64,000 bases of DNA, taken from Cloeon dipterum (lineage: Eukaryota; Arthropoda; Insecta; Ephemeroptera; Baetidae). The stretch covers positions 11,966,001 through 12,030,000 of the forward strand of contig NC_088788.1 in NCBI RefSeq assembly GCF_949628265.1, in the 5' to 3' direction. A model generated the notes under the pieces. The model did no database searches and was not told the DNA's origin. It saw nothing but the letters and a program-made list of their open reading frames with translations. Below are positions 1 to 64,000 of the stretch, in pieces (positions within the stretch are counted from its first letter, which is position 1; each line of letters starts with the position of its first letter). A program made the position numbers and the translations under genes.

Positions 1-798
1 AATAAACGAGGAAATTTCATTCGAAATGTAACGATTTTAAGGCAAACAGGACAAAATTAAAATTATGATTATATAAATTTTGATTTTAAAAATTTTATCT
101 TATGGCTTTTGCCAAAAACGAGATAACCGTCTGTTTTGACAAATCAAAGGTCCAAATTATTGCCTAAATGCAAGCAAAGATAAGATTTTACAGTTAAAAT
201 TGCTTCCTCTCTTGAGGAAATATTTTTGCTCAAGCAACAAAACCCTTAAAAATAGGATTTAATTATTTATGCCCCTAGTCGCAGCTCAGAAGGATTGAAA
301 AAAATGAAAACACAGGTAAACTAAATTCAATGAATTTTAATTAGTTAGATTAAATTTTGTGTTAGCAAGTAAATTTAATTAATTTTTTATGGACATAGAT
401 AGGGTGTAAATAGATATTTTATTATTTCAAGCTTGCTTGATTTTTTTTATCAAGCAGCTGCTTTGAATGCCTTTGAAAGCTTGTAAAATTCTTAAATTAT
501 TAGTTTAAACAGGCTTTCGTGGGCAGTCTTCTCTGCAACTGTCCAAAATTGTAAACTGCCTCGTTTGAAAGAAAATCGAGGCCGTTGGCCTAGTGGAAGG
601 CCAGCAATAAGCAATCAAACCATTCAATAAGCGCGTCGTCCGTTTTTTTTTGCCATTTAATTAGAAACGTGGCTGGGCCGGAGGGGTGCAGGCTTGACGG
701 ACGACGCGCGGAAATGCGTGCGTGTGCTACGCGTGGTCGGCGGATGATTACGCGGAATGCATAATGCGTGTGTGCGGCCGGCGTTGCGGTGCCCGTCG

Positions 799-805
799 TA
801 TATAA
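799..805 (+). promoter_or_regulatory. Possible TATA element in a GC-rich island
   Basis: TATATAA lies inside an otherwise GC-rich island and is followed by GC-rich sequence that could be a leader. No coding sequence follows that I can support, so this may be a non-coding first exon, an unrelated motif, or chance. Confidence 0.15.
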
Positions 806-1774
806 TAAGGCGGGCGGGCAAGTAGCTGGCTGCGGCTGGCTCCTTGTGGGAGACAGCTAGGCGAAGAAAGCCAGCCAGCCAGCCATCGTAGCAGCCAGCA
901 TCCTAGATGCTTGCCGCAGTATCACTTTACATCATCCCAGGGGATGGCAGGGCTCGTTATTTGCGCGCTGCAATATGAAACTGCTGCTGCACCGCACAAC
1001 ACACAGCCGTATAATGCTACACCATCGGCCATTGTGTGCCGGGATCTCTCTTTTATCGGTGGTCTTTTCCACGGAAAATCCTTTCCGCCTTGGCAACAAA
1101 TAAATTTCGGCTCTTTTCGAAATTGAACGTCTCCTCGGCTCCCCGTGCGACTGGCAGATATACGACTAATTATTTCGCGTTTACTGACTCTTTTGTGCGC
1201 AGGGAGCTTTCCTGGCGATGCGCAAGAAATTTCAATTTGAGTGGGCAGCTAAATGTCCACTTTCGCCAGAATTCCTGGGAAAACTAATATCAATGGAAGG
1301 TCTTGAACGACACGAGCATCAGATTAGCTTCGCAAGTATCCAAAAGCAGATATGTAACTAATAAGCAAAGTTGGAACTCGGACTTAGGACAGTTTGCAGT
1401 TTTGGCATCTAATAACTTTAACCGCCCCCATTCAAGCAAACTAGATTCGTGCAACGGAATTTCATTTCGAGAGAGACCTGGAAATACTTTTCTGCTCACA
1501 CAATTATTAATCAAAGGACAAAGATTTGCGCAGGAAAGCAAACCCGGGGAGCCAGAGAATGGGAGAGAGGGAGAGAGAGAGAGGAAATAAGGTCGTGGCA
1601 TCCGCTTGCCTTTTGCACAAAAATATTGAGCCGGTCTGATAATTTGCCTGTCCCTCTGGCGGGCCGGCATTATTTTCACATCGCATTCTTGTAATATCAC
1701 GCAGAGGGTGGAAGCGGGGCGAGAGGGGGCGGAGTGCCGGCTCGAATTACCTCAAGAGCCAGCGAAAAATGAGC

Positions 1775-1776
<2 letters not shown>

Positions 1777-1818
<42 letters not shown>
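1777..1818. repeat. (AG)n microsatellite
   Basis: About 21 uninterrupted AG dinucleotides at the edge of a GC-rich island. GA tracts of this kind are binding sites for GAGA-type factors in insects; that role is not shown by the sequence itself. Confidence 0.95.
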
Positions 1819-1822
<4 letters not shown>

Positions 1823-2145
1823 CGGGAGAAATTCGGCTGGCCTGAATAAGTCATCGTTTTGCGAGCAACAAGCCCTGCTGCTCAATAATACACACGCCTG
1901 CCAACCAGGCAGCCACCGTGAAGCCTGCTCTCTACCTCTTTTTGACAAGCAAGCAACCCTCCCCGTCGTCCCACCCGCCGCTCCACAGCGAGAGCAGCGA
2001 GCGAGCGAGCGAACGAAGATGTTGTATTTAAGAATATGTATACACCGAGTGCCGGCAACACGCGGAATCAATAATACAGCAATCTTGTTCCTTCTCATAT
2101 CGATCATCTCCCACTCATCCGCCGAGCCAAATCTTATCAGCTGAA

Positions 2146-2182
2146 ATTCTCTCTCTCTCTCTCCGTCCCTCTCTCTCTCTCT
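2146..2182. repeat. Interrupted (CT)n tract
   Basis: Two CT runs separated by a short CCGTCC interruption. It lies about 330 bp from the GA tract at 1777 and on the opposite strand sense, so the island is flanked by GA on one side and CT on the other. Confidence 0.9.
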
Positions 2183-4883
2183 GGCTTTGGCTCTCTTTCT
2201 CGCCCCGCTCGCTCGGCTGCTCGCTCGTGTGTCGCCGACTAAATGAAAATCAAAGGCTCGCTCTCCTCCCTTTTGCTGCCGGCACCGTCCTGCTGAAAGG
2301 GCAAACAAACGCTCCTTTTATTCACCTTTGACTGGCTCCGCAGTCAGGCCCGGCCATTCATGTAAAATCGCCCGTGAAGATAAATTTTATTACCTAGCTG
2401 CCTGCCGGAATTCACCGCTTCAGACCCGCTCTCTGCCGACGCATTACTCCGGTCATCTATTTTCGCTTTGCGAAACGTGTTTCCCCGCCGCCACCGGAGA
2501 GTGATATACAGCGACGACAGCCAGAAACCGACTAGGCAACCGGTTTGATGCGCGTGCTGCGCGGGTTGCGTCCACTCTTTTCTCGCAGTGCTTTTTGCCA
2601 GCTACTAAAAACTGGTCAATCTGCCCAACTGGAAAAAGGGCACGAACACGGAAATGTGGCTATTCCCGACGGAGAAAAAGTTGTTAATTGAAATGAAAAC
2701 AAGTGGGCCTAAAAGATAAAAGCATTAAAATTATTACACTATAAAAGTTGTTTGTAAAATTAATTCATATCTCTTGAAACTATTAATTCTCTCAGAAAAT
2801 TTCAATACTTAAAAAAATATTATTATTTATAGTTTTGCTGGGAAAAATGGACAGACAAATTGCAAGCTCCAGAACTAATAGTTTCTGGGTTTTTCATTGT
2901 TCATGAAGAAAAATATTAATGTCGACAAGAAATATTATTTTTGAAGATTGAGAAGAGTTAACAAAGGCAAAAATGACAAGCAGAACGTGTATGAAACTAA
3001 TTTTACGATATTAATATGATTCATTTTGATGCAACTGTCAAGGTTGCAGCAATTTGCTGACTTTCATGACGTACTCTCTTATACATTTAATGAAAATGCT
3101 GAAAACTAAACTGTATACAAACTGTAAAAATATACTATCGGCCGGTTCCTTTCCGAATATTGACCAACTTTTGGTCAGTTTACTCAGCCAGAGTGTAAAA
3201 ATAATACGCTGGTCGCGTCGTTAGTCGCCCCATTTTCCGAGTGACCACCTGGCGAAAGAGCTGCGGCCAGATTGCGGCTCGTGAAATGATTGGCGCGCAA
3301 ATAAAACACGCGTTTGGCCGGAGCTGCGGTGGTTTTAATAAAAATCGAATGGGGGCGTGTGTCGTGAGTGGATCGCAGTTTGGTAATAGAAGGAGTATAT
3401 TATTTCCTAAGAGCAGCTAAAGTAAAGGAAGTGTTAGTACTTGGCAGGAGGGTAACAATAAACAGCGGCGAAAAGAGCAAGCGAGCAGACGGGCGGGCGG
3501 GAGGAAGGGCGGCGGGCGGGAAGGAGCTGCGAGCGAGCGAGCTCTCCTCCTGCCGACCACTCAGCCTAATGGCATCACACCCCAGGGCATCTCAAAAGCT
3601 CCCGCGCCTTTTTGTTGCTGCCGCCACTGCTTTCGCCATACATATAAAATCACCAGGTGGGCCCTTTTCTTCCCGATACATACACACACGCCCGTTATAC
3701 ACACTCAAACACGCCAAAACCATCTTGAAATTGCGCCCGCCGCCGCCGCTGCCACTGCCGCAGAAACATTTTTATGTGTTGACAAAAATGAGCGGCAGTG
3801 CGAAATCGAAAGCTACAGCGGCTTTTCTCAATCTTATCGGCCGCCGCCGTTTGGACAGTTCCGGCCAAATGCTTCGTCAATCAAGCCTGCTGTTTGTCGT
3901 GCGACTGCTTGAGAGTTATTGCCGAGCGACTTTTCACGCACCCAGATTGGACGCGCGTTGTCAATCACCATTTTTTCTTGCCTGTCGCCCGTAAGTAATG
4001 GACGCCGTAATAGTAATAGTCCGTGTCTTATTATTGTATCAATAAGTCGTCCCCGCCGTAATTGGCTTCGAATCCGCAGCTCACGACAAAAATGGGCAGT
4101 AAAAAGAACGCGCCGCCTCGTAAAGCGGAATGCACTTCAAGTAAGAGCCTCTGGAGTCAAATCAACCTCTTCAGAGGCACATATTTTATGCCCAGGAATG
4201 CTTTATCGAGGTTGAAATTTCCCGGTGCTAAAAACGTGACATTTTTAAGATTTATTGAACAGAATAATGGCTCTAAATTATGCCGCAAATTGTCAGTTAT
4301 TGGAGGCAATTCAGACTGAACGTCGCCTTTGAGAATTTTAAACCAGCAATTGTAAAAAATTGCTGTTGGACTTCTCATCGTTTTTTATTATTAAAAATAG
4401 GGCATTAGTTTGAGGCGAATAAAGTTTCAATTTTTATACAGCGGGAACAAGTCTGATTATGAATCTTCACAAATGCCTTCAAGTAAAGGAAAAATGAATT
4501 TCTAGCGACAACATTTGTTTTTGTTTAACCTCACAATCAGCAAGGAAATTTTATTGTTCCCGCAAGCCAAACGTGAGTTAAATAGCTTGCTGACGTCCCA
4601 CTCGGAAGCACCCCTTCACTTAACCCTTGTGCACGGCAGATATCCTCCCCTCCTCTCTGAAACAGAGCATACGCAAAGTTTGCTCTTATGAGAAAGAGGG
4701 CGGGTGGGGGGCGGGGGTGTTTGAGCCGTCGGAGGCGGTAATTAGTTTTTATCGGCGATACCTCGAGTTAATTAGGGCACGTGCTTTGTGATAAATGCCT
4801 GCCCATTTGGATAAGGGCGGCTGATTTGGCAACGTGGCGGGCGCGACCAGGGTGCACATCGATCAGAACGGTGGACCAAACTG

Positions 4884-4937
4884 GCTCTCTCTCTCTTCTC
4901 TCTCCATTCTACGTACACACCCTCTCTTCTCTCTCTT
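4884..4937. repeat. CT-rich low-complexity tract
   Basis: Repeated CTCT/TTCTCT units broken by a short non-repetitive middle (around 4903-4919), within a GC-rich island. Confidence 0.8.
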
Positions 4938-7900
4938 GCATGTATATATTTACGAGACTTGAATGTTAGCTGCACACAAACCACCCGGCGCCCACACACC
5001 CTCGTTCGCAGCCATACACGCACTCACTTCCGGCTCGATGCCGAATAATTGCCGTCTCCGCTCTCTGCGGCAGGCACAAGCAATGGCAAATACCTGCGAC
5101 GAGAGAACAGAGAACAATTCATCTTTCTGCTCGGGAGGTGTCAAATATTACGGCGTTTGTGCCCTCTGCCAGTGTATTATATCGACGCAGTTAACATATC
5201 GGTGGGCGTCGGAGAGGTCTCAATTGATTGTGCCGACTCAAACACTCGAATTTATTCCATTCTCCTGTTACCAATCGATGTAATGCCTATAAGTTGTTTG
5301 CGAGGGTGCATTTGACGAGAAGTGTTTGACATATACGCTACTAAAGCATCAAGAACAGAAGATTCATTAGGATTGAAATCCGAAAATAAAGTGGTTTGAT
5401 TGCTCAAAGAGGGCATTTATTTTTTATTAAAATGTGCCTAATTAAAACAATTTTTTAAAACGTTTTAAAAATTTTTGAAAAGCGGGCCTAATTTAAATTG
5501 TATCTGAATATTTATATTTTCTTAGTTTATTTTTTAAAACAGGAAACTGAAATTAATAAATAAACAGGCGGTTTTATGGAAACTAGGTTATTATGAAATT
5601 TTATTAAATAACTTTTGGAGGTAATGTACTGCTGACATGTGTTGCTGGCCCGAAAAACCGCTGCACAGTAAGAGAACGTGTGATTAAATTTTAATTTGTG
5701 ACACGGGTGTCTAGGGATTATTGGCCGCTGCAAATTTTCAGATTTCGCTCTGACTGAGGTTAGTTAAACGTAGAGCAGAGCCATTTCGTAATTTCACAGT
5801 TGCTAACAGTATAATTGAAAAACAATTTTAACACGAATTATTTACCAACTGACAAAAAAAAAGATTATGGAACGAAAATTTCAACCCAATGGCAGCCTAT
5901 ACAAATACAGAGATGGTCAAATATTTGAGAATCTGTATGAAAAAATCTGTGCGTTGAAAAATTGTATTGATCCATCCATCTTTCAGGAGGCATATTCAGC
6001 GAAAGTTGAGTGATATTTTCATTTGAAATGGACCCTTCCTGGACACTAACGGCGACGCAGGAATTTGTAATGACGGCGGAAGCTGAGGGCATGCAGCGTC
6101 ATTTTTAATTATTCGGCGACCCGGAATTCCACCCCGCGCATTAAAGCAGCCCTCGCGCGCACACGACTTTGAGAGAGAGAGAGAGTGAGCAAGCGAGCGA
6201 ATTTTCAGGTTGCGTTTCCTTGCCGTGAGCGTTACTTAAAAGCGAGAGCTCTAATTGGAGGCTTGTTAACTCTGGAAATAACGCCGTGCGGCGTTAGCGC
6301 ACTTTAATTACGAGAGCCTCTGATTTAAATTACACTGCAATAAGTAGATTTTGCAGCAAAGTAAAACAGCTCGTCCCTGGCCAGATTACGCTGCGGTCCG
6401 TTCCGCTGGCAGATCCGAAATTGCATTTCCACGGGCGCGCCAACTTTCGCAGTAGGCGCGCGCACAAGAGACGCAATTTTCGCCGAACAAATTCATCATA
6501 TAATATCGATGGGATATTTCATTTCCATGCAAATTCGAGCGTTAATTTGAAAGAGAGCAGCCTCGATTCGCCGCCAATCAAAACAATGTATAAAAACGGC
6601 TGTCAGATCCCAGCAGGCGGTCGACAACTCGATTAAAACAACTCGCCCGTCATGGAGGCGCTCGAATAATAATTCGAATTGTTCATTTTGTCGCCGCGAC
6701 GCATGCAGGTGGATGAATAAAGCCGGCCGACGACAATTGGACGGATACACAGTCACTTGCAGCTGCCTGCCTGCCAATATATATTGTGTATATGTATATT
6801 TATTACCGCCATTTGCAATGTGATTGACAACACACGCCATGAGGGCGAAATATATTCCCTTCGGCAGGCCATTGTAACGAGTATACGACAATTTTACTGC
6901 CACGCAAAAGAAATATACGCCCAAAAAACCCTGGCGCGTGCACAATGAAAAGGTATAAGCTCTTTTGGTGCGGAATTATCAGAATACTTTTTCCTTGAAT
7001 GTTAAAATACGGTGGCTTGTTATTTTAAATCACGCAAGTTTTTTTTCGTAATATGGTTTGCATTAAAAAAAGAAGAAAGCCTTTGAAAGGTATTTTCATC
7101 GATTTGAAATTTCCGCTTTTATCTAAAAAGGAAATATGGCAGAACTTTTCCCTCTCTTTGTTAATTGTGCTCTGCTAGTTTCGGCTTCCCGCTGAAGCCC
7201 CATGTCACAGTGAATGCGGAGATAAAATCAACAACTTTATTTATTTGGGACCAACAAAGAGAACAGAGTGAAAGTTCTGCGAGCTGTCGAGGAAGAAGTC
7301 CGGATTTTAATATGCCATGCAAAGCTTAAAGATTTCGGTGCCGTTTGAAGTGACGAAGAAGCTTTCGTTACGCGACGGCAGGATTTGGGAGGCGGGAGCG
7401 AGGTGCAGGCGGCACCAACAACTTTCGGCTGCAGCAGCCAGGGAGTGTATTAGTTGTAATTACTCGCCGCAGGCGCGGCAGAAAGTCCTTTAATTTGAGT
7501 CAAAGCCGGGCCGTGCACACTCAAGACCGGTGCAAACGACTGCGACAAGTGAACAATGCCGCAGGTGAGGCAAACCCTTTCAGCCGCGCCGAAATCTGCT
7601 CTGGTCGCCTTTGTGTCGCGGGCCGGGCGAGAACTGAGAACGGTAGCCCGACCAGTTTGAGGTTTACTCTCAACTCCGGACTTTGCACTTGCTTGAGCAA
7701 TATGTCACTTTTGTTTGTTCGTACCCAAGGGTTGCTCGGTATCAAACGCTTTGCGCGAGAAGTTTTGACTGGCACGATTTACAGCCGGCATTTCCACGTT
7801 TTAATGGCCGCCTTTTTTATTTATTCAAATTTCCGCTCGGGAACAGCACAAGACGCAAGTATTTCGGCGACACGACAACAGGTGTCCACTTTAGGTTTGG

Positions 7901-8822
7901 TCGCAGTTCTGAACTTTTATTGCTCTATATAACAGTGGCACGCGAGTGTGTATGAAAGTTTAAAAGTTATTTTCAATGTAAAAATTAAACTGCACGGCCG
8001 TAATGAGCGAAATTAAAATTTTAGACCTTTGAAAGATTAATTTTTACGTTACTAAACGTTATGATAAAAAAATTCAGATATAAAACGACTATTTTCATGT
8101 ATGAAACTGAGGGGGTACAGCAAGGTTGTAAAATAAAATGTTATCACGCACATTCTCGAAATAGAATGCTTTTCAGACCCCTTTTAGGCTTTGAGACCTC
8201 AAAACAGGGATTTAGCTGCAAAAAAATCAACAATAGGGCAAGTTGCAGAGGATTGTACCGCAATGGTCGGGTAAAATGGGTAAAATGATCGACTTCTCTC
8301 ATTGAGAGTTTTACTGAATGCGTTCAAAAAGGATAACGAATTCTAAGAATATCGCCACCAAGCGAACTACCCACACACACAGCAAATAAATCCTCTCTCG
8401 CAAAATTCACAATACCTCAACTCCATATATTTCGTGCAGCAACATTTCCAAAAGTTAAAATATTTATTTTTAATTCATATCAGTTAAAAACTATTTTTCA
8501 GTACCTAAAAAATTTTATTTTAAGTTAAATCTTGCCTTCCAAAATATGTTCGTCTCTGTAAACAGCATTGTGCTGAAAACAGTGTCTTCTCGTGAAGTAA
8601 TAAAGCGCAACAAAGCGACAATTTCACACCCCAGAGTGTTTAAAAGGGAAATCGCTTCAAAAGTCGTAAAGAGAGCGGCAAAGTAGCTTTAATTGGCTAC
8701 GTTTCCCCTGCGAGTACTCAAGCCGCGCGCACAAGAGCCTCTCTTTGCGCGCACTGATTGCAGCTTTTTCACGCAGATTTTGTTTCTGCTCGGGCGCCAC
8801 TTTAAAAGCAGCGAGCGAGCGC

Positions 8823-8824
<2 letters not shown>

Positions 8825-8854
<30 letters not shown>
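8825..8854. repeat. (GT)15 microsatellite
   Basis: Fifteen uninterrupted GT dinucleotides directly after a GCGAGCGAGCGC stretch. Alternating purine-pyrimidine DNA of this length can adopt Z-form; no gene context is visible. Confidence 0.95.
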
Positions 8855-8855
<1 letters not shown>

Positions 8856-9841
8856 GCCAACGAGGGGGAGATAATGCAAAGGCAAGCCTAAATAAAGCGG
8901 GCGCGAGTTTCGGGCACGGCGGAGTGCAACAGTGTGCTCAGCTGTTGCACGCGAACCGTGAACCAACGAACGAAATAACGAATCGGCGGCGCGCGCCAGC
9001 GAGCCCCTGCGAACGCCGAGATGGGCTTTGTGCTGAGCTGGCGTGTCGTGCGGATTGCATAAGCTGGAATTTCTCCGCCGACTGACAGAGCGAGAGAGCG
9101 ACGCTGTTGCGTTATCGCTAGGCTTGAAGAGCAGCCAAAAATCAATCTTCGCAGAAAAGGCTTCGAACCGAATAAACGGCAAAACTAATAAGTTATCGAA
9201 TTTAACTTTCGTGCTGAATAGCAAACTTCTCGGAAATACACGCCGACTGACTTACTCGAATGGCATAAAATGTATGGGTTGGATGATGCTCAAAATAGCA
9301 AGCAAAATTCTTGTAATCGAATGTTAAAAGTGACAATTCGATCAAATGCTCTTCATCTGATTTTTTAATCAGTTTTTAGCAACTTTCAACTATAGATGGA
9401 AGGACTTTATTGAATTACAGTAAAATAATTACGTTTTCAAGATTTACTATGTTGTGGAATAGTGCGATTCCTTTTTTACTATTCCAAAAACTGCTGCAAT
9501 GAATTTGAGACGAACTGAAATAAAAATTAGGAGAATTGTAAAAGAAGCAACGTTTTTATCGATGAAATGTGTCAATTTGCCAAACTTTGAGTACCATTTC
9601 GTTTCCCACCTCCGTGTCCCCCCGATGCTTCAGATAATGAAATTCAAATTTATAAAACTGCAGCACACGCGAGCGGGTATATAGACGCCTCCACCTTTCT
9701 GATCGCGGACATCGATCACAGGGGGGTGTAAAGTGGAGCATGCGGCGGCGAGATCGATGGGCACGATAGGAGAAGTGCATGTAATGCGTATGCAGGTTGC
9801 ACGACAAACGGGAGCGGCAAACCAATAAATAAGCAGCCAGC

Positions 9842-9844
<3 letters not shown>

Positions 9845-9893
<49 letters not shown>
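9845..9893. repeat. (GA)n microsatellite, about 24 copies
   Basis: The longest pure GA tract in the window, in a GC-rich island that continues to about 10.9 kb. Confidence 0.95.
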
Positions 9894-9894
<1 letters not shown>

Positions 9895-10541
9895 AAACAG
9901 AAAAGGCGCCAGCATGATGAGTGTGTATGTTCAGGTGCCGGTTTCGCGGGGCAGCGGCGTTTCATTATACGGTGGCGGCGGCTCGGCGGCCGAGAGCAGC
10001 TGATCAGACCCTCACGTTATGGCCCCCATGCATGCAAACCCGCCCGCCTGCTGGGATTAATCACCGGCCAATGACCGCGTGTTTGTTCTGCGAATAAATG
10101 AGAGAATGGATCCATCCATCCGCCGCTGCGGCGACGGCCTCTTTCTGCGTGCGTTCACCCCCTTTGCTCCCCAGCCCTAATCGGTCTTAATTAATTCCAC
10201 TGCCCAATTAGCAATTTTTTTTGGTGTTTCAACGCGGGTTGGAAAAAATGAGTTGGTGAGGCGAAAAAATCTGTAAAAAGCAGAATGAAACCCGGCCATA
10301 TTTGAGGACGGGCGCGTCGGGCAGGCGGGCCAGCGTTAATAAATGGAGCAAAAGGCGAAAAGCACACCCTCTATCATCCTGATAAATGACTTTGAGCGAA
10401 AGCAAGCCCGAGTGGTGCGGCACAGACACGCACACCCTTGCGCGTCCTGCGATTCGGGGGTGGAATCGGGACTCACGCGCGCGGCTTCAGGCGGAGGCAA
10501 GCTGAAAAAGGAACAGGTCACTGCAGGCTGGTGTACTCACC

Positions 10542-10860
10542 CTGGCCGGGGGTGCGAGAGCGATGGCGAGCCTGAGCGAGCGGGGGCGCACGGCGAGGCG
10601 TGCAGGTGGTCGACGCCAGAGCAGAGCAGAGCAGAGTGAACCCGACCGCCGGCCAAGTCATCAGCAGCTATCGAACCCCAGCGCCACACCCCGGCCGCGC
10701 GCCGCGGCGCACGCGCACCCTCCGGCTCGGCTCGCCACCCCGCGTCGACGCGTGCGTGCGTCCACCCCACCCTGTCGGGCCACCCGGCGCCCGCCGCCGC
10801 CAACCACCCACCCACCCACCCTCTCTCCCTGCCGCGCTCTCTTTCTCTGTGCTCGATAAT
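10542..10860 (-). other. Candidate non-coding first exon with strong splice donor
   Basis: On the minus strand, a very GC-rich block ends in CCAGG followed at 10540 by GTGAGTA, a near-perfect donor. The minus-strand frame through the block stops exactly at the donor (the TGA lies in the GTGAGT), so if this is an exon it is more likely 5' untranslated than coding. The upstream boundary is not definable and no matching downstream exon was found; the partner exons could lie left of the window. Confidence 0.25.
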
Positions 10861-12461
10861 AAGTAAACATCATTTTTCAACAATTAAGCCGCGCGCGCGT
10901 TTCCCCGCTCCAGTGGCTCGCCCAAATGCAGGATCAAATAATTTTATTATTGCCCCCGCAGCCTCCCTATATTGTTGTTTTCCGATGCTTTTTTGCTGAC
11001 CTCGGAGGCACGTTCCGCTCTTGCGATAATATAATTGCCCGCTCGTGTTTTGGCGCATGCTGCTGTTCAAGTGGCGGTTAATTAGCACTTATGTTTCTGG
11101 CCCCTCTGCACGGGATTATTTTGATATCTGATATTTTATTTGAGCGTGTCCAATCCCCATGATTTTTGCATGGAGGATTGTTGTTCTGAATTCTCAATCA
11201 TTTTTCAAACAATAAAATAAATAACAACTTTTATGAAGTTCTTGATGCTTTTTTCAAAAAAATTTCAGTTCATGAGAGAAGCCGAAACTGGTTGAGCTTA
11301 ATAATGTACTTAGCTTCGAGGAAAATGTCCAGAATTTCAATTCAACATGATAAACAAATTTAATTTGGGATTTGAACTAAACAAAAACTAACAATAAAAT
11401 CATTTTTTTACTAAATACACGAGAGAAATTGCTTAGTTTACTTAAAAACAAAATTTGGATATGGCTGTCTGATCTTTGTCAATTTATGAAGGATATAATA
11501 GCAAAATTTTGAGCTTAGAGAATATTATTTCCCGCTGCTTCAGATCCTCAGCCTCATCAACATTACTTCCATGGCTACTGTTGCAGAGGGTGCTGAATCA
11601 TCAGCCGATGAAAACGATCGACTGCAAGTAACGAAAACGACGACGACAATCACGATAATTTACAATTCGATTTGAGCTCCTGTTTGAGTTAGGAGGATGT
11701 GAAAAATTCACTTTGTACTGATGGCTATCAAAAATGTGTAGAAAATAGAGGAATTCATAATAATTTCTTTATTTTTCAGACTAAAATTTTTATTTTCAAC
11801 ATATTACGTCCTCATTGAATGCTTCAATCAATAAAATATTATTAAATTGATTATACAATTTTTTTTACTTAATTTATTTCATGAAAAGCGATACATTTTT
11901 TTCATCAAGATACTTTTCAGCAAAATAGTTGGCCACACATTTTGTTTAATTTACGAAGCATGCAAAATTATAATTAATATTACTTTACAAAATTTTCTGA
12001 ACTGTTAAATCTATGCTAATTTTCTTGTATGCTTTTACTAATGAGAATGACAGTGCTCCACTTTACAAAGCACAAAACAAGCGTTGCGACGTTGTTGCGC
12101 GAGAGCAAAGTGCAAATCAGTTTCGCTGCTTCCGCAAGCCGGCCGTAACAAGCGCGTAACTCGTGCACAAACATTCGTCGAGCAGAAAACGAAGCGCACT
12201 TGACAGCCAGCCAGGCAGGCAGGCAGCTTTCATAAAAAATCAAATGTAGCGCGCAGTAGCAATTTGCGGTGATGAAATGCAGGCAAACAAGGTAGCGAGG
12301 GAGTTTCTTGTCGTCGGGCCGACGTTAATGAATAGCATTACGGCAGTATGTTGTTGATGAAGTGCGGGTATTAAGTTGAGATGCCTGCTCTGGAGCGCCG
12401 AGCGGAGAGTCCCCCGTCACCACCTTTTTACCACGGCGACGAGCGAGAGAGGCACGCGGCG

Positions 12462-12488
12462 GCAGAGAGAGCGAGAGAGAGAGAGAGC
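12462..12488. repeat. Short GA-rich tract
   Basis: GAGA repeats with single-base interruptions inside a GC-rich island. Confidence 0.8.
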
Positions 12489-14805
12489 CAGGAACAGATC
12501 AATCGTGTGCCGAGCTGTTGTTCTCATCGTGCCAAGCCCCTTTTCCGGCAGAAAGATGATTTTTCATGCGACCACTCCGCCGCTGGCGTTTTTACTCCCT
12601 CCGCGCGCGCAAACGCACCGCTTTATTCATTCTATTAGGCCTGATTATTCAAATTTCCTGCCGCCCACCGCGGGCGATTTTGAACACGTTGACGTCCTTT
12701 TTCTTTTGATTTAATTACACGCCAAAGACGTTCAGGGCATAAAGACCGTACGCTGCGAGTGAGAGCATCAAGTTTGAAGTTGTTTGCAGGCGCGCTTGTT
12801 TTTTCCTCCAGGCCTTTTGCGTTTTCTATTTGTGTATTTCTGTTCTCTGCCGTAAAGTCCTCTGGTTATGCTAGTTATAAAAGAGCGTTTTCAGTGAGCT
12901 GAATGTCGCTAACTTTGAAATATTTCTCTGCTCTCGAAACTTTCGGTAGAAAATAGCAGCACAATTTATTTTGTACAAAAGCTCAAAATGTGAGTATAGA
13001 ACCTGCAACACCCATTTTTAAACATATTAGGTACAAGGATGTCTAGTGTAATTTTCGGCGCTTTCTCAGCACAAGTTCATAAAAGTAGAAACTTGAACAC
13101 AGTTACCACGCAGGCTGAGTACAACTTATAAACTGTTTGAGTTAAATTCCTCGTCATCGTTGAACATGCAAATTAGTTAGAAAACAATTTAATCACTCAT
13201 TGTACTATAGGTTTTCAATTATTTTCTTTCATTTCCAAAAGTTCCGTTTGCGTCCTAAAATTATTTTATACGCAATTATCAATTTTTAAACCACCGGTTT
13301 TTTAGAAAATGTACACAAAGATTAAAATTATTCATTTTTGTGAATATGCGGAATTGTGAACCCAATCATGTGCTCTCCTTGACAACAGCCTTAGAGTATC
13401 TCAAATATAAATTATATTTAACCCATGAAAAGCCATTTTCAAAATATTTAAATAATAGTGGAGCCTTTATATGATTTATTTGTATGTTTTAAATTCTTCT
13501 TTAGCCTACTGTGCGGAGAGAGCAATAAAATTTAGGAATATCACAGATAAATAATCCGGTGAAAACCTGTTTTCTTCGACTATTTAAGAATTATTATGTT
13601 AGTTTGGTGACGACTCGTAGTGCAATCGAAAATATTGGAATGTCGTCTGTAGCAAGTGGTGTGATTTGTGACGTTTCGCCTATGGAGGCACCAAATTGAA
13701 AATGTAATTCTCAAAAACGTAGTTTGGGAAATCATGTGAAACAATTTTTTTTATTACGCAAGAAAAATGTTTGAATTTATTCTTCAAAGGAGTTTCCATC
13801 AATGTCTGGAATTGAGAGCCTTTGAAGCACTAAAAATGAAGAATGCTGTAAGCAAAACACATCTTGTATTGACGCTTCTTTCAAGACGGTTCCGATTCTG
13901 GTTGAGTCATGCTTAAAGAACTGATCAAGAATAGTATTTAACTGATCATATTTCTATCCGTGATGAAATAATTATATATTTAATCTAAGATAGTATTCAC
14001 AGACCGTAAAATGAATAAAGGAAACTACAAAAGTCATACAAACTCATTTAACAGTATCAAGACATCAAAAACCTTGTTTATTACCTGCAAAAAGGGAAAT
14101 AAACTTGAGCTCTTTAATTACCGGCTTGTTTGTCATAAAAGAAATAACTGGTATAAATGAAATTTTCATAAAATTTTTATGAAATCACACTTCCTTTCGA
14201 GGAATATGTTAATTTAAACGATGAAACCTGTGTAACTACAAATATCGAATTTCATTTTCCATGCAGAATGCCCGCATATTAATAGCCATTTGCAGGAAAA
14301 TTCCAGGTATATAGTCTTGGCAACAGCCGTACCCAACAGAGTAAAGTGATGTGGTAGATGAGGAAGGGCACAAATAATTTGAATTTAATAACAGTTGCTG
14401 CACTTCTAAAGGTCGTTTTGAACCGATCATAGCGTTTGTGCCGAACAAAAAGCTCTCGTGAAACGTTGAGAGCATTTCAAAACAGCACAACAATTTGCTC
14501 AATCAAGCCAGCAGCGAACCCCAGGCAAAACATATCGAGGAGAGTGAAAACATGCCTCGGAATCATCATTAGTCGTCAGCAGAAGCTCGACTGTGGATAC
14601 TTCAGGCAGACGGGAAATTTCCAGGAGGGCAATTAAGCCGTGCTCGGCAACCATTCATCTTGCCAAAAATATACGAATAGCATCAGCTTCAGTTTCGTGC
14701 AGCTAGGGAAAACAATGCGCGCGGAGACACAAGACACGACGACGCATTGAAACGTCAAAAAGCAGGCCGACCGTCGCAACGCAGCGCAGCATTGTTCCGG
14801 ACGGC

Positions 14806-14849
14806 GGAGGGGGTGGGTGGTTGGGTGGTTGGGGTGGGGTGGGGTGGGC
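14806..14849 (+). repeat. G-rich tract with G-quadruplex potential
   Basis: A 44-nt stretch of repeated GGGTGG and GGGGT units. It has more than four runs of three or more G separated by one- to three-base loops, which meets the usual sequence rule for an intramolecular G-quadruplex. It opens a strongly GC-rich island (14.8-15.1 kb). Confidence 0.7.
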
Positions 14850-17800
14850 AGAAACCCTATCTATGCAGCGCCCCGGCATTAATAGGGTCGCGAGCTACTC
14901 TTTCACGCGTGGTCGAGAGCGTGGCGCCTCGTGTTAGGTTCAGGCGCCGTCGGGGGTGGCAACCGGCGGCGCCTCCGAGTCGGGGGCGGAACGCGGGGCG
15001 GGCGGGGGCCGTGGCCACCGCAGCCGCCGCTCTTTGTGCCTTTTGCCCAAAGCTCTCTCGTCGGATTAACGAGCGCGCCAACGGGCGAAGACGCGGGTGT
15101 GCCGAGGAGAAAGCAACAAGTGCGCTGATCAACAGTTATTTTCACGCGCAATTTCAGCTTTGTTTGATGTTTGATGATGGCCGGAGCCACCGCGCCGGGT
15201 TGCACAAGCGGCTCGATCTATTAAAATTCATGCCGCCGCAGGCCGTGTTTACGTATTCACCATATAGTCCTGCGCTCGACACCTGAATTTAATTAACATA
15301 ATTTTGACCGGCTTGCGCAAATCCCCTCTGAGTGCGCGCTGTCAAATGACCGCCATTTGTAGCGTAATGGTGTCCGCCGCGATATGGTACCGAGTTTCGC
15401 CTTCTTTGAAGGCCTAATTACGGTCGCAAATTGTTTTGTTAAGTGCCCGGTTCGGGTGGTGGATTTCAAATGCTATGCAAATCTGCGCTAAATCCTGTTT
15501 GCTTTTGGACCGTGTGGCTAATTGAGTCCTGCTATATTGATTTGCCCGGATTGAATTCATTAAGTACGCTCCCTGCACCCCGTGCTGTCGCTATTATGTA
15601 AATTTCCAACGGAAATGAGTGGACCAAACACCACGTCAAAGTTTATGCAAACCAAAAATTCGAAAATCTAACGACCACAGATTTTATTCTATAAATGTAT
15701 GGTTGGTTGGGAAAACTGAATGAAGTTTTTATTCTCTAAGCTATACCACGTTTTTATACAGGACAGAAACTGTTTCAGGCCTCATCAGAAAGGGGAGAAA
15801 GTGATGCGAATTTCATTAATGTCACCTGCGGTACAACCCTCAATTTTATTTTTTGCATTTTCCACTCATAATACATTATTTAATGGAATTAAACTATTAA
15901 AATTAATATATTTTTTAACGTTTGAGCTTTATAACTCTCAACAAAAATGATGATATAATACACTGCTCAGAGAAACTGAAATTTTCTAACATTTTTATAG
16001 CCTAAAAACGCTAATTGCACACATATTAAAGCTCTCCGATTTTACGTTAATGCTCATCTGCACACAGACTGACTGAAAGAATGTTTTCTAATGGGCGACT
16101 GCACCCCCACCCCTACCGATTTACTCTGTTTTTGGCCCCTTTTGTGGTAATTTATACAATTTCTCTTTACGACAGATTAATTTTGAGTTAAAATAAAAAG
16201 CAATGTTATTTTTTCCCAAAAACATGTAAATTTTTACAGTTAACCCGCTCGTAACTTGAAATCATAAAATCCGTTTGGTCATCCACTCTTACACTATGGA
16301 ATTTTCATTACAGAAAGAAATCACCAGTCAAAATCAGACTCCCTCAATTTCAAAGGACACGTTCAATTACTTGTTCAGAGTAAGCCCCGCAGGGATTTTT
16401 GTTTCCGCGAATAATTTGTTTGCGAGTGCACGGCGAGAGACGGAGAAGTTCGCGGGGCGGGCATCAGAATGGAAATAAATTCGTGCGGCCCGTTTTCTTT
16501 GTGTCGGGCACACACAGAGCAAGTGCGCTCGTGGAAAAGCAGCTTTTCAACTCTCGTCTCTCTCATGTAAAGAGCGGGAGCGCATAAAGCAAAGATCATC
16601 CATCTTTTTTCAGCGGGGCTCGCCTAGCCAGTGCGGTGCGCGTTTGTATTGGGGTCCGGCATTTAATCCGGAATCCAGAAGAGAAAATCGGCGAAAAAAT
16701 AAGCACCCTGCCGGCCGGCCCGCCCAGCGCATGCTGATTTCCCTGGCGATAAATCCCTTCTAATGGGGGCGTCGCGAGATGAGAAGGAAAACATTTTTGC
16801 GGTAACAACCGGGTAATATCAAGTGGGTTTCACGACCGGACAACAACGAGCAGCGCCGCGAAAAGCGAGACTGAAAGCACAAGCAGCTCTTTCTCTACTT
16901 TATATCTCTCTCTCTTATTCTCTTCTTTTGTTGAGGGATTTTTTCAATCTCTCATACACGCACACTCCTTGCCCGGCCCGAATATCCGCGTGTACGTGTA
17001 CAAGGGCTGCACACTCTCACAGAGCAGCTGCGATTCTCCGGGGATTATTACGGCGCACCCGCGTATACATTATGAGGGATGCAGGCAGCCCGTCTACAAT
17101 CTCGGAGGATTCGGCTTTTGTTGCCACACCTTGGCCGCTGCTTCACTTTCATGCCTTTCCTTTCCAGCAGAGTCCGACTGCCACCGCGCGCGCGGCTTTC
17201 TTTATTTTTGCCAAAGCTCTTAAGTGCTTCCTCCGCGCGCACCAGCCCGCCTTTTTTATCTCCTTTAATTACGCGCCACCGTTTTCTTATTGCCTGCATA
17301 ATGCTCGTTTCGGGTGGGCGCCTTTTGTCTTGTGTGCGCCAAGTCAAATTTCGGCACGAGTCGCCGCTTTTAATCCTCCTTCGATTACCTGCCGTTGCAA
17401 GGTGGAAAACACGCGGCTTACTCCCCTGCCGTCGCCGTCGCCATCGCCACCGCTTCTGCTGGCTTGCGTTTGACTTTGGGGCGAAAAAGTTTCGCTCAAA
17501 CTTTATTCTCAGGCCGGGATCAGCCGTTTAATAATCGACTGATATCGCACGGACGCGTTCGCTAGTTAAAATTCATTAAACGAATTTATATGGCTAAAAT
17601 TTATTGCTCTCATCTAGGTGAGGATAATCAAAACTTCAAAAATATTAAAACACAAAAATTATAGACTTGGTAGGTGCTATTGAGAGACAAGATTTTAAGA
17701 GAATTTTTGCTAAACTGGTTCATTTACCAGAGAGATTAAAATTAAAACGAACTTGATGCGTAAAATAAAAACGATGGCCATAAAGATTTAGGGAATTCAG

Positions 17801-20800
17801 TCGCTCAAAATTTGTTATCTTTGGATTACGACTTTTTTTAGATTCAAAATATGATTTTATTGCGGCTAACTTTACCCCATATATCCCGAAATCCAAAAAG
17901 AAACAACGAAATAAAAAAAATCGTTTGAAAACAGGGAACTGTCAGTATGTCTGACAGTGAGAAAAATATTTGGCTAAAATTTTTATTGAATTCACTAGAG
18001 TTCTCGTTCATACACAAATTTGGCCACAGATTTTTCTACAGACGGTAGCACATGACTTTGAAAAGCACAACTCAGGCACTGACAAAAGAGAACCGCACGA
18101 CGCCAGGGATCTCATTCATTTGAGCTCATTGCAATTAGAAGTTACGAAATTGGACCTAAAAACAAAGGGAAAAGAAGCTTATGAATTAGTGCTGAAAAAC
18201 CAGCTACCGAAAAACTAGATGAGCAGGATTATGCTTTAGAAACACAGAAAATAAAAAGTGAACACCGAGAGAGCTGCATTTAATTTCAACTGACAAATTT
18301 TGAAAACCTCGTATGCTTGCATTTATTTAAAAACCAAAAAGAACAAATTAGGAGCAAAATTATAAACTCAAAAGAATATGAGTATGTATTAGTTTTAATG
18401 TGAGTAATCAATATAGGCAAGGACACAAAAATGCACACAAACGAAATGATGTTTCAATGGTTTAATTTTAGAATATCGTGTTTTGTTACTCGAATTTTTT
18501 TAACCCTAGATTAAACGGCAGTTGTGATGGAGTTTCAGATTTCTTCTATGAAAACACGGTCACGTAAAAAGGCCTGTCTGGCTTTGAGTACACTCTACTC
18601 ATGAATTTAAAAATATATATCATCATAAAAATATAAAAAATAATGAAATGAAAGAAATATCATTTGTGTCATTTTCCTGTTTTCACAATTTCTTGCAATT
18701 TTACGTTGCAAGTGCATCCAAATTATTAAAGTTGAGCTCAAATGCTAGGATTTTTTCATCAATTTACACTTCATTGTCAGAATGTTTCTCCGAACATTTT
18801 TAGCGAGGTGACAAAACCTACGTTTGCAGGCTTAACATTGTGACAGATGCGGGTAAAGATAATATATGAGAGATTGGCGCCTGGGTGCGGGGCGAAAGCG
18901 GGCTTTCAAATACATCATTGAGGGTTGTTGCGGTTTTCTTTAAATGCCAGCAGGCCTAATAAAAAGTCAACCTTTTCGTTTTAGGCATACAACCGATTGA
19001 ATTTTCAAACCCTCTATTACAAAAATTTCATTTGAAATATTCATATATATCACGATTAAATCGAATATCCTCGTGATTTACAAAATGTTCACTCGTGCAC
19101 GCCGGGAAATGTGAAAGGGGTGATTCGGCGTTGAGGGTCGTCATCACGTCATCGGCAACAAGCGGAGCGGGAGGCAGTGGTTTGGCGATAAAAGCGCGCT
19201 ATCAGCGGCCCTTATCAGGTGTATTTATTGTGTGAGCCGAGCCATCTGCCGCACATGGACGCCTGCTTCAATTTGCAAACACTCTGGCAGACAAACACAA
19301 AGATTCGTTTGGTCCTGCCTGTCAAATAGGCCCCCTGCATTCGAGCGCGGCGCGCCCGGCGCCAGATACCATCGCTTTTCGTCGGCGACACAGCAGTCAA
19401 AGGACTCGTCAAGCGGTGCAATTGCCGGCCGACCGAGAGTAAAAGCCGAAGCACTTGTCTCTTCGCATCTCTTTGAAACATTTCAAATCGTCCACTCCAT
19501 GAATCACATTCCGGCAAACTTGTCGACGCGAATACAAAAAAAGCCCGCTCTCCATACGCCGATTTTTAGATAGTAAATGGCTGTTGCGTTTTTTTCTCTA
19601 TAAGCTGAAACAAAAAGCGTGAGAGCAGAGGTCAAGCCAAATTAAACTCACAACCCAACGGACCATTTAAAATCTGTTTTTGCGTCTGCTTTTAGAAAGG
19701 AAACAAACAGGCAAAGTGTTCATTTCAGAGGGCTGCGAGCGAGATTAATTTGCATGAACGTCGGAATAGGTTGCGGAGGGGTGTGATGATATGATGTCGT
19801 GCACCTTGGCTGTTATCTTGGCGATTCACGGAACGCGCACGTGTACAGGGTAGCATCAGCGCCGGCCGGCCTGTGCTTTTCCCTCACGGTCCGCTTCTTC
19901 CTCCCTGCTTTCTCTCTCTCTCTCTTGTTTGGTGTGCTCACGACAGCATAAAGTGAATTCTTCCATGTATTAGTCCAGCAGCATTATTGTTGATTGGCCC
20001 TGTGGGAAATTATTTAATGGCTCGCACCAGTGCTTAATAAAGACTGCCGTAAACCAATAACAGCTCACTTCCTCAACTCCCAAGTAATATAATGAACGCG
20101 TTTGTTAAACCTTAAATATAAGAACCCTCTTTTCCGGTGAATTTAATCATTTGATTTGGTGGAAACTCTCATAGTGGTATGTATAGGCTTATGCTTTCTG
20201 CACATATTAGCATTTATTTTTTGTTGAGCAGGCCGACTGGTTAATTTTTATTAAAATAGAAGATTTCTCCTGTCTGTATAAAGATAGGCGTAAAAATAAG
20301 TTATCCTCTCACGAAGAGAAAAAATTGTATTAAATTGTCCCTACTGGTGGTAGTGGAATTTATTTCGTTCCAAATAACTGAACTCAATGAATCTAAAATA
20401 TTTACATTAATTAGGATTTTGGAATACAAAAAAAAGTAATCAGAGAAACCAAATGTTTTAGTTTCTTATATAAAGAGATGTTCAAGTTTAACTGAAAATT
20501 TGAAAAAATTCAGATTAAACTTGAAAGTCCGTGGCAAAATTTTATTTTTTATCCAAGAAATTTGACACAATGGGCAGTTTTTGACGATCTTAGATTAGAC
20601 AAATATCAATGGAAAGACAAGTTGTTAATTAATGCGATTTTTTAACTTTATAAATATTCACAAAATAATTTTTCACAAAAAGTTTTGTGTTTTCTAAAAA
20701 CATTTTTATCGTGTCTTAATTCTTAATTTCTATTTTTGGGATCTTCACAATGCCATGAAAGTAGAGAACGGTTCATTTTTATACATTTTATATTGCAAAA

Positions 20801-20811
20801 TCACGCAAAAA

Positions 20812-21346
20812 TTAATACTGAAGACAGTAAAAAATGGAATAGGAAATAGCGGCATGCGCACAGATGATGGAAGCGGCGGACCAAATGTTTTCGAAGGATG
20901 TCAAGTAAGAGCCAGTTGTGTGTTTCAGAATCAAATCGGCCAGGATCACAACGCCAACGCTGGAGAACAACAGAGTCGTTTTGGCCATTCGGTTGAACTG
21001 CAGAATTTTAATAAAATTAACTTTATTGTACGCCAAAAAAGCGTGCCAGTAACTTTATTTTCAGTTCTGTTATTTGGAAAGGGGGTTGACCGTCATTACC
21101 GTGATTGTCTTGTACCAGAAGAAGCCGATCAGAATCTTGAAAAGCGCGCTGGCCATCGCGAAGGCCGCAAAGACCATAAGTTCACAGGGCCATGCGTCGA
21201 TGAGGAGGCCGCACCCAACGGTAATACAGCTCATGCAGATGAGGCCTACAGTCCTCATGCCTGCAGTGTACCACCGACCCGGAATTATCGCCTAAAATAA
21301 TTAATTATTAAATAGTTTTTAAGTATTATACAAACCATACTTTCAT
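20812..21346 (-). CDS. Unidentified four-transmembrane protein, 127 aa
   Basis: Product not recognised. The model has three exons on the minus strand: 21346-21341 (Met-Lys), 21291-21100 and 20997-20812 (stop TAA). Exons 2 and 3 join in phase 0 through a GTAATG donor and a CTGCAG acceptor. Exon 1 is inferred from an ATGAAA|GTATGG donor and is the weakest part; Met14 is a possible alternative start. The protein has four hydrophobic segments at about residues 16-36, 39-62, 70-90 and 104-125, short loops and no long soluble domain, so it is an integral membrane protein. The four-helix size recalls MARVEL/CKLF-type proteins, but I see no diagnostic motif. The coding exons are more GC-rich than the AT-rich flanks, which supports real coding. 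It lies head-to-head with GID8, about 1.2 kb away. Confidence 0.62.
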
Positions 21347-22560
21347 GGCTGCAAGGATTTTCTGCTTGCTTTCAATTTGTGTCCGAATAAAATTTGAACT
21401 CATGTCCACAACAATTAAGATTAAAAAAAGCAAAATAATTTATTCTCATTGTTGGGGTTTACAAAGTTAGAGAGAGTTTATTATTTTCAAATATAAAAGG
21501 TGTTGAATTAATTTCCAAGGTTTATTTTGGTTTTGTTGTTTGCAAAATCTTTCAAAAAGAATTAAAGAAGCGAATAAAATTCTCTTGATGAGAATTAATA
21601 AAAATAATGTGCATATATACCAGCCGTAAAAAATATTCGATACATTTCTGAAAATATCAATGTTTGAAAAGCTAATGAGAAAAATGAGAAAAATTTAGGT
21701 TGGTGTGTGTCTCTGGTATAGTTAATATTTAACAGATATAAGCGAAGTAATGAATCGTGAATAGACTAATAAAATAACTTCCTTGTTTTTGACAAATCCC
21801 CCTCTTCGTGTGGTGCAGGAATCACGCTTTCCACTCACATTACACTTCTCTGTCTGATGGGAAGAATCAATGTTACATATATTTATCCTACCGTGAAGCG
21901 TGAGTTGGTCGAAAAGTGTGAGTCATCCATATTATATATTTTTGGATAATATCGCAAAATTCTTATATAAAGCAATGAATATGACATATTTCAATTAATT
22001 TAGTACGTTCAGAAAATCTTTGACTTAAATAGTCTGCTCAGAAATTTTAGAAGATCGATTGAAGTTAAGTATTTTAAATACCAAAATAAGGGAGATTAAA
22101 TATTTAAATCTGATTTTAAACTTTGAAAATCCCAAAATCCAGTATTTTTCCATTTGTACGATTTTTAACATGAACAAGAGAATTACGGATACACTTTTTT
22201 AAATTAAAATAAATTAAAAATTAGATAAAATTCGTTATAGCCAAATTAAAAAAGTTTAAAAATATGATGCTCAAAAACTAAAAAAAAAATGTTCCTAGAG
22301 ATTTTTTGTAGGTGGCTTCTATTTTCCCACTGCGCGTAAGCAATTTGAAGCGAGCTGTGTTGTGCAGAGTAGTGGTACAGCAGCCATCTAGCGAGCAATG
22401 TTAAAAGCGACAATTTTCCATAATCACACAAGATCCCCTTTTGTTTGTTGATGTTTTGATCAATCAAATGGATCTCTTCTCTGCAGTTCACTGACTGCCT
22501 GCTTATCGAGTATTAATTGACAAATTTTGCTGCAGTTTTGCAGCCTCGTTCCGGCGGTGC
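21347..22560. other. AT-rich spacer between divergent genes
   Basis: Separates the four-helix membrane protein gene (-) from GID8 (+). It is AT-rich, with no supported open frame or clear core promoter motif. It presumably holds both promoters. Confidence 0.5.
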
Positions 22561-22796
22561 TTTGTCTTGATTAGGAGACAGAGCTTCCAAATTTTGAAAA
22601 TAGTGAGTTTTGGTACACTAATATGCAAATTTAAAATCTATTTTGAGGTGTAGTTTTCCACTCTCAAGGCTCCAAGTTCAGTGACTTTCACAATTTACCC
22701 CTCTCGAATTTTGTGGCTCATTTAAAATGTTCCAAGGACTCCTAATTTTATTTTTTTCCATTTCTCACCATTCCAGACTGATATCCGCTGGCAAAT

Positions 22797-23669
22797 ATGA
22801 GCAGCAACTACCTGGATAATTTAGCCAGTTCAAGAGAGAACTGGCTCAATAAACTTGAGGGATTGAACATCAACCGCACAGACATGAACAAACTTATCAT
22901 GAACTACCTTGTCACTGGTAAAACCGCATTTTTAAAAAGCATTATTCAAGGTTCTAAATTTGGTTCCAAAGAGGGGTTTAAGGAGGCTGCTGAAAAATTC
23001 AAACAAGAGTCTGGTGTGGAGCCAACAGTCGATTTGAACTCGCTAGACCACCGAATTCGCGTTCGGGACGCCATCCAAGCAGGAAACATCCAGGCTGCCG
23101 TCGCCATGGTCAACGAACTGCACCCTGAGCTGCTGGACAATGACAGATTCCTCTATTTCCATCTTCAGGTATATTGTAGCGAGTTTTATTAGGAAAGAAA
23201 ATAATATTTTGATATAAATTTGCAGCAATTGCAACTGATCGAATTGATCAGGGCAGGACGCGTCGAGGAAGCGCTTGGTTATGCCCAGGAGCACTTGTGT
23301 GAGGCTGCTGAAGAAGACAAAGCTGTTCTCTCTGAACTGGAGCGAACACTTGCCCTTCTCGGCTTTGAGCAGCCAGAACAATGCCCTTTCAGTGATTTGC
23401 TGCAGCCAGCACACAGGCAAAAGGTAGACAGTTGATAATTTATTGGTCGTGGCTGTGAAAAATAATAATTGTCCATTTTAAAGGTTGCCAGTGAACTGAA
23501 CGCGGCGATTTTGCGCATGGAAGACCAAGAGGCAACCTCTCCCAAGCTGGCTGACTTGTTGAGGCTGATTCTGTGGGCGCAGGAGGAGCTGGACAAGAAG
23601 AAAATCAAGTATCCAAAAATGGTGGACCTGGCCGACGCTAAAATAGACAAAGTGGACATGTCTAAGTGA
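22797..23669 (+). CDS. GID8: GID8 homologue, CTLH/GID E3 ligase scaffold subunit, 251 aa
   Basis: GID8 (TWA1) is a core scaffold subunit of the GID/CTLH E3 ubiquitin ligase, linking the RING module to RanBPM-type subunits in nucleus and cytoplasm. Three coding exons: 22797-23168, 23226-23423 and 23484-23669, with 57- and 60-nt GT-AG introns in phase 0. A LisH motif lies near residues 28-60, CTLH at about 65-122 and the CRA segment after it. Family sequence is plain in [40 protein letters not shown] and [17 protein letters not shown]. The length is close to the vertebrate 228 aa, with a slightly longer tail. A leader intron is likely (donor at 22603, acceptor ending at 22776), placing the ATG 20 nt into exon 2 of the transcript. 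Convergent with NUP35. Confidence 0.96.
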
Positions 23670-23926
23670 CAAATGATCCACTCTCTGCTTGATGCTTTCT
23701 ATTACGGCTAAGTAGAATGGATATCTTGCAGGAGAAAACTCGATACTTTATTGGAGATTACCTAACATCTTACAAAACTGTCACATTTTGCTACCTATGG
23801 TAATGAGTGCAAGATTTTTGTATATAAACTTGATGAAAATTGTCACTTTTTTGTTTGTGATATAAAATAGCTTGTATGACTGAATTCAACTAAATATTTA
23901 TGTTGAGTTAAACCAGATCTATGTTA

Positions 23927-23932
23927 AATAAA
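23927..23932 (+). terminator. Poly(A) signal of GID8
   Basis: AATAAA about 260 nt after the GID8 stop, followed by a T-rich stretch. Confidence 0.7.
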
Positions 23933-23983
23933 AGGTTATTTCAAAACTTCTGTTTCTCTCAAACTTGAATGGATGAGATAATA

Positions 23984-23989
23984 TTTATT
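23984..23989 (-). terminator. Poly(A) signal of NUP35
   Basis: AATAAA on the minus strand, 96 nt past the NUP35 stop. Its expected cleavage site almost meets that of GID8, so the two convergent transcripts end back to back. Confidence 0.65.
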
Positions 23990-24084
23990 TATCAAATAAT
24001 AATGTTAGCAGCTTGATGTTCTTCTGAAGAAACTTTATGTCGAAGCAAAAAATTCTAGTAAGATGATTTGTTCATTTGAAATAA

Positions 24085-26246
24085 TTACCATCCAAAAACA
24101 TAATCCATAGCTTTGGAAACCACGCCAGTAGATTTTCTCGGAAGAACTGACGACTCCACCTAATGACGAAACACGTCATATTTAAATTTTATCTTATTGT
24201 TAGTTGATTGTAAACTCACAGAAATATCTGGGCTGGCAGCAAGTGATCTAATACTGGAGTTCAACGGGCTGCCATAGACTGGCGAGTTGAGGCAGGACGT
24301 GTTAGCTGCCGAGGAGGAGTAAATGAAAGTGCCGCCAGCTTCTGAAAAGCTGTTGTTTGGCCCAGGAGACGACATCATCTTGTTCCTCCACCCTTGCACA
24401 ATAGCCTGGTGATTAGGAAAATTACAAAGTTAGCAAAATTCAAGCAGTTGTCTTGTCTCGAGACTGATTTACAGGGATAGTAAATTTTGCAACACCTAAA
24501 ATTCTGCGTTAATGTTTTTGGCACTGCAACGAAGTGATAAATAAATATTTTTTATTTGAAAAACTATAGGAAAACTTGGGAGAGAGGTTAAAATTTATAG
24601 TGAAAAAATGTTTTGAAATTTTATGATCACTGACAGCACAGTTTAAAAAATTGCATCTTTAATTTTTGGATCATATTTCTTGGTCTATAAATATCTCTTA
24701 ACAAGCCAGATTAAATTAGATTTAAATTTAAAGACAACGGTTCAGGGTAAGTTAATTATCAGATTTCGTGATAATTCAGAAATTCAGTAATTAAATAGAA
24801 AAATGCGCTGAAAATACACCAATGCTGTTCTTTCAAATAATATAAAAGAAAGTAACTCTTAACAAATAATATTTTTGGGTAGTAACTTCTGCACCACAGA
24901 CCAAAAAGGCTTAACCTTGGTTTGACTAGGCCTTTAATCAAGCATTTCATATTCATGATTAAGGTATTAAGGTGGGAATTGAGGTGGTACTGAGAAAATT
25001 TCAGGGTTCAAAAAAGCGGTAGTTAAAATAAATGCAGTGCTATTTTATATTTATTTCTAATTTATGCGGAGATTTATAATCTACCCTCCGACTTAGACTT
25101 GGAAGCTGGCATCAGAACAGAAAATTAAAAGGCAATTATATGAAATTTAAACTGTCAAAAAATGGCTTTCAAGCTCTGCGCTGATTTACTAGGAACAGGT
25201 AGCAAAATTCTCGTAACGCACAGGATCAATAAACCATACGAAAAAATATTACCCTATCTGTACAAGGAACCACAGCAATCATAGTGTCAAGCCCAAGGAG
25301 ACCGCCGTGTCGACCGAGCGCTCGCCTGGCCTCTGCAGGGTTGGCAAATCTCAGGTGAAGCCAATTGGCCTTGGGAGAAGTTGGCACGTGCCGCACAACA
25401 ATGTTTCCGCAGCTGGAGATCCACGTCAGTACAGCAGGTACCATTGTAAAGGGGAATCCAAAAACAGTGACCCAGTGCTCGCCTTCCTTGTTTTCGTCAT
25501 TTGTATCCCTATGATCGGTTTTGAGAAAAAACTGTTCGTGTCCATAATTTAAAACAGCTCTTACCAATCACTGAATGAGGGCGACACCATATTCTCTGCA
25601 GTTCTAATAGAGGTGTTGTTCAGACTTTGTCCAAAACTGGTGTTGCTCAACTGGCTTTGGTTGAAGGCCAGGCTCTGATTGGAAGAAAAGCTTGCGTTTT
25701 GCTGGCTCAGGATGCTCTGATTTTGGAATGAAGTGTTTGTAACGTCGCTCAAGCTCATTATTGGAGGCCCTCGTTTTTGAGGCGAAGCAGCACCGGCCTG
25801 TGCATTTCCAGCCAAACTGCATCGAAAGAGAGATTTCAAACATTGAATTGGTAAAAATCGTGATTCATTGGATGATTTCTTATTTCACACTAGCGCACCA
25901 TCCTAGGACTCCAGGATAGTATTTTAACCGTGTGTTCAAATAAATAACTACCGTGCTCTAAGTGGATTGAGCGGGGACCCTGAGTAGGGCGAGTTGAGTT
26001 GGCCACTGTGCGAGTACACGTCAGGAGCAAAAGACACTCTGCGTGTTGTCTGCGTTGAAGTTGGAGTGTTTGATTTTTCAAGAGAGGATGGGTTCTGGAA
26101 AAGAGGAAGTTTGTATTAACATCATTTCTGTCACGAGATGTCCAAAAACATGCCTTGTTTGTTGCTGATGTGGGATCTCCCATCAGAAATCCTGGTACAA
26201 AAGCTGGGCTCACATTGCCAGGGGATCCTAGTGCCATTGGTTCCAT
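24085..26246 (-). CDS. NUP35: Nucleoporin Nup35 (Nup53 family), 334 aa
   Basis: Nup35/Nup53 is a nuclear pore inner-ring protein that binds Nup93, Nup155 and the nuclear membrane. Six exons on the minus strand: 26246-26154, 26094-25952, 25816-25565, 25508-25253, 24405-24220 and 24159-24085; all phases agree. The N-terminus MEPMALGSP and PGFLMGD are family hallmarks. The middle is Asn/Ser/Gln-rich, with sparse FG. The MPPN/RRM fold spans about residues 171-247 (HWVTVFGFPF, then CGNIVVRHV, NWLHLRFANP and IAVVPC). The C-terminus VSKAMDYVFGW is the membrane-binding amphipathic helix, matching the vertebrate KAMEYMFGW ending. Length agrees with the human protein (326 aa). Intron 1 (26153-26095, 59 nt) begins with GC instead of GT. 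A leader acceptor probably lies just before the ATG (TTTTTAG ending near 26254). Confidence 0.95.
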
Positions 26247-26949
26247 TTTCTAACTAAAAATGGAAAATTTACAGAGTAAATTCAGCTACTGTTGTAAATT
26301 TTGTCGTTCTCTTTTTACCTTTTTCCGGCGTTAAAATTTTGAATTTGAAAGATCTAAACAGACTTCTTATAATGTGGGTTTAGCAGGATGTTTAATGAAG
26401 CACCAAACAACGTAAATTCAAACCTGGAACACAATATGTATTACAAATTTTATTGATGGTTATTGTGTGTCCTTGTCCTGTCATGCGAGTTAGTTTCTGA
26501 GGTTTCTGATTTATGTATGATATCTTGAATTTCTTTGTGATGATGATTTCAAAGACCAAAATTAATTCAAACAAAACCCAATGTCTTTATAGATATTATT
26601 GAAAATGACAGTAAGACGAAAAATATTACCTCCTGTGGTTGCAAATAATTTGGTTAAAACTGCGAAACTGAACTTGTGAAAAGCGCCGTTTTGAAACCTA
26701 ATGTTTTTCAAAGTTAGCGGCTGTTGGCGGTGGCAAAACGCAGCATGGCTGAGCAAGGTTCCGCATGCGCACAAAAGGGGAAAGGGGGCGTTCCCATGAG
26801 ACTTAGTTTTGTTTCTGTTTCTGGCTTCGTAAAAATCGTACAAAAACAACAAACACTGAGAATAACAAATCACTAAGAATATTATTTAAAGCAGCAAACG
26901 AGGTGAACTTGCTACAGAGTAAACTTTGGTGTAATTCAGGACAACAATC
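26247..26949. promoter_or_regulatory. Shared intergenic region of divergent NUP35 and FAM32A
   Basis: About 700 bp between the two start codons. The FAM32A-proximal half (26.65-26.85 kb) is more GC-rich and has no TATA box, as for a housekeeping bidirectional promoter. A good minus-strand donor (GGAG|GTAATA near 26630) suggests that the NUP35 leader begins here and is spliced to the ATG exon. Confidence 0.5.
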
Positions 26950-27603
26950 ATGGAAGATGAATATGCGGCTTTCGCAGGAGGAAAACTGAAGATAAAGAAA
27001 AACGAAGGAGTTGAAAGTGCTTCCAAAAAGTAAAGAACATCTCTAAAAAATATATTTTAAGCACCAGTTTCGTTTCATTTACATATTTAATTGTCTGTCT
27101 ACCCTTTATTTCTATAATCGCAGTATAAACTCATTTATGTATGATATATATATCATACGTATCATTTTACAAATTATGTATTTCACGTTTCAATATCTAT
27201 GCTTCAGGAAGAAGAGGAAGGACAAGCACAAGAAGAAATTAGAGCTGCGAATACCTAAAATAGTTGAGGCAGCTAAAAGTAGTGAGGATGATGCGGATTC
27301 GAGGGATGCGGCTGACAACCCTAGCAACCCCGAAAGAAGGTACACCAAAGCTGAACTGGCCTTCAAAAAGCAGCAAGAAAAAATTGTAAGATGAATTTAC
27401 TCTTATGTAATGCTAAATAATACTTTATTTCCATTCACCATTTGTTTTTATAATATTAATTTTCAATTCATCTGTTGCAGCAAAGTGAGCGTATCCACAA
27501 CAAGGCGATGAAAACCCACAAACAACGAGTAGAAGAATTCAATAGACACCTCGACAATCTCACAGAGCACTTTGATATCCCCAAAGTTTCATGGACAAAA
27601 TGA
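26950..27603 (+). CDS. FAM32A: FAM32A homologue, spliceosome C* factor, 126 aa
   Basis: FAM32A is a small basic nuclear protein. In the human post-branching (C*) spliceosome its C-terminus reaches toward the active site and promotes exon ligation. Three exons: 26950-27029, 27208-27385 and 27481-27603, with GT-AG introns of 178 and 95 nt; phases agree. The start is ATG in MEDEYAAFAGGKLKIKK. A Lys-rich block (KKKRKDKHKKK) follows, then a variable acidic linker and the conserved C-terminus: QRVEEFNRHLDNLTEHF followed by DIPKVSWTK, nearly identical to the human ending. At 126 aa it is slightly longer than the human protein (112 aa) because of the linker. Divergent from NUP35. Confidence 0.95.
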
Positions 27604-30234
27604 ATTGTTCGTTTTGTCCAAACTGGATTTTTGGGTTACAATATGTACGACATTATATTTTCACATGAAATTATGAAATTGTAATATAATTAGTGTAATT
27701 CCGTTACTTGTAAGGTGTAATGCTTAATAACTTGGTTATAGTAAATCCGCCACTTGATCAAGATTGTAATGATTTCTCTTTGTGTCAACCATTGAATTGG
27801 TTTTAATTAAATCAAATATTTCTTGTGAAATTAAACTATGGTTATCGTAAGAGAATCCACGTGAAGAAATGTTTCATTTTGTGTTCATACCTACTTGATT
27901 GACGACCAATTTATTGGTGGCCCTATTCACATCTAATTTATGTGCAAATAGGGAGGTGGAGATCTCACGGTTGAAACCTTATTTTAATGATTTTCATGGA
28001 AATCTAGAAACAAAAGTTGCAAAATTTCATGTGCGAATATATATAGAGGGGCAGAATCTCTTCGTCCGATTCAAACCAATTTTTTGTTGCAAATATCATT
28101 CTTATTTATGATCTAACTTGTACTTCGTTAAAGTAAAAAGAGATCACTCCAAATTTACTCCTTGTTATTTGGCTGTATAAATTACCAGTCCGAGCTGCGT
28201 GACCACGACTCACTTCGAGTTTCCTCAGAAAAATAATTAGGATCTTCACTGTTTCCTTATTTTTTATCCAACATACTAATAAACTGAATGCAATATTTTG
28301 CTCAAATGGTAGCCAGTTTAGAATTTCCTTCATTTTTGTGCTATTTTTCTTTTCTTTTTACACTCATTGCTTAACTCTGCACCTGCAGCTCTTGCATTTT
28401 TTCCTTACTGTCTCTTCACGTCGCAAAAAAATATACTCTTGCAACGGAAATCTATCCACAAATAAATTTTAATTAAAAATTTTACTTTTGAATTAACAAT
28501 TTGGATCAATTTTGAACATTTCTATAAAGCAAATCACTTTCTGTGCAATAAAATTAAAATCAGCACATAAAATGTCAATTCCAAAAAAGCATAAAATTTG
28601 TAAGCTTTTTATAATTTGTAAAAGGCCTTCCAGTATCAAAAAGTCTATCCGATGTTGCAATCTTTACTGCCTGTTTTTAAAACAATAGCCTCATTTTTTT
28701 TGTTACTTTGATGACTTTGTTAATTCGATATTATATCCTTGGTTTACAGGGAAAATTGAACAATAAAAGGTCATTCATTCCAAAAAAGTTCACCATTAGT
28801 CGCAAATTTACTCATGTGAGTTAAGTACTGTTTGAAATTTCCGTGTAATGATGTGCTGTATGCAGTAATTGCGAGCCAGCGCATAAATGCTTCAGTCGAG
28901 GGTATTAAAATAAATTATTTTCAGTGCGACAAACAGCACGTAAGACAGCCGGCGTCTACCAAAGAGAAGCACGCGTTTTGTCACGCTCTGCTGGCGTCCT
29001 TGCAGTGTGTGGATGAGAATTTTCTCATAAGATTTACTTCTTGTTTCTTTCTGTATTATATTGCGATGAAGATGCGCGATTAAGGAAGCGCAGAAAGAGA
29101 GAGGCAACATGAGGCAAGGAAGCTATTAATTTCCACTAAATACAAATCTAGGATACGCGCGTGTATAAAAATATTTAAACTAAAACCTAAAATTTAGGAA
29201 TCGCTTTCAACTAAAATATTTCATTATTTCATCATTGCGAAAAAGAGAAGCAAAATTATTATTATTATAAATAGCGAGCCCATTAGGAAAAACTTTGACC
29301 AAGGAAGCTGAAATTTATATATTGAGTCGATTGGATTTTAAATTTTGAGTAACTGAATTATTAATAATGCCAAAACCTAATTTAGTGTATTTATGCTGTG
29401 TGCAATTTTTTACTATTTTTCAAATTCCTCTGGAGTTAAAATTGCTAAAACACCATGTAGTTGGTTACCTCTGTAATCGCGGAAACGACGGTTTCTTTTT
29501 AAAATCAAGGCATATAAATGTAAGATTGTTTTTTTCAATTTACACTATAAATAACATTTGCGTGTTTCGTTACTTTTTATCCTTCAATTAAATTAAAGAA
29601 AGATACCTCTTCACCTGTTATGCACTTTCAAAGTGCTAGGAAAAAAAGAGGAATTTGAATTTTTAAAGAAAAAAGAAAAGTGCAGCTAGCTTAGTCAAAT
29701 ATTAATATATTATATATTTATTAAATGAACGCTTTAGCAGTCAATTGATGAAAATATGGAATACTTTTGAATGGTCAATGGAATTAAGTAAATTTTATTA
29801 AAATAACAATCTCAGTATTTTACAGATCAGAACCTCATGATTTAAATTATAACCACAAGCAGCAAATAACAAAATATATTTTTTTGCTTCTACACAACTG
29901 ATAAAATAATGTTAAACATAATATATATATCATTTGTGAAAATTGCAAAAAAAGCTAGGATCAAAAGAGGTCTGCCTATTAGATGCGCCATTAGTGCTGC
30001 AGTTCTCGCGGTTTCCTTTTCAGTTGTGATTTTATCTGATTTTGGCGTGTATTAAAAATACTAAAGGTGGGGGAAGCAGTTTGCGTGTCGCGGTTTCTGC
30101 TCTCTGCCTCTCTCTCTATCGTTCCATCCTCTCTGCAGTTTTTCCTGACTGGTGCTCTCGTGTGTGTGAGTGTGTGTTGTTCAAAAACTGCGACTTGCTG
30201 TTAGTGTCCAGCCAGTATAGAGTGAACAGCAAAA
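27604..30234. other. Intergenic AT-rich spacer plus serpin leader
   Basis: Contains the FAM32A 3' UTR (an ATTAAA variant signal near 27830) and, from about 30.0 kb, CT- and GT-rich sequence that is probably the serpin 5' leader. No gene is supported between 27.9 and 30.0 kb. Confidence 0.5.
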
Positions 30235-33200
30235 ATGCTTTGGAAAATGGATTTACTTCTCTCGTTCCGTGAGTTAACTACAGAAAAATTATTTTAAAAG
30301 TTTTTTCATGTGGAATGCATAATACAGTTTTAATTTTTGGACATTTTTTGCAAAGTAAGATTAATTTTGTAAAATAATTATTAGTGGTAATATTTTTATT
30401 CAAAACATTTTTATCGATTTTAAAACCTTTTTTAAAGACAATCAATATTCAAAATAAACATTCAAGTGAAGAGCTTGATAATTGTGAACAAACCAATAAT
30501 ATATTTTATAAAAGAAAATTGAGCTCTTAAATGTATCTTCTTAGATTTATGAAATCCTTTTGGTTTCAAATCTCTAAAATAATTTTAAATATCTATTTCG
30601 CAGTAGCAAAATTTCAAAGTTACCTAATATTGCCCTCCGAAATTGTACTTTTAGTGCTGCTCTCGCTCATTCATGCCGGACACCCTCAAGATTACCGGTC
30701 CAATTTCCAATTCGGACGCGGCCCCGAAAACCCTGGTGGTCCTTTTATAATAGACGGTCCCGAGGGGAGGATGCCATCCCCGCACTACAACGGCCCTGAC
30801 TCTGCAAATGACAAGGCGCTATCAGACTCGTACGGTCCCCAGATGCGCCACTACGGCGGCGGCAACAATAACTTTGGGCCCCCGGTCGGCCCCCCTCAAA
30901 ACCAATTCGCTTGGCCGCCGCCCCCGGGCTACAGACCAAACGGACAAAATGGACCAAACTTGAACCGACCACCCTTCCCTGACCCTTTCCAGAAAGTACC
31001 CAACTACAACAACAAACCACCCTATTTCAACGGACCTTACCAGCAGCCACCGCCGCCACCGCAGCAACCCTTCCCGGGATCATACGGCAACCCTCCACGC
31101 AGGCCTGGCGATTACGGACCCCCACCAAACAGGCCACCCTGGGTTGGCGCCGGCGGATACCAACAAGGTCCGCCTAACGGACCCCCTTCGGGATTTGGGC
31201 AACCAGTGTGGCCCAATAAGAAACCCGAACCAAGCATGCCCAATAAGCCCACGGACTTTATGGCTGATGTGATCAACAAATTGGGGACGAAAGTGCTCTT
31301 GGTGAGTTTTGAAATTAAGATTGGGGTTAAAATTAAAATTGTTATATTTTCCTACATATCTAACTACGCTTCTCTACAAAGACGAAGGTACGGCTGAGTT
31401 TATGTTTTTATAGGATTAGTTTGGAAAATTCAATTTTTTATTGACTCACAATCGCTCAGCTAAAAATAATATGTTTCATTTAGGTTCTATTCCCAAATTT
31501 TGCAATTACCAAAATCCCTGAAAAAAATCATAGTATTGTCCAAATCCTTTCAAATAATCCGAACAATCCTTTCATTTCCACTGGCAAAAGGTTGTTGAAC
31601 CCTCGCAAAAAGAAAAATAAATATCTGGAATCAAAACTACGCGTCGATGGAAATTCAATAGAATTGTGAAACGTGAATCATACTCATAAAACTTCATCTG
31701 CGTGTGTGTCAACTCTTGCCGAGTGGACGCGGACCGAGCGATTGGTTGCACGCGCCTACCGATGCACGCCTATCTGCTCGCCGATCCCCGCCTGCTTTAA
31801 TAATTATTATTGTCCCCAAAATGACACGGCGGCTGCGGCTGCAGTCCGATTTTCCGCCTGACGTGTGCGATTCGGCACTACTCGGTGGCGGTCATCGCCC
31901 TCCGAGGACGGCACACGTCACGCAAGGGTGGACCCTGAGCCAGCGGCTCGATACAATGACCCTGAGCACGCCGCCGGCTGGCCGAAGGACGCCGCCGGCT
32001 CTATGTGCGAAGGACTCGCGCGATTTATTGCCTGGTGTCATACTCGTGAAGCAAAATTTTGCTGATGCGAGCGTGGCCTCTGCACAACGTAAAATTTAGC
32101 AACGTGCGGTGGCAATTTTCGCCAAAATTGCAAATGTCGTCGTCACGTTAAAGATTTTATAAATTAATTCAAAGACCGCTACACCTCATTAAAAAAAAAT
32201 TAAAAATGCTTTTTATCTTGTATATTTATATAATTTGTTGCAAAATTGATTTGCAAGAACCGTTTGGTTAAATGAACGGTTTCTATCATCTAATCTGTTA
32301 CTTGACTGTAGTGATCTACATATTTTCTCACTGCGAGAGTAATTTTGATCAGCAGTCTCGAGCTATGAAACAAATAACTTCACATGCGACAGTTACAGTG
32401 AAGCTCAACAAACAGTAACCTACCAGCGACGAACAGTTAATCAATTAAAATACAATTCTCTAATTTTTTTCTGCTTTGCGGATTGATGTATACCGACTAA
32501 AAATTAATTATTATCAATTTAATGAATAATTCAAGTAAATAATCATCACGTGCAATGCTAAAATTAAATATTATAAAACAGATTCTCTTTTTTTAAAAAA
32601 AAATACTTGTTATGCATTAACTTGGTCCTCTTTATTGTCAATCGATGCCTGCATGAAGGCAGAAGAATGCGAAGTTGTCATTTTCAGTTAAAATTAAATA
32701 CAGCCTACTCGGTGTATCGAGCTGTTTATTCCTCAATATATTTTTAAAGAGCTGGACATTCGTATAGAAATACGAAAAATAAACAGCTCTCTTCACTGAG
32801 GAAGCTACATTTAATTTCAACTTAGAAAAAATTAGGAATTTGTTGTCAATGACTCAAATTTATTTGTGATGGATTTAAAAATTGAATTTAATCTTCCTGA
32901 GAATTAAACCTGTTAAAAGTTTTGTAACTCGAAGAAATTGAACATACAGTAAATTTTTTTCTGAGTTTCATGAGAATGAAACATTGTCAAAGGTTGAGTT
33001 CTATTTAGATCAATTGGGTAACCACAATCAGGATTGAAATTTAAATTTCCAATTTGCCACAGTGACCTAATTTAAATTAACAAATTTCCCCCGTTTTCGC
33101 ACAAAATTTAGATTAGTGCGACCCTGCAGCATCCCGTAACATCCGATCAGAATAATCTGCTGCCTCTGATTAACAGATAAGCACAACGCATTGCACACAA

Positions 33201-36200
33201 TCAAACGTATCGCTGTAAAGGTCATTGCGTGGTCAGCACACTCACGCGCTTTGAAATTCGGCACCAATTGATATGCAAATTGGCAGCGCAATTAAACCGT
33301 TTAATTGAACGGTTTTTGGCAAACCCCGAATCTATAATTATTAACCTTCATGCCAGGTCTTTTTGTTAGAAAAGGGGCTGCTTATTTTGCACTGCGAGCG
33401 TGACCTTCAACCTGTAGATCATTGCAAGGCCATTGAGCGACACTGAAACGGCGGAGCTTCAAATCAGTTTTTTCATCTTTGAATTCGAATCGTGCGGTTT
33501 CAAACAACTATTGCGATGTAGAGAGAACGAAAAGCAATAAAATTTGGCCATCAGACATGTGGAAACGCACAGAATTTTCAAAGTTTTTATTCGCCGTAAA
33601 GCTGCGCCAAACAAAGTTTTACGACTTCTTGTTTATTTGATGACGAATAACAAAATAACAAGCCTAGGAATTTTATAAATTTTCCTTTCCGCGAAACATA
33701 ATTGACGAAGATTGCAAGTGCAAAAAGTGTCACGTCACTTTCGCGAGTCTTCTTTTTAAAGAGAATGCGGTCGCTTTTATAAGATATTATAGGAATAGCA
33801 ATAATTCGCGTTGGACGCAAACCTCAGACCAGTGTAACACTTACGGCACTTTAATCGAAAAAAAGTAGGCTTGTGCGTGAAATAAAACATTCAGCCATTC
33901 ACTAATGCCGCAAAATATTGATACCAAGAACAACATATATGTTGCAGGACCATATCTCAGCGAGGGGAAATTTCGTATTTTCGCCCTACGGAGCCACTTC
34001 TGTCCTGAGCGTTTTGAGCGAGGGTGCATCAGGCAGGACAGCCTATCAACTGAACGACGTCCTAGACCTGCCCAAGAACTTTCAGGTCGTCAGAGTCGGA
34101 ATGAGAGACTTGCATCGCGACTTGAAGGTAATTTATTTGAATTATTGGAAATAATCTAGATTTTAAATAACGATTTTTTAAGGCCTACTTCAAGCACAAT
34201 GGATTCCTGCAAGGAGTGGATTTGAGTCACAACAACACATCCCTCAGGGAAGACTTCATTCCAATTTTGCGAAGTTACGGCTACCACGTGGACGATGAGA
34301 ATAAACAGCAGGAGGCCGCAACCGAAGCGCCAGAAAAAGTAGAAACTACAACAATGCCCATGCCGGAAGAGCAGAACGAAGGTATAAAAATACACTGAAG
34401 TGGACCACGGCCCGCAGAGACTTGACCCGAATCGATGATATTAACGTAATGAGACGATTTTTTGCAGCCGCAATCTCAGAAACACAAAACGAAGGCGACA
34501 GCGAGCCTGCAAGCGATAATCTGACCGAGGAAGCGGCGACTGAAGAGGTACTATTAGGAGCGGTGTCCAGCGAGAGAAAACAGGTTATTAAAAAGAGAAT
34601 TGGTTTTGCAGCAACCAGCGGAGGAAGAGGCAACCGAGGAGGCCGCAACAGAGGAAGCGCCTGAGGGAGATGAAAAGAAACGCAAAAAGAGATCGAGTAA
34701 GAGATGTAATTTGATGGACCAATTTCAATTTCTACGGCATTTAAAAATACCCAGCTTGAGTACCAATAGAACCAACTAACACACTTTTTGTTAATTTATT
34801 TATTAGTGGGCCATTGAAAATCTTTTTTGATGATATTATCAGCATTAACAATTACTAACCAATTTGCAGTGACTTTGTGGAAAGACATAGCGCTGCCATC
34901 AAAACCGAACAAACAAGGTAATGCAATGAAGGGTGCATATGTTTCAGCCAACCATGCACTTTTTCCTGATATAGAGCTGAACAACGGTCTATCCCAACCG
35001 AGCTCAAGCGAGCCCTCTGCCAATAACGACCCTCTGGCACCAAGGAAGCGGTTCCGACTCTATTCTGGCGAATTCACCGAGCCCGTGGTGGTGACAGAGA
35101 GGACAGAAATGCTCCTCTTCTCTTCCCTGCCGCAGCTGAGCGCAGTTGCGGCGCTTGTGCCTCTTGATGTGAGTTTTCCTCTTCTAGTAAACTTTTATAT
35201 CTCTGGTCAATAAGTAAAAATTGGCAAAAACGTTCTTAAATCGTTAGGATTATGCAATTTAATTCTTATTCGCTTTTTTATTTGTGTTAAAATTCCAAGT
35301 CTACCCTCAAAAGCATTTATATGGTTAGCATAGTTAATGTTAGAGGTAAATGAGATCTCCTCCACATGAAATTAAAATTTTCCAAGATTGTACGGCCAGT
35401 ATTTAAATAAATCGAAAAACTATTGCAGACGAGAATTGAAAAATATATCTCATATTATCTACAGGTTTATTTTCTCATTTAACACCAAAAAGGCTTTTTT
35501 CTTTTAGTTTAGAATCACATTGAGGGAGAAGCTATACATTCTGAGAATCAACTGCCTTAATTAATTTTCCAACAGGAATTAATTCAACTATTTGCGTGGT
35601 TTTCTTTAGTTAGTTTTATAATGAAACAACTCATTTATCTAGCGCGTATGGTATTTTTCGTATTTTTAGCTTTCGTGTTTGATATGGGTGGGCATCCCGC
35701 GTGACTCCGCTGCAACACAGGTTGCCTTACAGGGGCTCCATAAAATTGTTTGTTCACACTTTCTCTTTGCAACGAACATTTTACGTAAAATACGGATGAA
35801 CGTTTTTGTTAAATTCATCAACTCAATAAAAACTTATGACTGGGTGACGCGAACAACTTAATAAATTTAAGAATGCACATAATATACAGCCCTTGAAATA
35901 TTTTCCAGCGACAATTTTAAAAGAAATAACACACAACATTATTAAAAATTATCCTAATGCATCTACGATACCCTCTCAAATTTTATTTATGATGCGGTAG
36001 CAAAAAATAAAATAAACTGATTAATTATATCTTGTATCTTTGGTGATATTAACGCTTGCAATACAACCACAGCAATTACGACAATTGCCCACCTAAGCAA
36101 CATTCGAGGAGAAACGTGATTCTAATTAGCATAGTTCAACTAGCCGCGGACGCCAGTCGTGAATAAGCAATCGACTAATTTCTTTTGCGTCGTGCACAGG

Positions 36201-38944
36201 AACCACGGTATGCTCTGCTGGTCTTGGTGCCGTACGACGGCCGACCCATGGCTATGAAGAAATTGGTCAAAGAATTGACTAAAGTGCCGCTTAGGACCGT
36301 CCTTGGGTCACTCAGGCCTAACCACGTGCATTTCACCATACCGTCGTTTTCAGCTAAAGGAACCGTCGTTCTCACTTCTGCCCTCCAGCAGGTAAGAGAC
36401 TCATTATTTTCGTTAATTAAATAAAATTAAATTCAAAACCACAGCTTTATCCGTAATGTTATATTTAAAACTGATGGACAGATAAACAATTGAAGGGAAA
36501 AATAATTTCACAGCACGTTTTCTAATTCTAAACAGCAGCTGCTTGGGCCCTTTGCAAAGTAATTCACAGCCACAAAATCAAATTAACTGGAGAGAAGGCC
36601 TGGGGCGTTGAAAGTAAAAAAAACATCTGCTGTCCAGAAGGAGAAACTGCGGGAAATTTTTATCTTCAATTGTTCTCTTTCAGCACCATCCTAGTTATAA
36701 ACCCACACAGAGATAAGAGTCTTTTTGTGACCTTTCCTTTAGCCTAAGCGATTTCTTTCTTTGTGTGTAATGTCTTTTCATTGTGTTTCAAAAAATTATT
36801 TTTGTTTATAGATTGGCATCCATGACATTTTCGACCCAAGAAACGCAAAACTGGATAAAATGTCCGTCGACCCGGGGCTCTTTGTGAGGCATCTCGAGCA
36901 GGTCATTGACATGAATTTTGGAAAGGTCAAATCAGTTAACACGAGTGAGTATTGCTTTTTTCTATTTACCTTTTGCTTGTAGGCTAACAAAAAATATAAT
37001 CTCTTCATCAGGACAAGTCAATGTCCATGTGGTTTTATTAAATTCTTAGAATAAACCATTCAATGACTCAGCACGTCAGAGAGGTTATCTAGTTGGTCTA
37101 CATGCGCAATTAAACTTTAATTACTTTGTTAGGGACTTCCCGCACGCGTGTTAAAGGCCTTTGCCCTGGGCAAATTGCATCCTCTATAAAATAACATCTT
37201 TTTCCAACAATAGAGATCACTAGCGGCTAGCGGGGTCACCACCATCATTTCCCAGACCAATTAGCGCAAATCATTTATTTGTCGAGACGCGCGACGATTA
37301 ATTAATTTATCGTATAATGACGGCTCAGCGTGAAAGGAGTTGCGGGTGTGAAATGGTCTGCTGGAGGCAAACAATGTGACAATTTCGCTTTTGTTCTGTC
37401 CATAAAGACCTCGGCCTTTACAATCACCCTTGCAGAACCGTCATCATTCACTCTCGATGCGCGCGATCTTCTTCCTATGCAATTTCGCAATTATCTGCAA
37501 TCTGACGCTGCCGACGAGCCGCTCGTGGACAATTTAAAAACGTTTCGCGCACAACACAATGGGAGTCTTTCAATAAGCCCCGATATCCAATCCCAGCCTA
37601 TGAAATGAATAATGCAAAGCAGAAAATGAAAGTGAGTTGTTGAACATATGTCCAACCTTTTTTTCACATGCAATTCTTGAATTGGAGCCAAAGTTATGTT
37701 GGCACAAAGTTTGTTTTATGATCTTACTTAAAGAATTTGAATTCAATCGCGTATCTTATCGCCAATATAATATCTAAATCGTCCAAGGGCTCAATTTAAA
37801 ATAAAATTATAAAACTTGGCATTTCATTTAATCTTGAAACCGAAAATATGTCTTGCAATTTTGGTTTTTTACAAATTTAGAAATAATTCTACCTAAAATT
37901 TCTAAAATAGAAAGGAAAAAAGTGATAAGAATTATGTGTGCTTTTACTTTACAGTTGCAACAAACCATGAGAGACTTCATTCCACATTAGCGTGATTTTT
38001 TTATAAAAGAAATATTGAAATTGTCCTAGTTATGATTGAATAATTACTACAACTTTGTTACGAAACAAAAAGCTCATTTTCTGCATGCCACGAATCCTCG
38101 ACCTGTGACACGACTAGAGGCGTTGCGGTGTAATGACTATTTAATGGGGATAGTGAAGGCAACGAGCTCGCTGGAAATTAATTGAAATGCGTATTGCACA
38201 CGAGAGTCGACGAAAGTATACACCTCTCGCGGGCAGGATGCACCGGCGCAATGCACAGCAAGCAGGTCGATTATCTTTGCTCACTTGCAGCAAAGCAGTC
38301 TTTTCAAAATGCTACTAAAACAATTACATTTATATCTGTAAGGTCATAAACCAGAAACTGCACGAACCAGCAGTGCAAGATCTCTGCAATTACGCGAGAG
38401 ATAGTAAAGCTACGCGCAGAAAGCTAATAATCTAAAATAAAATCTTATGCATTCGATTAAAACACTATAGACATCAAGCGTCAGAGGTGAATCTCTGGGA
38501 ATTGGCAAAAGTGCTCTTTGGCAGATGACCACTGTGGTCTCCTGCACTCATAAAAATCCCGGCGTACACAATGACCTAAGCAGATTTCTCTGCTTGGAAA
38601 TATATGCCAAAGAGAACGTAAACACCTTGCCAAATTAAATGACAGGTTCTCTTCTAGTTGCCCGCGCCTTGAGGCGAATAAGTGCTAGCTGCACCAAACG
38701 TCCTTAAATATATTTAATCCCCAAAACATACAAAAAAAAACCACGCACTCGGCGGCCTCTCTATTTGAACAGAATTAAGCTAACTCATTTTCGCCTTAAA
38801 ATTGCAGGAGTAATTACGGCGCGATCCACCACCGAGGTTTTTGATGCCATGCGGCCTTTCGTGTACTTTGTCATTGACCGTCCGTCGCAAGTCGCCCTTT
38901 TGGCCGGCAAAGTTGAAGATCCCACCACGCAGCGGATATTTTGA
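30235..38944 (+). CDS. Secreted multidomain serpin, probably non-inhibitory, 661 aa
   Basis: Ten exons: 30235-30268, 30655-31301, 33948-34127, 34183-34381, 34468-34547, 34612-34696, 34870-35168, 36200-36391, 36812-36944 and 38808-38944; phases agree throughout. An intron splits the signal peptide (MLWKMDLLLSFLLLSLIHAG). Residues about 22-205 are Pro/Gly/Asn/Gln-rich and disordered. The serpin fold starts near 208 (GNFVFSPYGATSVLS, the helix B motif). An acidic Glu/Ala/Thr insertion follows (about 325-401), ending in RKKR|S at 404-408. Then come LLVLVPYDG, HVHFTIPSF, the helix F/s5A region and the s4B/s5B ending RPFVYFVIDRP near 633-643. Asn-Asn-Thr-Ser in exon 4 offers N-glycosylation sites. 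The hinge lacks the Gly-Thr-Glu-Ala-Ala pattern of inhibitory serpins and the loop is short. Size and layout recall insect Spn85F, but I cannot confirm orthology. Confidence 0.88.
31690..32100. other. GC-rich island in serpin intron 2
   Basis: A CpG-rich block inside an otherwise AT-rich 2.6-kb intron. A 131-codon plus-strand frame crosses it but has no recognisable domain and no fitting splice sites. A regulatory element is more likely than an exon. Confidence 0.35.
33294..33315. repeat. Short perfect inverted repeat AAACCGTT-N6-AACGGTTT
   Basis: Eight-base arms around a 6-base spacer in serpin intron 2. A related pair (AACCGTT...AACGGTT at 32258-32281, 10-base spacer) lies 1 kb upstream in the same intron. 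The arms resemble Myb-type sites (AACGG); function is not shown. Confidence 0.5.
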
Positions 38945-39303
38945 CCAAAACACCGTTGACTTCGCTCAGAGTCAGTAAGCGAGAGAGGGCGACATATTTG
39001 CGTGGTTAGTGATTGAAGGAGACACTGCATTTTTGGAGGAGTTTTTGAACTCAAGAGTGCTGGAAAAGTGCAAGATTTAGATTTTTTCCGTAGGAGAAGT
39101 TTCCAAAAAAGACTTTTCTTCATTTAATTTATAAAAATAGTGCTTAATGTGACAAGGAGCTCAGAATTCGCCGCAAAAATAAACCAAAAAAATCAAAATT
39201 TGAATGTGCCTTGGATCTTGGCTAAGTTTGAGTTCCAATTTTGATGGATGTTTAATTTTAGTAATGTATTTTTATTTATATAGTAAGTGATGATTACTTG
39301 ATA

Positions 39304-39353
39304 AATAAATTAAAGTGGAATTCTTTTCGTATCATTAAAGTGAAACAATAAAG
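39304..39353 (+). terminator. Candidate serpin poly(A) signals
   Basis: AATAAA occurs at 39304-39309 and 39348-39353, 360-400 nt after the serpin stop. Both fall inside the left copy of the duplicated block, so the serpin 3' UTR end appears to overlap the duplicated unit. Confidence 0.45.
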
Positions 39354-39550
39354 AGATAAATTTTATTGTCTTATTATTTGATCCCCCATTTTGAGTTTGG
39401 TAGCAACTTAAAACTCATTAAATTGCGTATTAACTCTTCCAAGTAAGTTATAAAAGGCTAGTGATTCATGTGGCTCCCCTGATTTTGATATGGGTATAAA
39501 ATAAAAGATGATTTTTCACTTTTTACAAAAATATGCTACAACGATATGCT

Positions 39551-39556
39551 TTTATT
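39551..39556 (-). terminator. Poly(A) signal of glycine-rich gene 1
   Basis: AATAAA on the minus strand, downstream of the inferred last exon; the matching position in gene 2 is 42707-42712. Confidence 0.65.
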
Positions 39557-39701
39557 TCAATATGCGCAGTTGGGATTGTTTAAACATTTTTTGGTATACA
39601 ATCGCTGGCTGAAGCAAACTCAACGCAGGCGGTGTATGTTCGTGTTTCATTGGTGTTGGTGAGGAATATTTGACCACGTCAAAGAATCCTGGCGGGGGTG
39701 A

Positions 39702-40799
39702 CTACCAGCCTGAAACAAAATTGAAATCAGAAATAAGAAACCATGAAGACAATTTTAAATTAAACTAAAGCAGCACCTTTGGAGCCTCCTCCGATGCTGC
39801 CGCCTCCGTATCCTCCAGAGCCTCCGCCGGACCAGCCGCCGTGACCTCCGCCGATGCTACCACCGCCATATCCGCCTCCGATGCTGCCACCCCCATATCC
39901 GCCTCCGATGCTGCCACCGCCATATCCGCCCCCGATGCTGCCACCGCCGACCTGCTTCCAGCCGCTGGAACCGCCTCCGATGCCACCGCTTCCGCCTCCG
40001 ACCTTCCATCCACTGCTACCGCCGCCGAGACCGCCGCTTCCGTATCCACCGCTGCCGCCTCCAAGGCTCCAGCCGCTGCCGCCGCCTCCCTGCTTCCATC
40101 CTCCGGAGCCACCTCCGAATCCGCCGCCGAGGCCTCCGCCGCCGATCTTCCATCCTCCAGAGCCACCTCCAATTCCGGAGCCGCCTCCCAAGTTCCAGCC
40201 TGAGGAGCCACCTCCAAGTCCAGAGCCGCCTCCCAAGTTCCAGCCTGAAGAGCCGCCTCCGAGTCCAGAGCCACCTCCCAGCTTCCATCCGCCGCTTCCG
40301 CCTCCAGAGCTCAAGCCATGGCTGCCGCCTCCGTATCCACCGCCTCCATAGCCGCCACCGCCGCCGCCGCCGGATCCGTAACCACCGCCTCCGACGCTCT
40401 TGACAATGACTACCTTAGCAAACTGCGGGGCGCCGCCTCCAACGCCTGAAAAAATAATTAAAAAGGCCGCACTCGAAACTGGTTGAAATCGACTTACCAC
40501 CTCCTGAACCACCGGACCAGCCTCCGTGTCCGCCGCCGCCGCCACCGCCGGATCCAAAGCTACCGCCTCCGTAGCCGCCGCCACCATGTCCACCACCGCC
40601 GCCTCCACTTAATCCACCTGTTGATTCATTAAATTGTTATTAAATAATGCCACTTGGAGAAATGAATTAGCGACTTACCATAAGCCTGGCTGATGGCGAC
40701 GGAGATCACAGCAGCGATAATAAAGAGCTGGAAATTTTGTGAATTGTTATTAAAATTGAACAAAAAAAATTAGTCAAGATTTATACGCCTTACCTTCAT
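39702..40799 (-). CDS. Glycine-rich secreted structural protein, copy 1, 283 aa
   Basis: Five exons on the minus strand: 40799-40794 (Met-Lys), 40727-40679, 40617-40498, 40445-39777 and 39709-39702. The signal peptide is MKLFIIAAVISVAISQAYG. The mature protein is over half glycine: a Gly/His/Tyr block, one non-repetitive stretch (APQFAKVVIVKSV), then tandem GGGSxGW(K/N)xGGGSG units and GYGGGSIGG units. This is typical of cuticular or cell-surface structural proteins of insects; extracellular location is inferred from the signal peptide. The last junction (donor AAAG|GTGCTG, 67-nt intron) is chosen because it ends the protein GGGSKGW, completing the repeat unit. Read-through would instead give a KGAALV tail and a stop at 39760. 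Tandem duplicate of the gene at 42854-43802. Confidence 0.82.
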
Positions 40800-40871
40800 G
40801 GTGCAAACGACTGAGTGTTTCTTGATCAGTCGCTGGTGGTTGTTTGATAGCTCATCATCAAGAATTTGGCT

Positions 40872-40878
40872 TTTTATA
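40872..40878 (-). promoter_or_regulatory. TATA box of glycine-rich gene 1
   Basis: TATAAAA on the minus strand, 73 nt before the ATG. Gene 2 has the same element at the same distance, as expected for strongly and stage-specifically expressed structural genes. Confidence 0.7.
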
Positions 40879-42706
40879 CTCTAGATCGCACCCACTTACT
40901 TTCTCACAATCAGCAGAAAGCTGCATTATGTGCACCAGAGAGCGCGCGCAAAATGGAAGTGGCTGATGAAGATCGACGCACTGTAGATGAAAGAATTGCA
41001 GTTGGCACAACAAATCGGTCTACTAAATCAGGAAAAACACAGCTAGAATGCTTTTGAAACTCTTTTCAAGCTCTAAATTTCATGAAGACAAGAATAATCA
41101 GGATTGCGGGAAAATTTCTGATTGAATCAGATTAACGAGGAAACAGTTCAATGAACAATCAATTTAAATTAAATTTGGGAAATTATTAACAGGATTGAAA
41201 TTAAGCTTTTTTCTTTTAATTAGTCCATACACATCATTGTTGCATCTCATTTCACTTAGTCTCGAAACTTAAAATAAGAAAGTGCTCAAGTAAGTTGGTC
41301 GCATCATTAAAGTTGAATGGAGAAAGAAATAATGTTTTTTTTTCTTCGTTGCACAAAAGCTCCCGTATCCAAGTGTCTGCAGAAATCCTGTTCATCCAAA
41401 ATTCGACTGAAACGTTTTATTTTTTCAAAAATGACATTTACCTTTTAAAAGTAAAGCTGTACAGAAAAATTGTGAAATTTTTTTAACTTTATTCATCTCT
41501 TATCCTCCTCTGAATATTGCGAAAAAGCTTAAGTTTTACCAGGCGGCTGCCTTTTTAATTTGCGAGAAAGTTGACTGCAAAGTTTGCATGCTAATCGAGT
41601 TTCAAGAACTCGGGATTTATTTCACCCAAAGGGAAATTTTCCTCATAATTTGCACACCTTTGAATTGATCGCGACGAGGAATCGAAACCAAGCAAAATAT
41701 CACTGAACCTGCGGCCCGTTTAATTTTTTGAATAAATTTGCATTATAATCTGCGTAATGTGTAATCCAAGTGATTTCATTATTGCATAGTATGAATCAGA
41801 TACATATTACATACTCTGTTGCTAAATTGAACAAACAATATAGACTTAAATTGAATCACTGGTATTTATATCAAACAATGAAAATTTTCTCCATTGATGG
41901 CCTGTAAAGCGCTAAGATCCACTCTAAACAGGCGAGGTTTAACAAATAGGCAGGTTTGGGGAGCTTTTTGTTGGTTGTTTTTTATTCATGGGTCAAGTCG
42001 TGGGTGTCCTCTAGCCATAAAATTACATTAATTAAATTTCGTCTATCCGCCGTACACTGTTAGAAAATTGATCTCAAAGGGATTTAAAATATCAAATATA
42101 TCTGTGCTGTGACTACTGTGGAGTAAAAATTATCCGGTGCTGTATCTCGTTGGTAAAATAATATTACATTGCGCGCAGCAGTGAGATGCAAATTCCAGAT
42201 TTCTAATAAGGTTAGATATGTTTGATAACATATTGATAAAGATGAAGTTTCAAATTTTAAAAAGGACTCTTGTTTTAGTTTTCGCTTCGTTGTGCTATAA
42301 ACGTGACAAGGAGCTCAAAATTAAAAAAAAGTATTTAAAATTTGAATTTGAACTTTTGGATCTTTGAGTGACAATATTGATGGATTTTTCATTACAGTTA
42401 GACTTTATTATATTTTTTATTTATATACATTAAGTGTTAAATGATTTGAGGAAAAAAAAATGAATATTTGATTATATTGTTAAGAGAAATAAAGCGAACA
42501 AAGAGATAAATCTTACTAACATGTCTCATTTGAACTCCCGTAGAGTTTGGTATTAAGTAGAGTTGCATCATATTAAAATGGGTTCTATGTTAAATTAGGA
42601 GGTTTGATTTTAGTGATTCAATGCGGCTGTCCTGATTTTGATGTGGGTGTTTAAAAAGAAAGAAGATTTTTTTCACTTTTTACAAAAATATTCTACAAAC
42701 ATATGC

Positions 42707-42712
42707 TTTATT
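42707..42712 (-). terminator. Poly(A) signal of glycine-rich gene 2
   Basis: Minus-strand AATAAA at the position equivalent to 39551 in copy 1. Confidence 0.65.
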
Positions 42713-42853
42713 TTCATTTGTGCAGTTGGGATCATTAAAACATTTTTGGTATACAATCGCTTGGCTGAAGCAAACTCAACGCAGGCGGTGTATGTTCATT
42801 TTCCATTGGTGTTGGTAAGGAATATTTGACCGCGTTAAAGCATCCTGTTGCGT

Positions 42854-43802
42854 TTACCACCAGCCTGGAACAAAGCAGAAATTGAAATTAGAAACCATGA
42901 AGACAATTTTAAATTAAACTAAAGCCGCACCTTTGGAGCCTCCTCCGATGCTGCCGCCTCCGTATCCACCAGAGCCGCCGCCGGACCAGCCGCCGTGACC
43001 TCCGCCGATGCTACCGCCGCCATATCCGCCTCCGATACTGCCACCGCCGAATCCGCGACCGGCCGGCTGCCAGCCGCTGGAGCCGCCTCCGTATCCGCCG
43101 CTTCCGTATCCGCCGCTGCCGCCTCCAAGGCTCCAGCCGCTGCCGCCGCCTCCCTGCTTCCATCCTCCGGAGCCACCTCCGAATCCGCCGCTAAGGCCTC
43201 CTCCGCCGATCTTCCAGCCTCCGGAGCCACCTCCAAGTCCAGAGCCGCCTCCCAGGCTCCAGCCGCGGCTGCCGCCTCCGTATCCGCCGCTACCGCCTCC
43301 GGCGCTCCAGCCGCGGCTGCCGCCTCCGTAGCCACCACCTCCGTATCCGCCGCCGCCGGATCCAAATCCACCGCCTCCACCGCTCTTGACAATGATCACC
43401 TTAGCGATCTGCGGGGCGCCGCCTCCAAAGCCTGAAATAAATAATTAAAAATCCGCTCTCGAAACTGGTTGGAATCATCTTACCACCTCCTGAACCACCG
43501 GACCAGCCGCGTCCACCGCCACCTCCGGACCAGCCTCCATGTCCGCCGCCGCCGGATCCAAAACCACCGCCGCCGTAGCCGCCGCCACCATATCCGCCAC
43601 CGCCGCCTCCGCTAAATCCGCCTGTTCGAATATTAAAATATTATTAAATTCCCAGCACGGAGAGATGAATGAGCGACAAACCATAAGCCTGGCTGATGGC
43701 GACGGAGATCACCGCAGCGATAATAAAGAGCTGGAATTTTTTGGATTGGTGTCAAAATTGAATAACTGAATTTGCAAATTGCTATTCACGCCTTACCTTC
43801 AT
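42854..43802 (-). CDS. Glycine-rich secreted structural protein, copy 2, 234 aa
   Basis: Five exons on the minus strand: 43802-43797, 43730-43682, 43621-43484, 43431-42931 and 42864-42854. The signal peptide is identical to copy 1, the following Gly block is slightly longer (GRGWSGGSGG), the non-repetitive motif is APQIAKVIIVKS, and the repeat domain is shorter by about 55 residues. With the inferred last intron (66 nt, weak donor AAAG|GTGCGG) the protein ends GGGSKGWW; read-through would end KGAALV at 42914. The exon 2 donor is GTTTGT where copy 1 has GTAAGT. Tyr, Trp and Gly richness again suggests a cross-linkable cuticular or surface protein. Repeat number is the main difference between copies, as expected for unequal exchange in Gly repeats. 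Confidence 0.82.
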
Positions 43803-43873
43803 GGTGCAAACGACTGAGTGTTTCTTGTTCAGTCGCTGGTGGTTGTTTGATATCTCATCATCATGAATTTGGC

Positions 43874-43881
43874 TTTATATA
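43874..43881 (-). promoter_or_regulatory. TATA box of glycine-rich gene 2
   Basis: TATATAAA on the minus strand, 72 nt before the ATG; copy 1 has TATAAAA at the same place. Confidence 0.7.
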
Positions 43882-44010
43882 CTCAAGATCACCCACTCAC
43901 TTTCTCAGCGCGCTGCATTATTTGCACCTGAGAACGCGCGCAGTGGAAGGGGCTGATGAAGACGCGCCGCAGACGAAAGAGTTGCAGCGACACAACATTT
44001 CGCATGGTCG

Positions 44011-47000
44011 CACTCACGGCGAGTCAAAAGTGAATTCTTTTTTTCCAAATCTTGCTCTCAGGCCGTGCAGACACCCACGCGTGATTTATTAAGCACGCTA
44101 ATAACACGTTCACATCTGCCTCGGATAAGGTATATGAAAGGGCGAGATTAATACATGATATCCATGTCACGAATAAAACAACAAAAGGTGCACGAAATAA
44201 TTTTGTAGCACCTGCGCTCGCTGTTTGCGTCATTTGCTCGGAGAATCCGCCTCCGAGGCATTTAGGAATAACAAGCAACGTCCTGTAAAAGATTTTATTT
44301 CCAATCCAGGAAGACAAGATCGAAGGGGAAAAAAGAATTGCACACCTTCATATTTTGATCTTGAACTGCTCGCCGAGCCATTAATTTTTGACAGAGGTGA
44401 GGATGTCGTCGCAAAAAAAGCATAATAAGACGGCACGCTAAGGAGAATCTGATATCCGCCCGCTGCGCTGCGCTCTTCCGTGAAAAGATGAGCGCATGGC
44501 CTTCGAGCATTTCGTGAAGCAGCGTAGGTGCGTGAAATTAGTGCAATATTATTTGCTTAACAAATTGGATGCAGTGAAAATCGGGATTTTTCGGCCCAAT
44601 TTTTGCTCAGCAAGGACGTTGGAGCAATTTAATAATAATGAAAGATGATTGAGGTATCGATTCAGATTATTTTAAATAAAAGAAGTTTAGACAAAATAAT
44701 GGCTAAAATTTTAATTTTTAGAATCAGAAAGAATATAATAAGTAAAAACATAGACGTTTAAAAACTTAATTAATTTTTGCCAGTTCATATAGATGGTATT
44801 TTATATTACCTCGATATCCTTTTTAATGCAAGAAACTTTATTGAAATACGAAATCAGGTCATAATCATTATCATTAAGTGCAGTTACTGAACTAAAAATA
44901 ATTTATAATAAGCGTTCTTCCACCAAGTGGTCGATTTTATCATCCGCTGTGGCAAACGACACATTTAACACTGAGTAATCGATAGAAACGACAGTCTGTT
45001 AAAGTTAATTTCATTATATATTTACAAAATATGTATTTTATTTTAATTCTTTTAAATAAATTAATGAACTTAGTTTCATATAAAAAAAATGTAAATATTT
45101 TACATTTGATTGCCGAGAGAGTCTTCAGGAAAGTGACATCTGCAGCTTTTACGAAATATCTTTTGCCCCAAAAAAGTGACTAAACTAACTAAAATTTAGT
45201 TTTCTCATGGCAGAAATTTCTCTTTTTAATTTCTCTGACAATTATTTTCCTCACTTGTTTTTTTTGGCAATATATTTTGAAACACGATTAATACAAATAC
45301 AACAGCAGGAAAATAACGTTCCTTGATAGTCACCTAATTTCGTTAGGTTTTTTAAAAAGTCACCGAGAGGCTGCGAAATTTTAATTAAGTTATTAGTCAT
45401 GCTATTCATAACAAATTTTGGATTCAAAGAAACAATTGCTCTCAAATTCACGTTTACTTTTTTCAACACACAATGAATAATGCCTTTTGGTGGCTAATTC
45501 AGGGAAAGCATGAAATTAAGTAAAATAGTTGCAACATTGCTGCTATTGCACACCCAGGTCATCGTCGGCATATACATCTAGGGAAAATCTCCACGCGGAG
45601 CTGTTCCGAAAAACCTCGTTGCAAGGAGTGAAAGGAAAATTATGAATTGCATCCATCTGCAGTGTCTGAAAATAAATAAATAATAATGTAGTCCAGCCGT
45701 GCGTGTCATCGGCGACAGTAAAATAATTTTCGTCTCAAATGCGCGCAGAATATAAGTGCCGCGCGGTGACGATTAATTCAACACAACGGGCGACGAGTGT
45801 CTCGAATTCGCAATGAACGTGTATGCATGTGAACTAAAAAGATGTGAATATAATGACATCGAGAACAATGCGAAAGGACAAATAATTAAGTGCGGCGACG
45901 GCGGCGTTTCCCAATGCTCCAGTTGCGAGCGTAAATCGAATCGAATTTTTCTGGCAGAGTGTGTCGCGAAATGCGCGGCGATGATCATTACTGCGGCGGC
46001 ATTGTCGCCGACGCGTCTGTCGGAGCCCAATTTCGTCACGCACGGCGAAGTGCATTCATTGTATATACGCAAGTGAGAGTGAACGGCTCCGCGGCCACCG
46101 CCGCAAGCAGCATCTTGCATCTATCCCATCTTCCGCGGCAACAAGGTTCTCTGCTCGAGCATTTTTCGCGGCTAACAGCGAGAGTGCAAGGACGGCCCTG
46201 GCCTAGTTGATGAGCTGGACCTCACCGCTGCTTAGTTCATTCATTCGCCATGCACCGATGGACGAGGAGATCGAGCACCGAGAAATTACGATGAGTGTGT
46301 GAATCACAAATATTGAACACACGGCGCTGCATTTTCTGCGACCCTGGTGTTTTTTTCTCATTCCTGCGCTTTTAGCAGTTGATTATTTGCACTTTTTCCT
46401 TGCGATTCCCTTGATAAACTGAAATGATATGATCAATTATAAATTATGCGCAGTTCTTCTTCTCATCTGTCTTGGCTTTTTAATATAATAAAACCATAGG
46501 GCAGCTAATCGCTTACTTCTATATATTTTTCTAAAAGTATAGAATTTCACTTTTAAAAAAACAGCTTGAAAATAAAGGATTGAATTTAGGCCCTTAAATT
46601 TTGTGGAGGAGGGTTTGTGGCGGCGGGATTCACAAGATTTCGTCACTTTGCTCTCTTTATAATTGTGCCCATTGTCAGAAATAAGTGCAGTCAATCGTTT
46701 TTAACGGCGACGAATCAAAAACATCTGCAGCTAATTCTCTTTTGTGGATTTTTTTTGCAGTTTAAATACAGCTGATGAGGCGCCTGAGGGGCCAAAGCAA
46801 CTTGCTGCGCGCAGTTCGAGAACATGCGAGAAGAAAAAATCAAACATATATTCCTTGTTGAAAACTAGTTGTCTTTTTATATATGCCTGGAATAGTAAAA
46901 ATGGAATGAATTCATGCTGTAAAATTTACTCAAAATGCAACATCAAATTTACAACAGGAAAATTAATAAAATATTTTCAGGAAAAACATTCATGGCACAG

Positions 47001-50000
47001 AGTCGCTTTGGTAACTTTGGTGACGGCCGAAATAAAAAGACAGCTATTTCCAACGATGAACATGGAAAATTCGCTTTTTTCCTCTTCAATCATTACCACT
47101 TTGAGCTATCCATCTTAGTTAAAATCCACACAGTAAAAAGCTATCGTGCATGTTCACTTTAAAATGTTTTATTAAATTTATAATTCCCTTATTTCACCAA
47201 CAGCGCAATTTGGATTGTAGGACTATTTATTTAATTTTCTCACTTGGTTCAATAAAATTATTTTTAGCTATCAAATTATTAATTATGGCGGCCACTTAGC
47301 ACTTCATCCGTTTGATGAAAAAAGATTAAACTTATATAATTATGCATCAAGAATTATATATTTTTTTAAATTCTTAATACTCGGTGGTTAAAATTTTCAA
47401 GTTTATTCCCAGCATCGTAATTTTATTTGGCTGTAAATTAATTTCATTTTGTTAAATTGGGTCATCTTGATAATTATGAGCTAATGATTTAGCTACATAT
47501 CGAGAGATCATACTACAGAGGTTAACGCTGCTGTAATATTTTTCGGGTCTTGTTGAACGAAAGGAAAGTATCAAGATTTATGACTTAAAACGAAGTAGTA
47601 CTTTTTAAAATGCAATAAAAAACACAGCATCAATTGTTTTCCGGAGCCAATCAATAAGGTTTTAACGAATTATTTATTTGAACATGTAACAATAGCATTG
47701 AGAAACTTAATACAGCTTAATCACGTTGTGTCAAATGCATGCTCCCATAATATTTCGAAATAAAAGTTTTCAATCAGAAATAAATTTCTCTTTAATGGAT
47801 TAGCACCAAAGCCAAGTTTCCGTGTTCAACACTTCACTCCAGTATGATTATAGACAATCGCGTCAGGTGATATTTCTTGAAAAATCGGCAAAAATGATCC
47901 GACTGTAAGAGCGAGAACAATGGCACTTCAATTGACCAACTGCAGCTGGAGCGGAGCACTTCTCATTGCATTATTTTGCCTAATATCCACTTAAAATTGC
48001 AGCATCCGGCGGCGGCAAAGATGTTTGCCTTTCGCGCTCACTTAATTGCTGCGAAAATAAATGGGGGAGATGCTCATCAAGCGAGGTTTCTGCTGCAGAT
48101 ATAGAGCTTCTGCTTTTCAATTGATATCTCTTTCTGCCGGTCGCTCTATATGAAATGCAGCGATTCGCATCAAACTCAGCCGCAACCAACGCACAGTGCT
48201 CTTGGATTGGATTTTTTTCTTTCTCGTCACTCTCAAAACTCGTCCGACACTTTTACTTTTCAAGGAAATTTTGAGACATCTTTGAGAGCAGCAAAAAGTG
48301 TTTCATTTAGCACACACAGCCGTGGGATGTTAGGTGCTGTTAATTACCATTGTGTGCCAGAGCAATTTTAAATAATGCACTTTTATCTGTAGTATATCTG
48401 TACACACTTTTGGCTTTTAATGCAGCCTTGGCCAATGACTCCCGCTTGTTCTAACGATAACATTAACGTTGAAATGAGATGATCTCGCTTCCTTGTTGTT
48501 TTGTGAGCGAGCGTATTTTAAAAGCAATTAGTTCATGGGCATCATCACCAAAAAAGTGGATTGAAATGATTTTCAAGGCCCATTAACTCATCGTATTGAA
48601 ATGTCACACGCATCACGAATCCGCTTAATGGAATCCTACCACAAAAAGTGTAATTATCTTATACAATATGTTGTTTTCTGAACAGGAAAATCCGACAAAA
48701 TTCTGCTTTTCAAATGATAATACTAAATTTATTAACCTGTTTATAGTTTTCGTAATTTAAAATTGGTCTCGCAAGTAGTGAATCTACACGTTTAATTAGG
48801 TTGTTAATACTAATGAGCGAATTATTTGCTTTAAGCATTAATTAACATTTAACGACCATAAAATAGTCCCATGATTTTAATCAATGAGAACAATGGGTTA
48901 CCTCTTAGATTAGATTCTCACAATGCTAATGTTTTGAAATCAAATATTTTGGCAATAAATTGGTTTGGTTTACATTTAGGTAATTCTTTTTTGAAATTGT
49001 TGTTAAGAAAATGGCCAGAAATAATTTTATCGTATATAATTATAAAAATGCATCGAAAATAGCTTGTTATGCAACATAAAATACAATAATAATGTCTTTA
49101 AATTTAATATATGTGACACAAAATCGTGTTTTTAGGTGAAGACAAACATCGCTGTCTATTAGAAGGTTTGATATATAAATAATGCCGAGACACAAATATT
49201 TTTATTGTTTGCAACGTTTATCGATTTGTATTAGCTGGTAATTTGTAACATATGGTATAAATAAACTGCTATTGTCTAACAGCATTGGCGTGATAGTTAC
49301 TGCGTGAAAGAAACTCATACAAAGTCGAGCGTTTTTGCAACACGTGTGTGACTCTCTTCAAATCAACCATTAGACGGAGAAATACATTCTCACTTTTATG
49401 GTATTTTTATTGAGGGCGTCAATGATGGCGCTACCTCCTTGTTGGACTGTTTCCAAATTAACACATTTTACAATAATGCTAATCAATATCTTTATCACCA
49501 ATGAAAGAGGTAACACGAAGTACGTACTGCACTACAAAATGCAAGTTTAGTTAATAAACAACTCTTATTCCCATTTATCCTCCACATCAGAAGAGCAGAT
49601 AAAATTTTTTTAATTATTATTGCAAAAAAAACTTTAAGATTGCAGGATGTTAATAATTAACAAAATAAAAATAAATATTAAATAATCACTCACTTTTCAT
49701 ATTTTCAAAAAAAAATTAGGGATTTTAAATAAACCGGAAAATTGCCTGCCTTATTACGACATAAAGAAAAAGCAGGAATTAAAACACCCATGACCCTGCC
49801 TTGCAACAAATAAAGTACACACGCGGCCAGCAACAGAACTGACACCTTCACGATGACAAATAAAATCCATTCAAAATTATCAAGTGTTAACGTAAAGTAT
49901 AAGTTCCTCTCATCCTTATATGAGATTTACAATCCACAGAAAAAAAATGTTCAAGCACAAAAATACAAAGTCTCTATAATCGGTAAAATTACTGAGCCAG

Positions 50001-50671
50001 GCGCTGGAATAATAATATGAATTAGGAGGGGCCAAGGATTTTAGAGGCAGATGCGGCTGAGTTGAAATTGAAATTTAAACGAGACCTGTCACTTTACTGT
50101 GAGTACTGGTAAAAAATGAAAAATATTGCATGCTATTTTATGTTACCAAAATGTGATTCTTACTCGGGAGGCTGGGGAGAGCGCCACGCGCGCGTCTCCT
50201 GCACTGACGTAGTGGAATTTAATCATTTAAATTCAGTGGCTTTTCCAACTTAAATCATAAAATAAAAAATGCACAACATTATTATTGTCAAGCCTCCAAA
50301 CTTTCATAATAATTTTATTTTAATTTCATATCCCAAATATTACATACATTATTTAAAAATATTTTCTTTCTTTGGATAATCAGGTGTGTATAATATATTA
50401 TAGCTTTATCAGCGCGTCAGCTTGTGACTCAACACCGCAGTGTCTGATTCAACGCCTTTTTAGCCTGGCCACACCCCTTAAGTCTTCAATGCCAAGCTCG
50501 TATCGTAGTTGAAGTTGCGTTTTGTTGTTTCGGTGTTTTTACTTAATAATACTTAAACGCGCAGCTCAAAACAGTTACTCTCGAAGTTTTAGGAGAAACA
50601 AAATCTATTATTACTCCGTCTTTGCAAGTTCAAAGAGATCAGCAACGCGTTGAAAAAGAGACGACTCAAAA
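44011..50671. other. Gene-free spacer with one GC-rich island
   Basis: Mostly AT-rich, with no supported gene. A CpG-rich block at about 45.7-46.3 kb includes an 87-codon Cys-rich frame (45813-46076) that I do not recognise and that has no intron or paralogue support. From about 50.45 kb the sequence becomes the cornichon leader. Confidence 0.5.
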
Positions 50672-51351
50672 ATGGCATTCACCTTCGCAGCGTTTTCCTA
50701 CATCATTGCACTCATCGCAGATGCTTTCCTCATATTTTTCGCCATATTCCACGTAAGTTCTATTAAAAGTTTCATCGCCGCACTTATTGAAACGTTCTTC
50801 ATATTTCTATTTCACAGGTGATTGCTTTTGACGAGCTCAAAACCGACTACAAAAACCCTATTGACCAGTGCAACAGCCTGAATCCAGTAAGTTTCAGCAA
50901 AATTTCGCGAGTCATCAATTTTTTAACCAATTGTCTTTGTCTTCCAGTTAGTGCTACCGGAATACTTGCTTCATATTCTTTTCAACATCCTCTTCTTAGT
51001 GTCTGGAGAGTGGTTCTCACTGGTTCTGAACATGCCAATGATTGCGTACAATATTAACAGGTAAATATGATGGATAAATAGTAGCAAACCCGTCGTTCTT
51101 ATTCAAGCTTAATTTTTACAGGTACAGAACGAGGCCAGTGATGTCGGGCCCTGGGCTCTATGATCCAACAAGCATCATGAACTCTGACACACTAACCAAA
51201 TGCCAGCGCGAAGGGTGGATAAAGCTTGCCTTCTACCTCATTTCGTTCTTCTACTATCTCTATGGGTGAGTGTTTACAATAATCTGAAACTCGTGGAAAA
51301 AATAATGAATAATATGTTTACAGGATGATCTATTCCCTTATTTCGGCCTAA
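50672..51351 (+). CDS. cni: Cornichon, ER export cargo receptor, 144 aa
   Basis: Cornichon proteins are ER membrane cargo receptors that load TGF-alpha-type ligands (Gurken in Drosophila) and other membrane cargo into COPII vesicles. Five exons: 50672-50752, 50818-50886, 50948-51060, 51122-51265 and 51324-51351, with introns of 58-65 nt; phases agree. The start MAFTFAAFSYIIALIADAF gives helix 1, followed by the family signature IAFDELKTDYKNPIDQCNSL. Then come LVLPEYLLHILFNILF, the RPVMSGPGLYDPTSIMN motif and the final helix ending YYLYGMIYSLISA. The length equals human CNIH1 (144 aa). The acidic insertion of AMPA-receptor-modulating CNIH2/3 is absent, so this is the CNIH1/4-like housekeeping type. 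Convergent with GMF. Confidence 0.97.
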
Positions 51352-52313
51352 AAGGACTCAACCGACTGGATGTTTTTAGTCTTCTTAATGTGGCACCAAA
51401 GGACAGCCTTGAATCAGTTGCAACTGCCCAAACAACGAAAAAAGGTGGCAACAAGGACTGACGTTACAATATAAAGACAAGCATCTCATATTGAGAAGCG
51501 AGTTATCACCTTTTGTTTCACGGAGTATTCTGCCTTTTAATTTATTTATGTTGGTTATGTTTTGTTGCTGAAGTTTCTTAACATCAAATCGTATAAATTG
51601 GAAATGTTCTGAATGTTTTCATTTTTTTGAATAAGTGGAATAAAACTAGAAAGATCTAAAGCGTGTTTATAGTTTTATAAAAGTGTCATAGATACAAAAT
51701 CGTCAACAAAAACAGGAATACACATTTTAGAGGAAATCAAAACAATATTATAATATATGGCCCAAGTTTGGTAAGAGGGCAGTAGATGGTGGTTATTTTG
51801 TTATTAAACCTAGTGACATTTTATGATATTAATTAAATAGGCATGATTAGGAAGATTTAATTGACCATTTGCACTTGTATTGCATTATTAATGCACAGCC
51901 AAATCCACGTTTGATGAATTTGAACGAAACATTTACAGTGGTGTTAATCATTTGTACCATCAGCAACGAGATGAACTTAGGTTAGTAAGACGAGACTCAA
52001 CTTAAACTAAAAAAATCAATCCAAATAATAAATTGCATAGCTAGGAATGTACCTCTCTGTGGCTTAATAATCGCCACGCAGACGCAAATGGTCAATTGGT
52101 ACAAAAATATTTGCTTGTACAATTTTTCATCAAAATATGACTGGATGAGTTTTGTCGTGAATATTAATCACATTGTCGTAAATACACGCACATTAATTTA
52201 TGATACAAATTTCGAGCTGTGGAGCTCTCTTTGACATCTATAGGCGTAACATTTTTTTCAACATCAATCGCGATAGTATGTTGAACATTCAGTATCATAA
52301 TGGGCTAAAAACA
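51352..52313. other. Convergent 3' spacer between cornichon and GMF
   Basis: AT-rich. Holds the 3' UTR of cornichon, with AATAAA at 51639-51644 on the plus strand, and presumably that of GMF. No other gene is seen. Confidence 0.55.
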
Positions 52314-53230
52314 CTACTTGCTCAACTTTTCGCGGAGCCACTCTTCCGTCAACTCCTCCAGTTCGCGCACCTCGTACACACGGGTGAGATCAGCCTCCCG
52401 TTGCAGAGCCATTTTGGTCCCGGCGTACATGATCTGCAGCTCAATCTGGCTGTCTGAGTTTGGAATTAGCAAAAAGCTGAGATGAGTGAATTTAAATTAT
52501 ACCCCTTGGTGTGATGTAAATGAAACACATGGGATAGGAAATCCGCCCGTCACTGTGCTCCATCTTGTAGCTGTAGATGACATATCGAGGCTGATGTGAA
52601 GGTAAAGATTCTCTCAACTCATCGACACTGACATCCTCGAAAAGCTCGTCAACGCATATGCACTGCTTTGCACGGTCAACTTTCACTGATGAAAAGAAAT
52701 TTAAGCATTTTCGGAATCAAACAAAGATTTAGTTTTAATTACAGACAAGAGCGGCGTTGTCCTTTGGCTTTCGAAAGCGAAATTCTTTCAGCTTTGCTTT
52801 CAGGCTGTCATCGATGTCGCAGACTTTCACGTTGTGAGTCTAAAATTGAGACAGAGCGAAATTTAATTGTGTGTAAAATTAGATTCATTCCAATTCTCAA
52901 ATTATGGGTGTTCCAATAGGTACTCACAATATAAACTTTGAAAACAAAGAAATTAACCCATGTTATTATTATTCAGGGTAAAATAAATTATTCGAAAACA
53001 AATAATAGTACATAAATTTAATATTTAATAGAGCAACAAATCAATATTAGATAATAATGCATAATTATTGCTTCATCCTGACATGACATGTATGTACTTG
53101 TGAGTCATGCACTCCAGCGTACGGATATGCATAGGGGAGTTGATAATACATACATACACGGGAAATGAAAATTTTATATTGACTCTTTTACTTTTAAAGG
53201 ACAAGAGGGAGAGTAAAAATAACAAACCAT
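52314..53230 (-). CDS. GMF: Glia maturation factor homologue, ADF-H protein, 140 aa
   Basis: GMF belongs to the ADF/cofilin-homology family; it binds the Arp2/3 complex, promotes debranching of actin networks and restrains nucleation. Exons on the minus strand: 53230-53228 (ATG only), 52839-52743, 52685-52503 and 52453-52314. Family sequence: KLKEFRFRKPKDNAALV, DVSVDELRESLPSHQPRYVI, DGRISYPMCFIYITPRDSQI, ELQIMYAGTKMALQREADLT and LTEEWLREKL. The TPRDSQIELQ stretch matches Drosophila GMF. Length agrees with the family (138-142 aa). The three downstream exons are secure. The isolated ATG exon (ATG|GTTTGT) is inferred because the second exon opens in phase 0 at THNVKVCD with no upstream Met; an ATG-only first exon is also known in cofilin genes. 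Divergent from MED17 copy 1. Confidence 0.9.
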
Positions 53231-53768
53231 GATTGATCAAGGGTTGATCTTGATAAAGAGAGCGAGATTACTAAGCGAAGAACCTGTAAACGTAGAGAGC
53301 GAGTCGAAATTTGATCTTTTCAGACTTCTGAGTGCTTCAGAGATCTCGTCATAAACAATACGGATCCAGCAATCTAGACAAAACAGAGGATGCAGTGGCC
53401 ACGCCCATCAATTTCCTCGCCCGCCCCGCCAGATGGCAATACTGCAACAACAACAGAAAAACTCTGCAGCAGAAGCAGAGCAGCAGAGCAGAAGTGAGCA
53501 GAAGTAACTACTACCGGTTATTAATCCAGTTACGGTTGAATCCTGTAAAAAACAAGCCAAATTAACGGTTGTGTACCTTTAAAGTCGGTGTAATCACTAA
53601 TCACTAGTTTGAGAGAGAGCAAGAGAGAGAGAGAGGGAGGGAGAGAATCAAAACTGAAGTTTGCCATGACAACAACAAACTGAAATGCGAAATTTCGGGC
53701 TGCGTTTGATTCAAGCGTGATTAGCAATTTAGAAAATTCCTAACCTACGCATATTGAATTTTGTCGAA
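53231..53768. promoter_or_regulatory. Bidirectional promoter region of GMF and MED17 copy 1
   Basis: About 540 bp between the two inferred starts, without a TATA box near either gene. A GA-rich tract (53611-53646) lies about 125 bp before the MED17 ATG and is the only such tract in the right half of the window. Confidence 0.45.
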
Positions 53769-56307
53769 ATGTCGGCGTATTCTGTTAATATTTCTGTGGA
53801 GGCGCCAGTGGAAAACCAAATTCAGGAGATCACCTACGATGGACAAGAAATTTACACTCCGTAAGAATTTCTAAGCCGGCTTTTTCTATCCATTTAAACA
53901 ATGCTCATCCTTTTCCAGGCCTCTTACTATGTCAGAACACCTGACGAAATTGGCACAGAAAATTGATTTTGCCAAATGCGGGCCGGAGGAGCTGAACAAA
54001 GAAATCACTGAAATAGACAAAAACGAAGATGAGGCAGAGCAGTCGACGGCACCTCCACTCTGGCCGTGGGATTCTGTCAGGAATAAACTTAGAAATGCAC
54101 TGACTGAAGTGTCCGTCTTGGCCGATGTTCTGTCGATTGCCAAGGAAAAGCACTACATGGTGCTGGACCCTGTTCCTCAGGAACCGCCAGAGCTGAAGCC
54201 AATGGTGCAAGTTTATGCTAGGAAGAAAGCTCTCGCTGGCGCTGCCTCGGTATTGCTCTCAGGTGCCGATCGCCTCAAGAACTTGCAGGCAGAGGCACTG
54301 AGGAACAGAACAACACCGGATTTTCACATTGAACTGCTCCGATTACGTCAGAACTTCAGACTAAAAAAAGTTTCGAATTCTATTGTAGGCGATTTAAGCT
54401 ATAGAACAGGTGGGATATGATATGCTGGCTTAAATCTATTCATTTTCTAATATTTTTGTTTGTAGCTGGTTCCAAATTTGCGCAAAATGGAACGTTTGAA
54501 GTTACAAAGGCTGAGGAGGATGGAGATAGTCCTCTCAGTCCACCATGTTCTCCCAACGCTAGTTTGTCCAATAAACCGACCTCTGCGTTAAGGGTGACAG
54601 TTCCAAGTGAACTGCAAGGAGTAGCTTTCATAAAAGTCTTCTTCCAAAAAGGTTTGTTTATTTTTTAATCAAAATTTTCAACGCATCATGAAATTTTTTT
54701 ATATTTATTCTTCAGATCAAGATTCATTGACAGCCGCTCAGCTAAATTTGCCCTCGTCAAGCACTGCCAACGCGATTCCTGACATGTACTGGCAGCCTAA
54801 ACTTGAAGCAGCGCAGAATGTTTTGTTTTGCAAGGAACTCTTCAACCAGCTAGCCAAGGATGCTGTGCAGCTGCAGTCTCCCATTCCTCATATTGTCGTT
54901 GGAAATCAAATTATTGCATCAGTAAGTACTTGTCCTATTTTAAACCTTTGTATGAGTTTAGGTGGCGATTGAATGAAACACGATGATAACTACTCTACAT
55001 AATTTGAGCTAGTGTCCGAATTAGTGTGTGATTTCTGGCCTTTTGTTAGGGAAAAAAATCAAAATATTAATTTCTTGCGCTAGAAATTGGTAGAAAAAAA
55101 TGACATACACCGAATAGTAAGAAAATGCAACCCTGATATTTTCATATTATCTTTTCTGTTAGAAACGGGCAATCGTACTGCGAGTTTTTAACTTTGGTTC
55201 TTTATAGGTTTTGCCTGGTATCCAACTGGTCATCGGTTTGTGCCATAGCGGTGTTTCCACAGACGGAAAAACCGCTGTCGTCCCTCCCTCAAGCAACGGG
55301 CATGACCACGTCTTGGAGCACTCTCTGCACCAGCTGTTGAGGGAGCTGCACCACAAGAACACCCACCACCCCTTTCCGCATCCGTCATCAGGTCCAATCG
55401 GACCGAGCAAAAGGCGCCGCCTCGCCGGGCCTTGCGCCGTGGACCGCGAGGAGCTCATGCAAATGACCCAGTCAGAGACAATGCTTGAACAAGTAAAAAT
55501 GATTTTATTTTTGCTTGCTTATTTAATAAGTCTGATGTTAATTCAGGTCATCAAGCAAGCGCAGCACATCAACCTCCGCGACCGGACCCTCTTTGTTCTC
55601 GATCGGCTCGCCAAGGATATCAAAGATCCTCTCATCACATCTCATTGGAATGCACTCAACTCTCCCACGCAGTCGTGCGTGAAAATTAACATAGTTGCCC
55701 ACATGTACGACACGATTTGCCGCACATCCCTTCTCATCCACGTGAACGAAACCACCCTCAAGTGCATCACTCGCGATGGCAGAGTGATTCACATGTCGTA
55801 CGAATCTCAGGAGTTGCGGGACTTCATCATGTGTCAGGTTGTTTGGCGGATTAATCGCCTCGAAACTTTTAAATAATGATATCTGTTCATGCAGGTTTAT
55901 CTACACCAAATGACCGCCGTGCAGAACCTGGCAAAGTGCATGGGCTGGCAGTGCTTGGCCAACAGCGCGCAGCTCGGCGTGGGCGCCGTTGAGCCATTTG
56001 GCAACGCGAGCAGCTGCGTCCTCGCGTCGCCAACAGGAGAGAGGTGCGTTGAGTCTTTTTATGTTTATACCTGTTCTGAAAGTTGTTTTGCGTCAGGCTC
56101 ATCTCTGTCCGCTGCGAACCGAAGTCTGGAGTACATGTCACGATTGCGCAGTCGCCAAGAAAAGATTTCTTTCCAGGGCAGTTGGTCAAGGAGCGGAAAT
56201 GGGAGAATCTCGGTGGCAGTTTCAAAGAAGTGAGATGGGACAAAATGGAAGGGAAAAATTTTCTGAACAAAATGGAGCTGTTAATGGCTAGCTTGACTAG
56301 CTCCTAA
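53769..56307 (+). CDS. MED17: Mediator subunit 17, copy 1, 636 aa
   Basis: MED17 is an essential scaffold of the Mediator head module, needed for RNA polymerase II pre-initiation complex assembly. Eight exons: 53769-53860, 53919-54409, 54466-54651, 54716-54921, 55208-55492, 55547-55837, 55895-56043 and 56097-56307; all phases agree. Family hallmarks in order: [146 protein letters not shown] and the C-terminal [20 protein letters not shown]. Length matches Drosophila and human MED17 (about 640-650 aa). No stop, frameshift or lost splice site is seen. A second complete copy follows 1.65 kb downstream in the same orientation. Confidence 0.96.
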
Positions 56308-57956
56308 TCATATATGGAGGGGAGAGAGGGATAATTTATGAACTGCAGCTCCTTGCTTGAGTATTCAATTATTTTTTCGTTACTTTGTGATATAAACTCA
56401 ATTTGTATCTCAATAGAGGCAGCTCTTGCTTTCAGCTATGCCTCACAATGAAAAAATGATGTTATTGGTTTGGATCAAAAATTAAATTTTGATTGTTTGC
56501 AAAACTTTTTGTATCTGAAGTAACCAATAACTTTAAAATGAAATTGATGGTCATATTATACTTAAATGGGTTTGACCTAAATTGTAGCTGTCTTAAGGAA
56601 TGTGACTAACTGATTTTGCTTAACACTGCAAGTGTTTTGATTAGTTATTTATTATTTTTGGTTAAAATATTGAAATTGATTAAATCGAAAACAATTATTT
56701 GAACTTTTTTCTGTCTTGGCTGATTAATTTGATCGTTTTACTTACATTTCAATTAATCTTAAAACTAATGGCTGCATTGAAACATTTTTCAGCCTAGTTA
56801 GCACACATCATCTTTGCTAATCTTGCCATAACATCAAAATTGACACCCACAAAGTCGTTTGACTTTGTTTTCCTAAGTGACTGAAAAGACTTGCAAAATG
56901 TCATTGCAAAAATGAAGGGTGTATTTAATGATCATACAAATAAGATATGGCAATTTGATGTACGAATTTAGTGAAATGGAATATGGAATATTGCTTGAAT
57001 TTATTTATAAGTTGTGGTTTCTCGGTAAATTGCGCTGGTCTAATGTTGAACAATACTTGTAGTATTTTTTTCAATTTAGAAAGTTGGCTTTGTTTTGTGA
57101 CGTCAACGAGAAAACTATCTGTCCACCTTTTGTGCTATGTCATAGTATGAACTTTAATGTGAGGAAAATTATGGTTGACTTAACCAAATTGTGGAGTCCT
57201 TAAATTTAAATACTGTCCATAATTTTTGTGTGAGTTATAATACCAACTAGTGAAAGATACTTAGGCAATGTGAATTTTGCAAACGTAAATTTGAAGAGCT
57301 ACACGTACATATTAAAATTTCTAGTAAATTTAATTAACTATATTAAATTTTTCTGTGTTCACTTGTAATGCATCAAAATGAATGTTATCTTTCGCAATAA
57401 ATAGATTTAAAAATTTGGAACAGAAATATCCATAGTGTGCTTTTCCTTCCCATTTCTTCATAATCTTAAAATTTAATTAAAATATTATGTACTTTCCTGA
57501 ATATAATCAGACAAGTTTTTTTAAATTTTGAATGTAAAAAATATTCGCGCCAGCTAAATTCAAACCTGTTAGAGCTGGTTGCAGGTGGAAGGGGTGTGTG
57601 GGTGTGCTTATTTTGTTGCCTGAAGCCTGAAGATATGAGAAGAACAGACTGAACTGAGTACAATTTAGCAGTTTTATTTTTATTTGAAGTATTTTATTTC
57701 GTTTTGATAAAACTCGATAGGTATGCTGTAGTTTTAATGTATGAATAATATATAAATCCTCTAAAATTTGTCCGTACAAAATTATTGAATTTCTTTAGGA
57801 AAAAGTTCCGGTCAGAAATCAACACCGACCTTTTCGTGTATATTAATTCGAACTACATTTCCCTAAAACTAGCACCCTGAAACATGTTCTTTATTATAAC
57901 TGTCAAATCTTATCTTTAGTTCTTTGCGTTTTTCAGTGGCAATTCAGAAATTAATC
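56308..57956. other. Spacer between the MED17 copies
   Basis: AT-rich. The first plus-strand AATAAA I find after copy 1 is at 57396-57401, so copy 1 may have a 1.1-kb 3' UTR. No gene is seen; the promoter of copy 2 must lie in the last few hundred bases. TTTTTCAG just before 57937 could be the acceptor of a leader intron. Confidence 0.5.
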
Positions 57957-60226
57957 ATGTCCACGAACTCAACAAGTATTGCCATGGAGGCGCCTGTTGA
58001 AATGCAGATCCAGGAGATCGCCTTCGATGGACAAGAGACATATGCGCCGTAAAATTTATTTGCAGGCTTTTTAATTATATTTTAACATTGAATTTATGTT
58101 ATCAGATCTCTTTCTATGTCAGAAAACTTGACAAAATTGGCCCAAAAAATTGATTTTGCCAAATGTGGGCCGGAGGAGGTGAACAAAGAAATCACAGAGA
58201 TCGACAGGAACGAAGATGAAGCAGAACAATCGACGGCACCTCCACTCTGGCCGTGGGATTCTGTCAGGAACAAACTGAGAAATGCTCTGACTGAAGTGTC
58301 TGTCTTGTCCGATCTTCTGACTATCGCTAAGGGCAAGAAATACGTGGTTTTAGACCCTGTTCCCCAGGATCCACCCGAGCCTAAACCCGCAATGATGATG
58401 GTGTGGGCTAGGAAGAAATCTTTCGCTGGCGCTGCCTCGGTGTTGTTCTCTGGTGCCGAACGCTTAAAGAACTCTCTGATCGAGGCCCAGAAAAATAGGT
58501 CAACTACAGCTGATTTTCACATTGAGCTACTCAGGCTTCGACAGAATTTCAGGCTCAAAAAAGTTAACAACACGATAATCGGTGACCTAAGCTATTATCG
58601 ATCATGTAAAATATATTTAATTAGATGTTCAACAAATTTGGTAATAAAAATATTTTCTGTGTAGCTGGGTCAAAGCATTTTCATAGAGGGACATTTGAAG
58701 TTACCAAGTCTGAGGATGAGCCGGACAAACTTCTCAGTCCACCTTGCTCTCCAAATCCAAATTCCGCAAACAAGCTTACCTCCGCGCTTCGAGTTACAGT
58801 ACCAGGTGAACTCCAGGGAATCGCATCAATCAAAGTGTACTTCCAGAAAGGTAATAAATTCTGTCATAATTGTCACTGATCCAATAATAAAAGTTGACGA
58901 AATGTACAGATCAAGACTCATTATGCTCGTCAAATCTGAACACGCCCGACACAGCCTTCTCCATCCCAGAAATTGACTGGCAACGAAAGCTTGAAGTGGC
59001 TCAAAACGTGCTGTTCTGCAAGGAGATATTCAACCAGCTGGCAAAAGAAGCTGTCCAGCTGCAATCTCCCATCCCCCACGTAGTTGTGGGAAACCAAATC
59101 CTTGCCTCGGTAAAAATCAATTAAATCCATTGCTGTTCTGGCAAATTATAATAATTTTTTACCTCACTCAGATTTTCCCTGGAGTGCAATTGGTGATCTG
59201 TTTGTCCCACATGGAAATGTCGACAGACGGCAAAGCGTCTCTGCCGCCGCCCATCCCCAGACATGACCAAGTGCTGGAGCACACCCTGCACCAGCTGCTG
59301 CGTGAGCTGCACGAAAAAAACGCACACTATCTGCTGCCCCACCCCGCGTCGGCGCCTCTGGGGCCGAGTAGGAAGCGCAGTTGTGCCGGACCCTATGCCA
59401 TGGATAGGGAGGAGTTTGTGGAGATGACCGAGTCGCAAACAATGCTCGAGCAGGTTATCCAGCAAGCCCAGCACACCCAACTCCGCGACCGCACCCTTTG
59501 CATCCTGGACAAGCTCGCCACGCAGTACAAAGACCCTCTCATCTCCGTGCACTGGCTCTGGCTCAACTCGCCAACCTATGCGTGCATCAAGGTCACCATC
59601 TTTGCACAAGGCTACGACGAGATTTACAGGAATTTGGTAATCATTCATGTCCACGATACTTATCTCAAGTGCATTTCAAGAGACGGAAAAGTCGTTCAAT
59701 TGTCCTATGAGTCTATGGAGCTGAAAAACTATATCTTGTGCCAGGTAAATTTGGTACTATCAAGAATCCTTGTTAGTATCTAAAGGTTTTTTTTTACAGA
59801 TTTGTCGACATCAAATCATGGCTGTCCAATACCTGGCTAAGGCCATGGGCTGGCAGTGTGTGGCCAATAGTTTCAACCTGGGAAGTGGGACGCTTGTTGA
59901 AACATTTGGAAACGCGAGTAGCTGCATTCTCGTGTCACCGGTTGGCGATAGGTTTGCAACATAATATTTTAATAAATAATTTCCTATAACCGACCTGAAA
60001 TTCAAGGTTGATTTCAATACACTGCGATCAAAATTCAAGAGTGCAAGTTTCAGTCGCCCAGACTCCAAGAAAAGACTTCTTCCCGGGACAGTTGGTCAAA
60101 GAGCGTAAGTGGGAAAATCTTGGCAACAGTTTCAAAGAGGTACAGTGGGAAAAGATGATTGGGAAGAATTTCCTCGGCAAAATGGAGCTGCTCATGACTA
60201 GTTTAACAAGCTCTTGGATGCAATAA
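57957..60226 (+). CDS. MED17: Mediator subunit 17, copy 2, 640 aa
   Basis: A second full-length MED17 with seven exons: 57957-58048, 58106-58605, 58665-58850, 58910-59109, 59172-59744, 59800-59951 and 60007-60226; introns are 55-62 nt and all phases agree. Exon limits match copy 1 except that exons 5 and 6 of copy 1 are one exon here. The start region reads [15 protein letters not shown]; then [99 protein letters not shown] and the C-terminal [20 protein letters not shown]. Differences from copy 1 are spread but conservative, with family-conserved positions kept, which argues against a pseudogene. Whether it assembles into Mediator everywhere or in a tissue-specific form cannot be read from sequence. 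Confidence 0.95.
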
Positions 60227-60276
60227 AGCAGAAACACTGACGACAATACTTTGGTGCTTACAACGTTGATGTTGAA

Positions 60277-60282
60277 AATAAA
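60277..60282 (+). terminator. Poly(A) signal of MED17 copy 2
   Basis: AATAAA 50 nt after the stop codon. Confidence 0.7.
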
Positions 60283-60309
60283 ATTAATTTTTTCAATTAA
60301 TACATTTCT

Positions 60310-60315
60310 TTTATT
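60310..60315 (-). terminator. Candidate poly(A) signal of the GalNAc-transferase gene
   Basis: Minus-strand AATAAA. If used, the GalNAc-transferase 3' UTR is about 1 kb (60.3-61.3 kb) and ends almost against the MED17 copy 2 transcript. I saw no closer AATAAA on that strand, but variant signals are possible. Confidence 0.4.
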
Positions 60316-61309
60316 TGAATTTTTTCACAAAAAACTAATAATTTAGATGAATAATCGCAACGATCAAATTCTAAATTATTAACAAATAACAGAAATTATC
60401 TGTCCTGGCAGAAAAAAAATAGGGAAACATCTGATGGGATACCAAGACATGATAAGAGATACACTGAAATGACTCCCAACACCAAAAAAATAAAGAACAA
60501 AAAACTCAACTGGTTTGCTAAATGCGTGCATAAATAAACAGTGCTGGCACAATAATTTATAAAACTTCACTTAATATCAAGAATACTGAGGACAGTTGTC
60601 AGGCACTACAATGATATGCTGTCTGCTGTGCAATTTGATCAGAGAGTAATTAAACTTGCAGCAATAATTACTTTCACTCGAAAAGTAGTAACGAGATAAA
60701 AAGGGATCTATAATCCTTAGTGAATAGCAATAATAGGGAAAATTGCATACCAAAAGGTTTTAAGTTCTCATCAAAGTTTGTCCAACATTAAAGATAATTC
60801 TTGAGCACAATATTTGTACTCATCAGAGAAAGGTTTCACTACTACTGCTCCTGTGCTCTCACGGAATTCAAAAGTGCAACTGCAATCCATGCTTTGATAA
60901 GGAACATTAATTAGAAAATTGAATATTGAACAACAATTTAGCTTGATCTCGCAAGTGTTACAATTAGAGAACAGGGCACACACACAGAAGGTCTCATTTG
61001 GATCCATGTCTCACAGTGCAAAAAGGAAGGTGCAGTTAATTGAGAAAATGATTAGAGCAAACAATTTGATTATCTCTGCTAATTTTATGCTACCGAATAT
61101 TCAGTTGGAATATTAGTTTGTGTTTTTAACAACCGCTCCACTTTAGACCCTGTGCTTTTCCCCAAAATGGCCATATCACAGTTATACAGCAATTAAAATT
61201 GTTGACACTCAAGAGTTTGTAAAAAGTCACTTGTAGGTGCACAATTCCATTGGCAGTCCAGCTGGGATAGAACTGGAGAGTATCAAACGCGACGATGGTG
61301 CACCAAAAA

Positions 61310-64000
61310 TTAATGCCAGGGCGATGGGATTTCTTTGAACACCCACTGCTGGTAAGTGTTGATGGGGTCGCAGGGCATCAGGGACAGGTTGTTGGACTGC
61401 GGGTGCAAAGCTACGCACTTGCGCGTTTCCTTGTGCATCAGCGTCTTGTCACCCTGTAGAAATAATTAATTAGTGGAACAAATCACAAGTGTGGCACCTC
61501 TCCTCACTTTCTTTTCTTTTTTTTTAAATGGGCATTTTTAAAAACCAGCTAACAACAAACCCCGCGGTCCTTCCCAATCCTTCCGCTCTAACATGTATTA
61601 TTTTTGCATAGAATACGTGTACACCTAATTACGTGTCAAGTACATTTTTCAAATCAGCTGCAATCGCCAATAAACTCATTGGATCGTAGCTGATGCAAAA
61701 AAAATGTACTTCCTATTCTAATTTTGATAAATTCTAATACAAAAACATTGCTTCTGAATTCGGAAGGTAAGCAGGGTCTCCTTATAATTAGAACAAAATT
61801 GGCAAACTTTCATATTTTACAGTGAAAATTTTATGATATTGTCGAATGAAATAGATTTTGTTGAACAAACAGATTTCTAAAAATTGAAATGAAAGCGTTT
61901 CTTGCAAAGAATATTCAAGGGAAGACTGACTTAAAAAAATCTGTTGACTCTTTTTAAATTCACGCTTGACTTCTATTTATATTCTAAGAGTCAGCAACTA
62001 CAAAATACAAACCTCTTCATAGTGCCAGGGTCCTTCAACACTGCCGAGCGGGCAGAAAACCAGCTTTATTCCTTGCCGGTCTGCGTCAATGCAACGTTCA
62101 CCAACACCAAGCTGGCCCTTGGCGTTTAGCCTCACCAGCTGGATACAAAATGATTAGTCATTTGGCTTCAAGTTTGCATTAGTTTACAATTGAGTGATTA
62201 GTCACTTTTAAATGCGCATATCACCACAATAACATTCTGTTTAAATGAAAGGACGGTAGCACAAATTAGCAATGAGTAGAGAGGGAGGAAAATTACCAAA
62301 GGCCATTTAATATCAAGTTTTAGGATAAATTTTCCTTGCGGAGACATAGGATATAATATAATTATAGTAAGTCAATATAGTGAAACAGAAGAGTGAAACA
62401 GATGTTAAAATCCGAAAAAATATACAATATAAATTGAATAATATTATTTATGTACTTAGGAAAAGAACTCACAAACTACTAAAGAGGTAAAAATCAGAAT
62501 TGCTGATATATCCTGACCAAAATTGCAAAATCTATTGCTGTTTTAGTACACAAAAAGATTAGCAAGTAACAGAATTCGTGCATTTTAAATCACTCTTGGA
62601 GACTTACCTTATTTTCAGAGATATCTCCCTATAAAACAAAATGCTTGAAATAATGGCCAAAAATGCTCATTGCTAAGTTGTGACTTCCTTGTCACCGCAT
62701 GGAAAACAAAATGCTTACCTGGTTGTTGCCCCAGCCATGGCAAGGAGACATGCCCATCACAGTCGGCGCAGCATGTCCCATCGTGTCAATGCACTCCTTG
62801 GTTGCTTTGTTGATCATCTAAATTATCACATGAGCCAAGTGTTAAATTTTTAAAAAAATACAACACACCTCTCCCCAATGGACATTAGGAGGCAGCTCTG
62901 GGAACTTCTCCCTCATGTCGTAGGCAACATTGTCCATAAACCACTGGAAGCTCTTGCACTGAAGTCTGTCTTTGAGCGCCAGCTGCTCTGATATGTCTCC
63001 CATGTCCAGGTAGCGAGCCAGAGGCTCTCGTGTGTAGAAATACTCCTTGAATTTATCGTCGAACCACACTTCGATTACGCGCTTGTAATTCTGAGGGAAA
63101 AATAAAGACAAATATTGAAACAAGAAAAAACATATCACAATAAGGTAGCGAGAAAAAAAAATGTCAATTGATACTGTTAAAAACACTATAAAAAGGCTGA
63201 TTTTGAATTTTGAAGATGTTTCCAAGTATATGAGTCTTTTTAATTTCTTTGGTGGATCAAGAAAGAAGTCAGAAAAATGAAAAAGGATAGGAGAACAATT
63301 CTTTGTCCATATAACATAAATAAATTTGAGTGGATAAATTAAAATGGTGGTACTGCCTGAAAAAAATCCATCGGGTTATTCATTTCCCTTTTTTTAATGT
63401 AGACATCCTGTACCTTGGAAAACTTCAGAAAAATCTACCTTCTGACGAACAGCTCTTATAAAGGAAACAAAATTACTCACAATTGTAATGAGCGGTCCCT
63501 TCTTCTTCTCAGCCAGTTTTCCAAAGGTGTAAGGCATGAAGCTGCGGTACACGTGTCCAACTCTGGAGCAAGGAACCCATTGGATGCTTCCGCCACATTG
63601 CCAAATCTAAAAAAGGTTTAATTTAATTAAAGGATCAAGATTGTTTCTGGTCATATCAAACCTTGAATGAGAGCTCAAAGTTTTCTCCGCCCCAAACCAG
63701 GAGACCTGGGTCATATGCGCCAATCTGCAGGAAGTAGTTTCTGTTTATGGCGAATAACCCTCCAGCATGGGTAGGCGAGCTGAATAAAAAAAAATATTGA
63801 GGTTGGAATTAAAATCAATGCATTGTTCCTAAAGCTCACTCATAAGGCATGCTATTGAATGATCTTCTCTGCACTTCTTTGTCTGGCAGCTCATTCTCCT
63901 TGTACAGCATTCCCCACTCGAAAATACCACGGAAGTGTTGTCCAGCTTGGTACACGGGGCGGTACTCAAAGTGGTCATGATCGATTCCATCAATGACTGG
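61310..64000 (-). CDS. Polypeptide N-acetylgalactosaminyltransferase, GALNT7/Pgant7-like, 3' part
   Basis: Golgi type II enzyme that starts or extends mucin-type O-glycans (UDP-GalNAc to Ser/Thr). Only the C-terminal about 332 residues are inside the window. Exons on the minus strand: 64000-63840 (continues outside), 63779-63662, 63606-63481, 63090-62869, 62817-62719, optional 62628-62608, 62138-62013 and 61453-61310. The catalytic Gal/GalNAc-T motif region is clear: [34 protein letters not shown], then [20 protein letters not shown]; after it come [20 protein letters not shown] and [15 protein letters not shown] ricin-type lectin domain follows ([39 protein letters not shown], ending NTYQQWVF). 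Sequence best recalls insect Pgant7/GALNT7, a glycopeptide-preferring member; subtype is moderately sure, family very sure. The stop is TAA at 61310-61312. Confidence 0.94.
62608..62628 (-). other. Candidate 21-nt microexon in the lectin domain
   Basis: TTTTATAG precedes and GTAAGTC follows a 21-nt segment encoding GDISENK in phase 0. Skipping it keeps the frame, since the neighbouring exons join Gln|Leu in phase 0. Inclusion would add seven residues after CHGWGNNQ. A chance pairing of splice motifs remains possible. Confidence 0.5.

What the first reader, a model, noticed from the sequence alone, without database searches (positions are those of the whole stretch)
53769..60226. Two complete, intact tandem copies of MED17
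MED17 is a core Mediator head subunit, normally single copy in animals. Here two same-strand copies, 4.2 kb apart, both keep every coding exon, splice junction and family-conserved block. Their exon limits are the same apart from one intron, so the second is a DNA-level duplicate and not a retrocopy. Two maintained copies raise the possibility of subfunctionalised Mediator (for example germline versus soma) or dosage selection.
Basis: partly seen in the sequence, partly recalled or inferred. Interest (0 to 1): 0.75.

Follow-up and report, generated by a model that had tools for sequence, protein, structure and literature searches.

The report
Old tandem pair of MED17 genes
An unnamed animal carries two intact side-by-side genes for MED17, a core part of the machinery that switches genes on; both appear to have been kept by selection for a long time, but what the second copy does is not known.

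Summary
Two complete MED17 genes lie head to tail on the + strand: copy 1 at 53769-56307 (8 coding exons, 636 aa) and copy 2 at 57957-60226 (7 exons, 640 aa). Six intron positions and phases are shared, so copy 2 is a DNA-level duplicate; a seventh intron is in copy 1 only. Both match solved MED17 over nearly their whole length. The genome search shows no third copy.

The proteins are 70% identical, silent sites are near saturation (dS about 2.2 outside exon 2's tract) and dN/dS is about 0.1. Allelic haplotypes or an old pseudogene are very unlikely. Codons 45-156 are much less diverged at silent sites (p 0.0015), most simply old gene conversion.

Seven partner subunits each show one credible locus, so a separate second head module is not indicated. 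Copy 2 may change faster in its C-terminal half (28 v 11); over the whole protein the difference is not significant. A copy-specific role is plausible but untested. Interest is modest: an unusual paralogue of a familiar kind.

The parts
53769..56307 (+). MED17 copy 1: coding exons 53769-53860, 53919-54409, 54466-54651, 54716-54921, 55208-55492, 55547-55837, 55895-56043, 56097-56307; 636 aa
   Evidence: splicing by hand-chosen sites; Pfam Med17, 21.9 bits v cut-off 21; PDB MED17 chains, E 1.1e-162 to 9.8e-166
57957..60226 (+). MED17 copy 2: coding exons 57957-58048, 58106-58605, 58665-58850, 58910-59109, 59172-59744, 59800-59951, 60007-60226; 640 aa
   Evidence: Pfam Med17, 21.2 bits v cut-off 21; PDB MED17 chains, E 8.8e-148 to 1.6e-150
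55493..55546 (+). 54-base phase-0 intron of copy 1 with no counterpart in copy 2 (lost in copy 2 or gained in copy 1; direction not settled)
53959..54294 (+). low-synonymous-divergence tract in exon 2 of copy 1 (codons 45-156); the matching stretch of copy 2 is 58146-58484; likely gene conversion
   Evidence: window coordinates worked out by hand from the codon numbers and exon starts
56308..57956 (+). spacer between the copies (copy 1 3' end and copy 2 promoter region)
   Evidence: 56320-57950 matches only itself in the genome search, which skips simple repeats and very common words; AATAAA/ATTAAA sites listed

Best explanation
An old tandem duplication of one whole MED17 gene. The copies diverged at silent sites to near saturation and both were kept intact by purifying selection; one intron differs between them; a stretch of exon 2 was later homogenised, most simply by gene conversion. 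Copy 1 looks somewhat closer to the ancestral protein. (Shown from sequence: structure, divergence, average constraint, the tract. Inferred: that the tract is conversion, and which copy is more ancestral-like.) Both proteins most likely fill the same MED17 slot at the centre of the Mediator head with the same partners, and so compete for it (inferred). The most likely reason both persist is division of expression, copy 2 in a restricted tissue or stage, with some tuning of the C-terminal half; this last step is inferred and untested and I put it at about 0.4. The confidence given below is for the old, constrained tandem duplicate, not for that last step.
For: Six shared intron positions and phases. 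No stops, GT-AG at all introns, exon length differences all multiples of 3. ML pairwise omega 0.121 overall and 0.097 outside codons 35-150; against omega = 1, 2dlnL 325.9 and 301.4. If silent change is split evenly, copy 2's average omega is at most about 0.24 overall or 0.19 outside the tract (arithmetic). Neutral simulation: 15 of 500 runs had no stop at 0.05 subs/site, 1 of 500 at 0.1, 0 of 500 at each of the five larger distances. Near-complete alignment to solved MED17. Tract: 65 of 89 same-residue degenerate codons identical inside v 155 of 341 outside, permutation p 0.0015; 4-fold sites 29 of 42 v 57 of 149 (p 0.0007), chance 0.254. Among positions not conserved with human the copies agree at 38 of 58 inside v 151 of 318 outside (p 0.015). 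No third copy seen. Seven partner subunits each at one credible locus. Residues 331-636: copy 2 alone departs from the copy 1 = human residue at 28 columns, copy 1 alone at 11 (p 0.009 uncorrected; three regions were compared, so about 0.03 corrected).
Against: No transcript evidence for either copy. Over the whole protein the rate asymmetry is not significant (44 v 29; exact p 0.10, chi-square p 0.08), and in residues 151-330 it runs the other way (7 v 11). dS is saturated outside the tract, so omega and age are rough. Pairwise omega averages both lineages and cannot exclude a recent loss of constraint on copy 2. The codon 35-150 partition was chosen by eye; the scan allows for its own search. 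Regional silent-site constraint could also lower dS there: three-way conservation with human is slightly higher in the tract (54 of 112 v 203 of 521, p 0.07).
Confidence: 0.85

Rival explanations
1. Assembly artefact: two divergent haplotypes of one MED17 laid end to end.
For: Read depth cannot be checked with these tools.
Against: dS 1.55 overall and 2.20 outside codons 35-150, 187 of 633 aligned residues different, one intron differing, and no repeat outside the coding units longer than 26 bases in 52300-61000. Allelic haplotypes are not expected to differ this much (general knowledge).
Confidence: 0.02
2. Copy 2 is a recently released or decaying pseudogene that still looks intact.
For: Copy 2 scores 48-52 bits lower than copy 1 against the same three PDB MED17 sequences and departs more in residues 331-636.
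Against: No stop, and GT-AG at all introns; exon length differences all multiples of 3; neutral drift of only 0.05 subs/site left no stop in 15 of 500 runs; omega about 0.1.
Confidence: 0.06
3. Both copies are interchangeable and kept for dosage only.
For: No second locus of seven partner subunits seen; a conversion-like tract homogenising part of the proteins; whole-protein asymmetry not significant.
Against: 30% protein divergence. Raising one subunit alone should not make more of a complex whose other parts are single copy (inference).
Confidence: 0.25
4. The exon 2 tract is regional silent-site constraint (for example an embedded regulatory or RNA element) and not gene conversion.
For: Three-way protein conservation is slightly higher in the tract (p 0.07).
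Against: Positions not conserved with human are also unusually alike between the copies (p 0.015); no Rfam family reaches its gathering score in the window, which speaks only to described families.
Confidence: 0.25

Closest known systems
MED17 (Mediator head subunit; PDB chains 7emf_Q, 8t1i_L, 6w1s_L; that these are human, mouse and mouse is recalled, not printed by the tool)
   Same: Both copies align over residues 5-634/635 to the two longer chains; 49% (copy 1) and 47% (copy 2) identical to 7emf_Q over 612 three-way columns.
   Different: Two genes here. Copy 2 ends three residues beyond copy 1. In the alignment both copies lack 12 residues of the human N-terminal linker and carry an 11-residue S/P/N-rich insertion after the GTFEV block.
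med31l and med13b, extra Mediator paralogues of fishes (PMC13069492; abstract and passages seen, 12 of 35 places shown)
   Same: Extra paralogue of a Mediator subunit retained in one lineage; the abstract names tandem duplication among the potential origins of med31l, a core subunit.
   Different: Different subunits; med13b is ascribed to the teleost genome duplication. 'Med17' occurs 0 times in that main text.
MED12/MED12L, MED13/MED13L, CDK8/CDK19 of vertebrates (PMC12732463; passages seen, 12 of 18 places shown)
   Same: Duplicated Mediator subunits.
   Different: Those are in the dissociable kinase module; MED17 is in the core.
Testis TAFs of Drosophila and Mediator recruitment (PMC4666660; passages seen, 12 of 15 places shown)
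   Same: Precedent for tissue-specific homologues of core transcription machinery.
   Different: The passages seen describe TAF homologues and tMAC parts, not a MED17 paralogue; Med17 itself is used in the testis there.

Membership tests
MED17 | Pfam Med17 (PF10156) over the curated cut-off | tested here: met
   Copy 1 21.9 and copy 2 21.2 bits, cut-off 21; both marginal
MED17 | Near full-length similarity to experimentally solved MED17 | tested here: met
   Three of three PDB sequences hit by each copy, best E 9.8e-166 and 1.6e-150
MED17 | Incorporation into the Mediator head with MED6/8/11/18/20/22 | not testable with these tools
   Partner loci exist in the genome; binding is untested
Functional tandem duplicate gene | Intact frame, splice sites and shared introns | tested here: met
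Functional tandem duplicate gene | Purifying selection on both copies | tested here: met
   Pairwise omega about 0.1; the bound for copy 2 is arithmetic under an even split, no branch test was possible
Functional tandem duplicate gene | Transcription of both copies | not testable with these tools
   No RNA data held
Retrocopy | Loss of all introns | tested here: not met
   Copy 2 keeps six introns
Allelic haplotype artefact | Low synonymous divergence | tested here: not met
   dS 1.55 overall

The most novel reading that the evidence does not exclude
Copy 2 defines an alternative form of Mediator in this lineage: a second MED17, expressed in a restricted tissue (for example the germ line), that swaps into the same head and retunes activator or polymerase contacts through its faster-changing C-terminal half, while exon 2 is kept alike by conversion because it binds shared single-copy partners.
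Probability: 0.25. Interest if true: 0.6.

Novelty: new member of a known kind. Interest (0 to 1): 0.33.

Why it matters
Med17 is described as a hub of the complex, with deletion lethal in yeast (passages of PMC4770211). A natural, long-maintained second copy would allow a test of whether Mediator composition can differ between tissues through a core structural subunit, not only through the kinase module. If the copies prove redundant it is an ordinary retained tandem duplicate.

Tried and rejected
The Pfam Med17 search of the own genome at its default threshold (E<=0.001) returned nothing although both genes are there, probably because exons are scored one by one; a protein search replaced it. 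The partner-subunit searches are of the same exon-by-exon kind, run at E<=1, so 'one credible locus' means 'as far as this search shows'. Weak extra places were taken as chance because they fell below the family cut-off: MED6 on C4 (E 0.32, one in-frame stop) and MED8 at C1:4501441 (E 0.71). For MED11 and MED14 only one of two places passes the cut-off, the other lying close by in the same orientation; the MED11 search also rang, below cut-off, in 2 of 14 bacterial control genomes.

Related sequences: bacterial/archaeal genome contigs and viral contigs gave no MED17 relative (0 of 302 and 0 of 84 pattern matches confirmed). No outgroup coding sequence or near relative was therefore available; one outgroup protein (7emf_Q) served the rate test.

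Naming the species: paper searches by assembly size found nothing usable. and passages of a Cloeon dipterum paper followed a guess and gave no evidence either way. No call names the taxon; 'animal' is inferred from the gene content. One paper recalled by DOI is not held. A search for testis-specific Mediator paralogues led only to PMC4666660.

Structure prediction was not attempted: the stated rule accepts proteins read letter for letter from the DNA, and these are spliced.

Considered and dropped: retrocopy (introns shared); a repeat-borne promoter for copy 2 (the spacer matches only itself, in a search that skips simple repeats and very common words); a known RNA element in the tract (no Rfam hit at gathering scores).

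Full report
The finding. The two genes were spliced at GT-AG sites that I chose by eye from the sequence and from similarity between the copies (copy 1 stop corrected to 56307). Copy 1 runs 53769-56307 with 8 coding exons and 636 aa; copy 2 runs 57957-60226 with 7 coding exons and 640 aa. Neither has an internal stop. Six introns coincide in alignment column and phase; the remaining intron of copy 1 (55493-55546, the fifth of seven, phase 0) is absent from copy 2, where the coding sequence runs on in frame. Exon lengths differ by 0, +9, 0, -6, -3, +3 and +9 bases, while introns differ freely (58/57, 56/59, 64/59, 286/62, 57/55 and 53/55 bases). This is the pattern of two working genes and of DNA-level duplication.

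Identity. Pfam Med17 is just over its curated cut-off in both (21.9 and 21.2 bits v 21). The better evidence is phmmer against solved structures: each copy hits three of three distinct MED17 sequences, copy 1 at E 1.1e-162 to 9.8e-166 and copy 2 at E 8.8e-148 to 1.6e-150, over residues 5-634 and 5-635 for the two longer chains. Which chain is human or mouse is recalled; the tool does not print it. Over 612 three-way columns copy 1 is 49.2% and copy 2 46.7% identical to 7emf_Q, called human below. The leucine at human position 371 (a disease position by recall only; the terms L371P and Leu371 do not occur in the review) is kept in both copies (alignment, position).

Copy number. A protein search of the window's own genome (190,111,064 bases, 10 contigs) at E<=1 gave 14 matches, all 14 within these two genes. 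The spacer 56320-57950 matches only itself (simple repeats and very common words are skipped). Families for MED6, MED18, MED20, MED22, MED8, MED11 and MED14 each gave one credible locus. The caveat is that this exon-wise family search missed MED17 itself at its default threshold.

Divergence and selection. The proteins are identical at 446 of 633 aligned positions (70.5%); codon positions 1, 2 and 3 are 78, 88 and 50% identical; NG86 dS is 1.79 and dN 0.19. The 35-150 limits were set by eye. With silent change shared evenly, copy 2's own average omega is at most about 0.24 overall or 0.19 outside the tract (arithmetic). Neutral simulation of one copy: no stop in 15 of 500 runs at 0.05 changes per site, 1 of 500 at 0.1 and 0 of 500 at each of 0.2, 0.275, 0.5, 0.8 and 1.1. 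A long neutral history for copy 2 is thus very unlikely; a very recent loss of constraint is not excluded.

The exon 2 tract. Silent divergence is uneven: the three 60-codon windows lying within codons 41-140 have pS 0.36-0.47, and windows starting at codon 141 or later have 0.60-0.87. A maximal-segment scan puts the tract at codons 45-156 of copy 1: 65 of 89 same-residue degenerate codons identical inside, 155 of 341 outside, permutation p 0.0015 from 20,000 shuffles; 4-fold sites 29 of 42 v 57 of 149 (p 0.0007), chance 0.254. Agreement between the copies is also raised at positions not conserved with human (38 of 58 v 151 of 318, p 0.015), which include a linker with little likeness to human (alignment). 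Against this, three-way conservation is slightly higher in the tract (54 of 112 v 203 of 521, p 0.07). The simplest reading is an old conversion event; regional constraint is not excluded.

Asymmetry. Against human, copy 2 alone departs at 44 columns and copy 1 alone at 29 (exact p 0.10, chi-square p 0.08, not significant). By region (copy 1 numbering, limits set arbitrarily in the script): 1-150 9 v 7, 151-330 7 v 11, 331-636 28 v 11 (p 0.009 uncorrected, about 0.03 for three regions). Copy 1 is therefore called the more conserved copy with moderate confidence only.

Flanks. In 52300-61000, repeats between the two units start at the ATG and end near the stop; outside them only two short repeats (26 and 23 bases) are listed. 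In the 600 bases upstream, copy 1 has GAGAGAG repeats and 59% A+T; copy 2 has no such repeat, TATA-like matches at -208 and -206, and 70% A+T. These motif matches are no evidence of function. Neighbours: two cofilin/ADF-type exons on the - strand (52314-52716; read by eye as GMF) and, on the - strand beyond 61.3 kb, a frame with a sub-threshold ricin-lectin match (22.2 v 29 bits) and one over the cut-off for the galactosyltransferase domain Glyco_transf_7C (25.6 v 23 bits). The repeat search did not reach the latter gene.

Literature. No animal MED17 duplicate was recognised in the listings seen: 3 of 3 papers, 9 of 9, 10 of 80, none found, 12 of 32. This is not an exhaustive search, and most subscription papers are not held. 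The abstract and passages of PMC13069492 describe fish med13b and med31l, the latter potentially by tandem duplication in some fishes, as extra Mediator paralogues; passages of PMC12732463 cover the kinase-module paralogues; passages of PMC4666660 describe testis TAFs and Mediator recruitment in Drosophila; passages of PMC4770211 call Med17 a hub and report its deletion lethal in yeast. In soybean, segmental duplication was detected for 65 of 95 Mediator genes and no tandem duplication (passages of PMC6770253).

Verdict. It is a new member of a known kind, a retained tandem paralogue of a core transcription subunit. A specialised Mediator is the bold reading; it is neither shown nor excluded.

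Noticed in passing
window 39760-40608 (-) and 42914-43444 (-): Two neighbouring glycine-rich open frames on the - strand with a shared motif and repeats (read by eye); look like a second tandem duplicate pair; no Pfam match at E<=0.001.
   Followed up: partly
window 22782-23192 (+): LisH/CTLH exon, probably a GID8/TWA1 homologue (domains, name by recall).
   Followed up: partly
window 25226-25567 (-): Nup35-type RRM exon.
   Followed up: partly
window 53611-53646: GAGA-rich stretch about 120-160 bases upstream of the copy 1 ATG, between it and the divergent cofilin/ADF-type gene; no GAGAGAG in the 600 bases upstream of copy 2.
   Followed up: no
window 55493-55546: Single-intron difference between the copies at a CAR|GT junction; loss in copy 2 and gain in copy 1 cannot be told apart without relatives.
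   Followed up: partly
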